Source of the DNA: Meridianimarinicoccus zhengii
GTDB taxonomy: Bacteria; Pseudomonadota; Alphaproteobacteria; Rhodobacterales; Rhodobacteraceae
DNA: 42,918 nucleotides
Direction of reading: 5' to 3'
Assembly (NCBI RefSeq): GCF_003254465.1
Contig: NZ_QDFI01000035.1
Span: forward strand, 1-42,918
Shown here: positions 1-42,918 of the stretch, in pieces
Layout: each line of letters begins with the position of its first letter
How positions within the stretch are numbered: position 1 is the stretch's first letter
Notes under the pieces: generated by a model
Databases searched by the model: none
The model's input: only the letters and a program-made list of their open reading frames with translations
What the model was told of the DNA's origin: nothing
Position numbers and translations under genes: made by a program

Positions 1-228
1 GGCCGCGATCCGGCGCCGCACCCAGTCTTTGACATCGGTCAGCTTGCCGCGTCCCGGATTGCCCTGCGGCTTTGGCGCAAGCGCGCCAGTCTCGCGCTTG
101 AGCCGCACCATGTCATTGACGAACTTGATGGAAACACACAGGCGCCGCGCCGCCTCGGTGTGCGTGCTGCCTTGCTCAACAAGCAAAACCGCCCGTTCAC
201 GTAACTCAACAGGATGCGGCTTACCCAT
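1..228 (-). CDS. IS630-family transposase, N-terminal 76 residues (partial)
   Basis: The transposase of the IS element, leaving the window before its catalytic DDE domain. The visible part starts MGKPHPVELRERAVLLVEQG and continues with a helix-turn-helix (HTEAARRLCVSIKFVNDMV, about residues 24-42), a linker LKRETGALAPKPQGNPGRGK, then KLTDVKDWVRRRIAA. This is the typical paired HTH DNA-binding region of IS630 transposases. The ATG at 228 follows a GGAGG-like site (tctggaggcagatatggggt) some bases upstream. The frame is intact as far as it goes. Family assignment is firm from the motif order; the exact IS name cannot be given. Confidence 0.9.
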   Translation of the reverse strand, partial: MGKPHPVELRERAVLLVEQGSTHTEAARRLCVSIKFVNDMVRLKRETGALAPKPQGNPGRGKLTDVKDWVRRRIAA

Positions 229-314
229 ACCTGACCCCCATATCTGCCTCCAGAACAGGGAATCACGGGATGATCGAAATGGGAATCCAGAATCCGATCA
301 GGGGCGACACGCTC
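1..314 (-). mobile_element. IS630-family insertion sequence, 5' part, cut by window edge
   Basis: Read on the minus strand, the element begins at about 314 with GAGCGTGTCGCCCC. It is immediately preceded by a TA dinucleotide (315-316), the target that IS630/Tc1-mariner elements duplicate. About 85 bases of leader follow, then the transposase start at 228, and the element runs off the window at base 1. It interrupts a phage antirepressor gene. Bases 1-60 recur exactly, inverted, at 42800-42859. The boundary at 314/315 is inferred from where antirepressor homology stops; the distal end is not visible, so the target duplication cannot be confirmed. Confidence 0.8.
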
Positions 315-316
315 TA

Positions 317-419
317 GCACCCTGCACACGTCGGCGGCGACGAACCACGGTTCGCCGTCGATCACGACGACGCGCACGGCCTGCTCTTCAAAATCGAAGG
401 GAATTAACTCTGCACCCAT
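317..419 (-). pseudogene. phage antirepressor (BRO-N domain), truncated by IS630
   Basis: Only the first 34 codons remain, from ATG at 419. The protein reads MGAELIPFDFEEQAVRVVVI followed by DGEPWFVAADVCRVL, the beginning of a BRO-N domain as found in phage antirepressors such as Ant/KilAC partners. After CRVL the frame enters the IS630 end, which adds unrelated residues. BRO-N antirepressors commonly bind the repressor and release lytic promoters, so its loss could stabilise lysogeny; that effect is inference. The rest of the gene would lie beyond the IS element, outside the window. Confidence 0.8.
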
Positions 420-546
420 GTGCCAGCTCCTATTCAGGTTGAGCCGACCACAGAAGGTTCCAATCTCTGGTGGCCGGACGACACGGGGTTGGAACTACCG
501 CGAATAGGAACGGCCCGCTTGCGCGGCCCCGAACGCCCGACCATAG

Positions 547-572
547 AAAAAGCCCGCGATGTGACGCGGGCT
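547..572 (-). terminator. rho-independent terminator of the leftward lipoprotein transcript
   Basis: On the minus strand the stem AGCCCGCG, loop TCACAT and stem CGCGGGCT (8 bp, perfect) is followed by TTTT. It lies about 90 bases beyond the stop of the lipoprotein gene and fits the end of the leftward integrase-lipoprotein transcript. The stretch 420-660 contains no convincing gene apart from this hairpin. Confidence 0.75.
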
Positions 573-660
573 GGCAGCGTCCTATTCCATGCGGGGTTCC
601 AATCCCGGCACGGTCTTTTCTACCGTGCAACGCCTACCGTGCCCGAAGATCACCCGACCG

Positions 661-1035
661 TCAAGCGACGCAGTGGTTTCCGCTCGACCCCCAGTCGATC
701 ACCCGGTCATCTCGCAAGGTGAAATGCAGCGTGCAGGTGTAGGTGTGTGTCACACCGGGCGATCCGCCTTGGCTGGTGGTGTAGAGGACGCCGCCAATAT
801 CGGTTGAGGTGTACGTGGGCGCGCTTTCCCCGACTGTCGTTGTCCGAGACCTTGCAAAGCTGACTGTCCGGTCGCCGTTCGGTGCCGTGTACACGTTGCT
901 GGGAACGCCAAACCTGTACACCAAGGCCTGCTCGCTCGCGCCCATGTAAGAATTCATGAGGTTCACAAAGCCCTGACCTGTCGCACAGGCGGACAAAAAA
1001 ATGAAAGCGCCGATGATGATGAACCCAAATCGCAT
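661..1035 (-). CDS. small BamE/SmpA-like lipoprotein, possible lysogenic conversion gene
   Basis: A 124-residue protein with a lipoprotein signal peptide: MRF, a hydrophobic stretch GFIIIGAFIFL, then the lipobox LSAC with Cys16 as the predicted lipidated residue. The mature part (GASEQALVYRFGVPSNVY... TLHFTLRDDRVIDW...GNHC) follows the pattern of short BamE/SmpA-fold lipoproteins: a G-x-P turn, a dG strand and a C-terminal f.l.dgrv.W..GN.C ending. Two late cysteines could form a disulphide. An AGGGG ribosome site lies just before ATG 1035. It sits outside the structural region next to the integrase, a usual place for genes expressed from the prophage. Function unknown: surface alteration, exclusion or lysis help are all possible. 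Confidence 0.75.
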   Translation of the reverse strand: MRFGFIIIGAFIFLSACATGQGFVNLMNSYMGASEQALVYRFGVPSNVYTAPNGDRTVSFARSRTTTVGESAPTYTSTDIGGVLYTTSQGGSPGVTHTYTCTLHFTLRDDRVIDWGSSGNHCVA

Positions 1036-1140
1036 ATTCCAATCCCCTCTGGTTTTGGAAAGGCTTGCCCGGCGGTTTCATCCTGTCAACGCGACAGGGT
1101 GTCGGTAGTACCGACACCGTCTGTCGTAGCTGCCCCACCA

Positions 1141-1377
1141 TCACACCGCCCCGTCCCACTGCCCCCGGCAGCCGTCGCACATCCTATGCCCCCGGCCTTC
1201 CGATGCGAAGGGGTGGCCGCAGCACAGGCAGCGGCGGACCGTGCGGGTGGGTGTGCGTTCGATCGAGAGCTGGCGGCGGGCGGCGGCGTCCTGGTCGCGG
1301 TAGAACGGGCTGATCCGGGCATCGCCGCGGAACACCGCCCAGGCCCCGTGCGATCCCTGCAGGGTCACGCCGGTCAC
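1141..1377 (-). CDS. small zinc-ribbon-like protein
   Basis: A 78-residue protein starting at GTG 1377, which overlaps the stop of the upstream 33-residue ORF by GTGA. The C-terminal half holds RRCLCCGHPFASEGRGHRMC followed by DGCRG, two CxxC knuckles about 15 residues apart that should bind one zinc ion. The N-terminal half mentions no known domain (GDARISPFYRDQDAAARRQL, which looks helical). Such four-cysteine mini-proteins are common in Rhodobacterales phages and islands and are usually annotated hypothetical; DNA or RNA binding is a guess. It is the last gene of the tightly overlapping leftward operon. Confidence 0.7.
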   Translation of the reverse strand: MTGVTLQGSHGAWAVFRGDARISPFYRDQDAAARRQLSIERTPTRTVRRCLCCGHPFASEGRGHRMCDGCRGQWDGAV

Positions 1378-1475
1378 AGCGTTATCCCCAGGCAGATCAG
1401 GGCCAGCAGCACGCCAGGGCGGGCCGTGTCCCAGGCGCGCGCCAGAGCGCTGGCGGTCAACAGATTGCGGGTCAT
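1374..1475 (-). CDS. 33-residue predicted membrane peptide
   Basis: A very short gene starting at ATG 1475, which overlaps the integrase stop by ATGA, and ending in a TGA shared with the GTG start of the next gene. The peptide begins MTRNLLTASALARAWDTARP and ends in the hydrophobic segment GVLLALICLGITL, long enough for one membrane helix. Coupling at both ends argues that it is translated rather than a chance gap between integrase and the zinc-ribbon gene. No family recognised. Confidence 0.5.
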   Translation of the reverse strand: MTRNLLTASALARAWDTARPGVLLALICLGITL

Positions 1476-2680
1476 CCCTTCTTCTCCTCGGGTTTCACGG
1501 GCCGTTGCACGGCATCGATGGCGCGGGTCGCTGTCCAGAACTGCGCGCCCATGTAGACCTGCCCGAGCGCGAAATCGCGCGCGGCCGAGTTGCCCAGCAC
1601 GTCGCCGGCATCGTCGCGGCTGGCGCCGCCCAGGCGGGCGCGCTGGCCGAAGGTCCGTCGCAGGTCGCGGAACTGCACGTCGCCCAGCGACGGCATCGCG
1701 GCGCCGGCCGCGGTGCGCACGGCGGCGAAGCGTTTGTTGAACAGGGTCATGTCCCAGCCGTCGCCGTTGCGGGCAAGCCGCGCGTAGGGCTGGCCGGTGC
1801 GATCGTCGAGCAGCAGGCGGGGCGCGTCCGCAGGCAACCGCTTGAGATGCGCGCCCAGCCGGGGCTGGAGATCGAGGTGCACGGCCATGGCACCGACCGT
1901 GCCGCGCTTGGAGCGGCGCAGCTCGAGCACCCAGCGGGTCATCGGCTGACCGGTCACGGGGTCGGCCACGGTGCGCGGCGTGATCTGATCCGGGGTCAGC
2001 AACAGGATGTCTGTCTGCCGCTGGCCCTGCAGCTGGGCGATGTCGATGGCCAGCGACACGGCGTGCAGGCCCATACGCTCGGCCGTGGCGACCAGGTGGT
2101 CGGTTTCCGCCCAGGACAGCACCCGGTCGCGTGCCGTGGGCGCGCGCAGGCCCAGCCGCGCGCAGGGGTTCGAATTCTCGGGGCGCCAGCCGCGGCGTTC
2201 GGCGTGGGCGAACAGGGTGCTGGCCATGCGGATGATGGCTTCTGCGTTGCGGACCGAGTTCGCGCCCAGCAGATCGTCGTACCAGCGATCCATGTCCACC
2301 TTGGTCAGCACCGCCACGGGATGCGGGCCCCAGCGATCGTCGATCCGGTTCATCAGGCTGTCATAGGTCCGCCGCGTGGCTGCGGCGCGGTCGAGATACT
2401 GGCGCGACGCCCGGTAATCGGCGATCAGGGCTGCGACCGTGCGCGTGGCGCGGGTCACCGGCGTGCGGCGCCCGCGCTTGCGTGCCTCGGCGACGTCGGT
2501 GTTGAGACCCCGCGCGCGCTTGGCCGACCAGGTCAGGCGTTTTTCGTCGAGCTCCACCGGCGTGAAGCCCAGCGGACGGATGCGTGTTTCGGGTTCCCAC
2601 CAGATGCGCCAGGACCCGTCGCGCCGCTGGCGCTGGCGCAGACGGGGGATGCTGTCGCGGATCGGCGGGCGAGCGGTCAT
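1472..2680 (-). CDS. int: phage tyrosine recombinase (integrase)
   Basis: A 402-residue tyrosine recombinase that would insert and excise the prophage. An N-terminal arm-binding part is followed by a core-binding SAM-like domain (about 78-180, ...TRRTYDSLMNRIDDRWG...) and a catalytic domain. Visible active-site elements are box I Arg221 in LQGQRQTDIL, a beta-hairpin Lys258 in RRSKRG, box II Arg341 in RDLRRTF and the nucleophile Tyr376 in ALGQVYMGA. The usual His three residues before the box II Arg is an Arg here. The start at ATG 2680 overlaps the preceding gene by ATGA. Its attachment site is not adjacent within the window; the tRNA-Asn fragment at 39107 is the candidate at the far end of the prophage. 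Confidence 0.93.
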   Translation of the reverse strand: MTARPPIRDSIPRLRQRQRRDGSWRIWWEPETRIRPLGFTPVELDEKRLTWSAKRARGLNTDVAEARKRGRRTPVTRATRTVAALIADYRASRQYLDRAAATRRTYDSLMNRIDDRWGPHPVAVLTKVDMDRWYDDLLGANSVRNAEAIIRMASTLFAHAERRGWRPENSNPCARLGLRAPTARDRVLSWAETDHLVATAERMGLHAVSLAIDIAQLQGQRQTDILLLTPDQITPRTVADPVTGQPMTRWVLELRRSKRGTVGAMAVHLDLQPRLGAHLKRLPADAPRLLLDDRTGQPYARLARNGDGWDMTLFNKRFAAVRTAAGAAMPSLGDVQFRDLRRTFGQRARLGGASRDDAGDVLGNSAARDFALGQVYMGAQFWTATRAIDAVQRPVKPEEKKG

Positions 2681-2877
2681 ACCAAGCCCTTCTCTTTGGC
2701 GAGCCATTCCGGGCAGGTGAGCGTGTAACTGCGCCCGTCCGGGTCCTGTTCCAGTTCCGCCTGGCTGTGGGGGATCCGGACCGCGTCTTCGCTGTCGCCC
2801 GTGTCGCTGACCAGCCATGCCTTGAGCGTGGCGTGGTGCAGGTGGACGGAGAGATCGACCAGATCGGAGCGCATCAT
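2677..2877 (-). CDS. hypothetical protein, 66 residues
   Basis: A short protein starting MMRSDLVDLSVHLHHATLKA and containing DGRSYTLTCPEWLAKEKGLV at its C-terminus. It starts at ATG 2877 overlapping the upstream stop, and its own TGA overlaps the integrase ATG, so it is translationally coupled on both sides. No domain recognised. Its invariable position directly before the integrase suggests a role, if any, in controlling recombination, but that is a guess. Confidence 0.6.
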   Translation of the reverse strand: MMRSDLVDLSVHLHHATLKAWLVSDTGDSEDAVRIPHSQAELEQDPDGRSYTLTCPEWLAKEKGLV

Positions 2878-3179
2878 GCTGCCCTTTCAATACCGGCCGC
2901 GCGGCGGGCCTTGTGGCACCAATTCCGCAGGGCCTGTTCCAGTCCGCCCTTGCTGGCGGCGCCCAGCCCCATCATGCGCAGCACCGTCACGCCGTCGCGG
3001 CGCTGCACGTCGGGCGGGTTGTCGACGCCGTTCAGCAGGTCGATCAGCAGATCGATCCGTTTCGCCCGGACCTGCATGGCGTCGGGATTGCCGCACTGCA
3101 CCGCGGGCAGGTTTTCCATGTGCCGCAGCAGCACGGTGGCGCGTGCGGCGCGTTCCACGCTTGTCGGCCGCGCGATCAC
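2874..3179 (-). CDS. hypothetical helical protein, 101 residues
   Basis: The start is taken as GTG 3179, which overlaps the previous stop (TGTGA). The frame is open further upstream but that part is the antisense-like low-complexity reading of the neighbouring genes. The protein begins (M)IARPTSVERAARATVLLRH and continues through RAKRIDLLIDLLNGVDNPPD and GGLEQALRNWCHKARRAAGI. It looks all-alpha and basic, which would suit a nucleic-acid-associated protein. No family recognised. Confidence 0.6.
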   Translation of the reverse strand: MIARPTSVERAARATVLLRHMENLPAVQCGNPDAMQVRAKRIDLLIDLLNGVDNPPDVQRRDGVTVLRMMGLGAASKGGLEQALRNWCHKARRAAGIERAA

Positions 3180-3394
3180 AGCCTCATCCCCCGGACGATG
3201 GCAAACAGGATGCCGCCCACCAGAACGCCGCCCCAGGCGAACAGCATCGCCGCGCGGCGCATCCACCTGCGGCGCGCCTCGCCCCGGTGCATCCGGTCCA
3301 GGTGGCGCGCCACGGGCCCGTCCAGCGGGCCGTGCAGGTCTGTCTGCGCCTCGGCCGTGCGGAAGGGCAGCACGTTGCCCCCTGCCCGGCTCAT
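3176..3394 (-). CDS. small membrane protein, 72 residues
   Basis: Starts at ATG 3394, four bases into the end of the Xis-like gene. The N-terminal 45 residues are soluble and charged (MSRAGGNVLPFRTAEAQTDL...RHLDRMHRGEARRRWMRRA). A single strongly hydrophobic C-terminal helix follows (AMLFAWGGVLVGGILFAIV) and the end is RGMRL. The positive residues on both sides make a tail-anchored inner membrane topology with a cytoplasmic N-terminus likely. A membrane protein in the lysogeny operon could take part in superinfection exclusion; this is inference from position only. Confidence 0.6.
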   Translation of the reverse strand: MSRAGGNVLPFRTAEAQTDLHGPLDGPVARHLDRMHRGEARRRWMRRAAMLFAWGGVLVGGILFAIVRGMRL

Positions 3395-3648
3395 GACGCG
3401 CGGGCCCGCAGGGCGACCACGTTGCCGCCAAGCGTGGCGGGATCGATGTCGCGGGGCTTGCCCTGGCGCGCGGCCCAGGCCTGCACCTCGTCGCGGCGCC
3501 AGACCATGGGGCGGCGGGCGACGGGCATGGGCTGGGGAAACGACAGGTCCTCCTCCAGCCGGTCGCGGTTGCGCAGGAAGGCGGCACCGCTGGGCAGCCC
3601 GATCAGCTGCGCCACGGTATGCGCGGTGATGAAGTTGGCGGAAAGCAT
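3391..3648 (-). CDS. AlpA/excisionase-like DNA-binding protein
   Basis: An 85-residue protein from ATG 3648. It has the layout of AlpA/MerR-like excisionases: an N-terminal helix-turn-helix (ITAHTVAQLIGLPSGAAFLR, residues 7-26), a strand-turn region RDRLEEDLSFPQPMPVARRP, then MVWRRDEVQAWAARQ, the typical W-(R/K)-x-x-E-V-x-x-W ending of this fold. In phages such proteins bend DNA at the attachment site to direct excision or regulate integrase. The location three genes upstream of the integrase in the same operon supports a Xis role. The longer open frame upstream lacks a plausible start or conserved residues. Confidence 0.75.
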   Translation of the reverse strand: MLSANFITAHTVAQLIGLPSGAAFLRNRDRLEEDLSFPQPMPVARRPMVWRRDEVQAWAARQGKPRDIDPATLGGNVVALRARAS

Positions 3649-3745
3649 GGAACAAGATCCTGAATGGGTCCCGCCGCACTGCCCGGCGACGGGACGGGGA
3701 CCATGGAGCGCGTCTGGCAGGACGCGGGGCAGCCCCGGCGTGGCC

Positions 3746-3982
3746 CTAGCCCGCGGCGCGGGTTGGGCGTTCGGATTGGGTGAGCAGGTCGCGCAGCATG
3801 GCGCGGGTCGCGTCGGGGTTGCCGTGGTGACGCACGTAATCCGCCGCGGGGTTGACGATCGCGACAGCCAAATCCTCGGGCGGATGCAGCGCGATCGCGG
3901 ACAGCACGATCCCGAGCGACAGGTCGCCCCGGCGGATCGCGTCGGCCACGTCGAATTCGCTGACCCGCACATTCATCGCCAT
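3746..3982 (-). CDS. hypothetical protein, 78 residues
   Basis: Starts at ATG 3982, overlapping the stop of the upstream gene as TGATG; a second in-frame ATG follows two codons later. The sequence (MAMNVRVSEFDVADAIRRGD ... LSAIALHPPEDLAVAIVNPA) appears globular and acidic-to-neutral, with no signal or membrane helix. No family recognised. A gap of 97 bases with a GGTCCC...GGGACC inverted arm separates it from the Xis-like gene, the only real gap in this operon. Confidence 0.55.
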   Translation of the reverse strand: MAMNVRVSEFDVADAIRRGDLSLGIVLSAIALHPPEDLAVAIVNPAADYVRHHGNPDATRAMLRDLLTQSERPTRAAG

Positions 3983-4230
3983 CACGACACCTCGCCGCGC
4001 AAGGGGATGACGTTGGCTTGCTGGATGATGGAGGCCATGAAGGCATCGACCTGGCGGCGCTGGATCAGTTCGTTCAGCAGCGGGCCGGCGCTGGCAAGCA
4101 GCCATTCGCTTTCGGCTTCGGAGACGTCGCCGTTGGCGGCGTTGTGGGCGAGGCGTTCGAGCTGGGCGAGCTGGCGGTCCGAGATCTCGGTCCCGCAGGC
4201 GCGCCGGACGTGGCGGTGTGAGTGTGGCAT
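3982..4230 (-). CDS. hypothetical helical protein, first gene of the leftward operon
   Basis: The start is set at ATG 4230 because an AGGGG ribosome site lies nine bases before it; the frame is open 11 codons further. The 82-residue product contains EISDRQLAQLERLAHNAANG and SEAESEWLLASAGPLLNELI, predicted amphipathic helices, and ends QQANVIPLRGEVS. No family recognised. It leads the set of nine overlapping genes that includes xis-like and int, so the operon promoter should lie in 4231-4311. Confidence 0.55.
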   Translation of the reverse strand: MPHSHRHVRRACGTEISDRQLAQLERLAHNAANGDVSEAESEWLLASAGPLLNELIQRRQVDAFMASIIQQANVIPLRGEVS

Positions 4231-4264
4231 CGTGTGCAACCCCTGTTGTGCGTCGATGCGCACA

Positions 4265-4293
4265 AAGTGGGGTAGCTACCTGCCACCCGTCAA
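4265..4293 (-). promoter_or_regulatory. possible promoter and palindrome upstream of the integrase operon
   Basis: On the minus strand TTGACG (4293-4288) is a good -35 match. A spacer of 17 leads to CCACTT (4270-4265), a poor -10. The spacer contains a perfect 10-base palindrome GGTAGCTACC (4271-4280) that a repressor could use. The region 4231-4311 is otherwise empty. Weak -10 means low certainty. Confidence 0.3.
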
Positions 4294-4311
4294 GTCACAA
4301 TGTGAGTTTTT

Positions 4312-4692
4312 CTAATCTTTAGGCCGATCACTTATCCTGCGCATCAGAGCATCAGGCCCCATTTGAGCGTTCAACTCGGCAGTCATTTCGCTCAAAATCG
4401 CATGGAGCGCGGCATCCACCGTCTGCTTAGCCGACTGGCTCAAAAACATCGCCGCACCAAGTTCATCCGGGTGAAAAACCGCGTCGACCATCCGCAACGT
4501 AACATAATTTACTGAAAATTCGCGTTCTGATTGCCGAAGGTCGACGCGCATTATGTAGTCAATGCATTGATTGTACTTGTCCATTACAGGACGAGGGATG
4601 GTTCGCTTAGTGCCGCTTTGTATATTCTTGACATATGGCCTTTTGAAAAAAAAGGTCAGCCCAACTTCATATCCATCACATTGAAACTTCAA
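4312..4692 (-). CDS. AT-rich accessory gene coupled to the repressor, function unknown
   Basis: The likely start is TTG 4692, four bases after the repressor stop (TAA-acc-TTG), with GGAGGG inside the end of the repressor gene at a good distance. No in-frame ATG is available near it, and a further TTG pair at 4719 is an alternative. The roughly 126-residue product (LKFQCDGYEVGLTFFFKRPY ... DAALHAILSEMTAELNAQMG) has no recognisable domain; its C-terminal half looks helical. Base composition is close to even GC/AT, clearly unlike the GC-rich neighbours, which suggests recent acquisition. Made together with the repressor, it would be expressed in the lysogen, the usual setting of superinfection-immunity or anti-phage genes. 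Confidence 0.6.
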   Translation of the reverse strand: MKFQCDGYEVGLTFFFKRPYVKNIQSGTKRTIPRPVMDKYNQCIDYIMRVDLRQSEREFSVNYVTLRMVDAVFHPDELGAAMFLSQSAKQTVDAALHAILSEMTAELNAQMGPDALMRRISDRPKD

Positions 4693-4696
4693 GGTT

Positions 4697-5311
4697 TTAT
4701 TCCCTCCAACTGGCAACAATCTTGCCCCTTATGACGATATTGTTTCCGTCCACCACGTGCACCCGCCGGTCGTCTGCCGCAACGCTGGCGGCGACCAGGA
4801 CGGGCGGTTCGAACCTACGCAGCAGCGTGACGGCCACGCCCAGCGTGTGGTCGTATCGCTGGGCGATCACGGTATCGCCCGCGCGGACGTGTTCCGCCGC
4901 GTGCTGGTCCACCGCCATCATGTCGCCCGGCAGCAGGCCCTGCAGGGACATGGCGAGGCTCTTGACCTGCCAGATATCGATGCCGGGGCGATCGAGCCCA
5001 AGCGCCTCGGTCACGCTTTGCGCCTTGCGGCGCTCGGTTTCCTGCCCGCGCCAGACCGCTGCATCGCTGTCGGAAAAACCTGGCTGCAACTCGCGCGCCC
5101 GCGGTTCGTCCAGTGCGCCAGCGCGTTTCAGCACTTCGTCAAGTGGCACTTCCAGGGTTTCGGCAAAGGCCTTCGCCCATTCCAGCGACATGCGTTGCCG
5201 GCCCGTGTAAATGTGAGAGACAACGGATCGATCACGACCCAGCCTTTTGGCTATGTCCGCCGTCGTCACGCCCGCCTTTTTCTGCTGCTTCTTGAACCAC
5301 ATCACATCCAT
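4697..5311 (-). CDS. CI-type phage repressor, XRE HTH plus S24-like domain without catalytic residues
   Basis: The start is taken at ATG 5311 (MDVMWFKKQQKKAGVTTADI); an ATG eight codons upstream and one three codons downstream are alternatives. Residues 12-65 form an XRE helix-turn-helix (TTADIAKRLGRDRSVVSHIY). The C-terminal 90 residues resemble the LexA/S24 fold: GLLPGDMMAVD, VRAGDTVIAQRYD and a closing VIRGKIVASW. However, neither the catalytic Ser-Met pair nor the catalytic Lys is present at the expected places. It should dimerise but not cleave itself under RecA. It faces a Cro-like gene across a short control region, the classic immunity layout, and would keep lytic promoters off. Confidence 0.85.
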   Translation of the reverse strand: MDVMWFKKQQKKAGVTTADIAKRLGRDRSVVSHIYTGRQRMSLEWAKAFAETLEVPLDEVLKRAGALDEPRARELQPGFSDSDAAVWRGQETERRKAQSVTEALGLDRPGIDIWQVKSLAMSLQGLLPGDMMAVDQHAAEHVRAGDTVIAQRYDHTLGVAVTLLRRFEPPVLVAASVAADDRRVHVVDGNNIVIRGKIVASWRE

Positions 5312-5313
5312 GT

Positions 5314-5328
5314 GTGCCAAGTAGGCAC
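5314..5328. promoter_or_regulatory. operator-like palindrome before the repressor start
   Basis: A perfect inverted repeat GTGCC-AAGTA-GGCAC three bases upstream of the repressor ATG. If the repressor mRNA is leaderless (no ribosome site is visible), this dyad would cover its -10 region, as expected for autoregulation. A partial match to one arm (TACTTGAC) recurs on the plus strand at 5366-5373, over the rightward promoter. Confidence 0.5.
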
Positions 5329-5369
5329 TTACCACCCAACTTACTGCTTAGCTTTTCTAACTTTGTTAC

Positions 5370-5398
5370 TTGACCAAAGGTTGTGACCGGCGCTACAT
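5370..5398 (+). promoter_or_regulatory. rightward early promoter, leaderless start at the Cro-like gene
   Basis: TTGACC (5370-5375), a spacer of exactly 17, and CTACAT (5393-5398) make a reasonable sigma-70 promoter. Transcription would begin around 5405-5406, which is the A of the Cro-like ATG. There is no Shine-Dalgarno sequence before that ATG, consistent with a leaderless transcript. Prediction from sequence only. Confidence 0.5.
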
Positions 5399-5405
5399 CT
5401 TGCGC

Positions 5406-5690
5406 ATGAGTAGCCACCTCACACCATTTGAAGTGACGATCCGCCTGTTCGGATCCTCGGAAGAGGTTTCGAGCATCGCCGGTCTCCATCGGAAATCCGG
5501 TTATGCCTGGCACGCCGCCAGCAAATGGCGCGACGCGGGCGACCTGCCGTCCACGCGTGTGATGCGCGCGCTGCTGGCCGAGGCCCGCGCGCGGGGCATC
5601 CCGCTGGAACACCGACACCTGATCGAGGGCGCACCCGCGGCCGAGATCGACGCGCTGCTGGGGGCCGACAGGCCCGCGGTGGCGGCATGA
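5406..5690 (+). CDS. Cro/YdaS-like DNA-binding protein
   Basis: A 94-residue protein from ATG 5406 (MSSHLTPFEVTIRLFGSSEE). Residues 8-60 resemble the Cro/YdaS helix-turn-helix: a leading F..TIRLFG, the helix VSSIAGLHRKSGYAWHAASK, and a partner region RDAGDLPSTRVMRALLAEAR. The C-terminal 30 residues (PLEHRHLIEGAPAAEIDALL) look helical. Divergent from the repressor across about 95 bases, it is the expected lytic switch protein and first gene of the rightward early transcript. An earlier start codon upstream would lie within the promoter and is not chosen. Confidence 0.75.
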   Translation: MSSHLTPFEVTIRLFGSSEEVSSIAGLHRKSGYAWHAASKWRDAGDLPSTRVMRALLAEARARGIPLEHRHLIEGAPAAEIDALLGADRPAVAA

Positions 5691-5691
5691 A

Positions 5692-5750
5692 CACCGCCTG
5701 AAATCCCTCGGGCGGTGTCCGGGGCAGCGAGTTCCTCCCCGCTGCTCCGG
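5692..5750 (+). promoter_or_regulatory. two tandem strong hairpins after the Cro-like gene
   Basis: CACCGCC (5692-5698) pairs with GGCGGTG (5711-5717). Directly after it, CCGGGGCAGCG (5719-5729) pairs with CGCTGCTCCGG (5740-5750), 11 pairs with one G-U. The first arm overlaps the end of the Cro-like gene. No T-run follows, so they are not simple terminators. They could pause polymerase, serve an antiterminator or protect the message. Confidence 0.45.
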
Positions 5751-5776
5751 CCAGACACATCAACCGGAGCGCGGCC

Positions 5777-6067
5777 ATGCCCGATCCCGTCATCGCCATC
5801 GGAATGAACGCCCTGAGCGTCGCCATGAAAGCCAAGTGCGGCCAGCTGACCGCCAATGACGTCGCGGACCTGGTGAACGATGCGGGCGAGTTGCTGGACA
5901 GCGGTCAGCCTGTGCGCATCGCCGTGACCACCTTCGCGACCGGGTACGAGCTGTACGCCCACGACCCCGCCTACCTGCGCACGCTTGGGGTGGAGCTGCA
6001 CGAGGCCGTCGCGCGCGCCGTGCAGCCCGATCCCGTCGACATCCACCGGAGGGACATCCATGGCTAG
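5777..6067 (+). CDS. hypothetical early protein, 96 residues
   Basis: Starts at ATG 5777 with CGGAG seven bases before it. The protein (MPDPVIAIGMNALSVAMKAK ... DVADLVNDAGELLDSGQPVR) appears soluble with a helical N-terminal half. No domain is recognised. Its last eight bases overlap the next gene, which starts at 6060, so both are probably made together in the early rightward operon. Confidence 0.6.
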   Translation: MPDPVIAIGMNALSVAMKAKCGQLTANDVADLVNDAGELLDSGQPVRIAVTTFATGYELYAHDPAYLRTLGVELHEAVARAVQPDPVDIHRRDIHG

Positions 6068-6386
6068 GGAACGACTGAGCACCGAGGAAGCCGCGCTGAT
6101 CAATGCCGTGGGTGCGGTCGCGGCGCGTCTGCCCGAGTGGGACAACGTGCTGATCGAGACGATGCGGATCGTCATCGCGGACGTGCTGCCCGAATGCGAC
6201 CGCGATCACGGGCACCTGGGCCCGGTCTGCACCGCTGGCGACGCGATCCTGGACTGGCCGAGGATGACACCGCAGGACCGCGCCTTTGCCGCCCATCACA
6301 TCCGCGCGGCGGCGGCGGGGATCCTCACCTGGCGCGCGGCCTGCGCCCATGACCGGCGCCGCGCCCGCGCGGGGAACGCGGCATGA
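6060..6386 (+). CDS. hypothetical early protein, 108 residues
   Basis: Starts at ATG 6060 behind a GGAGGG ribosome site located inside the preceding gene and ends in an ATGA overlap with the next. The product (MARERLSTEEAALINAVGAV ... DRAFAAHHIRAAAAGILTWR) is predicted to be all-alpha. Cys and His residues in DVLPECDRDHGHLGPVCTAG could bind a metal, but the spacing matches no known motif. Function unknown. Confidence 0.6.
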   Translation: MARERLSTEEAALINAVGAVAARLPEWDNVLIETMRIVIADVLPECDRDHGHLGPVCTAGDAILDWPRMTPQDRAFAAHHIRAAAAGILTWRAACAHDRRRARAGNAA

Positions 6387-7189
6387 GCGGGTCGCTGCAG
6401 GACCTGTGCGCGCGCCTCGGGGCGGCGCTGGACGCGGCCCGGCGCGTGCACGGCTTCGCGGCCGAGCTGCGCGGCATGGGCTTCCCGGTCAATGTCTCGC
6501 ACGACGGCGACCTGCCGTCGGTGGCGATCAACATCACCGTGGGCACGGATCGCGGCGTGCTGGTGGAAAAGGTGCCGCTGGCGTGCACGATCGTCGGTCT
6601 GCCAGATCCTGAACCTGCACCGAAGAAGACGCCGAACCCTGATCCGGGCCCCGGCGTTCCGGCGACGGCATCGCGCCCGCAGCACCCGTCCGCCTATATC
6701 AAGGGGCCGCTGACGGAGGACGAACGCGCCATCGTGCGCACCATGCTCGACCGAGGCGCGACCGGGAAACAGATCGGCGAGCGCCTGAACCGCGATCCGC
6801 GCCAGTTGGGCGGGATCATCAGCGCGTTGCGCAACCCGAAGAACAAGCGCGGCCCCGCCCCGGCCGCGAAGACCGCGCCCGTCATGGCCGCGCCCAAGGC
6901 CCAGCCGAAGCCCGCGGTATCGCCCGGCCCGAAAGCCCCACCGCCTGCCCCCACGGCTGTACCGACCGTCAAGCCCTTCGTTCGAGACCCGGAATGTGGC
7001 TGGACGCCCGACCAGGACATGACGCTGGTCGAGAGCCTGTCGCTTGGCGTGTCCCTGCCGGTGACCGCCACGAAGATCGGCCGCAGCATCGACGAGTGCA
7101 GGGACAGGTTCCGCGCGCTGCTGCCCGAGCCGAGCTTCGAGGCGCAGACCAATCTGCTGTGCGCCCTGAAGGCGGAGGCGGCGGCGTGA
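6383..7189 (+). CDS. DNA-binding-like protein with HTH and SANT/Myb-like segments
   Basis: A 268-residue protein from ATG 6383. An N-terminal helical region (1-30) is followed by a strand-rich part (VSHDGDLPSVAINITVGTDR). Then comes a Pro/Ala linker and a helix-turn-helix-like stretch TEDERAIVRTMLDRGATGKQ ... IGERLNRDPRQLGG (about 112-150). A second long Pro/Lys/Ala linker leads to a C-terminal SANT/Myb-like domain beginning CGWTPDQDMTLVESLSLGVS with a second helix pair TKIGRSIDECRDRFRALL. Two putative DNA-binding units in one flexible chain just before the primase suggest a replication initiator or accessory factor, possibly the one that reads the iterons downstream. No family name can be given. 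Confidence 0.65.
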   Translation: MSGSLQDLCARLGAALDAARRVHGFAAELRGMGFPVNVSHDGDLPSVAINITVGTDRGVLVEKVPLACTIVGLPDPEPAPKKTPNPDPGPGVPATASRPQHPSAYIKGPLTEDERAIVRTMLDRGATGKQIGERLNRDPRQLGGIISALRNPKNKRGPAPAAKTAPVMAAPKAQPKPAVSPGPKAPPPAPTAVPTVKPFVRDPECGWTPDQDMTLVESLSLGVSLPVTATKIGRSIDECRDRFRALLPEPSFEAQTNLLCALKAEAAA

Positions 7190-8322
7190 GCGAGCGGCAG
7201 ACCTATTCGCTGGACCAGATCAAGGATCTGCTGCTGGCGCAGGTCGAGCACGTGGTCGACCGCTTCGCGCCGCCGGCCGAGGGGAGCTTCACCGACCACC
7301 AGGGGCGGTATTTCACGCTCAACCCGGGCCGCGCCGACCGGTCGGTCGGATCGTTCTATGTTCACATCCGCGGCGCCCGCGCCGGGCAGTGGCGCGACCA
7401 CGCGACCGGGCAGTTCGGCGACGTGCTGGACCTGATCCAGCTTTCCCTGGGCTGCGACACGCGCGAGGCCCTGCGCGAGGCGCGCAACATCCTGGGCCTG
7501 TCGACGATCAGCCCCGAAGACCGCGTTCGCCACGAACGCGCCGCGGCCGAGGCGCGCAAGCGCCGCCAAGAGGCGCAGGCCAAGGCCCGCGAGGATCAGC
7601 AGCGCAAGGCGCAGCGCGCCCACGCCCTGTGGCTGTCCGCACAGGCCAGCCTGCGCGGCACGCCGGTGGAACGGTACCTGGCGGACACGCGCGGGATCGA
7701 CCTGGCGGAGCTGGGGCGCCAGCCGCGCGCGCTGCGCTATCACCGGTCGTGCAGGTATTACCACATGGACCCGGACACCGGCGAGGTGATCGAGGGCAGC
7801 TGGCCCGCGATGCTGGCGATCGTCTGCGGCGCGAACGGACGCGCCATCGCGTGCCACCGGACCTGGCTGGCGCTGCGCCCGGACGGGCGCTGGGACAAGG
7901 CCCCGGTGCCCAAGGCGCGCAAGGTGCTGGGCAACTATGCCGGCGGTGCCGTGATGCTGTGGCGCGGGATCGGTCCGCGCGGCGGCAAGCCCGCCCCGCT
8001 GAGCCAGTGCCCGCCCGACACCCACGTGTACATCACCGAAGGGATCGAGGACGCGCTGTCGGCCGTGATGCTGATGCCCCATGCGCGGGTGATCGCGGCG
8101 ATCAGCCTGTCGAATTTCGGGGGCGTGCCGCTGCCCCCGAACGTGGCGCGCGTCACGCTGGTGGCCGACCAGGACCAGGGCGACCAGGCGCAGGCCGAGC
8201 TGGCCCGCGCCGTGGACCAGCACGCGGCAGCCGGGCGCGAGGTGCGCGTCTGGAAGAACACCATGGGCGGCAAGGATCTGAACGACGCCCTGCGCGCGGC
8301 GCGGGCGAAGGGGGTTGCGTGA
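7186..8322 (+). CDS. Toprim-domain phage primase
   Basis: A 378-residue primase, starting at GTG 7186 within a GTGA overlap. The N-terminal region (FTDHQGRYFTLNPG...GQWRDHATGQFGDVLDLIQL) matches the CHC2-derived, DUF7146-like N-terminus of prophage primases, though no zinc-binding cysteines are seen. A basic coiled stretch (RHERAAAEARKRRQEAQAKA) follows at about 115-150. The Toprim domain has its Glu in YITEGIEDALSAVM (about 281-294) and the acidic D-x-D in LVADQDQGD (about 325-333), the metal-binding residues of primases. It would make RNA primers for the helicase encoded two genes downstream. Confidence 0.85.
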   Translation: MSERQTYSLDQIKDLLLAQVEHVVDRFAPPAEGSFTDHQGRYFTLNPGRADRSVGSFYVHIRGARAGQWRDHATGQFGDVLDLIQLSLGCDTREALREARNILGLSTISPEDRVRHERAAAEARKRRQEAQAKAREDQQRKAQRAHALWLSAQASLRGTPVERYLADTRGIDLAELGRQPRALRYHRSCRYYHMDPDTGEVIEGSWPAMLAIVCGANGRAIACHRTWLALRPDGRWDKAPVPKARKVLGNYAGGAVMLWRGIGPRGGKPAPLSQCPPDTHVYITEGIEDALSAVMLMPHARVIAAISLSNFGGVPLPPNVARVTLVADQDQGDQAQAELARAVDQHAAAGREVRVWKNTMGGKDLNDALRAARAKGVA

Positions 8323-9284
8323 GCGACGACAGTCACATCGAATGGACCGACGCGACATGGAACCCGATCACGGGCTGCACCATGGTCAGCGCGGGCTGCA
8401 CCAACTGCTATGCGATGGGCCTTGCCGCCACGCGCCTGCGCCACCATCCCAGCCGGGCCGGGCTGACGCGCGAGACCGGCGGGCGGCATGTCTGGACCGG
8501 CAAGGTCCGGCTGAACGAACAGTGGCTTGACCAGCCTCTGCGCTGGACCAAGCCGCGGATGATTTTCGTCTGCGCCCATGGCGATTTGTTCCATGAGGCT
8601 GTGCCGGATGAATGGATCGACCGCGTGTTCGCGGTCATGTCGTTGTGCCCGCGTCACACGTTCCAGGTGCTGACGAAGCGGCCGGAGCGCATGCGCGCAT
8701 GGCGGACTGAAAACCGGATCACTCACATCATGGCCGCTGCTGAAGCCGAGATCGACCGGCTGGGATGGGATAGCTGGCCAGCATCGACGCGCGCATGGGA
8801 AGCCCACATCGACGGCTTTCCCAACGTCTGGCTGGGCACGTCGATCGAGGACCAGCCGACCGCCGACGCGCGCATCCCGGACCTGCTGGCCACCCCGGCC
8901 GCGGTGCGGTTCGTGTCGGCCGAACCGCTGCTGGGGCCCGTGGACCTGACCAGCATGGAGCGCAGCGGCGGAACCGGCCTGATGCGACCGCTCGACGGCC
9001 GCTTTCGCACCCTCGACTGGATCATCGTCGGCGGCGAAAGCGGCCCCGGCGCGCGCCCCATGCACCCGGATTGGGCGCGGTCCCTGCGCGACCAGTGCCA
9101 TGCGGCGGGCGTGGCGTTCTTCTTCAAGCAGTGGGGCGGCTGGGCACCGGCATCGGTCGTGATCCCCCATGCCCATCTTCCCGAGGACGCAGACCACATG
9201 GTGCACGCGGTCAAGAAGCTGACCGGGCGATGTCTGGATGGGCGCACATGGGACGAAATGCCGGTCGGCAGCGCCACCCGATGA
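8319..9284 (+). CDS. DUF5131 (phage Gp37/Gp68) family protein
   Basis: A 321-residue protein starting at GTG 8319 in a GTGA overlap. It shows the signature of DUF5131: IEWTDATWNPITGC near the N-terminus, a three-cysteine cluster C-x6-C-x2-C in GCTMVSAGCTNCYA, the segment HGDLFHEAVPDEWIDRVFAV, LTKRPERM, the NVWLGTSIEDQ block, VSAEPLLGPV, and a closing IIVGGESGPGARPMHPDW plus FFFKQWGGW. The Cys cluster suggests an iron-sulphur, radical-SAM-like protein. Members are widespread in phages and prophages with no agreed function. Its place between primase and helicase suggests a role in nucleic-acid metabolism or modification; that is inference. Confidence 0.9.
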   Translation: MSDDSHIEWTDATWNPITGCTMVSAGCTNCYAMGLAATRLRHHPSRAGLTRETGGRHVWTGKVRLNEQWLDQPLRWTKPRMIFVCAHGDLFHEAVPDEWIDRVFAVMSLCPRHTFQVLTKRPERMRAWRTENRITHIMAAAEAEIDRLGWDSWPASTRAWEAHIDGFPNVWLGTSIEDQPTADARIPDLLATPAAVRFVSAEPLLGPVDLTSMERSGGTGLMRPLDGRFRTLDWIIVGGESGPGARPMHPDWARSLRDQCHAAGVAFFFKQWGGWAPASVVIPHAHLPEDADHMVHAVKKLTGRCLDGRTWDEMPVGSATR

Positions 9285-11116
9285 CCCCGCCCGACGACAA
9301 CGTGCACCCGCTGCGCAGCGAGCTGGAGAACGCGCCGACCGTGGCGAAGCCGAAGGGCGACGGCACGAAGGGCGACAGCGGCGGCGGAAAGGGCAAGAAG
9401 CGCACCCGCCAGCCCGGTGAAATCTGGCCGGACTGTCCCGTCCAGGCGTTGGGCATGTCGGGCGACGTGTCGTTCTACCTCGACGTGCGGGGGCAGTTGC
9501 GCGGGGTGGACAACCACACCCTGCAGAAGATGCTGCACGTGTTCGGCGGGCGTACAGCCCTGCTGGCGCACTGGTTTCCCGTCTACGACAAGGAAGGGCT
9601 GCCACGCCCCAACCGGTTCGACCAGTTGTCACTGGCCACGGCCATGATCACCGCGTGCGAGGAACGCGGCATCTGGTCCCCCACGGGACGGATGCGCGAA
9701 GCGGGCTGCTGGACGGACGAAGACGGCAGCCTGATCGTGCATGCGGGCGACGAGGTCCTGATCGGCGGCGCGTGGAAGCCGCCCGGCATCCACGGTGGCA
9801 AGGTCTATGCCGCGTGCAACCCCGCACCCCGCCCGGCAGAACAGGACCGCCAGGCGCTGGCTGGTCTCGAGCTGCTGGAGCTGATCGAGACCTGGAACTG
9901 GCGCAGGCCCGACATCGATCCGCAGCTCGCCCTGGGCATGATCTGCGCCCAGATGCTGGGTGGTGCGCTGGACTGGCGCCCGGTCGGATGGCTGACAGGC
10001 GATGCCGCGACGGGCAAGTCGACGTTCCAGAAGCTGCTGCTGTACGTCCATGGCGGCGAAACCGGCCTGCTGCAGGCAGCGGACGCGACCGAGGCGGGTA
10101 TTCGCAGCGTCATCGGGTTCTCGAGCTTGCCCGTGGCGATCGACGAGCTGGAGCCGAACCCCGAGCAGCCCAGCAAGACCAAGAACGTGGTGGAGCTGGC
10201 GCGGCGTGCATCGTCGGGCGCGCAGATTTTCCGGGGCGGTGCCGACCAGAAGGGCCACCAGAGCAACGCCTATTCGTGTTTCCTGTTCAGCTCGATCCTT
10301 GTGCCGGCCATGCCGCCGCAGGACCGGTCGCGGCTGATCCTTCTGGATCTCGACCGGCTGCCGAAGACGGCGCCGAAGATGACACTGGACGCGCGGCGAT
10401 TGCGGTCGATCGGGGCGGGGCTGCGGCGCCGCCTGATCGACCGCTGGCCCGAGTACCAGGTCAGGCTTGAGACATGGCGCGCCGCCCTGGCCCTGGAAGG
10501 CCAGTCGGGGCGTGGCGCGGACAATTTCGGGACCGTGCTGGCGCTGGCGGACATGGCGCTGCACGACGCGGCGCCTTCGGCCGAGATCCTCGAAAGCTGG
10601 GCCAGCAAGCTGTCGCTGGCCGTGACCGAGGACGCGGCCGAGGTCGGCAGCAACGCCGAGGACATGCTGGTGCACCTGATGTCGCAGGAGATCGATGTCT
10701 GGCGGCGTGGCGAGCGGTTCACCGTGGCGCAGTGGGTGGCCATGGCCGCGCACCTGCCCGGCGCGCGGGAGACCATCGACAGCGCGGACCGCAACACCGC
10801 CAACGACTACCTGGCGCGGTACGGTCTTCGGGTCTATGGCCGCGACGTCGATGCGCGCCTGGCGATCGCCAACAAGCCGCTGCAGGGGCTGCTGGACCTG
10901 TTCGACGGGTCGCTGTGGGCGAATGGCGTCTGGGCGCAGGCGGTGCGCCGCATCGACGACGCGGAACCGGTGAACATGACCCTGAACCGCGTGGCAACGC
11001 GCGGCATGCGCATCCCGCTCAAGGCGATCCCAGGCATTCTGACGTTCCCCATGGACCGCGCACAGCGAGACGGCCCCACACCACCCACACCCGACGAAGA
11101 GGACGGCTTCGCCTGA
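9281..11116 (+). CDS. replicative helicase, SF3/DUF927-like P-loop ATPase
   Basis: A 611-residue protein from ATG 9281 (ATGA overlap). The first 40 residues are a disordered Lys/Gly-rich tail. A middle region (EIWPDCPVQALGMSGDVSFYLD...) resembles the strand-rich N-terminal domain of virus-type helicases. The P-loop GDAATGKSTFQK lies at about 240-251, with a Walker B acidic pair in VAIDELEP (about 285-292) and a sensor-like FLFSSILVPAMPPQDRSRLI (about 333-352). This order fits the DUF927/superfamily 3 helicases that work with a separate primase. The C-terminal third is helical and probably mediates DNA or protein contacts. A likely origin follows immediately. Confidence 0.85.
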   Translation: MTPPDDNVHPLRSELENAPTVAKPKGDGTKGDSGGGKGKKRTRQPGEIWPDCPVQALGMSGDVSFYLDVRGQLRGVDNHTLQKMLHVFGGRTALLAHWFPVYDKEGLPRPNRFDQLSLATAMITACEERGIWSPTGRMREAGCWTDEDGSLIVHAGDEVLIGGAWKPPGIHGGKVYAACNPAPRPAEQDRQALAGLELLELIETWNWRRPDIDPQLALGMICAQMLGGALDWRPVGWLTGDAATGKSTFQKLLLYVHGGETGLLQAADATEAGIRSVIGFSSLPVAIDELEPNPEQPSKTKNVVELARRASSGAQIFRGGADQKGHQSNAYSCFLFSSILVPAMPPQDRSRLILLDLDRLPKTAPKMTLDARRLRSIGAGLRRRLIDRWPEYQVRLETWRAALALEGQSGRGADNFGTVLALADMALHDAAPSAEILESWASKLSLAVTEDAAEVGSNAEDMLVHLMSQEIDVWRRGERFTVAQWVAMAAHLPGARETIDSADRNTANDYLARYGLRVYGRDVDARLAIANKPLQGLLDLFDGSLWANGVWAQAVRRIDDAEPVNMTLNRVATRGMRIPLKAIPGILTFPMDRAQRDGPTPPTPDEEDGFA

Positions 11117-11228
11117 CATGCGCGATCACGGCAGCATCCATGCCCCCGGCGGCTTTGACGGCTTCACCCCGACCCGTGGGTGTGCCATTATTCGCGAAGC
11201 GGGCCTTCCCTTGCGGCTGGGTCCGGGG

Positions 11229-11494
11229 CTACGACGCTCAAGAATTAGGCGTCGTAGGGCTGTCGTAGGGCAAAACCTCTGCAATGTCAGAGGGTTACGC
11301 GCCGCCTACGACGCTACGACGCTACGACACGGTTTTGCCTCACATGTGTGTGCGCGTGCGCGCGCATATGCGGGATTGTGTGTGTCGTACTGTCGTAGCG
11401 TCGTAACTTTCTTATATCTTATTGAAAATAAAGAAAAAGAGGCTACGACAGCCCTACGACGCTACGACACGACATGTGCCTCGAAGTGTCGTAG
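11229..11494. other. putative replication origin: CTACGAC iterons, AT-rich element, Z-DNA-like tract
   Basis: The heptamer CTACGAC occurs seven times on the plus strand (11229, 11306, 11314, 11322, 11443, 11454, 11462) and four times inverted (11251, 11262, 11392, 11488). Near copies are at 11384 (GTCGTAC) and 11400 (GTCGTAA). Three plus copies are head-to-tail with an 8-base period. The block 11404-11438 is almost pure A/T, a likely duplex-unwinding element, and is bordered by iterons. An inverted pair GGCAAAACC (11269-11277) / GGTTTTGCC (11331-11339) encloses the triple repeat, and CCTCTG...CAGAGG (11276-11293) can form a hairpin. It directly follows the helicase gene. The stretch 11117-11548 has no credible gene. 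Confidence 0.65.
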
Positions 11495-11548
11495 CAACCT
11501 GCCAAGTCATTGGAACCATTGGAAACGCTCAAAAGGGTGGTGTTTCTG

Positions 11549-12220
11549 ATGGCTGGTCCGCAGAACGGATACGAGCAGTTGGCGCGGGATGCAGCGGCCC
11601 GGATCGATCGGGCGCGGGCGACGGGCGAGCAGCTGACCTTCCTGCCTGATGAGCCGCGCCCTGGCGGTGCCGTGGCGACGCGCGGCGATGGCGCGGGCGA
11701 CAGCGGGTCGGGCAAGCGCGGCAAAGGCCGCGTGTCGAGCCAGATGCGAGACTGGCTGGAGCATCGCGGCTACCGGCTGCCCGAGGACGTCCTGGTGCAG
11801 ATGGCGGGACTTGCCAGCCACGAGGATGCTGTCCTGACCGCCATGCAGGCGGCGGAGCGGGTGCTGAACTGGGCCTACGATCCGGGCGACGATCCGCTGC
11901 GCGCCCAGAAGCGGCCCAGCGAGACCAAGCGGATCGAGGTCTTCATGCAGCTCTACACGATCCAGCTGCGCGCGGCGGAGGCGCTGCTGCCCTATGGCGC
12001 GCCGAAGGCCACCCCGGATGTCAACGTGAACCCGAATGTGACGTTCGTGGTGCCCATGCAGCCGTCTGGCGCTGCGGATCGGTCCGGTTCGGCGCGGGAT
12101 GTCACGCCGCGTCCCGGCAGTCGGATGGCCCCGCCGCCGCTGCCCAGCAAGAACAAGCAAAATCAACAGGTTAGCGGCGCTTCGGACGATGCGTCGGACA
12201 CGGACAGTCGGACGGAGTGA
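11549..12220 (+). CDS. terS: putative terminase small subunit
   Basis: A 223-residue protein; ATG 11549 is chosen over an upstream start at 11510 because AGGGTGG precedes it and the product then begins MAGPQNGYEQLARDAAARID. After a low-complexity Gly/Arg segment (45-65) comes a helical core (SSQMRDWLEHRGYRLPEDVL, HEDAVLTAMQAAERVLNWAY, ETKRIEVFMQLYTIQLRAAE). A short strand NVNPNVTFVVP and a disordered tail follow, as often seen in small terminases. Its position before terL supports the role of recognising the packaging site. The sequence itself is not diagnostic, and a DNA-binding function at the adjacent iterons cannot be excluded. Confidence 0.6.
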   Translation: MAGPQNGYEQLARDAAARIDRARATGEQLTFLPDEPRPGGAVATRGDGAGDSGSGKRGKGRVSSQMRDWLEHRGYRLPEDVLVQMAGLASHEDAVLTAMQAAERVLNWAYDPGDDPLRAQKRPSETKRIEVFMQLYTIQLRAAEALLPYGAPKATPDVNVNPNVTFVVPMQPSGAADRSGSARDVTPRPGSRMAPPPLPSKNKQNQQVSGASDDASDTDSRTE

Positions 12221-12225
12221 CTAAG

Positions 12226-12462
12226 ATGCTGGAAAACATGGGGAAAAATGGGGTTCGGCAGTTGATGGGAAATCCATTGCCTTCCGCCTTCGGTGCAGCG
12301 GATCAGGCCGCAGCCCCTGCCCTGGTGGCAGGCTCCGCCGCAGATCGCGCGCGGGTCGGATTTGACATAACACCCGCCCAGCACGGGGGGGGGCACCCCC
12401 CGTCGCGATATCACATGCCCCCCGCTCCGACCCCATTCAAGGTTTCGGGGGGCTTCGCATGA
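12226..12462 (+). CDS. possible small protein between terS and terL
   Basis: A 78-codon frame from ATG 12226, with GGAG eight bases upstream, ending in an ATGA overlap with terL. The product (MLENMGKNGVRQLMGNPLPS...) is rich in Ala, Pro and Gly in its second half, where the DNA holds a run of nine G and two strong hairpins. It may be a real small gene or a structured intergenic region that happens to be open. The reading with its own ribosome site and terL coupling tips slightly to a gene. Confidence 0.4.
   Translation: MLENMGKNGVRQLMGNPLPSAFGAADQAAAPALVAGSAADRARVGFDITPAQHGGGHPPSRYHMPPAPTPFKVSGGFA
12383..12453 (+). promoter_or_regulatory. two G/C hairpins directly before terL
   Basis: ACGGGGGG (12383-12390) pairs with CCCCCCGT (12396-12403) across a five-base loop, and contains nine G in a row. 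Next, GCCCCCCG (12417-12424) pairs with CGGGGGGC (12446-12453), just before terL ATG 12459. No T-runs follow. They may modulate terL translation or mark the packaging start (pac/cos) often found near terS; either is inference. Confidence 0.4.
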
Positions 12463-14204
12463 TCGGCGCGAACCGGATCACATCGGCATCGGGTCGGGGG
12501 GCACTCCGGGCTGCACCCGAACGGGGTCTGGGGGGAAGCGTCCCTGCCCGGCCGGAAACCGCGCCAGAGGCGCTGGCGGCGATGGACGCGATTGCCACGC
12601 TAGACCTGCCCGACGCGGGCGACAAGCTGGATCTTGCAGCCCCGACATTTCCCGGCCCGATCGCCGAGGCCTATTACTGGTCGAACGCCGACGTGATCGG
12701 CATCTGCGGGCCCGTCGGGTCGGGCAAGACCACCACCAAGAACAAGCGCAAGCTGCGCCGCGCGATGGAGATGCCCCGGTCGGTGATCGACGGCGTGCGC
12801 CGCTACAAGTGCGTCTACATCCGGGAGACTTACCGGCAGCTCTGGTCCACCACGATCCCCAGCTACCTGGAGACTTTCCCCAAGTCGCTGGGCACCTGGT
12901 CGGGCGGACGCGGCGACCCGGTGACCCATGTGATCCACTTCGAGGACGCGCACGGCCCGATCGAGTTCACCGCCGAGTTCATGGCCTTTGGCGACGATCC
13001 CATCGCGTCCATGCGCGGCATGCAGGCCACCGACATCGACCTGAACGAAGCGGACACGATGGTGGTGGAGATCCTGACCGTGGGGATCGGCCGGATCGAC
13101 CGCTGGCCCGCGCGCCAGCACTTCGAAGGCTACCCGCCAGAGCTGCGATCCTATGGCGTCATCGACTGCGACTTCAACGCGCCGGACGAGGACAACTGGG
13201 TCTACAAGGTGTTCTACGACCGGGAGGAAAGCCGCCGGATGGCGCAGATGCTGTCCTCCGGCCTGCCCGAAGGCACGCGGCCCATCGAGATCGCGTTCTA
13301 CAACCAGCCGGGCTACGGCGAGGACGGCTGCGAGAACCTGCAGAACCTGAGCCCGACCTATTACCCGCGCCAGATCGCCGCCATGCGGCTGGCCGGGCGC
13401 GGCGACATGATCGACCGGCTGGTCTACAACAAGCCGACTTACCTGCGCGCGGGCGAGCCGGTGTTCCGGCGGGAGTTCAACCGCCGCATCCACGTCGCGG
13501 ACAAGACGATCGGCGTTGACCGCAGCGCGCCGTTGCGGCTGGGGTTGGACCAGGGCTTCAAGGGCGCGGCCGTGATCGGCCAGTTCCTGCCCCCGTTCCA
13601 CTGGCACATCCTGGCCGAGCTGTTCTTCGCCGACGAACGGCTGATGGCGCGCGTGTTCGGCGCGCGGCTGGCCGACCTGCTGTCGCAGCCGCGTTTCGCC
13701 GGAGTGCGGATCGAAGGCGGCTGGGGCGACATGGCGGGTGAACACGGCGCGAGCCAGGCGGCGGACGAAAACGACACATGGAACCGCATCGTGGGCAAGG
13801 AAGCCGGGTTCACCGTGCGCCCCCAGCGGATCGGCACCAACCGCATCCAGCCGCGCCTAGAGGCCGTGCGCGCGCCGTTGGAATACCTGGACGGCGGACG
13901 GCCGGGCCTGCTGATCGACCCATCCTGCAAGTTCCTGATCCGGGGGTTCGAGGCCCGCTATGTCTGGTCCGATGCCCCCGACGCATCGGGCGGCAAGCGC
14001 AAGGTGCCCGACAAAAGCCTGCCCGAGGCGAACCCGATGGACGCGCTGCAGTACCTGCTGTTGTCCGAACATCGCGGCGACGGGCTGAGCCCCCAGACAA
14101 CCCGATCCCGGCCCGGCATGGGCCATCCTGACCGCCCGGCCATGCCCGGCGCGCCGCGCGGTCTGTCGGCGGGACATGACGTCCTGAACCCCTACGGAGG
14201 CTAA
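12459..14204 (+). CDS. terL: terminase large subunit
   Basis: A 581-residue packaging motor that pumps DNA into the prohead and cuts concatemers. The ATPase domain carries Walker A GPVGSGKTT at about 84-92 and a Walker B-like acidic strand TDIDLNEADTM around 191-201. The nuclease domain starts with the metal-binding Asp in RLGLDQGFKG (about 361-370) and has later acidic residues in IEGGWGDMAGEH and in PDKSLPEANPMDALQYLL near the C-terminus. The first 40 residues are disordered; an internal ATG at 12582 is an alternative start. The last codons (NPYGG) overlap an 18-bp sequence repeated at 14810. Confidence 0.93.
   Translation: MIGANRITSASGRGALRAAPERGLGGSVPARPETAPEALAAMDAIATLDLPDAGDKLDLAAPTFPGPIAEAYYWSNADVIGICGPVGSGKTTTKNKRKLRRAMEMPRSVIDGVRRYKCVYIRETYRQLWSTTIPSYLETFPKSLGTWSGGRGDPVTHVIHFEDAHGPIEFTAEFMAFGDDPIASMRGMQATDIDLNEADTMVVEILTVGIGRIDRWPARQHFEGYPPELRSYGVIDCDFNAPDEDNWVYKVFYDREESRRMAQMLSSGLPEGTRPIEIAFYNQPGYGEDGCENLQNLSPTYYPRQIAAMRLAGRGDMIDRLVYNKPTYLRAGEPVFRREFNRRIHVADKTIGVDRSAPLRLGLDQGFKGAAVIGQFLPPFHWHILAELFFADERLMARVFGARLADLLSQPRFAGVRIEGGWGDMAGEHGASQAADENDTWNRIVGKEAGFTVRPQRIGTNRIQPRLEAVRAPLEYLDGGRPGLLIDPSCKFLIRGFEARYVWSDAPDASGGKRKVPDKSLPEANPMDALQYLLLSEHRGDGLSPQTTRSRPGMGHPDRPAMPGAPRGLSAGHDVLNPYGG
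14185..14202 (+). repeat. 18-bp direct repeat, copy 1 (terL 3' end and ribosome site)
   Basis: TGAACCCCTACGGAGGCT, identical to 14810-14827. This copy encodes the last residues of terL (NPYGG) and supplies the GGAGG for the DUF2829 gene. Confidence 0.9.
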
Positions 14205-14207
14205 ACG

Positions 14208-14495
14208 ATGAATTTCGGACAAGCACTTGAAGCACTGAAGACGGGCAAGCGCGTGGCCCGCGCGGGCTGGAATGGCAAGGGGATGTGGATCGCCCTTACT
14301 CCGGGCAGCGAATTCGCTACGGAGTATGCAAAGCCTGTTCATGCTGCTGCCCATGTGGCTGCTGAAGAGCCCAACGAGATGATCAGGCTTGGGGCGCACA
14401 TCGACATGCGCGCGGCCGACGGCACATTGGTGATCGGATGGCTGGCCAGTCAGACCGACATGCTGGCCGACGACTGGGCCGTGGTGGAGGCCTGA
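14208..14495 (+). CDS. DUF2829 protein, Tad2-like anti-Thoeris candidate
   Basis: A 95-residue protein from ATG 14208 behind a perfect GGAGG. It has the full DUF2829 pattern: MNFGQALEALKTGKRVARAG with WNGKGMWI, a central variable loop, then HIDMRAADGTLVIGWLASQT and DMLADDWAVVE. Tad2 of Bacillus phage SPO1 belongs to this family; it binds the gcADPR signal made by the Thoeris sensor ThsB and so blocks the ThsA effector. The conserved DMRAADGTLV-GWLASQTDML block, which in Tad2 contributes to the ligand pocket, is intact here. The family is also found as an uncharacterised phage protein, so anti-Thoeris activity is inferred. It stands alone between terL and structural genes, inside a repeat-flanked cassette. 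Confidence 0.85.
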   Translation: MNFGQALEALKTGKRVARAGWNGKGMWIALTPGSEFATEYAKPVHAAAHVAAEEPNEMIRLGAHIDMRAADGTLVIGWLASQTDMLADDWAVVEA

Positions 14496-14500
14496 TCGCC

Positions 14501-14812
14501 ATGCCCAGCACAGACAAGATGGTCCGTGCCGAAGTTCGGCGGCTTGCCCGGAAGGGCAAGCTGATCGACGAGGCGTTCAAGGTCTTCCAGCGCAGCGTCT
14601 ATCCCGGCGCGCCGGCCGACCAGGTCGCGTGCATGCGTACCTGCTTCTTCGCAGGTGCCGCCGAAATCTGGGCGCTGATGAACGCAGGTGCAGACGAAGG
14701 CGACGACGTCACGGACGGCGACATGGAGTTCATGTCCTCGTGGGTGGCCGAGATCGAGCGGTTTCACCAGCGCACCATCGACACGATGAACGCCGCCACC
14801 CGGCAGCATTGA
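14501..14812 (+). CDS. hypothetical helical protein, 103 residues
   Basis: Starts at ATG 14501, five bases after the Tad2-like gene, and is the second member of the repeat-flanked cassette. The sequence (MVRAEVRRLARKGKLIDEAF, YPGAPADQVACMRTCFFAGAAEI, DMEFMSSWVAEIERFHQRTI) matches the common phage protein type with a conserved F.aGA..l....., found in many phages beside other small accessory genes. It appears all-alpha and soluble. Function unknown; its pairing with a Tad2-like gene makes it a candidate anti-defence or early accessory protein. Confidence 0.6.
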   Translation: MPSTDKMVRAEVRRLARKGKLIDEAFKVFQRSVYPGAPADQVACMRTCFFAGAAEIWALMNAGADEGDDVTDGDMEFMSSWVAEIERFHQRTIDTMNAATRQH

Positions 14813-14827
14813 ACCCCTACGGAGGCT
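14810..14827 (+). repeat. 18-bp direct repeat, copy 2
   Basis: TGAACCCCTACGGAGGCT, identical to 14185-14202. This copy contains the stop of the preceding gene and the GGAGG ribosome site of the next one at 14832. The two copies enclose the Tad2-like cassette. Confidence 0.9.
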
Positions 14828-14831
14828 GAAG

Positions 14832-15074
14832 ATGAGCAAACGACACGACGACTGGCGGGACGCGGCGGCGCTGATCGATCAGCAGATCGATGGCGACCGT
14901 GATGCGCTGCTGCGCGTGCTGACCGACCGGTTCGGGCTGACCGTCACGCAACGCGGCAACGTCACACGCGCGCGGGGCCTTGGCATCACCGCCAATGCCA
15001 CCAGCGGCGACCGCATGGCGCTGGTCAACTGGTCCAACGCCGCGCGGCGCAGGCTGATCCGGGAGGGTGTGTGA
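14832..15074 (+). CDS. hypothetical protein, 80 residues
   Basis: Starts at ATG 14832 with GGAGG seven bases away, supplied by repeat copy 2. The product (MSKRHDDWRDAAALIDQQID ... NATSGDRMALVNWSNAARRR) appears soluble and partly helical. A short conserved-looking centre (TVTQRGNVTRARGLGITANA) precedes a helix rich in Trp, Asn and Arg. No domain recognised. Its stop overlaps the next gene by one base. Confidence 0.6.
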   Translation: MSKRHDDWRDAAALIDQQIDGDRDALLRVLTDRFGLTVTQRGNVTRARGLGITANATSGDRMALVNWSNAARRRLIREGV

Positions 15075-15325
15075 TGAAGCACGAATGCCTCAAGAACGAA
15101 CCCGACCGGACCGAGGGCGAAGGGCCGTTTGAAATTCGACCCGAGTGGCCAGGACAGGACGACGACGATGACGATTGGGAGGTGGCGCGCCCATCAACGC
15201 GTTACGGCAGATCGGTCGGCGTCTTTCCCGGCGCAATCTGTGTTTGTCCTGATCGCGCCCATGCAGAAGCCGTCCGTGATGCCTTGAACGCCTACGTGTC
15301 CCGGCATGTGGGGCAAGTCGCATGA
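15074..15325 (+). CDS. hypothetical acidic protein, 83 residues
   Basis: Starts at ATG 15074 (a GTG one codon before is possible). The N-terminal half is very acidic (DEC-poor, with a run DDDDDDWE), the second half has a strand-helix pattern (VFPGAICVCPDRAHAEAVRD, ALNAYVSRHV). An acidic stretch like this can mimic DNA, as in several anti-restriction proteins, but the length and neighbours do not allow more than a suggestion. It ends in an ATGA overlap with the gp13-like gene. Confidence 0.55.
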   Translation: MKHECLKNEPDRTEGEGPFEIRPEWPGQDDDDDDWEVARPSTRYGRSVGVFPGAICVCPDRAHAEAVRDALNAYVSRHVGQVA

Positions 15326-15864
15326 TCGACGTCCGCCCCTACGACGCCCCGGCGGCGCTGTCCGTGTTCGAGCGGCTGGACCGCTGGGACCTGTTCGAGG
15401 CCGGGGCCGTGCGCGGCGGGCGGACGCATTACCTGTCGCTGTTTGCGGACTGGCACGCGGTGCATGCGGCCAACCCGCTCGCATGGGTGCTGCATGTGCG
15501 GCAACCCCTTCGCTGGTTGCCCTTCGCCGTGGTGGGCATCGCCAATACCGGGCAGGCCGGCGTGGGCGGGGCGGCGTTCCTGTCCTGCAATCACGACCTC
15601 TTTGCACGCCCCATCGCCCAGGCGGCGGTCCTGATCCGCGACCGCATGCCCGTGGTGGCCCAGCAGCAGGGCATCGGGCGGATCGAGGCGCGCTGCCTTG
15701 CCGCCCACCCGACCGCATCGCGGTTCCTGACGTATCTCGGCTTCGCGCACGAGGCCGACATGCCCGGCTTCGGCGGGCGGGGCGCTGCCCATGTCTTTCG
15801 CCAGTTCGCCTGGACCCCGGATCAACCCGACCCCCAGCCCGCCCCCGACCTGAAGGAGACCTGA
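15322..15864 (+). CDS. GNAT-fold phage protein, T7 gp13-like
   Basis: A 180-residue protein from ATG 15322. MIDVRPYDAPAALSVFERLD begins a GNAT-like fold; strands WVLHVRQPLRWLPFAVVGIA and VGGAAFLSCN follow, then helix IAQAAVLIRDRMPVVAQQQG, and the late block IEARCLAAHPTASRFLTYLG with FAHEADMPGF. The last block is the usual C-terminal part of GNAT enzymes and of the DUF2833/gp13 group in podoviruses. T7 gp13 is needed for correct internal core assembly. Whether this one binds acetyl-CoA is not clear; the V/I-x-x-x-x-Q/R-x-x-G-x-G/A loop is not obvious. The disordered Pro-rich tail is typical of the alphaproteobacterial versions. Confidence 0.65.
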   Translation: MIDVRPYDAPAALSVFERLDRWDLFEAGAVRGGRTHYLSLFADWHAVHAANPLAWVLHVRQPLRWLPFAVVGIANTGQAGVGGAAFLSCNHDLFARPIAQAAVLIRDRMPVVAQQQGIGRIEARCLAAHPTASRFLTYLGFAHEADMPGFGGRGAAHVFRQFAWTPDQPDPQPAPDLKET

Positions 15865-15865
15865 A

Positions 15866-16084
15866 ATGTGTGTCGGACCTCTCGCCCCCAAGATGCCCAA
15901 GATGGGTGCCATTCCCAATCCGGTCGCCCCGATCATCGCCAGCACCGACGGTGCCGAGGCGAGCCGCGCCGCCAGCGCCGAAGCCGCCCTGCGTCGCCGC
16001 CGCGCCGGGGCCGCGGCCAACGTGCTGACCGGCCCGACCGGCATCCCCGCCGGGGGCAACACCACGCTGGGGAGTGCCGCCTGA
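15866..16084 (+). CDS. T7 gp7.3-like small virion assembly protein
   Basis: A 72-residue protein from ATG 15866 (MCVGPLAPKMPKMGAIPNPV). It is low-complexity Ala/Pro-rich, with an AAEA helix, a basic stretch ALRRRRAGAAANVLTGPTGI and an end NTTLGSAA. Small proteins with the pattern of an Ala helix, RRR..., R/A-xx-xLTGPxG and a TLG end lie next to the portal in many T7-like podoviruses, including gp7.3, a tail assembly or adsorption factor. Assignment rests on pattern and position. Confidence 0.55.
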   Translation: MCVGPLAPKMPKMGAIPNPVAPIIASTDGAEASRAASAEAALRRRRAGAAANVLTGPTGIPAGGNTTLGSAA

Positions 16085-17715
16085 TGGCCGTGATGGAAAA
16101 GGACCCCCGCGCCGAGGAAGCCATCCGGCGCTGGGGCGAGTTGAAGACCGAGCGCGCGCGCTTCGAACAGGACTGGGAAGACATCGCCCGCCTGATCCGG
16201 CCCCAGCGCGGCGGGTTTTCGCTGTCGGACCACACCCAGCGGGTGCACGAAAAGCCGCTGTCCAGCGCGCCGATCCTGGCGCAGTCAACCTTCGCGGGGG
16301 AGCTTTACGGCACGATCACCAATCCGGCGAACCGCTGGATGGGGCTCAAGACCACCGACCCGGACGTGAACGACTGGCAGCCCATGCGCGAATGGCTGCA
16401 CGGCACGGCGTCGCGCGTGCTGGCCAGTTTCCGGCCCGCCGTGTCGGGGTTCTACGACGCGTCCCTGCAGCTCTATTCCGACATCGCCGCGTTCGGGAAC
16501 AGCGCCCAGTACGACGAGGCGCAGCCGGGCAAGCGCCAGATCCTCGACGTGACCCTGTCGCTGGCGGAGGTAGTCTGGGACATCGATGCGCATGGCAGCG
16601 TCGTGGAGGTGGTGCGCAAGTTCCACCTGACCCCGCGGGCGGCGGTGCGCATGTTCGACGGCAAGGGCGAGTTGCCCAAGCGGCTGCACGACATGGCCGA
16701 GAAGGGCAGCACCGACAAGATCACGTTCTACCAGCACGTCACGCCGAACGATAGCTGGCTGCCCGGAAAGCTGGGCGCGCGCGGCAAGGACTGGCTGTCG
16801 CGGTACGTGTGCGAGATCAACGCCACGCTGGTGCGCGAAAGCGGGTATGACGACATGCCGTTCTACGCCCCGCGCTGGGACGTGGAAAGCGGCCAGACCT
16901 ATGGCACCGGACCAGGCTTCATCGCGCTGCCCAGTGCCCGCACCGTCCACCGCATGGACGAGGCGACAATCCGCGCGGCGCAGAACGCCGCCGACCCCAC
17001 GAAACTGGCCCCGGACCGCGATATCTGGCCGCTGCACGGGCGCATCCGGCCCGGCGAGATCATCTATGGCGGTGTGAACACGCGCGGCGAGCCGATGATC
17101 CGGTCGCTGGACCAGCACGCCAACATCGGCCTGACGATCGAGGAAAAGCGCCAGAAGATCGAGGAGATCAAGGACGCGTTCCACTGGACGCTTCTCAGCC
17201 TGGCGGGCCGCACCGGGCTGAACGAGCTCGAGGTGATGGAAATCCAGGCGCAGCGGCAGCGGTTGTGGGCGCCGCACATGGGGCGGCTGCAGAAGGAATA
17301 CCTGGCCAAGAAAATTGCCCGCCGCTTCGCCATCCTGTGGCGCGAAGGGCAGTTGCCGCCGCCGCCGGACGTGCCGCGCGACGTGGGGCTGCAGGTCGAT
17401 TACCAGTCCGCCGCCGCCGCCGCCCAGAAGTCCAGCGAAGCCGCGTCGATGGTCCGCATCGTGGCCGACATCGCGCCGCTGGCGCAGGCCAAGCCGCGCC
17501 TGTTGGACCGGATCGACGCGGACGGGTACATCGAGGCGCTGGCCGAAGCGCGCGGCGTTCCCGCCGGGTTCCTGATGTCGCGGGAGGAGGCGGACCAGAT
17601 CGCCAAGGCGCGCGCCGAACGCGAGGCGCAGGCCCAGCAGATGGACATGGCCGAACGCGGCGTCGGCATGATGCGCGACGCGGCGCAGGCCCTGCCCCAA
17701 GGCGGTGACGCATGA
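16084..17715 (+). CDS. portal (head-tail connector) protein
   Basis: A 543-residue podoviral portal of the Head-tail_con family (PF12236 type). Twelve copies would form the ring through which DNA enters and leaves. Recognisable blocks are the N-terminal RWGELKTERARFEQDWEDIA, LIRPQRGGF, a TFAGELYGTITNPANRWMGL motif, LYSDIAAFGNSAQY, and the C-terminal stem/crown region EIQAQRQRLWAPHMGRLQKE. The start is ATG 16084, overlapping the preceding stop. The C-terminal 60 residues form a long charged helix rich in Gln and Met. Length is in the normal range (about 530-560). Confidence 0.92.
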   Translation: MAVMEKDPRAEEAIRRWGELKTERARFEQDWEDIARLIRPQRGGFSLSDHTQRVHEKPLSSAPILAQSTFAGELYGTITNPANRWMGLKTTDPDVNDWQPMREWLHGTASRVLASFRPAVSGFYDASLQLYSDIAAFGNSAQYDEAQPGKRQILDVTLSLAEVVWDIDAHGSVVEVVRKFHLTPRAAVRMFDGKGELPKRLHDMAEKGSTDKITFYQHVTPNDSWLPGKLGARGKDWLSRYVCEINATLVRESGYDDMPFYAPRWDVESGQTYGTGPGFIALPSARTVHRMDEATIRAAQNAADPTKLAPDRDIWPLHGRIRPGEIIYGGVNTRGEPMIRSLDQHANIGLTIEEKRQKIEEIKDAFHWTLLSLAGRTGLNELEVMEIQAQRQRLWAPHMGRLQKEYLAKKIARRFAILWREGQLPPPPDVPRDVGLQVDYQSAAAAAQKSSEAASMVRIVADIAPLAQAKPRLLDRIDADGYIEALAEARGVPAGFLMSREEADQIAKARAEREAQAQQMDMAERGVGMMRDAAQALPQGGDA

Positions 17716-17984
17716 CGTGGTGGCGCGACCAGTTGTCCAGCTATGGAACCATGTACGCGATCGGCGCAGCCGTGGGCGGCATCGTTTGGGTGTTCCGCAC
17801 CGTGTTCCGAAACCAGCTGACCACCCAGTACCAGGCCGAACAGATCGCGGACCTGCGACAGGACGTGCGCGTCCTGCACGGGAAGGTCGACACCACCAAC
17901 GAAAGGATCACCGCCCTGCTGGACCGGCTGGGTGGTCACAACGGCAAGCAGCCGCGCAGCGATTCCCAAAAATACGAGGAATGA
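17712..17984 (+). CDS. small membrane protein with coiled coil (holin or spanin-like candidate)
   Basis: A 90-residue protein from ATG 17712, overlapping the portal stop. Residues 10-32 form one membrane helix (GTMYAIGAAVGGIVWVFRTV). A coiled coil (AEQIADLRQDVRVLHGKVDT plus NERITALLDRL) and a basic tail follow. This layout resembles small phage membrane proteins such as hemolysin-XhlA-like or class III holin accessory proteins. It is followed directly by a two-helix membrane protein, so the pair may be the lysis membrane module, although the endolysin is 4 kb away. Confidence 0.55.
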   Translation: MTWWRDQLSSYGTMYAIGAAVGGIVWVFRTVFRNQLTTQYQAEQIADLRQDVRVLHGKVDTTNERITALLDRLGGHNGKQPRSDSQKYEE

Positions 17985-17985
17985 C

Positions 17986-18258
17986 ATGACGGAGAAGATC
18001 AAGTTCGCGCGGATGGCCCGCAAGCTGAAGGCCGCGACGGCGGCGACGGTGGCCAGCGGCGTGGCCGTGGCATCGACCGACCAGCTGGCCGTCCTGTTTC
18101 TGACCCAGCTGCTGCTGGGCTTCGATGTCGGCAATGCGCAAGTCATCGCGCAGGGCATCTACCAGATCGCCATGGTCGCGCTGCCGCCGGTCGTCGGCCT
18201 GGCCGCCGGGTGGATCACGTCCGAACCCGTCGCATCGATCGACTGGGAGCGGACATGA
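17986..18258 (+). CDS. two-helix membrane protein, holin candidate
   Basis: A 90-residue protein from ATG 17986. The N-terminus is basic (MTEKIKFARMARKLKAATAA), followed by two hydrophobic segments at about 17-42 (TVASGVAVAS, LAVLFLTQLLLGF) and 52-75 (AQGIYQIAMVALPPVVGLAAGWI). Two helices with a short loop and charged ends fit a class II holin. No sequence family is recognised, so holin is inferred from size and topology. Its neighbours are virion genes; podoviruses of this type often place holins beside the portal. Confidence 0.5.
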   Translation: MTEKIKFARMARKLKAATAATVASGVAVASTDQLAVLFLTQLLLGFDVGNAQVIAQGIYQIAMVALPPVVGLAAGWITSEPVASIDWERT

Positions 18259-18578
18259 CCGCTGTCTGGGATCGCCTCGGCATCCTGCGCTTCGCGTTTC
18301 GCGGGCAGGATCGCGCGGCCGCCCAGGTCGCGCGGCGCTGGTCGGACATCGCGCGCAAGGATCCGCGCCTGCCCGCCGACGTGATCCGGCTGGGGGGCGT
18401 GCTGGCCATGCAGCCCCAGCGGATCGAAAACGGCGTGCCCGCGCCCGACCCGATCGACCCCGTGCGCCTGGCCTACGAGGCCGGGCGCCGCGACATGGCC
18501 GTCGAGCTGCTGTCGCTCATGCAGATTTCCTATTTCGAACTGTCCCAGATGATGGAGACCAACGATGTCGCTGACTGA
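18255..18578 (+). CDS. Bbp19-like phage protein
   Basis: A 107-residue protein from ATG 18255 (ATGA overlap). The C-terminal block VRLAYEAGRRDMAVELLSLM is close to the conserved E-G-R-R-D-x-x-x-x-I/L-L motif of the Bbp19 family, named from Bordetella phage BPP-1 and present beside portal and scaffold genes in podoviruses. The central IRLGGVLAMQPQ is also typical. The exact role in assembly is not known. The gene overlaps the scaffold start at 18565 by 14 bases. Confidence 0.7.
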   Translation: MTAVWDRLGILRFAFRGQDRAAAQVARRWSDIARKDPRLPADVIRLGGVLAMQPQRIENGVPAPDPIDPVRLAYEAGRRDMAVELLSLMQISYFELSQMMETNDVAD

Positions 18579-19542
18579 CCTTGCCCGCTTCGCGCCCTTC
18601 CGCAACACTGCCGATCCCGGCGCAGGCGGCGGCGCGGGCGATCCGCCTGCCGATCCGGGCACTGGCACGCCGCCCCCGGCTGACCCGTCCGTCGGCGATC
18701 CGCCCGCCGCCAAGTGGTGGGAGGGCGAAAAGCTGTCCGACACCCAGCGTCAGCACCTGACTGCCAAGGGCCTGACCGTGGAGGACCCGACCGAGGCCAT
18801 CGCCCGGCTGACGGACATGCACCGCCATGCCGAACAGCGGCTGGGCGTGTCGGCCGACCAGCTCATGACCCGGCCCAAGGACGGGCAAGACGTGTCCGAA
18901 TGGATGCGTGAGAACGCGAAGGTCTTCGGGCTGCCCGAGAACGCCGACGGGTATGACACGTCCGAGGCACTGAAGGGTCTGCCAAAGGACATCTCGCTCG
19001 ACAAGGACCTCGAGGCGCAAGCCAAGCAGATCGCGTTCGAGACGGGCGTGCCGCCGGCGGCGCTGAACAGGTTCGTGGGGCTCTATGCCGAGCATGTCGG
19101 GAAGCTGGTCGCGGACGCGGACACGCAACTGGCCGCCGCCAACGCGGAGATGATGACCGCACTGCAGAACGATTGGGGCCGCGAAACCCCGGCCAAGCTC
19201 GCCCAGGCGCGGCAGGCGGCGCAGGTCATCGCCACCAAGGCGGGGCTGGACCAGAACGCGCTGCAGGACCTGTCCGGCGCGCTCAGCGAGAAAACCGGCA
19301 ACGCCAACGCCATCAAGATGTTCGCGGCTCTGGGCGAGATGCTGGGCGACGACACGATGCTGGGGGCCGGTGCCGGTGCGCAGACCATGGGCACGACACC
19401 CGCCGAGGCGCGCGCGGAACTGGCCAGCATGCGCTCGCCCGAGGGCGCTTATTTCAAGGCCGTCCAGAGCGGCAACCGTGCCGAGATCGACCGGCTGAAC
19501 GCCACGATCGAACGCCTGACCAAGATCGCGGCGGGAGGCTGA
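18565..19542 (+). CDS. capsid scaffolding protein
   Basis: A 325-residue acidic protein from ATG 18565. A disordered Pro/Gly/Asp region (15-50) precedes WWEGEKLSDTQRQHLTAKGL, a block common to podoviral scaffolds. A further helical part follows (LGVSADQLMTRPKDGQDVSE, VFGLPENADGYDT, DLEAQAKQIAFETGVPPAAL). The C-terminal region holds a repeated helix pattern and ends RAEIDRLNATIERLTKIAAG, the small helical C-terminus that usually contacts the coat. It guides procapsid building and leaves before packaging. Unusually, the coat gene is 3.9 kb away instead of next door. Confidence 0.85.
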   Translation: MSLTDLARFAPFRNTADPGAGGGAGDPPADPGTGTPPPADPSVGDPPAAKWWEGEKLSDTQRQHLTAKGLTVEDPTEAIARLTDMHRHAEQRLGVSADQLMTRPKDGQDVSEWMRENAKVFGLPENADGYDTSEALKGLPKDISLDKDLEAQAKQIAFETGVPPAALNRFVGLYAEHVGKLVADADTQLAAANAEMMTALQNDWGRETPAKLAQARQAAQVIATKAGLDQNALQDLSGALSEKTGNANAIKMFAALGEMLGDDTMLGAGAGAQTMGTTPAEARAELASMRSPEGAYFKAVQSGNRAEIDRLNATIERLTKIAAGG

Positions 19543-19543
19543 C

Positions 19544-21751
19544 ATGCGTATCGCGATAGCCATTTCGACCGTGACCGCTGGCGTGACCGCACCCGCAGCG
19601 GGTGGGAATACGCTCGCCGCGATCATCACCGATTTCACGCGCGACGAGAACATTTTCGACGTGCAGCAGACGGTGCCGCTGACTGGAACATGCGATGCTG
19701 AGGCGGATGGCCTTGTCATCGAAGCCCGCATGGTCGAAAGCGACGGCACGCCCATTCACGATTGGCAACCCGTGGCCACCGCGTCGGGCACGTCGTGGAG
19801 CGGTGCCTTCGATCCGACCGCAGAGAACGATGGCGCGTGGGGATATTTCGAGGCGCGGGTTGCGGCAAGTACGGTCACACCGGATCGCATGACGAAAAAG
19901 TCTGCCATCGGCAGAGGTATCGCCAACTTTGTTCAGTCGGATGGATTGCTCGGCACCTACATCACGACCGGCGCAGACGATCCCGATCCTGACATTCCGA
20001 CCAGCGGCGCAGTGCAAATATACCTCGGAAGCGGGACACGCCGCACGATCACGAATGCAAGCCCCGGCTCGGTTGGCCTTTCGAACTTCGCCCGGGAATA
20101 CCTGACGGCATACCCCGGCAAGTTCCTGGTGATCGCCAACCATCAGAAGGGCGCCACCAGCCAGATCCAGCTTGCAGAGGACGATCCGAACCGTCCGTGG
20201 TCGGCGGAAGAGACTGTTGCCAATGCGTTCAAGACGGACGGCGCGCTGCCAGGACACATTCCTTCGGCCTGGTGGCATGGCATTACAGGTTTGTCCGATG
20301 ACGGGGCAAAGTTCCTGGCGCCGTTCTACACCGGCAGGACACTGGACGGCACGTCGGTCGCAAGCGCCATCGCCGGGGGCAGTTACACGATCAACGCCGC
20401 CGGTAGTGACCGCGCCATCAAGCACCACCTGCGAGAGCTGTACCCGGACAAGACGGTCTCGAAGTTCGTCTTCATCGACCACCAGGAAGAAACCGGCGGA
20501 ACAGCCCCCGGCAACGGGAAGGCGCTGCGCCAAGGATCTCTGGCGCTCAATGACACTACCGACAAGCTGCGCCGGTCCATCGATGCGTTCGGTGACGCGC
20601 TTGCCGACGAATGTGTTGACGGCATTTGGGGTCTGCCGATGTTCAGCTACAAGCTCGACCCCGCCGACCTGATCCACCCTGTGGCGGGCGATGCCGGCAT
20701 CAATCGCCTGGCAGCTCTCAGCGCCCGGACGCTTGGCGCCCTTTTCGGCTACGAACCGGCACCATCGATACCCGAGATCGACAACGTGACCTGGACGGGC
20801 AGCACGATCACGTTCAATTCGACCGAGGGGGCGCTGACAACGCCGCGCGAGATCGTCGGAGATCCAGCGTTGTCCGGGTCCCCGACGCGCGGAGTGGTCA
20901 CTGGACTGCAACTCAACGGCTCGGCCATCAGCCACCGCACCAGTATCGACGGGTCTGGCAATGTCGTCATCACGATGCCATCCCACATCATCCTGGACGG
21001 CGATGACAAACTGTCCCTGGGCGGCGGCGGCAACGCGGGTGCCTGGACGGCGCAGGACGACATCGACTGCACCGCGCTCAGTCTGCCGGTCGTGCCGAGG
21101 CCGATTGCGGGATCGCTGGCGCCCTACCGCAACCTGCGCGGGCGAACGGTTCATCTCAGCACGCTGGCGCCAGCCACCCGGTATGCACCCGGTGATGGTA
21201 CGTCCGGCGACATCATCGACGCCGCCGACGTGCCCGCGGCCAGCGCAATGACGTTCGATGCCGACTTGATCATCGACGAACTCGAACAGGGATCGGGGAC
21301 ATTGTTCGAACGCGGGGATGGCGGCTTCGAAGTCGGATACGGCACCCAGGATCGGCTGTTGTTACGGGTAAAGGACAGCGCGGGCACGGATCTTCTGCCC
21401 GGCGGCGACCTGCTGTTGTTTCCGTCGTTCTTCCAGAACGGCGAGCGCGTCCGGCTCACGGCAACCGTCCGGCTTACCGCGACAACCGGCGGCGACCTGA
21501 AGGTCTTCGTAGACGGGACCGAGGTGTATCATCAGGTCATCACAGGATCGCACTCGGGTTCACTGCTGAGCGGGGATACCGGCATGGGATCGCGCGGCAG
21601 CGGCTTCGGAAATCGCGGGGCGCGCAGGATAGCGCACTATCGCCTGGTGCACGATGTGTTCCTCGACGACGGCGACACGACAGGTGTTGTCTGGGACCTG
21701 TGGCGCACTGCGGCCGGCCTTGTCACAAACAGTGCAACACCACCGGTCTGA
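19544..21751 (+). CDS. SGNH-type carbohydrate esterase with Ig-like and LamG-like domains
   Basis: A 735-residue protein from ATG 19544, just after the scaffold stop. Residues 28-110 look like an Ig-like domain (DENIFDVQQTVPLTGTCDAE ... WGYFEARVA). Residues 120-410 resemble sialate-O-acetylesterase/SGNH hydrolases: ANFVQSDGLLG with Ser132 at the usual G-Q-S-N position, and DLIHP giving Asp375 and His378 as the D-x-x-H pair of the active site. A strand-rich linker domain (410-540) follows. The C-terminal 170 residues resemble a concanavalin/LamG domain (TFDADLIIDELEQGSGTLFE ... LKVFVDGTEVYHQ). It probably deacetylates surface polysaccharide from the virion. No signal peptide. Specificity cannot be told. 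Confidence 0.65.
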   Translation: MRIAIAISTVTAGVTAPAAGGNTLAAIITDFTRDENIFDVQQTVPLTGTCDAEADGLVIEARMVESDGTPIHDWQPVATASGTSWSGAFDPTAENDGAWGYFEARVAASTVTPDRMTKKSAIGRGIANFVQSDGLLGTYITTGADDPDPDIPTSGAVQIYLGSGTRRTITNASPGSVGLSNFAREYLTAYPGKFLVIANHQKGATSQIQLAEDDPNRPWSAEETVANAFKTDGALPGHIPSAWWHGITGLSDDGAKFLAPFYTGRTLDGTSVASAIAGGSYTINAAGSDRAIKHHLRELYPDKTVSKFVFIDHQEETGGTAPGNGKALRQGSLALNDTTDKLRRSIDAFGDALADECVDGIWGLPMFSYKLDPADLIHPVAGDAGINRLAALSARTLGALFGYEPAPSIPEIDNVTWTGSTITFNSTEGALTTPREIVGDPALSGSPTRGVVTGLQLNGSAISHRTSIDGSGNVVITMPSHIILDGDDKLSLGGGGNAGAWTAQDDIDCTALSLPVVPRPIAGSLAPYRNLRGRTVHLSTLAPATRYAPGDGTSGDIIDAADVPAASAMTFDADLIIDELEQGSGTLFERGDGGFEVGYGTQDRLLLRVKDSAGTDLLPGGDLLLFPSFFQNGERVRLTATVRLTATTGGDLKVFVDGTEVYHQVITGSHSGSLLSGDTGMGSRGSGFGNRGARRIAHYRLVHDVFLDDGDTTGVVWDLWRTAAGLVTNSATPPV

Positions 21752-21753
21752 TC

Positions 21754-22008
21754 ATGCCCCGTACTTTCCGAACAACCCAGACCGTGGTCATTACCGAGTT
21801 CTCCGAACTGGAGATCCTCGATGCGCTTCGGGCGTTCTTCGACATCCCTCCGACCCTCAAGTTGTCGATCCGGGGCATGGTCAAGGGCCCCGGCGCGTGC
21901 TGCGACGCGACACCGGAGCGGGTCATTCACGTCGCTCACTACGAGGACGTGACTGCCGCGGAATCCGGCATACCCGACCAACCCGACAAGGAGCACACAC
22001 ATGAATGA
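21754..22008 (+). CDS. hypothetical protein, 84 residues
   Basis: Starts at ATG 21754, three bases after the esterase stop. The product (MPRTFRTTQTVVITEFSELE ... LSIRGMVKGPGACCDATPER) looks like a compact alpha/beta protein with an ILDALRAFFDIPPTLKL helix. The tail is charged and ends in HTHE. Its end overlaps the endolysin ATG by eight bases. No family recognised; the tight link with the esterase suggests that the two arrived together. Confidence 0.55.
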   Translation: MPRTFRTTQTVVITEFSELEILDALRAFFDIPPTLKLSIRGMVKGPGACCDATPERVIHVAHYEDVTAAESGIPDQPDKEHTHE

Positions 22009-22606
22009 CCGCTTCGCCGCCCTGGTGCCGCTGCTGCTGAAGCACGAGGGCAGGTTCGTGAACGACCCGAAGGACCCGGGCGGGGCCACGAACATGGGGA
22101 TCACCATCGGCACGCTGGCCCAATGGCGCGGCGGGTCCGTGACGCCCGACGACGTGCTGGCCCTGTCGCAGGACGAGGCGATGGAGATTTACCGCGCCTG
22201 GTACTGGACGCAGCCCGGCATCGGGCGGCTGCCCGTCGGCATCGATCGGGCGGTGTTCGACTTCGCGGTGCACTCCGGCGCGGGGCGCGCGATCATGGCC
22301 CTGCAGCGCGTGCTCGAGGTGGCCGACGATGGCCGGCTGGGGCAGATCAGTTACGCCGCCGCGGCCAAGGCCGACCCGATCAAGACCGTCGAACGATTGA
22401 TCGCGGGGCGCAAGCTGTTCTTGTCGCGCCTGTCGATCTGGCCACGCTACCGCAACGGCTGGACCGCGCGCCTGATCGAATTGCAGGCCGCAGCCCTGCA
22501 CGACATCGCGCACCCCCCGACACCGCCACGCGCCGCCCCCGCAGCCTGGTCCTTCGGGGCGTGGCTGAAATCCTTGTTCACCCCCACCCCCAGCACGGAG
22601 CACTGA
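22001..22606 (+). CDS. GH108 endolysin (lysozyme)
   Basis: A 201-residue peptidoglycan hydrolase from ATG 22001. The N-terminal catalytic motif KHEGRFVNDPKDPGGATNMG-ITIGTL (Glu16 catalytic) is diagnostic for glycoside hydrolase family 108. AWYWTQPGIGRLPVGIDRAV-FDFAVHSG is the second conserved block, and the PG_binding_3 part (ALQRVLEVADDGRLGQ ... RLSIWPRYRNGWTARL) follows. The C-terminal 35 residues are Pro/Ala-rich with SFGAWLKSLFTP, perhaps membrane-attaching. No N-terminal signal is seen, so it should depend on a holin for release. It lies between the esterase and spike base genes, not beside the holin candidates. Confidence 0.92.
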   Translation: MNDRFAALVPLLLKHEGRFVNDPKDPGGATNMGITIGTLAQWRGGSVTPDDVLALSQDEAMEIYRAWYWTQPGIGRLPVGIDRAVFDFAVHSGAGRAIMALQRVLEVADDGRLGQISYAAAAKADPIKTVERLIAGRKLFLSRLSIWPRYRNGWTARLIELQAAALHDIAHPPTPPRAAPAAWSFGAWLKSLFTPTPSTEH

Positions 22607-22607
22607 C

Positions 22608-22877
22608 ATGCCCATCGACAAGTACAAGAACCTGGCCAACGTGCAGATGTTCGGCCGCCGCGCCGTCACGGTCACGCCTGCCGACGCGGACCTCGCCGAA
22701 GTGGCGCGGGCCGTCCAGGTCACCGGCGTGGGCGGCGGCACGCGGCTCGACATCATGCCGCCGGGACAGGACACATACGTGACCTATGACCCGGTCACGG
22801 TCGGTTTCATGCCGTCCCTGCAGGCGCTGCGGATCGGGCCCAGCACCACCGCGACCGTCGTCGCCATCTACGACTGA
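22608..22877 (+). CDS. spike base protein (RcGTA Rcc01079-like), copy 1
   Basis: An 89-residue protein from ATG 22608, one base after the endolysin stop. It follows the pattern of the RCAP_Rcc01079 family: a short basic start, AVTVTPADADLAEVARAVQV, GGGTRLDIMPPGQDTYV-TYDPVTVGFMP as the strand pair with the G-F-M-P turn, and GPSTTATVVAIYD at the end. In the Rhodobacter gene transfer agent this protein sits at capsid five-fold or pentamer sites as the base of head spikes used for host capsule contact. A capsid decoration role is likely here too. The next gene is a paralogue. Confidence 0.75.
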   Translation: MPIDKYKNLANVQMFGRRAVTVTPADADLAEVARAVQVTGVGGGTRLDIMPPGQDTYVTYDPVTVGFMPSLQALRIGPSTTATVVAIYD

Positions 22878-22889
22878 GCGGAGGGCAGC

Positions 22890-23165
22890 ATGCGCAATCG
22901 CTATCGCAGCCACCCGGCCGAGCCGACCACATTCGGGCGCATCGGCACGATCTGGAACCCGGCCAGCCCGGACCTGCCCGAGGTGGCCAAGGCCGTCGCG
23001 GTCACGTCGATCGCCGATGGCACGCTGCTGAAGGTTCTGCCCGTCGGTAACGCCGAGGGCGACTGGATCACCTTCGATCCGGTGACGGTCGGCTACATGC
23101 CGCCGTTCCAGGTCAAGGAAATCAGCACCGACACGACCTGCGATGTGGTCATCGTTACCGGTTGA
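22890..23165 (+). CDS. spike base protein, copy 2 (paralogue)
   Basis: A 91-residue protein from ATG 22890 behind GGAGGG. It shares with its neighbour the blocks DLPEVAKAVAVTSIADGTLL and FDPVTVGYMPPFQV (the neighbour has YDPVTVGFMPSLQA) and the ending TTCDVVIVTG (neighbour TTATVVAIYD). Its N-terminus is different (MRNRYRSHPAEPTTFGRIGT), so the two copies may bind different partners or sites. It is the last gene before a strong terminator. Confidence 0.72.
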   Translation: MRNRYRSHPAEPTTFGRIGTIWNPASPDLPEVAKAVAVTSIADGTLLKVLPVGNAEGDWITFDPVTVGYMPPFQVKEISTDTTCDVVIVTG

Positions 23166-23190
23166 TACCATGACTTGCGGTATCGTTGAC

Positions 23191-23234
23191 ATGTGCCCCG
23201 TGCGCGCCGCCGCCGGGGCACATTTCGTTTTTTC
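23191..23234 (+). terminator. strong rho-independent terminator
   Basis: ATGTGCCCCG (23191-23200) pairs perfectly with CGGGGCACAT (23214-23223), followed by TTCG and six T (23228-23233). It ends the transcript of scaffold, esterase, lysin and spike genes and sets off the capsid gene as a separate or boosted unit. Confidence 0.88.
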
Positions 23235-23407
23235 TTGACTTCGGTCGCGCGCGCGGGTTCTCGTATCCGCGATGGGCAACCCCTCACCGGGTCCGGATGA
23301 CAGCAGCAAAGACTGCCGCGCAGGCCGCGATATAGCCAGGACGGGTCGGGCAACCGGCAACCCCTCCGAAATCTCACACCGATCGTCAGATTTTGCAGGA
23401 GGGACGT
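23235..23407 (+). promoter_or_regulatory. capsid gene leader with repeated motif
   Basis: No gene is seen in these 173 bases. TTGACT (23235-23240) directly after the terminator could be a -35 box, though no good -10 lies at the right distance. GGCAACCCCTC occurs at 23275-23285 and again at 23356-23366. The intervening GC-rich stretch (ccgggtccgg, actgccgcgcaggccgcg) can fold. GCAGGAGG (23395-23402) is a strong ribosome site for the capsid ATG at 23408. Likely a promoter plus structured 5' leader giving high capsid expression. Confidence 0.4.
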
Positions 23408-24340
23408 ATGTCCATTGCAGTCCAATCCGAGGCGCATCATCAGCTGATGTATGCCCAGAACGTGCAGATGGTGGCGCAGCAGACGCGCCGCACCCTGCGC
23501 GAAGCCGTCACCGAGGCGCCCTGTTCGGGCGAGGCGCATTCCGTCGCCGACCTGGTCGGTGCCGTCGATGCGCTGGAAAGCGACGGGCGCGACCGGCGCA
23601 ACATCGAGAACGTGCCCAAGAACAGCCGCCGCTGGGTGGTGTTCCCGACCGAAACGCAGAGCGGCCAGTACATCGACAAGGCCGAAAAGCTGCAGCGCGC
23701 CATGGACCCGACCTCGGTCTATGTCCGCACGCACACCGTGGCGGTGCAGCGCGGCATCGGCGACAAGATCCTCGGCGTCGAAAAGCAGCCGAACGGGACC
23801 TTCAAGGTCAGCGGCGGGGGCATCCTGGGCGCGGCAGCGGATGGCAAGAGCCCCGGTGCCAACAAGGTCGCGCTGCCCGCGGGCAACTTCGTCGCGGCTG
23901 GCGGTGCCGGTCTGACGCTCGCCAAGCTGAAGACGTCGAAGGAAAAGCTGGCGCTGCGCGAATTCGGGCTCGAGGACGATGATGACGAAATGTATTGCGC
24001 CATCAGCCCCAAGCAGGTCACCGACCTGTTGGACATCGCCGATGGCGACGGATCGTCCCTGAACGCGTTTCAGCAGATCCAGCTCATGAACGGCAAGCCG
24101 ACGCCGCTGCTGGGCTACAAGTGGATCGTGACGAACCGCCTGCCCGTCAACACCGCAGGTGCGCGGCTCTGCCCCGTCTGGTCGAAGCGCAACATCATCG
24201 CCGGGGTCTGGCAGGACGTCGAAGGGCGGATGTGGAACGACACCTCCGCCAAGAACACGCCCTATGCCCATGTCGGTGCCTTCATCGACTGCGTGCGCGT
24301 CGAAGACGGCGGCGTCGAAGTCATCGAGTGCGTCGAGTGA
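23408..24340 (+). CDS. major capsid protein
   Basis: A 310-residue HK97-fold coat protein of the Phage_capsid_2 type found in podoviruses. Blocks that support this: the N-terminal VQSEAHHQLMYAQNVQMVAQ helix, RRWVVFPTETQSGQYIDKAE (E-loop region), DPTSVYVRTHTVAVQRGIGD, the A-domain segment FGLEDDDDEMYCAISPKQVT, and GYKWIVTNRLPVN followed by WSKRNIIAGVWQDVEGRMWN near the C-terminus. ATG 23408 follows a strong GGAGG. Expression is probably set by the leader and terminator upstream. Scaffold is encoded at 18565. Confidence 0.88.
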   Translation: MSIAVQSEAHHQLMYAQNVQMVAQQTRRTLREAVTEAPCSGEAHSVADLVGAVDALESDGRDRRNIENVPKNSRRWVVFPTETQSGQYIDKAEKLQRAMDPTSVYVRTHTVAVQRGIGDKILGVEKQPNGTFKVSGGGILGAAADGKSPGANKVALPAGNFVAAGGAGLTLAKLKTSKEKLALREFGLEDDDDEMYCAISPKQVTDLLDIADGDGSSLNAFQQIQLMNGKPTPLLGYKWIVTNRLPVNTAGARLCPVWSKRNIIAGVWQDVEGRMWNDTSAKNTPYAHVGAFIDCVRVEDGGVEVIECVE

Positions 24341-24397
24341 TCGTGACGGCCGCCCGCGTGGCGGCCGCTTCCATCCCGTTCTGAAAGGACCAAGACC

Positions 24398-24853
24398 ATG
24401 GCCGTCGAACATCTTCAAAGCGCGCTCTACCGCGATCCGCAGAGCGGCGCGCCCCTTCTGGACCCGATGCTGAAAGCCGGGCGCCTGATCCTGGCCACCG
24501 GTGCCGTGACCCACGCGTCGGATGCCAGCAATCTGTCCAGCTATCGCCTGTGCAGCCTGCCGTCGGACTGCATCCTGCACCCGCTGACCTATTTCGATGT
24601 GACCGATTACGGCTTCGCGGCCGTGCGGATCGGCACGCAGGACGACGTCGATGCGCTGGTCAGCCAGCTCCAGTCCGCCGCGGACATCATCCAGCCCATC
24701 GCCAACGGCGACGCCAACAGCCAGCTGCGCCTGTGGGAAGTGCTGGGCCTGGCCGCGAACCCCGGCGGGGTGATCGACCTCTATGCGCACGCGATCGCCA
24801 ACGCCACCGGCGCAGGCAAGATCGAGTTCCAGGTCGCGTACATCTACAACTGA
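24398..24853 (+). CDS. conserved virion protein, probable head accessory protein
   Basis: A 151-residue protein from ATG 24398, 57 bases after the capsid gene; the gap carries a perfect GCGGCC-type hairpin without T-run. The product (MAVEHLQSALYRDPQSGAPL, LSSYRLCSLPSDCILHPLTY, IEFQVAYIYN) looks strand-rich in the middle with a conserved 'YR...LP..cil..l.....D' pattern that recurs in small proteins after the capsid gene of alphaproteobacterial podoviruses. A decoration or head-stabilising role is inferred from position and size. Confidence 0.6.
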   Translation: MAVEHLQSALYRDPQSGAPLLDPMLKAGRLILATGAVTHASDASNLSSYRLCSLPSDCILHPLTYFDVTDYGFAAVRIGTQDDVDALVSQLQSAADIIQPIANGDANSQLRLWEVLGLAANPGGVIDLYAHAIANATGAGKIEFQVAYIYN

Positions 24854-24905
24854 CCGGCCGGGGCCGCGCGCGCCGCGGCCCCCGCCCTGACCGAAAGGGG
24901 CAGGC

Positions 24906-25499
24906 GTGACCCAGCCGATCGCAGCATCGACCATCGTGCAGCAAGCGTTCCGCGTGCTCGAGCTGGCCGCGCCATCGAGTTTCGGGGATGAAAGCCCACA
25001 GGCCGCAGCGGCGTCCGAGCAGTATCCCGAAGCGCTGCGCATGTGTCTTGAGCAGGCCGACTGGTCCTTCGCGTCCGAGCTGGCCGAGCTGCCCGCCGCC
25101 GTGCCCGGCACCGACATCGTCGCCGACCCCGACCTGCCGAACACCTTCGTGCTGCCCGCCACATTCGTGGCCCTGCGCCAGATGTACGTGGACGGCGCCT
25201 GGCGCGTCGACCGGCGGTTCCTGCGCACGGACATCGCGGGGCCGCTCAAGATCCGCTTCACGGCGATGATCACCGACGAAACGCAGATGCCCGCCTGGTT
25301 TCGGCTGGCGGTTTCGCTGCGGCTGGCGACGCTGCTGTCGCCGCAATGGCTGGGCGATGTCGCAAAGCGCGACCGGATCGCGCAGGACGCCGAGATTTCC
25401 ATGCGCCAGGCGCTGCGCCATGACGCGCGCTACGCATCGCCCAAGCGCTGGGACGGGCTGGACCGGCAGGAAGACTGGGCACTGGGGGCACGCCTGTGA
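24906..25499 (+). CDS. tail tubular protein A (gp11-like adaptor)
   Basis: A 197-residue protein from GTG 24906 behind AAAGGGG. It fits the T7 gp11 family: an N-terminal helix (STIVQQAFRVLELAAPSSF), a helix ending in ALRMCLEQADWSFASE, which is the typical 'W.fa' block, a strand PDLPNTFVLPATFVALRQMY, RFTAMITDETQMPAWFRLAV and a C-terminal helix before the charged tail. The protein forms the dodecameric ring between portal and nozzle. Its last bases overlap the nozzle gene by GTGA, as usual for this pair. Confidence 0.8.
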   Translation: MTQPIAASTIVQQAFRVLELAAPSSFGDESPQAAAASEQYPEALRMCLEQADWSFASELAELPAAVPGTDIVADPDLPNTFVLPATFVALRQMYVDGAWRVDRRFLRTDIAGPLKIRFTAMITDETQMPAWFRLAVSLRLATLLSPQWLGDVAKRDRIAQDAEISMRQALRHDARYASPKRWDGLDRQEDWALGARL

Positions 25500-28066
25500 C
25501 CCGCACAAGCCCGCCGCAAAACAGCTTCGCCGCGGGCGAGATATCGCCGCTGCTGCACCAGCGTTTCGATTACCAGCGCTTCATGACCGGGCTGCGGCTG
25601 TGCCGCGGCTTCGTGCCGTTGCGCCAGGGCGGTGTGACCCGCGCCCCCGGCACCGTCTATCGGGGCACCACCAAGGACAATCAGCCCGCGCGGCTGCTGG
25701 ATTTCGAGTTCGCCACGAACGACGCGGTGACGCTGGAATTCACGCCCGGCACCATGCGCGTCTGGCGGTATGGCACGCTGGTGATGGCCGGTGCGTCGCC
25801 GTTCGAGCTGGCGCACCCCTACGACGCCGCGTCGCTGTCGCAGCTTCAATGGGTGCAGTCGGCCGACGTGATCTACCTTGCGGACGGCGCCCGCCCGATC
25901 CAGCGACTGGCGCGGTTCGCGCTCGACAACTGGACGATCACGCCGCTCGATCCCGATACCGGACCGTTCCGGGTGGGCAATGGCAACGCCGGACTGACCG
26001 TGCAGGCCAGCGGTGAAACCGGGTCCGTGACGCTGACCGCCAGTGCGGCCCTGTTCGCGGCGAACCATGTCGGATCGCTCATGTCGCTGGAGCCCGTGTC
26101 CTGGTCGGACGTGCCCCTGTGGACCGGGAACACCGATGTCGGCGCGGGCGTGCGGATGCGGTCAGACGGGCGCGTGTACCAGGTCGCATCGGGCGACAAT
26201 ACCGGCGTGAACAGGCCGTTGCACACCGAAGGCACGGAGCGGGTGCAGTTCGGCACGCAGATGTCGTGGCTATTCATTGCCGATGTTCCACCCGCCTGGC
26301 AATCGGACGAGACCGTGACCGCAGGCCAGCAGGTCACAAGTAACGGCGCAATCTACGTGGCGCAGAACACCGGCGACACAGGCGACACTGCGCCCAATCA
26401 CGGAAGCGGCACCGCGACGCCGGGCACCAGCGAGGTAACCTGGCTGTACGTGCTCGGCATCCCGACCACGCCGTGGGGGCCAAACCAGACAGTCGCAGTC
26501 GACGATCGGCGGACCTATGACGGGCGCATCTACGAGGCCCGCACGGCAGGAAGCACGGGCGGCACACCGCCGACCCACACGACCGGGATCGCACTGGTCG
26601 AAACCGGCGCCGGCATCAGCTGGACTTATATCAGCGACGACACCGGCGTGGTGCGGATCACGTCCGTCTCCAGTGCCACCCAGGCCACCGCCACCGTGCT
26701 GCGCCGCCTGCCATCCGCCGTGGTCGCAGCACCCACACACCGCTGGGCCGAAGGGGCATGGTCCGCGCGCTACGGATGGCCGGCCGCGGTCGAGATTTTC
26801 CAGGAACGGCTGATCGCAGCCGCAACGCCCAGCGACCCGCGCACCCTGTGGTTTTCCACCGTGGGCGACTTCAACGACTTCACCCCCGGCATCGAGGCCG
26901 ACAGCAGCTTCGCCTACGGCATCAGCGGCGAGAATAGCGTCAACAAGGTGATCTGGCTGCGCCGTGGCCGGTCCGGCCTTCATATCGGTGCCCTGGGCGA
27001 GGAATATTCGTCGCGCACCACCGACGGCAACCAGGTGCTGGGCCCGGCCACCACGTATTTCGGGTATGACAGCGCGATCGGATCGGCGCAGGCCCGGCCG
27101 CTGGCGCCGCGCGGCGATCCGATGTTCATCGCGAAGGACCGCACCCGGATCTTCGAGATCGTCTATTCGCTGCAATCCGACCGCAACCGCGCGCTCGAGC
27201 TGTCCCTGCCCGCCCAGCACATCGGCACGGCCGGTTTCGCGGAAATGGTCTACCAGTCCGCGCCGCAACGGCTGACGTGGATCCGGCGCGACACCGGGGA
27301 CCTCGCCGTGATGCTGTACGATCCCGACGAGGACGTGCTGGGCTGGGCCACGGTCCCGCTGGCTGGCGGCGTGGTGGAGGCGATGGCGGTCAGCCCCAAC
27401 GCCACCGGTACCGCCGATATCCTCACGCTGGTGGTGCGCCGCACGGTGAACGGCGCGACCGTGCGCATGGTCGAGGAACAGTCGGTGACATACGGCACGC
27501 TGACCGGCGCGCAGGCGATCAGTGAAGCCAACCACTTCTTCGCCGCCACGATCTACACTGGTGCTGCCACCGACACGTTCTCGGTCCCGCAGCTGGTGGG
27601 CGAGGACGTGTTCGCATGGACCGACGCGGGCGCGTTCGGGCCGATCACCGTCCCGCCAAGCGGCACGATCACGATCGACGCGCAGGCCACGCGCGCGACC
27701 GTCGGGCTGTTCGACGCCACCCACCAGTTCGAGACCCTGCCCATCCAGGCCGAGGCGCGCGACGGCAACACCATGGCCCGCGCCAAGCGGCTTCACAGCG
27801 GATGCGGCATTGCCGTGCACCGCACCGCGGCCGGGCTGGTGCGCACGATCGAGCGCGAGCTGGGCCAGCCCGCCCGCGTCAGTGCCCCGCAGGAAATCCT
27901 GTTGCGCGCCATCGCGGCCGACCTGGTCGATGCCTTCAGCGGCGTGCGCCAGATGCCCATGGCCAGCGGACAGGCCCCGGATGTCAGCCTGCGGTTCGAG
28001 CCCGTGGGCGGCGCCCCCCTGACCGTGCTGGCCGTCACCCCCAGTATCGAGGAGCACGGCGTCTGA
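25496..28066 (+). CDS. tail tubular protein B (gp12-like nozzle) with three inserted repeat domains
   Basis: An 856-residue nozzle protein from GTG 25496. The start PPQNSFAAGEISPLLHQRFD with RQGGVTRAPGTVY and the later blocks LWFSTVGDFNDFTPGIEADS, WLRRGRSGLHIGALGEEYSS and PDEDVLGWATVPLAGGVVEA are typical of gp12-like proteins in temperate alphaproteobacterial phages. Between about residues 203 and 380 three similar 60-residue units follow each other, each with W, a G-x-x-Y/I-Y motif (GRVYQVASGDNTG, GAIYVAQNTGDTG, GRIYEARTAGSTG) and a closing W-x-(F/Y)-I/V. They resemble carbohydrate-binding modules of the CBM5/12 kind. Six nozzle copies would carry eighteen such units. Confidence 0.85.
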   Translation: MTRTSPPQNSFAAGEISPLLHQRFDYQRFMTGLRLCRGFVPLRQGGVTRAPGTVYRGTTKDNQPARLLDFEFATNDAVTLEFTPGTMRVWRYGTLVMAGASPFELAHPYDAASLSQLQWVQSADVIYLADGARPIQRLARFALDNWTITPLDPDTGPFRVGNGNAGLTVQASGETGSVTLTASAALFAANHVGSLMSLEPVSWSDVPLWTGNTDVGAGVRMRSDGRVYQVASGDNTGVNRPLHTEGTERVQFGTQMSWLFIADVPPAWQSDETVTAGQQVTSNGAIYVAQNTGDTGDTAPNHGSGTATPGTSEVTWLYVLGIPTTPWGPNQTVAVDDRRTYDGRIYEARTAGSTGGTPPTHTTGIALVETGAGISWTYISDDTGVVRITSVSSATQATATVLRRLPSAVVAAPTHRWAEGAWSARYGWPAAVEIFQERLIAAATPSDPRTLWFSTVGDFNDFTPGIEADSSFAYGISGENSVNKVIWLRRGRSGLHIGALGEEYSSRTTDGNQVLGPATTYFGYDSAIGSAQARPLAPRGDPMFIAKDRTRIFEIVYSLQSDRNRALELSLPAQHIGTAGFAEMVYQSAPQRLTWIRRDTGDLAVMLYDPDEDVLGWATVPLAGGVVEAMAVSPNATGTADILTLVVRRTVNGATVRMVEEQSVTYGTLTGAQAISEANHFFAATIYTGAATDTFSVPQLVGEDVFAWTDAGAFGPITVPPSGTITIDAQATRATVGLFDATHQFETLPIQAEARDGNTMARAKRLHSGCGIAVHRTAAGLVRTIERELGQPARVSAPQEILLRAIAADLVDAFSGVRQMPMASGQAPDVSLRFEPVGGAPLTVLAVTPSIEEHGV

Positions 28067-28689
28067 TGTGTGATTTCGGAGCCTCCGCCCTGGCCGCAGC
28101 CGGTGCAGGCAGCGCTGCCGCCACGGCCGCCGGGGCCACCGCAGCGGCCACCGCCGCCGCAGGTGGCATCGGATCGGTCGGCGCGGCCACCCTGAATGCC
28201 GCGCTGGCATCGGGTGCCGCATCGTCCGGTCTGGGCCTGACACTGGGATTGGCATTGCAGATCGCCGGGCTGGCGGCATCCGTGGGCGGGGCACTGTCGC
28301 AGGGCAACATGACCGCCGACGCCGAGCGCATGCAGGCCGAGGCCTTGCAGGAGCGCGCGGGAGTCGAACGCGCGCTGACGGGCGTGCAGGACGCACGGTC
28401 CCGCGCCGCCTTCCGATCGGAAATCCGCCGCCAGACGGCCGAGTTGGCTGCGCGGGGCATCGACCTGTCCAGCCCCACCGCCATTGCGCTGGGGGAAAAC
28501 GCCGCCCGCGAGATGACTTTCGAAAGCCAGGCAATCCGCTCGGGCGGCGCCGCGACCCAAGCCGAGTTGAGCGCATCGGCGCGCAGCGTGCGCGCGCGGG
28601 GCCGGCAGGCCATCCTGACAGGCCGCACGAATGCCGCCGGCAGCGTGCTGTCCGCGGCGCCGCAAATCTGGCCGGAGCTGCTGCAATGA
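28066..28689 (+). CDS. internal virion protein, T7 gp14-like
   Basis: A 207-residue protein from ATG 28066, overlapping the nozzle stop. The N-terminus is very rich in Ala and Gly and hydrophobic (MCDFGASALAAAGAGSAAAT, LGLTLGLALQIAGLAASVGG), able to enter membranes. A long charged helix follows (DAERMQAEALQERAGVERAL, SRAAFRSEIRRQTAELAARG). T7 gp14 is the smallest ejected core protein and forms the outer-membrane part of the DNA channel; the MC-start and helix layout fit. It is the first of three ejection-protein genes in the standard order. Confidence 0.75.
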   Translation: MCDFGASALAAAGAGSAAATAAGATAAATAAAGGIGSVGAATLNAALASGAASSGLGLTLGLALQIAGLAASVGGALSQGNMTADAERMQAEALQERAGVERALTGVQDARSRAAFRSEIRRQTAELAARGIDLSSPTAIALGENAAREMTFESQAIRSGGAATQAELSASARSVRARGRQAILTGRTNAAGSVLSAAPQIWPELLQ

Positions 28690-30788
28690 CCTTGACCCTG
28701 CCCCGCGCCGGGATGACCGGCGGACGATCCGCCGACATCCGCATCGAGGCCCCGAAGACCGGCGCCGCGATCCAGCAGCTGGGCCAGGTGGTGCAGCAGG
28801 TTGGCAACGAGGTCGAACGCCGCCGCCTCGACAGTGCCGCGTCGCGGCTCGATGTCGACATGACCCGCGACATCAACGCGTTGCGGCTCGAGTTCGAGGA
28901 ATACGGCGATCCCGACCGGATCGATGCGGAATGGGCCCCGCGCGTGCAGGCGCTGAAACAGCAGTACCTGACCGGCCAGACCGACACGGGCCGCCCGCGC
29001 GTCGATCCCAAGCTGGCGGAACGGTTCAGCACCCAGTTCGACGCGTTGACCGACCGCCATGCTTTCGCGCTGGGTCAGAAGGCGCTGGCCATCCAGCAGT
29101 CGCAGCAAGTCGCCAACTTCATCGAGCAGCGGCACCTGACCGTGTCGCAAGGGGCCATGATGGACCCCGACACGCGCAACACGATGTACGCGTCGCTGGA
29201 CGCGAAGATCGACGAACAGGTCGCTGCCGGGATCACATCGCCCGCCGCCGCCGCCGAGGAAAAGCTGGCCTTCCGGGCCGAGACCGAGCGCGCCGCCGCG
29301 CGGTTGTTGATCGACAGCGACCCGCAATTGTTTCGCGATCTGTACGATGACGGGGAGTTCAACAACATCCCGGCGGAGCAGCGCGCCAGCCTGTACGCGA
29401 CCGCAGGGTCCAAGATCGCCGCCGACGCCGCCCGCGCGCAGGCAGAGGCCGACCGGCTGGCCAAGGAACGACAGGTGGAAATCGGCAACGAGCTGACCGA
29501 GGCCACCAGGATCGCGGGCCAAGGGCGCGTCTATGCCAACGAAGCCGCGATGCTGACCGACGACGCGTTCATGGCGCACCCGGCGGCGGAAGGCTGGGCG
29601 CAACAGGTCCTGCTGCGCGACACGATGCCGGATTTCGCGCGGCTGACCCCGACCGAACAGGCCGAACGCATCGCGGCAGAGGCGGCGCGCCCGGTGCCGA
29701 ATGCCGAGCAGCTCAAGATCCTTGATGCCATGCGGGCGGCGCATGACATGGCGAAATCCGGATGGAACACCGATCCGATCCAGCACGCGCAGGACATCGG
29801 GCTGGGCCAGCCGCCCGCCCTGCCCGACCCGATGACCGCAGCACCGGATGATCTGATCATGTCACTCGATCAACGGAACCGATGGGCGGCTTCGCTGGTC
29901 GAGGCGGGATATCTCGACGAGCCGGTGCTGTTCACAAAGGAAGAGCGCGCGGCCTACACCAAGGCCGCAGACCCGTCGCAGACGCCCGAGGTGCGCGCGC
30001 GGCTGGCGGCGAGCTTTGCGGCGGCAACGGGCGAGAGCGCGCTGGAGCTGGCCGAGGAAATCGGCGGCGATCCGCTGTTCGCCTATGTCGGCGGGCTGAT
30101 GGCGTTCACCGGCAACGAGGACCTCGCGCGCCAGATTTTCGAAGGCCAGCGCGCCATGGACAACGAAGATGTTCCCCTGCCACCCCGGTCGCAACGCCGC
30201 CAGGAATTCTTCGTCGAGTTGTCCGGGCTGTTCGATCCCGAATTCGAAGCGGGCCAGCTTGACCAGGTCATCACCGCCGCCGACGCGCTTTACACTTTTC
30301 GCGCGCGCGGGAAGGACGAACGATCCGACGGCAAGCTGAGCCCAACCCTGTACCTGCAGGCGGTGCACAACGTGCTGGGTGGCACCGGAAACTACGGGAA
30401 CAACAATGCCGTCGGCGGCATCATGAAATTCCGCGATCTGCCGACCTTCGTGCCGCCGGACATCCGGCACAAGGACATCACACAGGCCAGCGGCAGGATT
30501 TCCCGGATGTTGAGACTGTCCGATGAGTACGGACGCGCCAACCTCGACAGCCTTTTTGAGCGTATCAGCTTCAGCGGCAACACCCCGAGTTTCGGCGGCG
30601 AGCCCATGAACCTGCAGACGTGGTATGCAACCAAGCTCGTGTCGCTGGGCGGCGATCGGTATATGTTCCATTACGATCACCCCAAGGACGGACCATTGAC
30701 CGCAGAGGGGGCCGACGGCGCCGATTATGTCCTCGATCTGCGCAAGCTGCTGCAGGAATTCGCAGCAACGCCGGAGCCGGATCGGTGA
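28686..30788 (+). CDS. internal virion protein, gp15-like
   Basis: A 700-residue, mostly helical protein from ATG 28686. It has no catalytic motif. Helical repeats cover residues 30-270 (IQQLGQVVQQVGNEVERRRL; ASRLDVDMTRDINALRLEFE) and a middle TPR-like region follows. Near the C-terminus the segment PTLYLQAVHNVLGGTGNYGN, IRHKDITQASGRISRMLRLS and SLGGDRYMFHYDHPKDGPLT contains the Gly/Asn-rich block seen in gp15-like core proteins. In T7 gp15 joins gp16 in the periplasmic channel that pulls DNA in. Position between the gp14-like and the large core protein supports the name. Confidence 0.7.
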   Translation: MTLTLPRAGMTGGRSADIRIEAPKTGAAIQQLGQVVQQVGNEVERRRLDSAASRLDVDMTRDINALRLEFEEYGDPDRIDAEWAPRVQALKQQYLTGQTDTGRPRVDPKLAERFSTQFDALTDRHAFALGQKALAIQQSQQVANFIEQRHLTVSQGAMMDPDTRNTMYASLDAKIDEQVAAGITSPAAAAEEKLAFRAETERAAARLLIDSDPQLFRDLYDDGEFNNIPAEQRASLYATAGSKIAADAARAQAEADRLAKERQVEIGNELTEATRIAGQGRVYANEAAMLTDDAFMAHPAAEGWAQQVLLRDTMPDFARLTPTEQAERIAAEAARPVPNAEQLKILDAMRAAHDMAKSGWNTDPIQHAQDIGLGQPPALPDPMTAAPDDLIMSLDQRNRWAASLVEAGYLDEPVLFTKEERAAYTKAADPSQTPEVRARLAASFAAATGESALELAEEIGGDPLFAYVGGLMAFTGNEDLARQIFEGQRAMDNEDVPLPPRSQRRQEFFVELSGLFDPEFEAGQLDQVITAADALYTFRARGKDERSDGKLSPTLYLQAVHNVLGGTGNYGNNNAVGGIMKFRDLPTFVPPDIRHKDITQASGRISRMLRLSDEYGRANLDSLFERISFSGNTPSFGGEPMNLQTWYATKLVSLGGDRYMFHYDHPKDGPLTAEGADGADYVLDLRKLLQEFAATPEPDR

Positions 30789-33781
30789 CGTGGTTCCTAA
30801 AATCCGCCAAGCGCGAGGAGCGCGCGCCGGAGGCATTGAACCGGCTGGTGCCGACGCGCATCGAACAGTTCGTCGCCGCCGCCGGAAAGACGCAATTCGC
30901 CGACAACGCCTATGGCGCGCGGGGTCGCATCGATCGTCGGATCATCGACGACATCGTGCAGGCGGCAGGCGGGATCGAGGCGTTCAAGCCCGCCGATTTC
31001 GATACAGCGCAGCGCGACCTTGGCCGTGGGCGTCAGTCCTGGCAGCAGGCGTTCGATACGATGAAGGTCGATGCCAAGCTCGACCTGATCTTCGAACAGG
31101 CGGAAAGCATTGCCGCCGCCGATCCCGAGCGGTGGGGACGTCTGCCGGTGGACCGCGACCAGTTCGAGGCCACCGCGCGCGACATCGGCAACGCACGTTA
31201 CCAGGAATACCAGGACGTGCTGAACGCGGGCAGCAGCCCCGTCGCGCAGGTTGCGGGCACCATCGCCGGGGCGTTCACCGACCCGGTGAACATCGCGCTG
31301 ATGCCGCTGGGCGGCAGCCCCGCCCGCCTGGGGCAGTTCGTGCTGCGCGAGGCGCTGATCGGCGGGGTCGCAGAGGCAGCGATCGCCCCGCGCGCGCAGG
31401 CGCAGGCGGAGGCATTCGACCTGCCCGACGTGGACATCGCCGAACGTGTCGCGGTGGGCGTGGCAGGCGGTGCCGCCATCGGCGCAATCATCGGCGGGGG
31501 CGTGCGCGCCGTCGATTACCTGCGCACCCGCAGACAAGCCGAAGCCGCCGCGCGCCCGGCCAACACGCCCGGCACCGACCACGCCGCCGCCATCAACCGC
31601 GAGGAAACACGGCTGCGCGAAGGCGACGAGCCGACGCTGGACGCCGCGCCGACGCGCCCGGACCCGACCCTGCCCGCGCTGGAGGACCCGGTGGTCGCCA
31701 ACGCGCTGGACCTGATCGGCGGACTTGAAGCGCCGCAGGGCTTCGACCAGCCCTCCGGCTTTACCCGCATCGCCCCGCCGCGCCCGCTGACGCAGATGAC
31801 CGTCAACGACGTGCTGGAATGGCAGGCCGCGAATGCGGCAGCGGGGGCCGAAAGCACCGCCGCCGGACGGTTCCAGATCATCCGCAAGACGCTGCAAGGC
31901 CTGCGCGACGAGATGGGCCTGACCGGCGGCGAGGTGTTCGACGAGGCCATGCAGCGGCGCATGGCCGTCACGCTGATGCAGCGGCGCGGGCTGGACGACT
32001 GGCGCGCGGGAAAGATCACCGACACGCAGTTCGCCAACCGGCTGGCGCAGGAATGGGCGGCGCTGCCCATGGTGGACGGTCCGCGCGCCGGGCGCAGCTA
32101 TTATTCCGACGGGCTGAACGCCAGCCTGACATCGCCCGACGCGGTGCTGTCGGTGCTGCGTGGCGGTGCGCCGCCCGCGCGCAGTGGCGGCGGGGCCGCG
32201 CCGGACAGCTTTCCCGCCGCCGGCGGGCGGGCCATCACGCGCTACAACGAAGTGGTCAGCCCGACCGGCATGCGCGCGCAGGTCCGCTACGAGGTGCTGG
32301 ACATCGACGACCTGAACTTCGCATCGGGTGACCTGCAGCCGCGCGACCGTGCCGGGCGGCTGTCCAGCGACGAACAGATCGCCGAAATCGCGGCAGGCCT
32401 CGATCCGGCGCGGCTGATGCCATCGCCCGAAGCCGACCGGGGCGCGCCCATCATCGGACCCGACCGCATGATCGAAAGCGGCAATGGCCGCGTCGCCGCC
32501 ATCGCGCGTGCCGCCGACCTGCACCCGGAGCGCTATGACGCCTATGTCAACGCGATCCGCGAGGGCGGGTTCATCATCCCAGAGGGCGTGCGCAGGCCGG
32601 TGCTGGCCGCCGTGCGCGAAACCGAGTTCGACGCGCCGCAGCGCCGGGACTGGGTGACCGGCAACAATGACCGCGCGACCATGTCGATGGGCACCGCCGA
32701 ACAGGCAGCGCGCGATCGGGATTTCCTGTCGCAGTCCGCCTTCGACGCGTATCGGCCCGGCGAAGCGATGGAAGCGCCCGCCAACGACGAATTCCGCCGC
32801 CGCGTGCTGCAGGCCATGCCGCAGGCCGAACGCAGCGGCATGAGCACCCGCGAGGGTGCCATGACCAACGCCGGGTTCGACCGCATCCGGCGGGCGCTCT
32901 TCGCGCGCGCCTTCGACGCGATGGACCTGCTGGAGCGGTTGACCGAAACCGGCGACCGCCGCCTGCGCGGCCTGCTGAACATGCTGCAGGACCTGGCCCC
33001 CGACTGGGCCGCGTTCCGCGCGGGCATCGACGCGGGACTGATCCAGAGCGAGTTCGACATCACCGACCAGCTGGTCGACGTGGTGCGCACCATCGCCCGC
33101 GCCCGCACCGAAGCGCGCGACGGGCAAGGCGTGGTGGCGGCGATCCGCGACCGGATGGCAAACGGCGACATGTTCAAGGGCGGGTCGGACGATCTGAACG
33201 GCCAGATCCTTGCCGCCTTCTATCGCGGCGACGTGGCCCGCCCGGCCGAGGCGACCGAAGCCATCCTGCGCCGCTACATCGCCGAAGCGCAGATCGCGGG
33301 CCGCGCCGATATCGGCGACCTGCTGGGATCACCGTCGCCGGTGGACACGCTGGCCCGCGCCATCGACCTGCACGAGGCGCGCGCGCCAATGACGCCCGCA
33401 GCGGCCACTACGGTCACCATCCCGGACATCCGGGCAGTGGACCCCGCCCGCACGGCAGACGGCGCTGCAAGCCCGCTTCTGACGCGCGTGGCGGATCAGC
33501 GCGAAGCGGAGTTGCGCGGCAGGATCACGCCGGACGCCGCCTCTCGGCAGGGGCGTGGATCGGACGCGATGCCAGAGCGCCAAACGGTCGATGCTCAGGA
33601 GGCGTCCGCCGTGCAGGCCGCCCGCGCCGAATTCCGGGGCCTCGACGATCTGACGCTGGAATGGGGCGCGCCGGGGTCAGGTGTCGAAATGAGCGTGGCT
33701 GACGTGCTCGACGATCTCGCGCGCGACGCGGACATGGCGGACATCGTGAAGATCTGCACGACATCGGGAGGACGGGCATGA
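30785..33781 (+). CDS. large ejected virion protein with lysozyme-like and ddrB/ParB-like domains
   Basis: A 998-residue protein from GTG 30785 (GTGA overlap). Residues 1-150 are helical, followed by a hydrophobic region (QVAGTIAGAFTDPVNIALMP; VGVAGGAAIGAIIGGGVRAV). A lysozyme-like domain lies at about 335-460 with Glu356 in GAESTAAGRFQIIRKTL and the blocks FDEAMQRRMAVTLMQRRG and RLAQEWAALPMVDGPRAGRS, like COG4678-type muramidases. About residues 500-660 match a ddrB/ParB-type domain (YEVLDIDDLNFASGDLQPRD; PIIGPDRMIESGNGRVAAIA), known from polyvalent proteins of phages and conjugative elements. It likely opens peptidoglycan and enters the cell with the DNA, as gp16 does. Confidence 0.75.
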   Translation: MTWFLKSAKREERAPEALNRLVPTRIEQFVAAAGKTQFADNAYGARGRIDRRIIDDIVQAAGGIEAFKPADFDTAQRDLGRGRQSWQQAFDTMKVDAKLDLIFEQAESIAAADPERWGRLPVDRDQFEATARDIGNARYQEYQDVLNAGSSPVAQVAGTIAGAFTDPVNIALMPLGGSPARLGQFVLREALIGGVAEAAIAPRAQAQAEAFDLPDVDIAERVAVGVAGGAAIGAIIGGGVRAVDYLRTRRQAEAAARPANTPGTDHAAAINREETRLREGDEPTLDAAPTRPDPTLPALEDPVVANALDLIGGLEAPQGFDQPSGFTRIAPPRPLTQMTVNDVLEWQAANAAAGAESTAAGRFQIIRKTLQGLRDEMGLTGGEVFDEAMQRRMAVTLMQRRGLDDWRAGKITDTQFANRLAQEWAALPMVDGPRAGRSYYSDGLNASLTSPDAVLSVLRGGAPPARSGGGAAPDSFPAAGGRAITRYNEVVSPTGMRAQVRYEVLDIDDLNFASGDLQPRDRAGRLSSDEQIAEIAAGLDPARLMPSPEADRGAPIIGPDRMIESGNGRVAAIARAADLHPERYDAYVNAIREGGFIIPEGVRRPVLAAVRETEFDAPQRRDWVTGNNDRATMSMGTAEQAARDRDFLSQSAFDAYRPGEAMEAPANDEFRRRVLQAMPQAERSGMSTREGAMTNAGFDRIRRALFARAFDAMDLLERLTETGDRRLRGLLNMLQDLAPDWAAFRAGIDAGLIQSEFDITDQLVDVVRTIARARTEARDGQGVVAAIRDRMANGDMFKGGSDDLNGQILAAFYRGDVARPAEATEAILRRYIAEAQIAGRADIGDLLGSPSPVDTLARAIDLHEARAPMTPAAATTVTIPDIRAVDPARTADGAASPLLTRVADQREAELRGRITPDAASRQGRGSDAMPERQTVDAQEASAVQAARAEFRGLDDLTLEWGAPGSGVEMSVADVLDDLARDADMADIVKICTTSGGRA

Positions 33782-36333
33782 GCCGCATGGACGAATGTAT
33801 CCAGCGCGCCATCGACGCGGGCGAGGTCGATCCCCAGCGCGGCCGACAGGCGCAGGCCAAGTACCGCGACATGATGCAGCGCTACATGGATCAGGGTAAC
33901 CCCGAGGACATGGCCCGCGTCATGGCCGCCGACGACCTGCTGGGCGATATGGTCACCAACACCCAGAAGCGGCGGCACACGATGCTGGCGCAGTTGCGCG
34001 ACGTGGAAGAAGCGCAGGCGCGCTACGCCGGCAAGGCGGCCGAGGACCCGGACGCCCTGCTGAAGCAGCTTGACCAGGCGGAGCTGCAGCAGCGCGCGCT
34101 GGAACAGAGCTTCATGTCCAACATATCCGAACTGCTGCAGCGGCACCGCACCAACGTGATCGGCCAGGTGCGCGACATCGCCAAGCTGAACAACTTGGTG
34201 CGCGAACTGCACGGGCAGGACACCGGCGACGCCATCGCCAGGCAACTGGCGGACGCCGTGCGCGACACGCAGGAACGGGCAAGGTCGCTTTACAATTCGC
34301 TGGGCGGCGACATCGGCAAGCTGGCGAACCGGGGGCTGGCGCATATCCACAACGCCGACAAGATCGAAACGGCGGGTTTCGAGGCGTGGTTCAAGACGCT
34401 GTGGGACAACCGGCTGATCGACTGGTCGCGGATCGAGAACTTCGACACCGGCAAGCCCTTCGCCGTGTCGGCCGACGCGCGCCCGTTCGAAAGCGATGCG
34501 CGCCGGTTCCTGGAACAGGTCTATGAAGGCATCACCAGCAAAGGCTGGAACACGCGGGAACCCAGCCTTGGGATGGGCGGCACCGCGATGTACAACCGGC
34601 GCAAGGAACACCGGGTGCTGCATTTCCGGGATGGCGACGCCTGGATGCAGTACAACGACGCCTTCGGCCAGTACAACCCGTTCGAAGCCATCGTGGGCGA
34701 GCTGCGCGGCATGGCCCGCGACATCGCGCTGATGAGCAACTTCGGCCCGAACCCGACGCAGGGTGTGGAGTTCCGGGCGCAGATCCTTGCCAAGCAGGTC
34801 GCGGGCGTCGATGGCGAACGGCTGGTGTCCGGGCTGAACGTGCTGGCCGGGGGTTTGCGCGCGTCGGCGGGCGACCTGAAAAAGGTGCGCACCCTGCGCA
34901 GCGTGATCGACCGCAAGAACAAGAAGGCCCGCGTGGTGCTGCGCCACCTGAACGGCGCGGTCAATGTACCCCACGACAAGTTCATGGCGGCATTCTTTGC
35001 GGGCACGCGCAACCTGTTGACCGCAGCGCAGCTTGGCGCGGCCCCGCTGTCGCAGCTTAGCGACCTTGGCACCATGCGCCTCGCAGCCAAGGCCATCGGG
35101 ATGAACCCGACTGCACCGCTGGTACAAACCATGAAGCTGCTGACCAGCAACATCAGCCAGCAAGAAGCCCGCGACATGGGCTATGTTTTCGACACTTGGT
35201 TCGATACAGGATCGGCCCACGCGCGGTTCATGGGCGATATCTGGTCGCCGGAGATCACCAGCCGGATCACCAACGCGGTGCTGCGCGCCAACGGGCTGGC
35301 GATGATGACCGACCGCGCGCGCACCGCCATGCGCGTGACCTTCAGCCATGAGCTGGGCGAACAGGCGGGAAAATCCTTTGCCGATCTGGACCCACGGCTG
35401 CGCCGCTTCATGGAAAACCGCGGGCTGACCGCCGCCGAATGGGACCTGCTGCGCGACCCGGCGGTGATGTTCACATCGCCCGGCGGCGGCAAGGTCATCA
35501 CGCCAAGCTGGTTCGTCGAGCACAGCAGCCTGCCCCGCGCGCAGGCCGAACGGCTGGCGCTGAAGCTGGGCGGCATCATCGAAGCGCGTACGGAACTGGG
35601 TGTGCCATCCGCATCGGCGCGCGGGCGAGCCACGCTTCTTGGGGACCGAGCCCCCGGTTCCATTCCCGGCGAACTGCTCAATTCCGGGGTCATGTACAAA
35701 AGCTACGCCCTGTCGGTCATGTTCAACCAGATCCAGCGCGTCGCCGAGATGAGCAGCCTGGGCGAGAAAGGCACGTACATCGTGGCCTTCATGTCCCAGA
35801 TGACCATCCTTGGGGCCGTGTCGCTTCAACTGAAGGATATCGCCAAGGGCAATGATCCGCGGCCCATGACCACGCCAACATTCTGGGCGCAAGCATTCCT
35901 GCAGGGCGGCGGCATCGGCATTTTCGGAGACTTCTTCAGCTCCACCACAAGCCGCACAGGTGGCGGACTTGGCGAAACCGCCGCCGGGCCGGTCATCGGC
36001 GCAATCAGCGATGTCGGCCGTGCGGTCAATTCCAACGTGGCGCGCGTCGCCGATGGCAAGGCACCGCTGATCGGGCGCGACATGGTCAATCTGCTGCGCC
36101 GGTACAATCCACTCGCCACGTTCCAGCCCCTGTTGCCGATCCCGACCCGGCTGGCGCTGGACCGCCTGCTCTGGGATCAAATCCAGCCCCTGGTCGACCC
36201 GGAGGTCGAAGACCTGCGGTACCGCGCCGAACAGCGCCTCAAGCGCGACTACAACACCCAAAGCTGGTGGCGGCGCGGTGATCCGGCACCCAGCCGAGGC
36301 CCCGATCTTTCCAACGCCATGAGGACGCCATGA
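33778..36333 (+). CDS. second large internal virion or ejected protein
   Basis: An 851-residue protein from ATG 33778 (ATGA overlap). The N-terminus (MSRMDECIQRAIDAGEVDPQ, QAQAKYRDMMQRYM) and a coiled coil (residues 60-130) lead into a long helical body. Blocks such as WSRIENFDTGKPF, NFGPNPTQGVEFRAQILAKQ and TAAQLGAAPLSQLSDLGTMR recur in the C-terminal halves of gp16-like ejection proteins. Near the end GGGIGIFGDFFSSTTSRTGG is followed by a PLATFQPLLPIPTRLALDRL helix. It probably is the downstream part of a split gp16-type protein, the lysozyme/ParB part being encoded upstream. Confidence 0.65.
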   Translation: MSRMDECIQRAIDAGEVDPQRGRQAQAKYRDMMQRYMDQGNPEDMARVMAADDLLGDMVTNTQKRRHTMLAQLRDVEEAQARYAGKAAEDPDALLKQLDQAELQQRALEQSFMSNISELLQRHRTNVIGQVRDIAKLNNLVRELHGQDTGDAIARQLADAVRDTQERARSLYNSLGGDIGKLANRGLAHIHNADKIETAGFEAWFKTLWDNRLIDWSRIENFDTGKPFAVSADARPFESDARRFLEQVYEGITSKGWNTREPSLGMGGTAMYNRRKEHRVLHFRDGDAWMQYNDAFGQYNPFEAIVGELRGMARDIALMSNFGPNPTQGVEFRAQILAKQVAGVDGERLVSGLNVLAGGLRASAGDLKKVRTLRSVIDRKNKKARVVLRHLNGAVNVPHDKFMAAFFAGTRNLLTAAQLGAAPLSQLSDLGTMRLAAKAIGMNPTAPLVQTMKLLTSNISQQEARDMGYVFDTWFDTGSAHARFMGDIWSPEITSRITNAVLRANGLAMMTDRARTAMRVTFSHELGEQAGKSFADLDPRLRRFMENRGLTAAEWDLLRDPAVMFTSPGGGKVITPSWFVEHSSLPRAQAERLALKLGGIIEARTELGVPSASARGRATLLGDRAPGSIPGELLNSGVMYKSYALSVMFNQIQRVAEMSSLGEKGTYIVAFMSQMTILGAVSLQLKDIAKGNDPRPMTTPTFWAQAFLQGGGIGIFGDFFSSTTSRTGGGLGETAAGPVIGAISDVGRAVNSNVARVADGKAPLIGRDMVNLLRRYNPLATFQPLLPIPTRLALDRLLWDQIQPLVDPEVEDLRYRAEQRLKRDYNTQSWWRRGDPAPSRGPDLSNAMRTP

Positions 36334-39032
36334 CCGTCGAAACGTTCGACCTTTCCCCGATCTACACGATCAGCGGCACGGGCCCTTATGCCATCGAGCA
36401 CCCCTATCGTGCGGCCGAGGATATCGAGGTCAGCCTTGTCGACGACGGCGCCATCACACCGCTGGCCAGCGGTGAGTTTTCGGTCGAACCCGCCGGTCCC
36501 GTGGATTTCGGGATCGTCACGCTGTCGGCCGACGCGGCGACCGCATTCGCGGGAAAGATGCTGCGCATCGACCGGAACACGGAGAAGGAACAGGGGTTCG
36601 TCGGAGCCACGTCGCGCGAAAAGGGCATGGAACGCCAGCTCGACGCGATGGTCATGGCCATCCAGGAGAACGCCGAACGCGTCCGGCGCGCGCTGGTGGT
36701 TCAGCGGGGCAACGGCATCACGCCCGAAATCCCGCCGATCGAAGCCGGGCACACCCTGATCGCCACCGAAGGCGGCGGATTTGCGCAAGGACCGAACGCG
36801 GCCGACATCGAGGGCGCCAACACCTTCGGCCCGATCGCAAAGGCTGCCGCGATCGCGGCCGCGGCCAGCGAGGCGCAGGCGAAACTCAGCGCGGCAGAGG
36901 CGGCGCAGAACGCGGCGCTGGCCGACGTGGCACGCACGCAGGCGGAGCTGGCGGCCGTCGCCGCGGGTGCCACGCTTTATGCCTCGGTCGCGGACGGGCT
37001 GGCGGATACCACCGATGGAGACGTGTTCCTGGTTGCCATGCTGCCGGGCGTGCAGGTCCATTCCAACGACGGCGGCAGCGATGTGCTGCTGGGCTGGCTG
37101 GGCGATACCAGGTTCGACGACTTCGCCACCATGAATGCATATCCAGCCGCGCTTCCGGTCGGCACGATGATCCAGCTTCGCAACAGCCGGTGGGCCTACG
37201 AGGTTGTGAGCGAAGACGAGGACTTCACCACGGACGGCGGGCTGAAACTGAAGGTGCCGATCCTGACCTTCGATGCTTTCGGACCGCCGGCGGACGGCAC
37301 CAGCGACGATGTTCCGGCATTGAACCGGTTCATCGCGGCCATCAACCGCCGGGGCGATCCGGCGCGTACAGCTTACAAGATGGTGGAGGCATTCGTACCG
37401 GCGGGCGTTTACAACGTTCGCGCTGGCGGCATCGATCCGATCCTCATTTCCAATGTCACAATTAACTGTTCGATGGCAGCGCAGTTTGTGCTTCGTGACG
37501 GAAGTGTGTGGATTTGCGGAACGGACGCACAGTTCATCGAAAACGTGAACATTCTCGGCGGCTACCCCCGTGTGTCGATCGGCGATACGGCCGGGTCTGT
37601 TGCATGGGTGGAGGGCACGAATGTCGCCCGCGTATTCGTGATGAAAACACAGTTCCGCAACCTGCCACATATCTTCCGGGCTATCGTCACGGGTACCCTG
37701 TCCGGCGTTCGCCTAATCAACATGTACGGCACCGGCCAGCCCCAGTACGATCTGGTAAAGATCGACACCACCGCGGCCTCAGTCGGATCAGCGCTCTATC
37801 TCAACGACGTGAACGGGTATCCAGAGGGCGTGCCATCCAATCCCGCGATCGTGCCGAGCGCGATCACCGGAGCGACGCGTACCAATCCGGTCGCTATCAC
37901 ATCCGTCGGCCACGGCTTCCAGACGGGTCGTCGCGTGCGCATCGGTGGCGTGGCCGGCATGACCGAACTGAACGGCAACAGCTATATCATCACCGTCGTG
38001 AATGCGGACACCTTTACGCTGAACGACACCGACGGAACCGGCTTCAACGCATACACATCCGGCGGCTGGGCGGCCGAGCTGCACTGGTCCTTCGCTTTCG
38101 GCACCTCGGTCGTGAACATCAAGGGAAAATGGGACACGGCGGTGATCAAGGACTGCACACTGCAGCACTGGGCCTGGCTCTGGAAACTTCATGCGACGGG
38201 ACCCATGTCGTTTATCTACGACCTCCACAACATTTGGGACTACGCCGGCGACGGTCGCATGCGGATGACGTTCGAGGGCGGTTCCATTGGCAATGTGGAG
38301 GTCAAGGGCGGCTGGCATTTTTGCCTGAACAACGACTGGCTGTTCACGGACAAAATCAGCACGGGTGCACTGCTAGCACTGACTTGCGAGGGACAGATGA
38401 TCGGGATGAGCGGCCGCGGTATTGTCGCGGATGCTGCCAAGGATCACATCCTCGACGTCCAGTTCAAGGACTGCAAGATCGTCGCACTGGGCCGGGCGCG
38501 CCTGAACAACTGTGTCGCCTTCGATTTTGGAGCGGCGATCAGGATCAACGTTTCCAGTATCAGCATGTCAAGCGACGAAGGGGTCAACACGCTGTGGGGA
38601 ACTGGCGCTGATGAATATCTTGTTCCGGACATCGGCGTCCGCCTCGCGACGCTGAACAGGCCTTATTACATCATCGGCAACACGGTGAATGCGAAGGTAA
38701 CTCATTACAGTCTGCCTGATGAAAACTCCTTCACCGTCGGTCGTACCGTCAGGGCCAACACCTGCACCGACGGTAGCCTTCCCGAATACTACGAAACCTC
38801 ATCGAAAGCGATGCCCGTCAGTGGCGCAACTACTGTCAACGCTACACCCTATATTCAGACAATTAACCTGCGAAACGGTGGTGCCGGCGCCACGATCACA
38901 TCGGTACTGAAGAACGGCACGCAAATTTTCGGAGAGGTAAGCCATGTCAGTTTCGACGTCGCTCCAGGAGAGACGTGGAGCGCAATTTATTCGGGTGGGA
39001 CACCGGTCCTTGTGATCAGCGTTCGCGACTAA
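36330..39032 (+). CDS. tail fibre/tailspike with beta-helix
   Basis: A 900-residue receptor-binding protein from ATG 36330. The first 140 residues match the T7 gp17-type virion-anchoring domain (YTISGTGPYAIEHPYRAAED, MLRIDRNTEKEQGFVG, RQLDAMVMAIQENAERVRRA). A collagen-like or coiled Ala-rich linker follows (AAAIAAAASEAQAKLSAAEA), then a pectate-lyase-like beta-helix beginning FDAFGPPADGTSDDVPALNR (about 313-332). At about 511-580 an inserted unit of the kind VAITSVGHGFQTGRRVRIGG ... NGNSYIITVVNADTFTLNDT interrupts the helix. The C-terminal 60 residues look like a small beta domain for trimer folding. It probably binds and may cleave surface polysaccharide. Confidence 0.85.
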   Translation: MTVETFDLSPIYTISGTGPYAIEHPYRAAEDIEVSLVDDGAITPLASGEFSVEPAGPVDFGIVTLSADAATAFAGKMLRIDRNTEKEQGFVGATSREKGMERQLDAMVMAIQENAERVRRALVVQRGNGITPEIPPIEAGHTLIATEGGGFAQGPNAADIEGANTFGPIAKAAAIAAAASEAQAKLSAAEAAQNAALADVARTQAELAAVAAGATLYASVADGLADTTDGDVFLVAMLPGVQVHSNDGGSDVLLGWLGDTRFDDFATMNAYPAALPVGTMIQLRNSRWAYEVVSEDEDFTTDGGLKLKVPILTFDAFGPPADGTSDDVPALNRFIAAINRRGDPARTAYKMVEAFVPAGVYNVRAGGIDPILISNVTINCSMAAQFVLRDGSVWICGTDAQFIENVNILGGYPRVSIGDTAGSVAWVEGTNVARVFVMKTQFRNLPHIFRAIVTGTLSGVRLINMYGTGQPQYDLVKIDTTAASVGSALYLNDVNGYPEGVPSNPAIVPSAITGATRTNPVAITSVGHGFQTGRRVRIGGVAGMTELNGNSYIITVVNADTFTLNDTDGTGFNAYTSGGWAAELHWSFAFGTSVVNIKGKWDTAVIKDCTLQHWAWLWKLHATGPMSFIYDLHNIWDYAGDGRMRMTFEGGSIGNVEVKGGWHFCLNNDWLFTDKISTGALLALTCEGQMIGMSGRGIVADAAKDHILDVQFKDCKIVALGRARLNNCVAFDFGAAIRINVSSISMSSDEGVNTLWGTGADEYLVPDIGVRLATLNRPYYIIGNTVNAKVTHYSLPDENSFTVGRTVRANTCTDGSLPEYYETSSKAMPVSGATTVNATPYIQTINLRNGGAGATITSVLKNGTQIFGEVSHVSFDVAPGETWSAIYSGGTPVLVISVRD

Positions 39033-39106
39033 TCGTATCCGACATGGACGTGCGCTCATCATCACACTAATCGACCTAAGCCATTGAAAACAATGGATCG
39101 GCTAAT

Positions 39107-39153
39107 GACTGTTAATCAATTGGTCGTAGGTTCGATCCCTACCGCCGGAGCCA
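39107..39153 (+). other. attachment site: 3' part of tRNA-Asn(GTT)
   Basis: Bases from the anticodon stem to the CCA end of a tRNA-Asn: anticodon GTT at 39111-39113 in the loop CTGTTAA, T-arm GTAGGTTCGATCCCTAC, then CGCCGGAG-CCA. The 5' half, with acceptor and D arm, is missing. Upstream bases 39033-39106 belong to the phage end and include a small dyad CCATTG-AAAA-CAATGG (39081-39096). Such a fragment is what a tRNA-targeting element leaves at its right end, so it is the likely attR of the prophage. A second integrase begins about 100 bases further on. Not a functional tRNA. Confidence 0.8.
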
Positions 39154-39258
39154 ATTCTCATAAAATCGTGTGAAATCAAGTACCTGGGTCGAAAGATCGA
39201 TCAAGAGTCCGGAGAGCGACACATCCTGCGACACAAACGTCGCAAGAAGGTGGCACAC

Positions 39259-41385
39259 ATGGCCGCACACACGACCTATGTCATTCGCAGGGGCGCGACC
39301 CTCGTCTTCCGGCGCCGGGTCCCGGCCATCGCGGAAAATTTTTACGCCAAGCCGTTTTTCTGTTTCTCGCTTCGAACGCACTTCGTCTCCGAGGCGCGGC
39401 GACGGGCTGCGATCGCAGCCCGCTTCACCGACGATCTCATCGGTTTGATAGAGATGTGCGGAGCGGACATGCTCGACGAACGACAGCTGGATTGCGTGGT
39501 CGACGACCTGATGCGCTTCGAGGTCGCGGCCTCCGAGGCACTCCGGGAGACCTGCGGTCCGCGCGGCCCCGAAGCCGTCGCCGCCGCTGTCCGCCTCCAT
39601 GAAGCCACCCGCGACACCATGCGGGCCGCCCTCGTCTACAACGCGTACGACGCGGTCACCGCACCTCTGGCCCGTACGCTCGCGCGCCTCGGGCTTCCGC
39701 TCGAGTCCGACAGCGAGGATTGGTCCCGCGCGGCGCGGCGGGCCGCCCGCGCCCTGATCGAAGTGGCGGACGAGAACATTCTCCGCGAAAAGGGGATCTA
39801 CCGTACGGATTCCCGCCTCGCCTCCTGCATCGGGCGCGCGTCGACGCATGCCTTGAACAATGTGGACGCGGTCGCGCAGCAGGACGCGATTGTGCAGCAT
39901 GGGTTGCCGCCCCTGCCGTCCGCCACAGTGGCGGCGTCGCAGATGCGACCAGCATCGGCTGGGGCGCCGGATGTCGGCTGCGCCGAGGCCGACACTCACC
40001 ACACCGTCATCGAGCAGCCGGTCCAGCCTGCCCCGGCACGTGATCACTCTGCACCCGCGCAGGACGACATCACCCCCGCACGAGTTGTGCCGCACCGGGC
40101 ACCCGCGCGGTTGCGTGCCGCGCCGAAGGGCGCGGCATCCGTCACGCCCGTCGCGCCCACGGCGCCGCAAACCAGGGAGAAAACGTTCAGTGCGTGGTTC
40201 GATGAGGCCACACACCGCAAGGAGGAGGAAAACCCGGGTTGGCACGTCAACAACCTGGCAAACTGGCGCGCGACGAAGAAGCTTTTCATCGAGGCGCACG
40301 GGGACCGGCCCATGTCGTTCTACACGCGCGAGAGGCTTCTGGAGTTCCGTTCTCTCCTGTGTGCCTTGCCGAAAAATCACCACAAGAGCAGTGACGCGCC
40401 CGGCCTCTACACGATCATCGACGAGGCCGAGGCGGAGGAAGCGCGCAACATGGTTCTCGCCGAGAACGAGATCGTGGAACACGGCCTCAATCGGGGCGAT
40501 GCCGAGCAGCGTCGGGCAAGGGCCAAGATCCAGCGGGTTCGGCACGCGACCGTGTATCGGCACCTGCAGGCGATCCAGTTCGTCTTCCGGCACGCTGCCG
40601 ATCATGGTGCGGCGCCCGTGAACGCGATGAAAGGCGTCATCTGGACCACGAAACAGCTCGAAAGGCTGAAGACCGAGGAAAAGAACATGCGGCGTCTGCC
40701 CTGGGGCGACAAGCTTGCCGATCTTCTGAACACCGGGGCGTTCACCACGCCTGTTCCTGCTGGCGCAAGGATGCACGACGTCTTCTGGCCGACGCTGATA
40801 GCCGTGCATTCCGGCATGCGGCAGGAAGAGGCGCTCCAACTGAAAACCGACGATTTCGATAGCATCAAGGGGATTTCGATCTTCCGCGTCCAGTCCGGCG
40901 ACGGTCAGCACATCAAGAGCGGAACCCGTTACCGCATCGTCCCGATCCACCGCAATCTGATCGCGCTTGGCCTTCTCAGGCATGTCGAGGATTGTCGCCG
41001 CAGGGGGCAGGAATGGCTGTTCCCGGAGATCGCGCGATGCGCCACCAAGGGACGCCTTTCGGGTACCTTCACGAAGACATTCGGGCACTACCGCATCGAG
41101 CACGGCGTCTATGATCCGTGCCGGGACTTCCACGCGCTGCGCACGCATTTCAACGTCGAATTGAAGCGCGCGAAGTGCCCGCTCGAGATCCGTAAACGGC
41201 TTCTCGGCCACAAGCTACGTGACATCACGGAACAACACTACGATCCCGAAGGCTCACCGATCGAGGAGTACAAGGCGTGGGTCGACGGGATCGAGATCGA
41301 CATCTCACGCGTCCGCAGTCCGTTTCATGACCCTGGGGCGCGTTCCGCGGATGGGAATATCGTCGCCTTTGCCGCGCACGGCTGA
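39259..41385 (+). CDS. second tyrosine recombinase (DUF6538-type island integrase)
   Basis: A 708-residue integrase; ATG 39259 is preferred to GTG 39250 because AAGAAGG lies before it. The N-terminus TTYVIRRGATLVFRRRVPA is the DUF6538 signature. A long Ala/Pro linker (about 220-300) separates it from the core-binding domain. The catalytic set is complete: Arg in HSGMRQEEAL (about 521), Lys in IKSGTRYRIVP, H-x-x-R in FHALRTHF (about 625-628), LLGHK and Tyr661 in EQHYDP. It is unlike the phage integrase at 1472. It starts about 100 bases after the tRNA-Asn fragment, the usual position of an island integrase at its attachment site. Confidence 0.9.
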   Translation: MAAHTTYVIRRGATLVFRRRVPAIAENFYAKPFFCFSLRTHFVSEARRRAAIAARFTDDLIGLIEMCGADMLDERQLDCVVDDLMRFEVAASEALRETCGPRGPEAVAAAVRLHEATRDTMRAALVYNAYDAVTAPLARTLARLGLPLESDSEDWSRAARRAARALIEVADENILREKGIYRTDSRLASCIGRASTHALNNVDAVAQQDAIVQHGLPPLPSATVAASQMRPASAGAPDVGCAEADTHHTVIEQPVQPAPARDHSAPAQDDITPARVVPHRAPARLRAAPKGAASVTPVAPTAPQTREKTFSAWFDEATHRKEEENPGWHVNNLANWRATKKLFIEAHGDRPMSFYTRERLLEFRSLLCALPKNHHKSSDAPGLYTIIDEAEAEEARNMVLAENEIVEHGLNRGDAEQRRARAKIQRVRHATVYRHLQAIQFVFRHAADHGAAPVNAMKGVIWTTKQLERLKTEEKNMRRLPWGDKLADLLNTGAFTTPVPAGARMHDVFWPTLIAVHSGMRQEEALQLKTDDFDSIKGISIFRVQSGDGQHIKSGTRYRIVPIHRNLIALGLLRHVEDCRRRGQEWLFPEIARCATKGRLSGTFTKTFGHYRIEHGVYDPCRDFHALRTHFNVELKRAKCPLEIRKRLLGHKLRDITEQHYDPEGSPIEEYKAWVDGIEIDISRVRSPFHDPGARSADGNIVAFAAHG

Positions 41386-41658
41386 CCGGGTGATTGCGCT
41401 GTCCCCGGCGCATCTGGCGGCAGGGTGCGAAACATGACGAGACCTGACGGCCCAATCCAACGCCATGATCCCCGTGGAGCATTCCTCGCTGCGCGCCCCC
41501 CGACGCGCATCGCGCATCGCCTGCACGGCGGACCATGTCCTTCTCTTTTGCAGGCGGAAAAATCTGCCCCGCGCCTCAAGATTCTGCGTTCCGCTGTTTC
41601 CGTCAAAAAGTCGATCGACCGATGTCCTGCTCACAACGAGCAGCAACGGAGATCAGGC
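41386..41658. other. non-coding gap between integrase 2 and the DUF3987 gene
   Basis: These 273 bases hold no convincing gene, RNA or repeat. A frame is open from ATG 41433 into the downstream gene, but it lacks a ribosome site and reads as Arg/Pro-rich low-complexity sequence, so ATG 41659 behind CGGAGA is preferred. No clear promoter is seen. Confidence 0.5.
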
Positions 41659-42799
41659 ATGCTGGCCCGCATAAAATCCTTCATCGGCAAGACCGGAAAC
41701 ACCAGCACGAGTGGCTCGAGAGCGCCGAAGCCAAACTTTTCCGTCCCGGCAGGCGAGACAGCCCCTGCCCCCCAGCAGCCCACACCGCTCCCCCATGCGG
41801 AGCCGCCGACGGCCGTGTTTCCGCTGGAGTGCCTGACGCCGAAGCTCCGCAGCGCCGCCGAAGCGATCATGCGCAAAACGCAAGGTCCGGCCGCTCTGGC
41901 AGCCCAGTCCGTTCTATCGGTGGCCTCCGTGGCCGCAGGCAGCAGGGCCCAGGTCCAGACACTGGGATCCCCTTCGAATGCAACAGCCGCGTTCATCACG
42001 ATCGCGCTGTCAGGCGAACGCAAGAGCGCCGCTGACAAGATCGCCAAAACCGGCATCGACCGGGTGGTCATGCGCCTGCGGAAAGATCACCAGATCGCGA
42101 TGGCGCAACACAAGTCAGCTCTGGCAGGTGTCGGACGCGGAGAAGACAAACCTGCAGCACCGGTCTGTCCCGGCTTCCTCGTGACCGAACCGACGATTGA
42201 GGGTGCATTCAAGACGATTGCGAGCGGATGCGGCTTTCTATTCTGGGCAACCGACGAGGCCGCGGCGTTCTGGGGCGGGCATTCCATGTCCAAGGATCAA
42301 CGCGCGAAGACGAGTGGGATCGTTTCGAAACTCTGGGACGGCGACTATTTCTTTCGCCCCCGTGTCGGCCAGGACGGCGACGGCTACGTGCCGCCCACCG
42401 CGACCACCCTGAATCTGATGTTTCAGCCAACTCTGATCCGCGACACGTATGGCGACGAGTTCCTGATCGGCCAGGGGCTTCTCGCCCGGATGCTTCCTTG
42501 TTGGCCCGAAAGCAACATGGGCAAGCGGAAATACAGGCGCCCGACCGACGAGGACGAGGCCGCCGCGTGCCGCTTCCATGCCGAGGTCGAGGCGGCCCTG
42601 ACGCGCACGCTCGAGGACCCGACCGAGCGACTGCTCTCCCTGTCCCAAGAGGCTCTCGCGATCTGTATCGCGTTCCATGACAAGGTAGAGGCCTCACTCG
42701 GGCGCGGGGGCTGGGCCTCGGACATTTCCGGTTTCGCCTCGAAGGCACCGGAACATGCCTGCCGGCTCGCCGCGCTCATGACGCTTTTCGAGGACCCGG
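41659..42799 (+). CDS. DUF3987 (YfjI-like) protein, 3' end replaced by IS630 sequence
   Basis: At least 380 codons from ATG 41659. A disordered Pro-rich N-terminus is followed by the DUF3987 pattern: PPTAVFPLECLTPKLRSAAE, AAQSVLSVASVAAG, ISGERK-like SGERKSAADK in the position of a degenerate P-loop, CGFLFWATDEAAAFWGGHSM (Walker B-like DE), and FQPTLIRDTYGDEFLIGQGL-LARML. Members are encoded near integrases in prophages and islands and are thought to be primase-helicase-like replication proteins. The frame is still open at the window end, but from 42800 the DNA is IS630 sequence, so the natural C-terminus (about a quarter of the usual length) is lost or displaced. Confidence 0.75.
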
Positions 42800-42918
42800 A
42801 ATCCGGGACGCGGCAAGCTGACCGATGTCAAAGACTGGGTGCGGCGCCGGATCGCGGCCGCCCCGACCTCACGATCGATGAACTGACGGCGGAACTTGCT
42901 GCCGACCACGGGTTGAAG
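42800..42918 (+). mobile_element. internal IS630 transposase fragment joined to the DUF3987 gene
   Basis: Bases 42800-42859 are the exact reverse complement of 1-60, encoding GRGKLTDVKDWVRRRIAA of the same transposase. They continue with codons for DLTIDELTAELAADHGLK, the next stretch of an IS630 transposase. The first 55 or so codons and the terminal repeat are absent. Within GCCGCCCCGACC one base appears to be missing relative to an uninterrupted frame, so the two parts are in different frames. The downstream part is in frame with DUF3987. The fragment may result from a deletion next to an IS copy, or from an assembly join. Confidence 0.7.

What the first reader, a model, noticed from the sequence alone, without database searches (positions are those of the whole stretch)
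11229..11494. Iteron-type origin built from CTACGAC heptamers
Eleven exact copies of one heptamer (seven direct, four inverted) and at least two near copies lie in 266 non-coding bases right after the helicase gene. They border an A/T-only block in otherwise GC-rich DNA. Three copies repeat with an 8-base period. A 9-base inverted pair encloses them. This is the textbook layout of an initiator-controlled origin, but the repeat and the likely initiator (the HTH/SANT protein at 6383 or the protein at 11549) match nothing I can name.
Basis: partly seen in the sequence, partly recalled or inferred. Interest (0 to 1): 0.75.

Follow-up and report, generated by a model that had tools for sequence, protein, structure and literature searches.

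The report
Phage replication origin, changeable repeat word
The repeated seven-letter DNA word is very probably the starting point for copying this virus's genome, recognised by the virus's own DNA-unwinding enzyme; related viruses keep the same symmetrical layout but write it with different words, so enzyme and DNA seem to change together.

Summary
In detail: 11 exact CTACGAC copies plus two one-mismatch copies lie in 266 bases between the helicase gene and the putative small-terminase (TerS) gene. Relatives keep the layout, not the word: of 130 loci examined, 112 carry a strong array near the same helicase family, and 90 non-redundant arrays fall into 40 word classes. The layout is a dyad: mirrored sets of mostly 4-6 copies around a central alternating purine-pyrimidine tract, with an A/T-rich block in one arm. 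The word tracks the helicase, above all two C-terminal segments, and not TerS, TerL or the HTH protein; primase adds little. A small integrative element has array and helicase without a recognised terminase. The helicase model matches SCCmec Cch best. I read the block as a SaPI/PICI-type origin bound by the C-terminal domain of the helicase encoded beside it, in a prophage with its own terminase. Binding and replication are untested. New here: the spread through prophages, the word diversity that maps to a protein segment, the mirrored geometry and the Z-DNA-like centre.

The parts
11229..11494 (.). Iteron array, proposed replication origin: 11 exact CTACGAC plus two one-mismatch copies, strand order + -- +++ | --- +++ -
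   Evidence: conserved layout in relatives
11229..11328 (.). Left half, six copies (11229+, 11251-, 11262-, 11306+, 11314+, 11322+); centres 124.5, 102.5, 91.5, 47.5, 39.5, 31.5 bases left of the tract midpoint 11356.5
   Evidence: coordinates, distances by arithmetic
11341..11372 (.). 32-base uninterrupted alternating purine-pyrimidine tract (Z-DNA-like), centre of the dyad
   Evidence: tracts of 16 or more in 64 of 90 arrays against 10 in 943,733 bases outside arrays
11384..11494 (.). Right half, seven copies (11384- and 11400- with one mismatch, 11392-, 11443+, 11454+, 11462+, 11488-); centres 30.5, 38.5, 46.5, 89.5, 100.5, 108.5, 134.5 right of the midpoint
   Evidence: coordinates, distances by arithmetic
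11415..11439 (.). Approximate A/T-rich block (22 of 25 bases A/T), proposed unwinding element
   Evidence: position given there as a fraction of the array, 0.74
9281..11116 (+). AAA+ helicase, 611 aa, proposed self-loading initiator; fold like SCCmec Cch / SaPI helicases
   Evidence: word tracking
10643..11068 (+). Helicase C-terminal domain (residues 455-596), proposed iteron-binding domain
10811..10870 (+). Helicase residues 511-530, segment that tracks the word (partial 0.213)
10964..11017 (+). Helicase residues 562-579, two strands read as a beta hairpin, tracking the word (562-578 partial 0.216, p 0.001; column 567 is the top column)
7186..8322 (+). Toprim primase (DUF7146 plus Toprim_3), probable partner of the helicase
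   Evidence: relatives in 102 of 112 array loci
11167..11227 (.). Word-independent element upstream of the array: inverted pair CCCCGACCC (11167-11175) and GGGTCCGGG (11219-11227), 43 bases apart, with GCCATTAT (11184-11191) between; possible promoter with operator
   Evidence: such a pair in 50 of 112 array loci against 20 of 2240 random segments
11549..12220 (+). Putative small terminase subunit (named from its place before TerL; no family model says so); context, not the binder
12459..14204 (+). Large terminase subunit; context and control protein
   Evidence: phrog_2
6383..7189 (+).

Best explanation
The block is the replication origin of this prophage, of the kind known from SaPIs and other PICIs (primase - initiator helicase - origin). 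The helicase encoded just upstream is its own origin-binding protein: its C-terminal domain reads the heptamer. Mirror-image sets of copies load two helicase rings head to head around the central alternating tract; the A/T-rich block in the right arm is where the strands first part; the Toprim primase then primes bidirectional synthesis. When the reading segments of the helicase change, the heptamer changes with them across the array while the geometry stays. Shown: repeats, layout, its conservation with changing words, statistical tracking of helicase C-terminal segments, fold similarity to Cch and the SaPI5 helicase. Inferred: binding, ring number, melting site, direction, and that it is the (only) origin.
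Confidence: 0.85

Rival explanations
1. The array is a packaging site (pac/cos-like) bound by the putative small terminase encoded just downstream.
For: The array ends a median of 50 bases before the TerS ORF (101 loci), and in 16 loci it stays with TerS while more than 700 bases separate it from the helicase.
Against: TerS does not track the word once the helicase is accounted for (0.007, p 0.43; 0.02 in the strict set); in 12 loci the array is within 700 bases of the helicase and more than 400 from TerS; L126 has array and helicase with no recognised terminase; TerS divergence between L030 and L031 leaves the array word unchanged.
Confidence: 0.05
2. The array is an operator for a transcription factor that controls the packaging/late operon.
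For: A promoter-like box with its own inverted pair lies just upstream; the array stands between the replication and the packaging genes.
Against: In L126 and in Acinetobacter phage Acjo_20 the array is upstream of the helicase gene instead; the HTH protein does not track the word; the inverted pair is separate and keeps its sequence while the word changes.
Confidence: 0.04
3. Composite (an addition to the best explanation, not exclusive of it): the block is the origin, and the neighbouring inverted pair and promoter-like box link replication to late transcription or packaging.
For: The pair occurs in 50 of 112 array loci against 20 of 2240 random segments, often 42-54 bases apart, with a -10-like box between in the window and aligned relatives.
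Against: Nothing shows that the box is a promoter; the pair is missing in 62 of 112 loci at this pattern.
Confidence: 0.3
4. The repeats serve as a structured RNA or single-strand origin that folds through its inverted copies.
For: As single-stranded DNA the block folds far better than shuffles (z -9.05).
Against: Any array of inverted copies folds; tracking of a protein domain argues for duplex binding.
Confidence: 0.03

Closest known systems
SaPI / PICI pri-rep-ori replicon (SaPIbov1, EcCICFT073)
   Same: Primase and initiator helicase, origin just 3' of the helicase gene, sets of short iterons around an A/T-rich region (passages of PMC6092414, and PMC7581432).
   Different: Here in prophages with their own terminase; dyad around an alternating purine-pyrimidine tract; 40 word classes. 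[quoted passage not shown]
SCCmec Cch / Cch2 initiator helicases
   Different: 13% identity to Cch over the aligned part; for Cch2 only three iterons are described.
Phage P4 alpha protein with ori/crr
   Same: Helicase-type initiator with its own ori site (named; iterons recalled).
   Different: P4 primase is fused to the helicase (recalled); the P4-family model TIGR01613 does not match the window helicase.
Iteron plasmids (RepE/RepA type)
   Same: Repeated initiator sites next to an A/T-rich block (recalled).
   Different: The initiator here appears to be the helicase itself; no exact DnaA box TTWTNCACA in the window.

Membership tests
SaPI/PICI-type rep-ori replicon | Initiator is an AAA+ helicase of the Rep/Cch type | tested here: met
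SaPI/PICI-type rep-ori replicon | Origin directly 3' of the helicase gene, several short iterons | tested here: met
   in the window the array starts 113 bases after the helicase stop; not so in L126 or Acjo_20, where it is upstream
SaPI/PICI-type rep-ori replicon | Two sets of iterons flank an A/T-rich region | tested here: met
   copies up to 11406 and from 11443 flank the block; A/T peak above background in 90 of 90 arrays
SaPI/PICI-type rep-ori replicon | C-terminal domain of the helicase binds the iterons | not testable with these tools
   indirect support only: word tracking of residues 511-530 and 556-590
SaPI/PICI-type rep-ori replicon | rep plus ori drive autonomous replication | not testable with these tools
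   needs a plasmid test
PICI (as an element) | Satellite without its own large terminase and structural genes | tested here: not met
   window encodes TerL and a head-tail adaptor; it is a prophage with a PICI-type replicon
DUF927 proteins (Pfam PF06048) | Score above the curated cut-off | tested here: inconclusive
   22.0 against 22.6 bits, over 59 of 284 profile positions
P4-family primase-helicase (TIGR01613) | Model match | tested here: not met
   no match for the window helicase at E 0.01; relative L120 matches weakly, below the cut-off
Packaging site bound by TerS | Site co-varies or travels with TerS | tested here: not met
   partial 0.007; array without recognised terminase in L126. 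Against this: array stays beside TerS in 16 of 101 loci
Winged-helix DNA-binding domain (helicase C-terminus) | Fold match | tested here: inconclusive
DnaA-dependent origin | DnaA boxes | tested here: inconclusive
   0 exact TTWTNCACA in the window, 0.65 expected by chance; imperfect boxes not searched; consensus recalled

The most novel reading that the evidence does not exclude
A widespread class of phage origins with a free word and a fixed grammar: a dyad with, ideally, six sites per half, one per subunit of each of two head-to-head helicase rings, arranged around a Z-DNA-forming centre. The word is set largely by two short C-terminal segments of the helicase, so that some 40 naturally evolved protein-DNA pairings form a readable recognition code.
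Probability: 0.45. Interest if true: 0.85.

Novelty: new variant of a known kind. Interest (0 to 1): 0.7.

Why it matters
It places a satellite-type self-loading replicon in prophages (of the 45 loci with an organism name, mostly Alphaproteobacteria), where PMC6092414 says no other replicon shares the organisation. It gives a large natural data set of origin words matched to helicase sequences, which makes origin specificity, and how initiator and origin change together, directly testable. The mirror layout is a sequence-level hint that two rings load head to head, and a conserved Z-DNA-like tract at the centre of an origin is unexpected and has no role that I found described (one paper search on it).

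Tried and rejected
Initiator = HTH protein 6383: rejected. Initiator or packaging protein = 11549: not supported. Coding reading of ORF 11118-11549: not supported. GC skew: cumulative skew rises gently through the block without an extremum there, so no support from skew. A gapped-pattern scan of viral contigs with the window's own word found nothing. The first genome-contig scan found no relative; the alignment-based scan did. Profile search of solved sequences gave nothing convincing (best E 0.023 to an unrelated protein; Cch at 0.91). Fold search of the C-terminal domain alone: no Foldseek match with E <= 0.001. L011/L142 (helicase followed by a ParA-like gene) has no convincing array. Among the nine named phages only the downstream gap was examined, except Acjo_20, where the upstream gap was examined too.

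Rows dropped: L013 and L014 (fragmentary or weak helicase matches) were left out of all counts; L004-L009 are the same contigs as L028, L030-L032, L081, L082 and were counted once. The 130 loci still contain near-duplicates; 90 of the 112 array loci remain after removing helicases within 6% distance of one kept. 15 of these 90 lack one of the four proteins and are not in the 75; 10 of 90 have no tract of 12 bases or too few copies and are not in the 80; L109 was left out (89 loci). The nearest left copy is called + by construction.

Papers: nine searches were read as listings; passages only were read of PMC7581432, PMC7145576, PMC6092414 and PMC10090143. No listing showed this layout in tailed phages, but the library is open-access only. 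Ubeda 2007, the primary SaPI origin paper, is not held and is cited through PMC7581432.

Full report
1. What is there. The heptamer array is real and in the stated place: 11 exact CTACGAC within 11229-11494 and two one-mismatch copies at 11384 and 11400. The doubled word is found in the host assembly only at this site. The block starts 113 bases after the helicase stop and ends shortly before the putative TerS start at 11549; TerL follows at 12459.

2. Relatives. Loci encoding the helicase were collected from viral contigs, bacterial genomes and phage records (the list is capped at 80 of 167). Of 130 loci analysed, 112 had a strong array of one short word near the helicase or just before TerS; a control on 1280 random 1-kb regions gave 16 at the same threshold, one of them a true array (L077). 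The search looked at up to two regions per locus, so its own chance rate is somewhat higher than that of the control. A scan of whole loci without regard to position picked the gap array in 91 of the 107 loci whose best cluster exceeded five shuffles. The word differs from phage to phage: 90 non-redundant arrays form 40 word classes (single linkage). Copies per array: median 10.5, range 5-14; span: median 262, range 154-333 bases. The converse was tried once with another word: a gapped CCACAAC pattern hit nine viral stretches; eight hold the helicase by profile, and the ninth begins in what reads by eye as a helicase C-terminus. Four of the nine are contigs already known from the helicase search. 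The same kind of scan with CTACGAC found nothing.

3. Geometry. The strand order is much alike between different words. In 88 of 90 arrays the longest alternating purine-pyrimidine run exceeds the mean of random segments of the same locus; it is centred at 0.48 of the array (quartiles 0.45-0.52); the most A/T-rich 25 bases lie at 0.745 (quartiles 0.69-0.78), above background in 90 of 90. Alternating runs of 16 or more occur in 64 of 90 arrays but only 10 times in 943,733 bases outside them; 45% of the steps in the tracts are CG/GC and 42% CA/TG/AC/GT, the kinds that favour Z-DNA (recalled). Around the tract centre of 80 arrays, with the nearest left copy called +, the copies form a mirror: left + mostly at 30-50, - at 80-110, + at 100-130 bases; right - at 20-50, + at 80-110, - at 110-130. 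The commonest count is six on each side (21 of 80). In this window the left copies lie 31.5, 39.5, 47.5, 91.5, 102.5 and 124.5 bases from the midpoint and the right ones 30.5, 38.5, 46.5, 89.5, 100.5, 108.5 and 134.5; the two imperfect copies fall on mirror positions (arithmetic).

4. Which protein reads the word. Over 75 non-redundant loci with all four proteins (2775 pairs) word distance correlates best with the helicase (0.348) and its C-terminal part (0.351); TerS, TerL and primase reach 0.235-0.245. Given the others, the helicase keeps 0.222 (p 0.002) while TerS falls to 0.007, TerL to 0.008 and primase to 0.04. A stricter set of 60 gives 0.258 for the helicase C-terminus against 0.02 or less. 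In 13 loci where the array lies more than 700 bases from the helicase, residues 501-611 of the helicase (0.627) still beat TerS (0.345); these are raw values without a permutation test. Along the helicase only residues 511-530 and 556-590 stand clearly out (partial 0.20-0.21; the next windows reach 0.11; 562-578 p 0.001). Column 567 exceeds the maximum of 200 permutations (0.230 against 0.212); column 415, outside both segments, is second (0.195). The best columns of TerL, primase and TerS reach 0.168, 0.142 and 0.116. The signal is not confined to the hairpin: the rest of the helicase keeps 0.207 given 562-578. In the model 562-568 and 571-579 are neighbouring strands, read as a beta hairpin. 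The table can be read by eye: AGQR in five of six CCACAAC-type rows (not L030), N/ARV in all three CTACGAC rows, GRxEW in all three TTCCCAA rows but also in L094 with GTTTCA (as HRNEW), SSLT or ASLT or QSLT in the five AGAAC rows. These are impressions, not tested one by one. The HTH protein 6383 does not track the word; in that 19-locus subset the primase does (0.332, helicase C-terminus 0.398).

5. Without a terminase. L126 (Micavibrio contig) holds a 6.1-kb element in a tRNA-Ser gene, bounded by a 14-base direct repeat, with an integrase, an array of ten TGGGACA upstream of the helicase, and no terminase recognised by the family profiles or Pfam; three further proteins in it have no family. 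Array and helicase thus travel together without recognised packaging genes. L030 and L031 share helicase (98%) and array but differ in TerS (67%). Acinetobacter phage Acjo_20 has 12 GTTACA upstream of its primase-helicase; Bdellovibrio phage phi1422 has 11 GGTAACA right after its own. Of the other seven named phages two showed weak repeats and five none in the gap examined.

7. Limits. Correlations are modest and sequences related; permutation of labels does not remove all shared ancestry. Whether the tract forms Z-DNA, whether one ring binds each half, and where synthesis starts are inferences. The array's persistence beside TerS in loci where it lies far from the helicase (16 of 101) is the main fact that the origin reading does not by itself explain; a position at an operon boundary would account for it. 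The inverted pair CCC..ACCC / GGGT..GGG just upstream (50 of 112 against 20 of 2240) may belong to a promoter that reads through the origin.

Noticed in passing
window 11167-11227: Inverted pair CCCCGACCC / GGGTCCGGG 43 bases apart with a -10-like GCCATTAT between; a pair of this kind is found in 50 of 112 array loci and does not change with the word.
   Followed up: partly
window about 8328-9284: A DUF5131 (phrog_2045) gene lies between primase and helicase; its family was detected in only three of the 130 loci, the window included.
   Followed up: no
window 1-57 and near 42918: Read by eye, the first bases of the contig reappear as reverse complement close to its end, as if both ends fall in copies of one repeat; the contig may be cut there.
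   Followed up: no
L126 1570-7778: Minimal integrative element in tRNA-Ser: integrase, iteron array, helicase and a few small genes.
   Followed up: partly
L142 (and L011): A distant helicase of this family is followed by a ParA-like gene (read by eye), as in a plasmid or phage-plasmid; no convincing array there.
   Followed up: partly
window 1472-2890 and 4697-5335: Integrase-like and repressor-like genes on the minus strand, consistent with a temperate phage.
   Followed up: no
L099, 3601-4017 bases after the helicase match: 29 copies of CCGAGGC in a dense block, apart from the CACAACG array of that locus.
   Followed up: no
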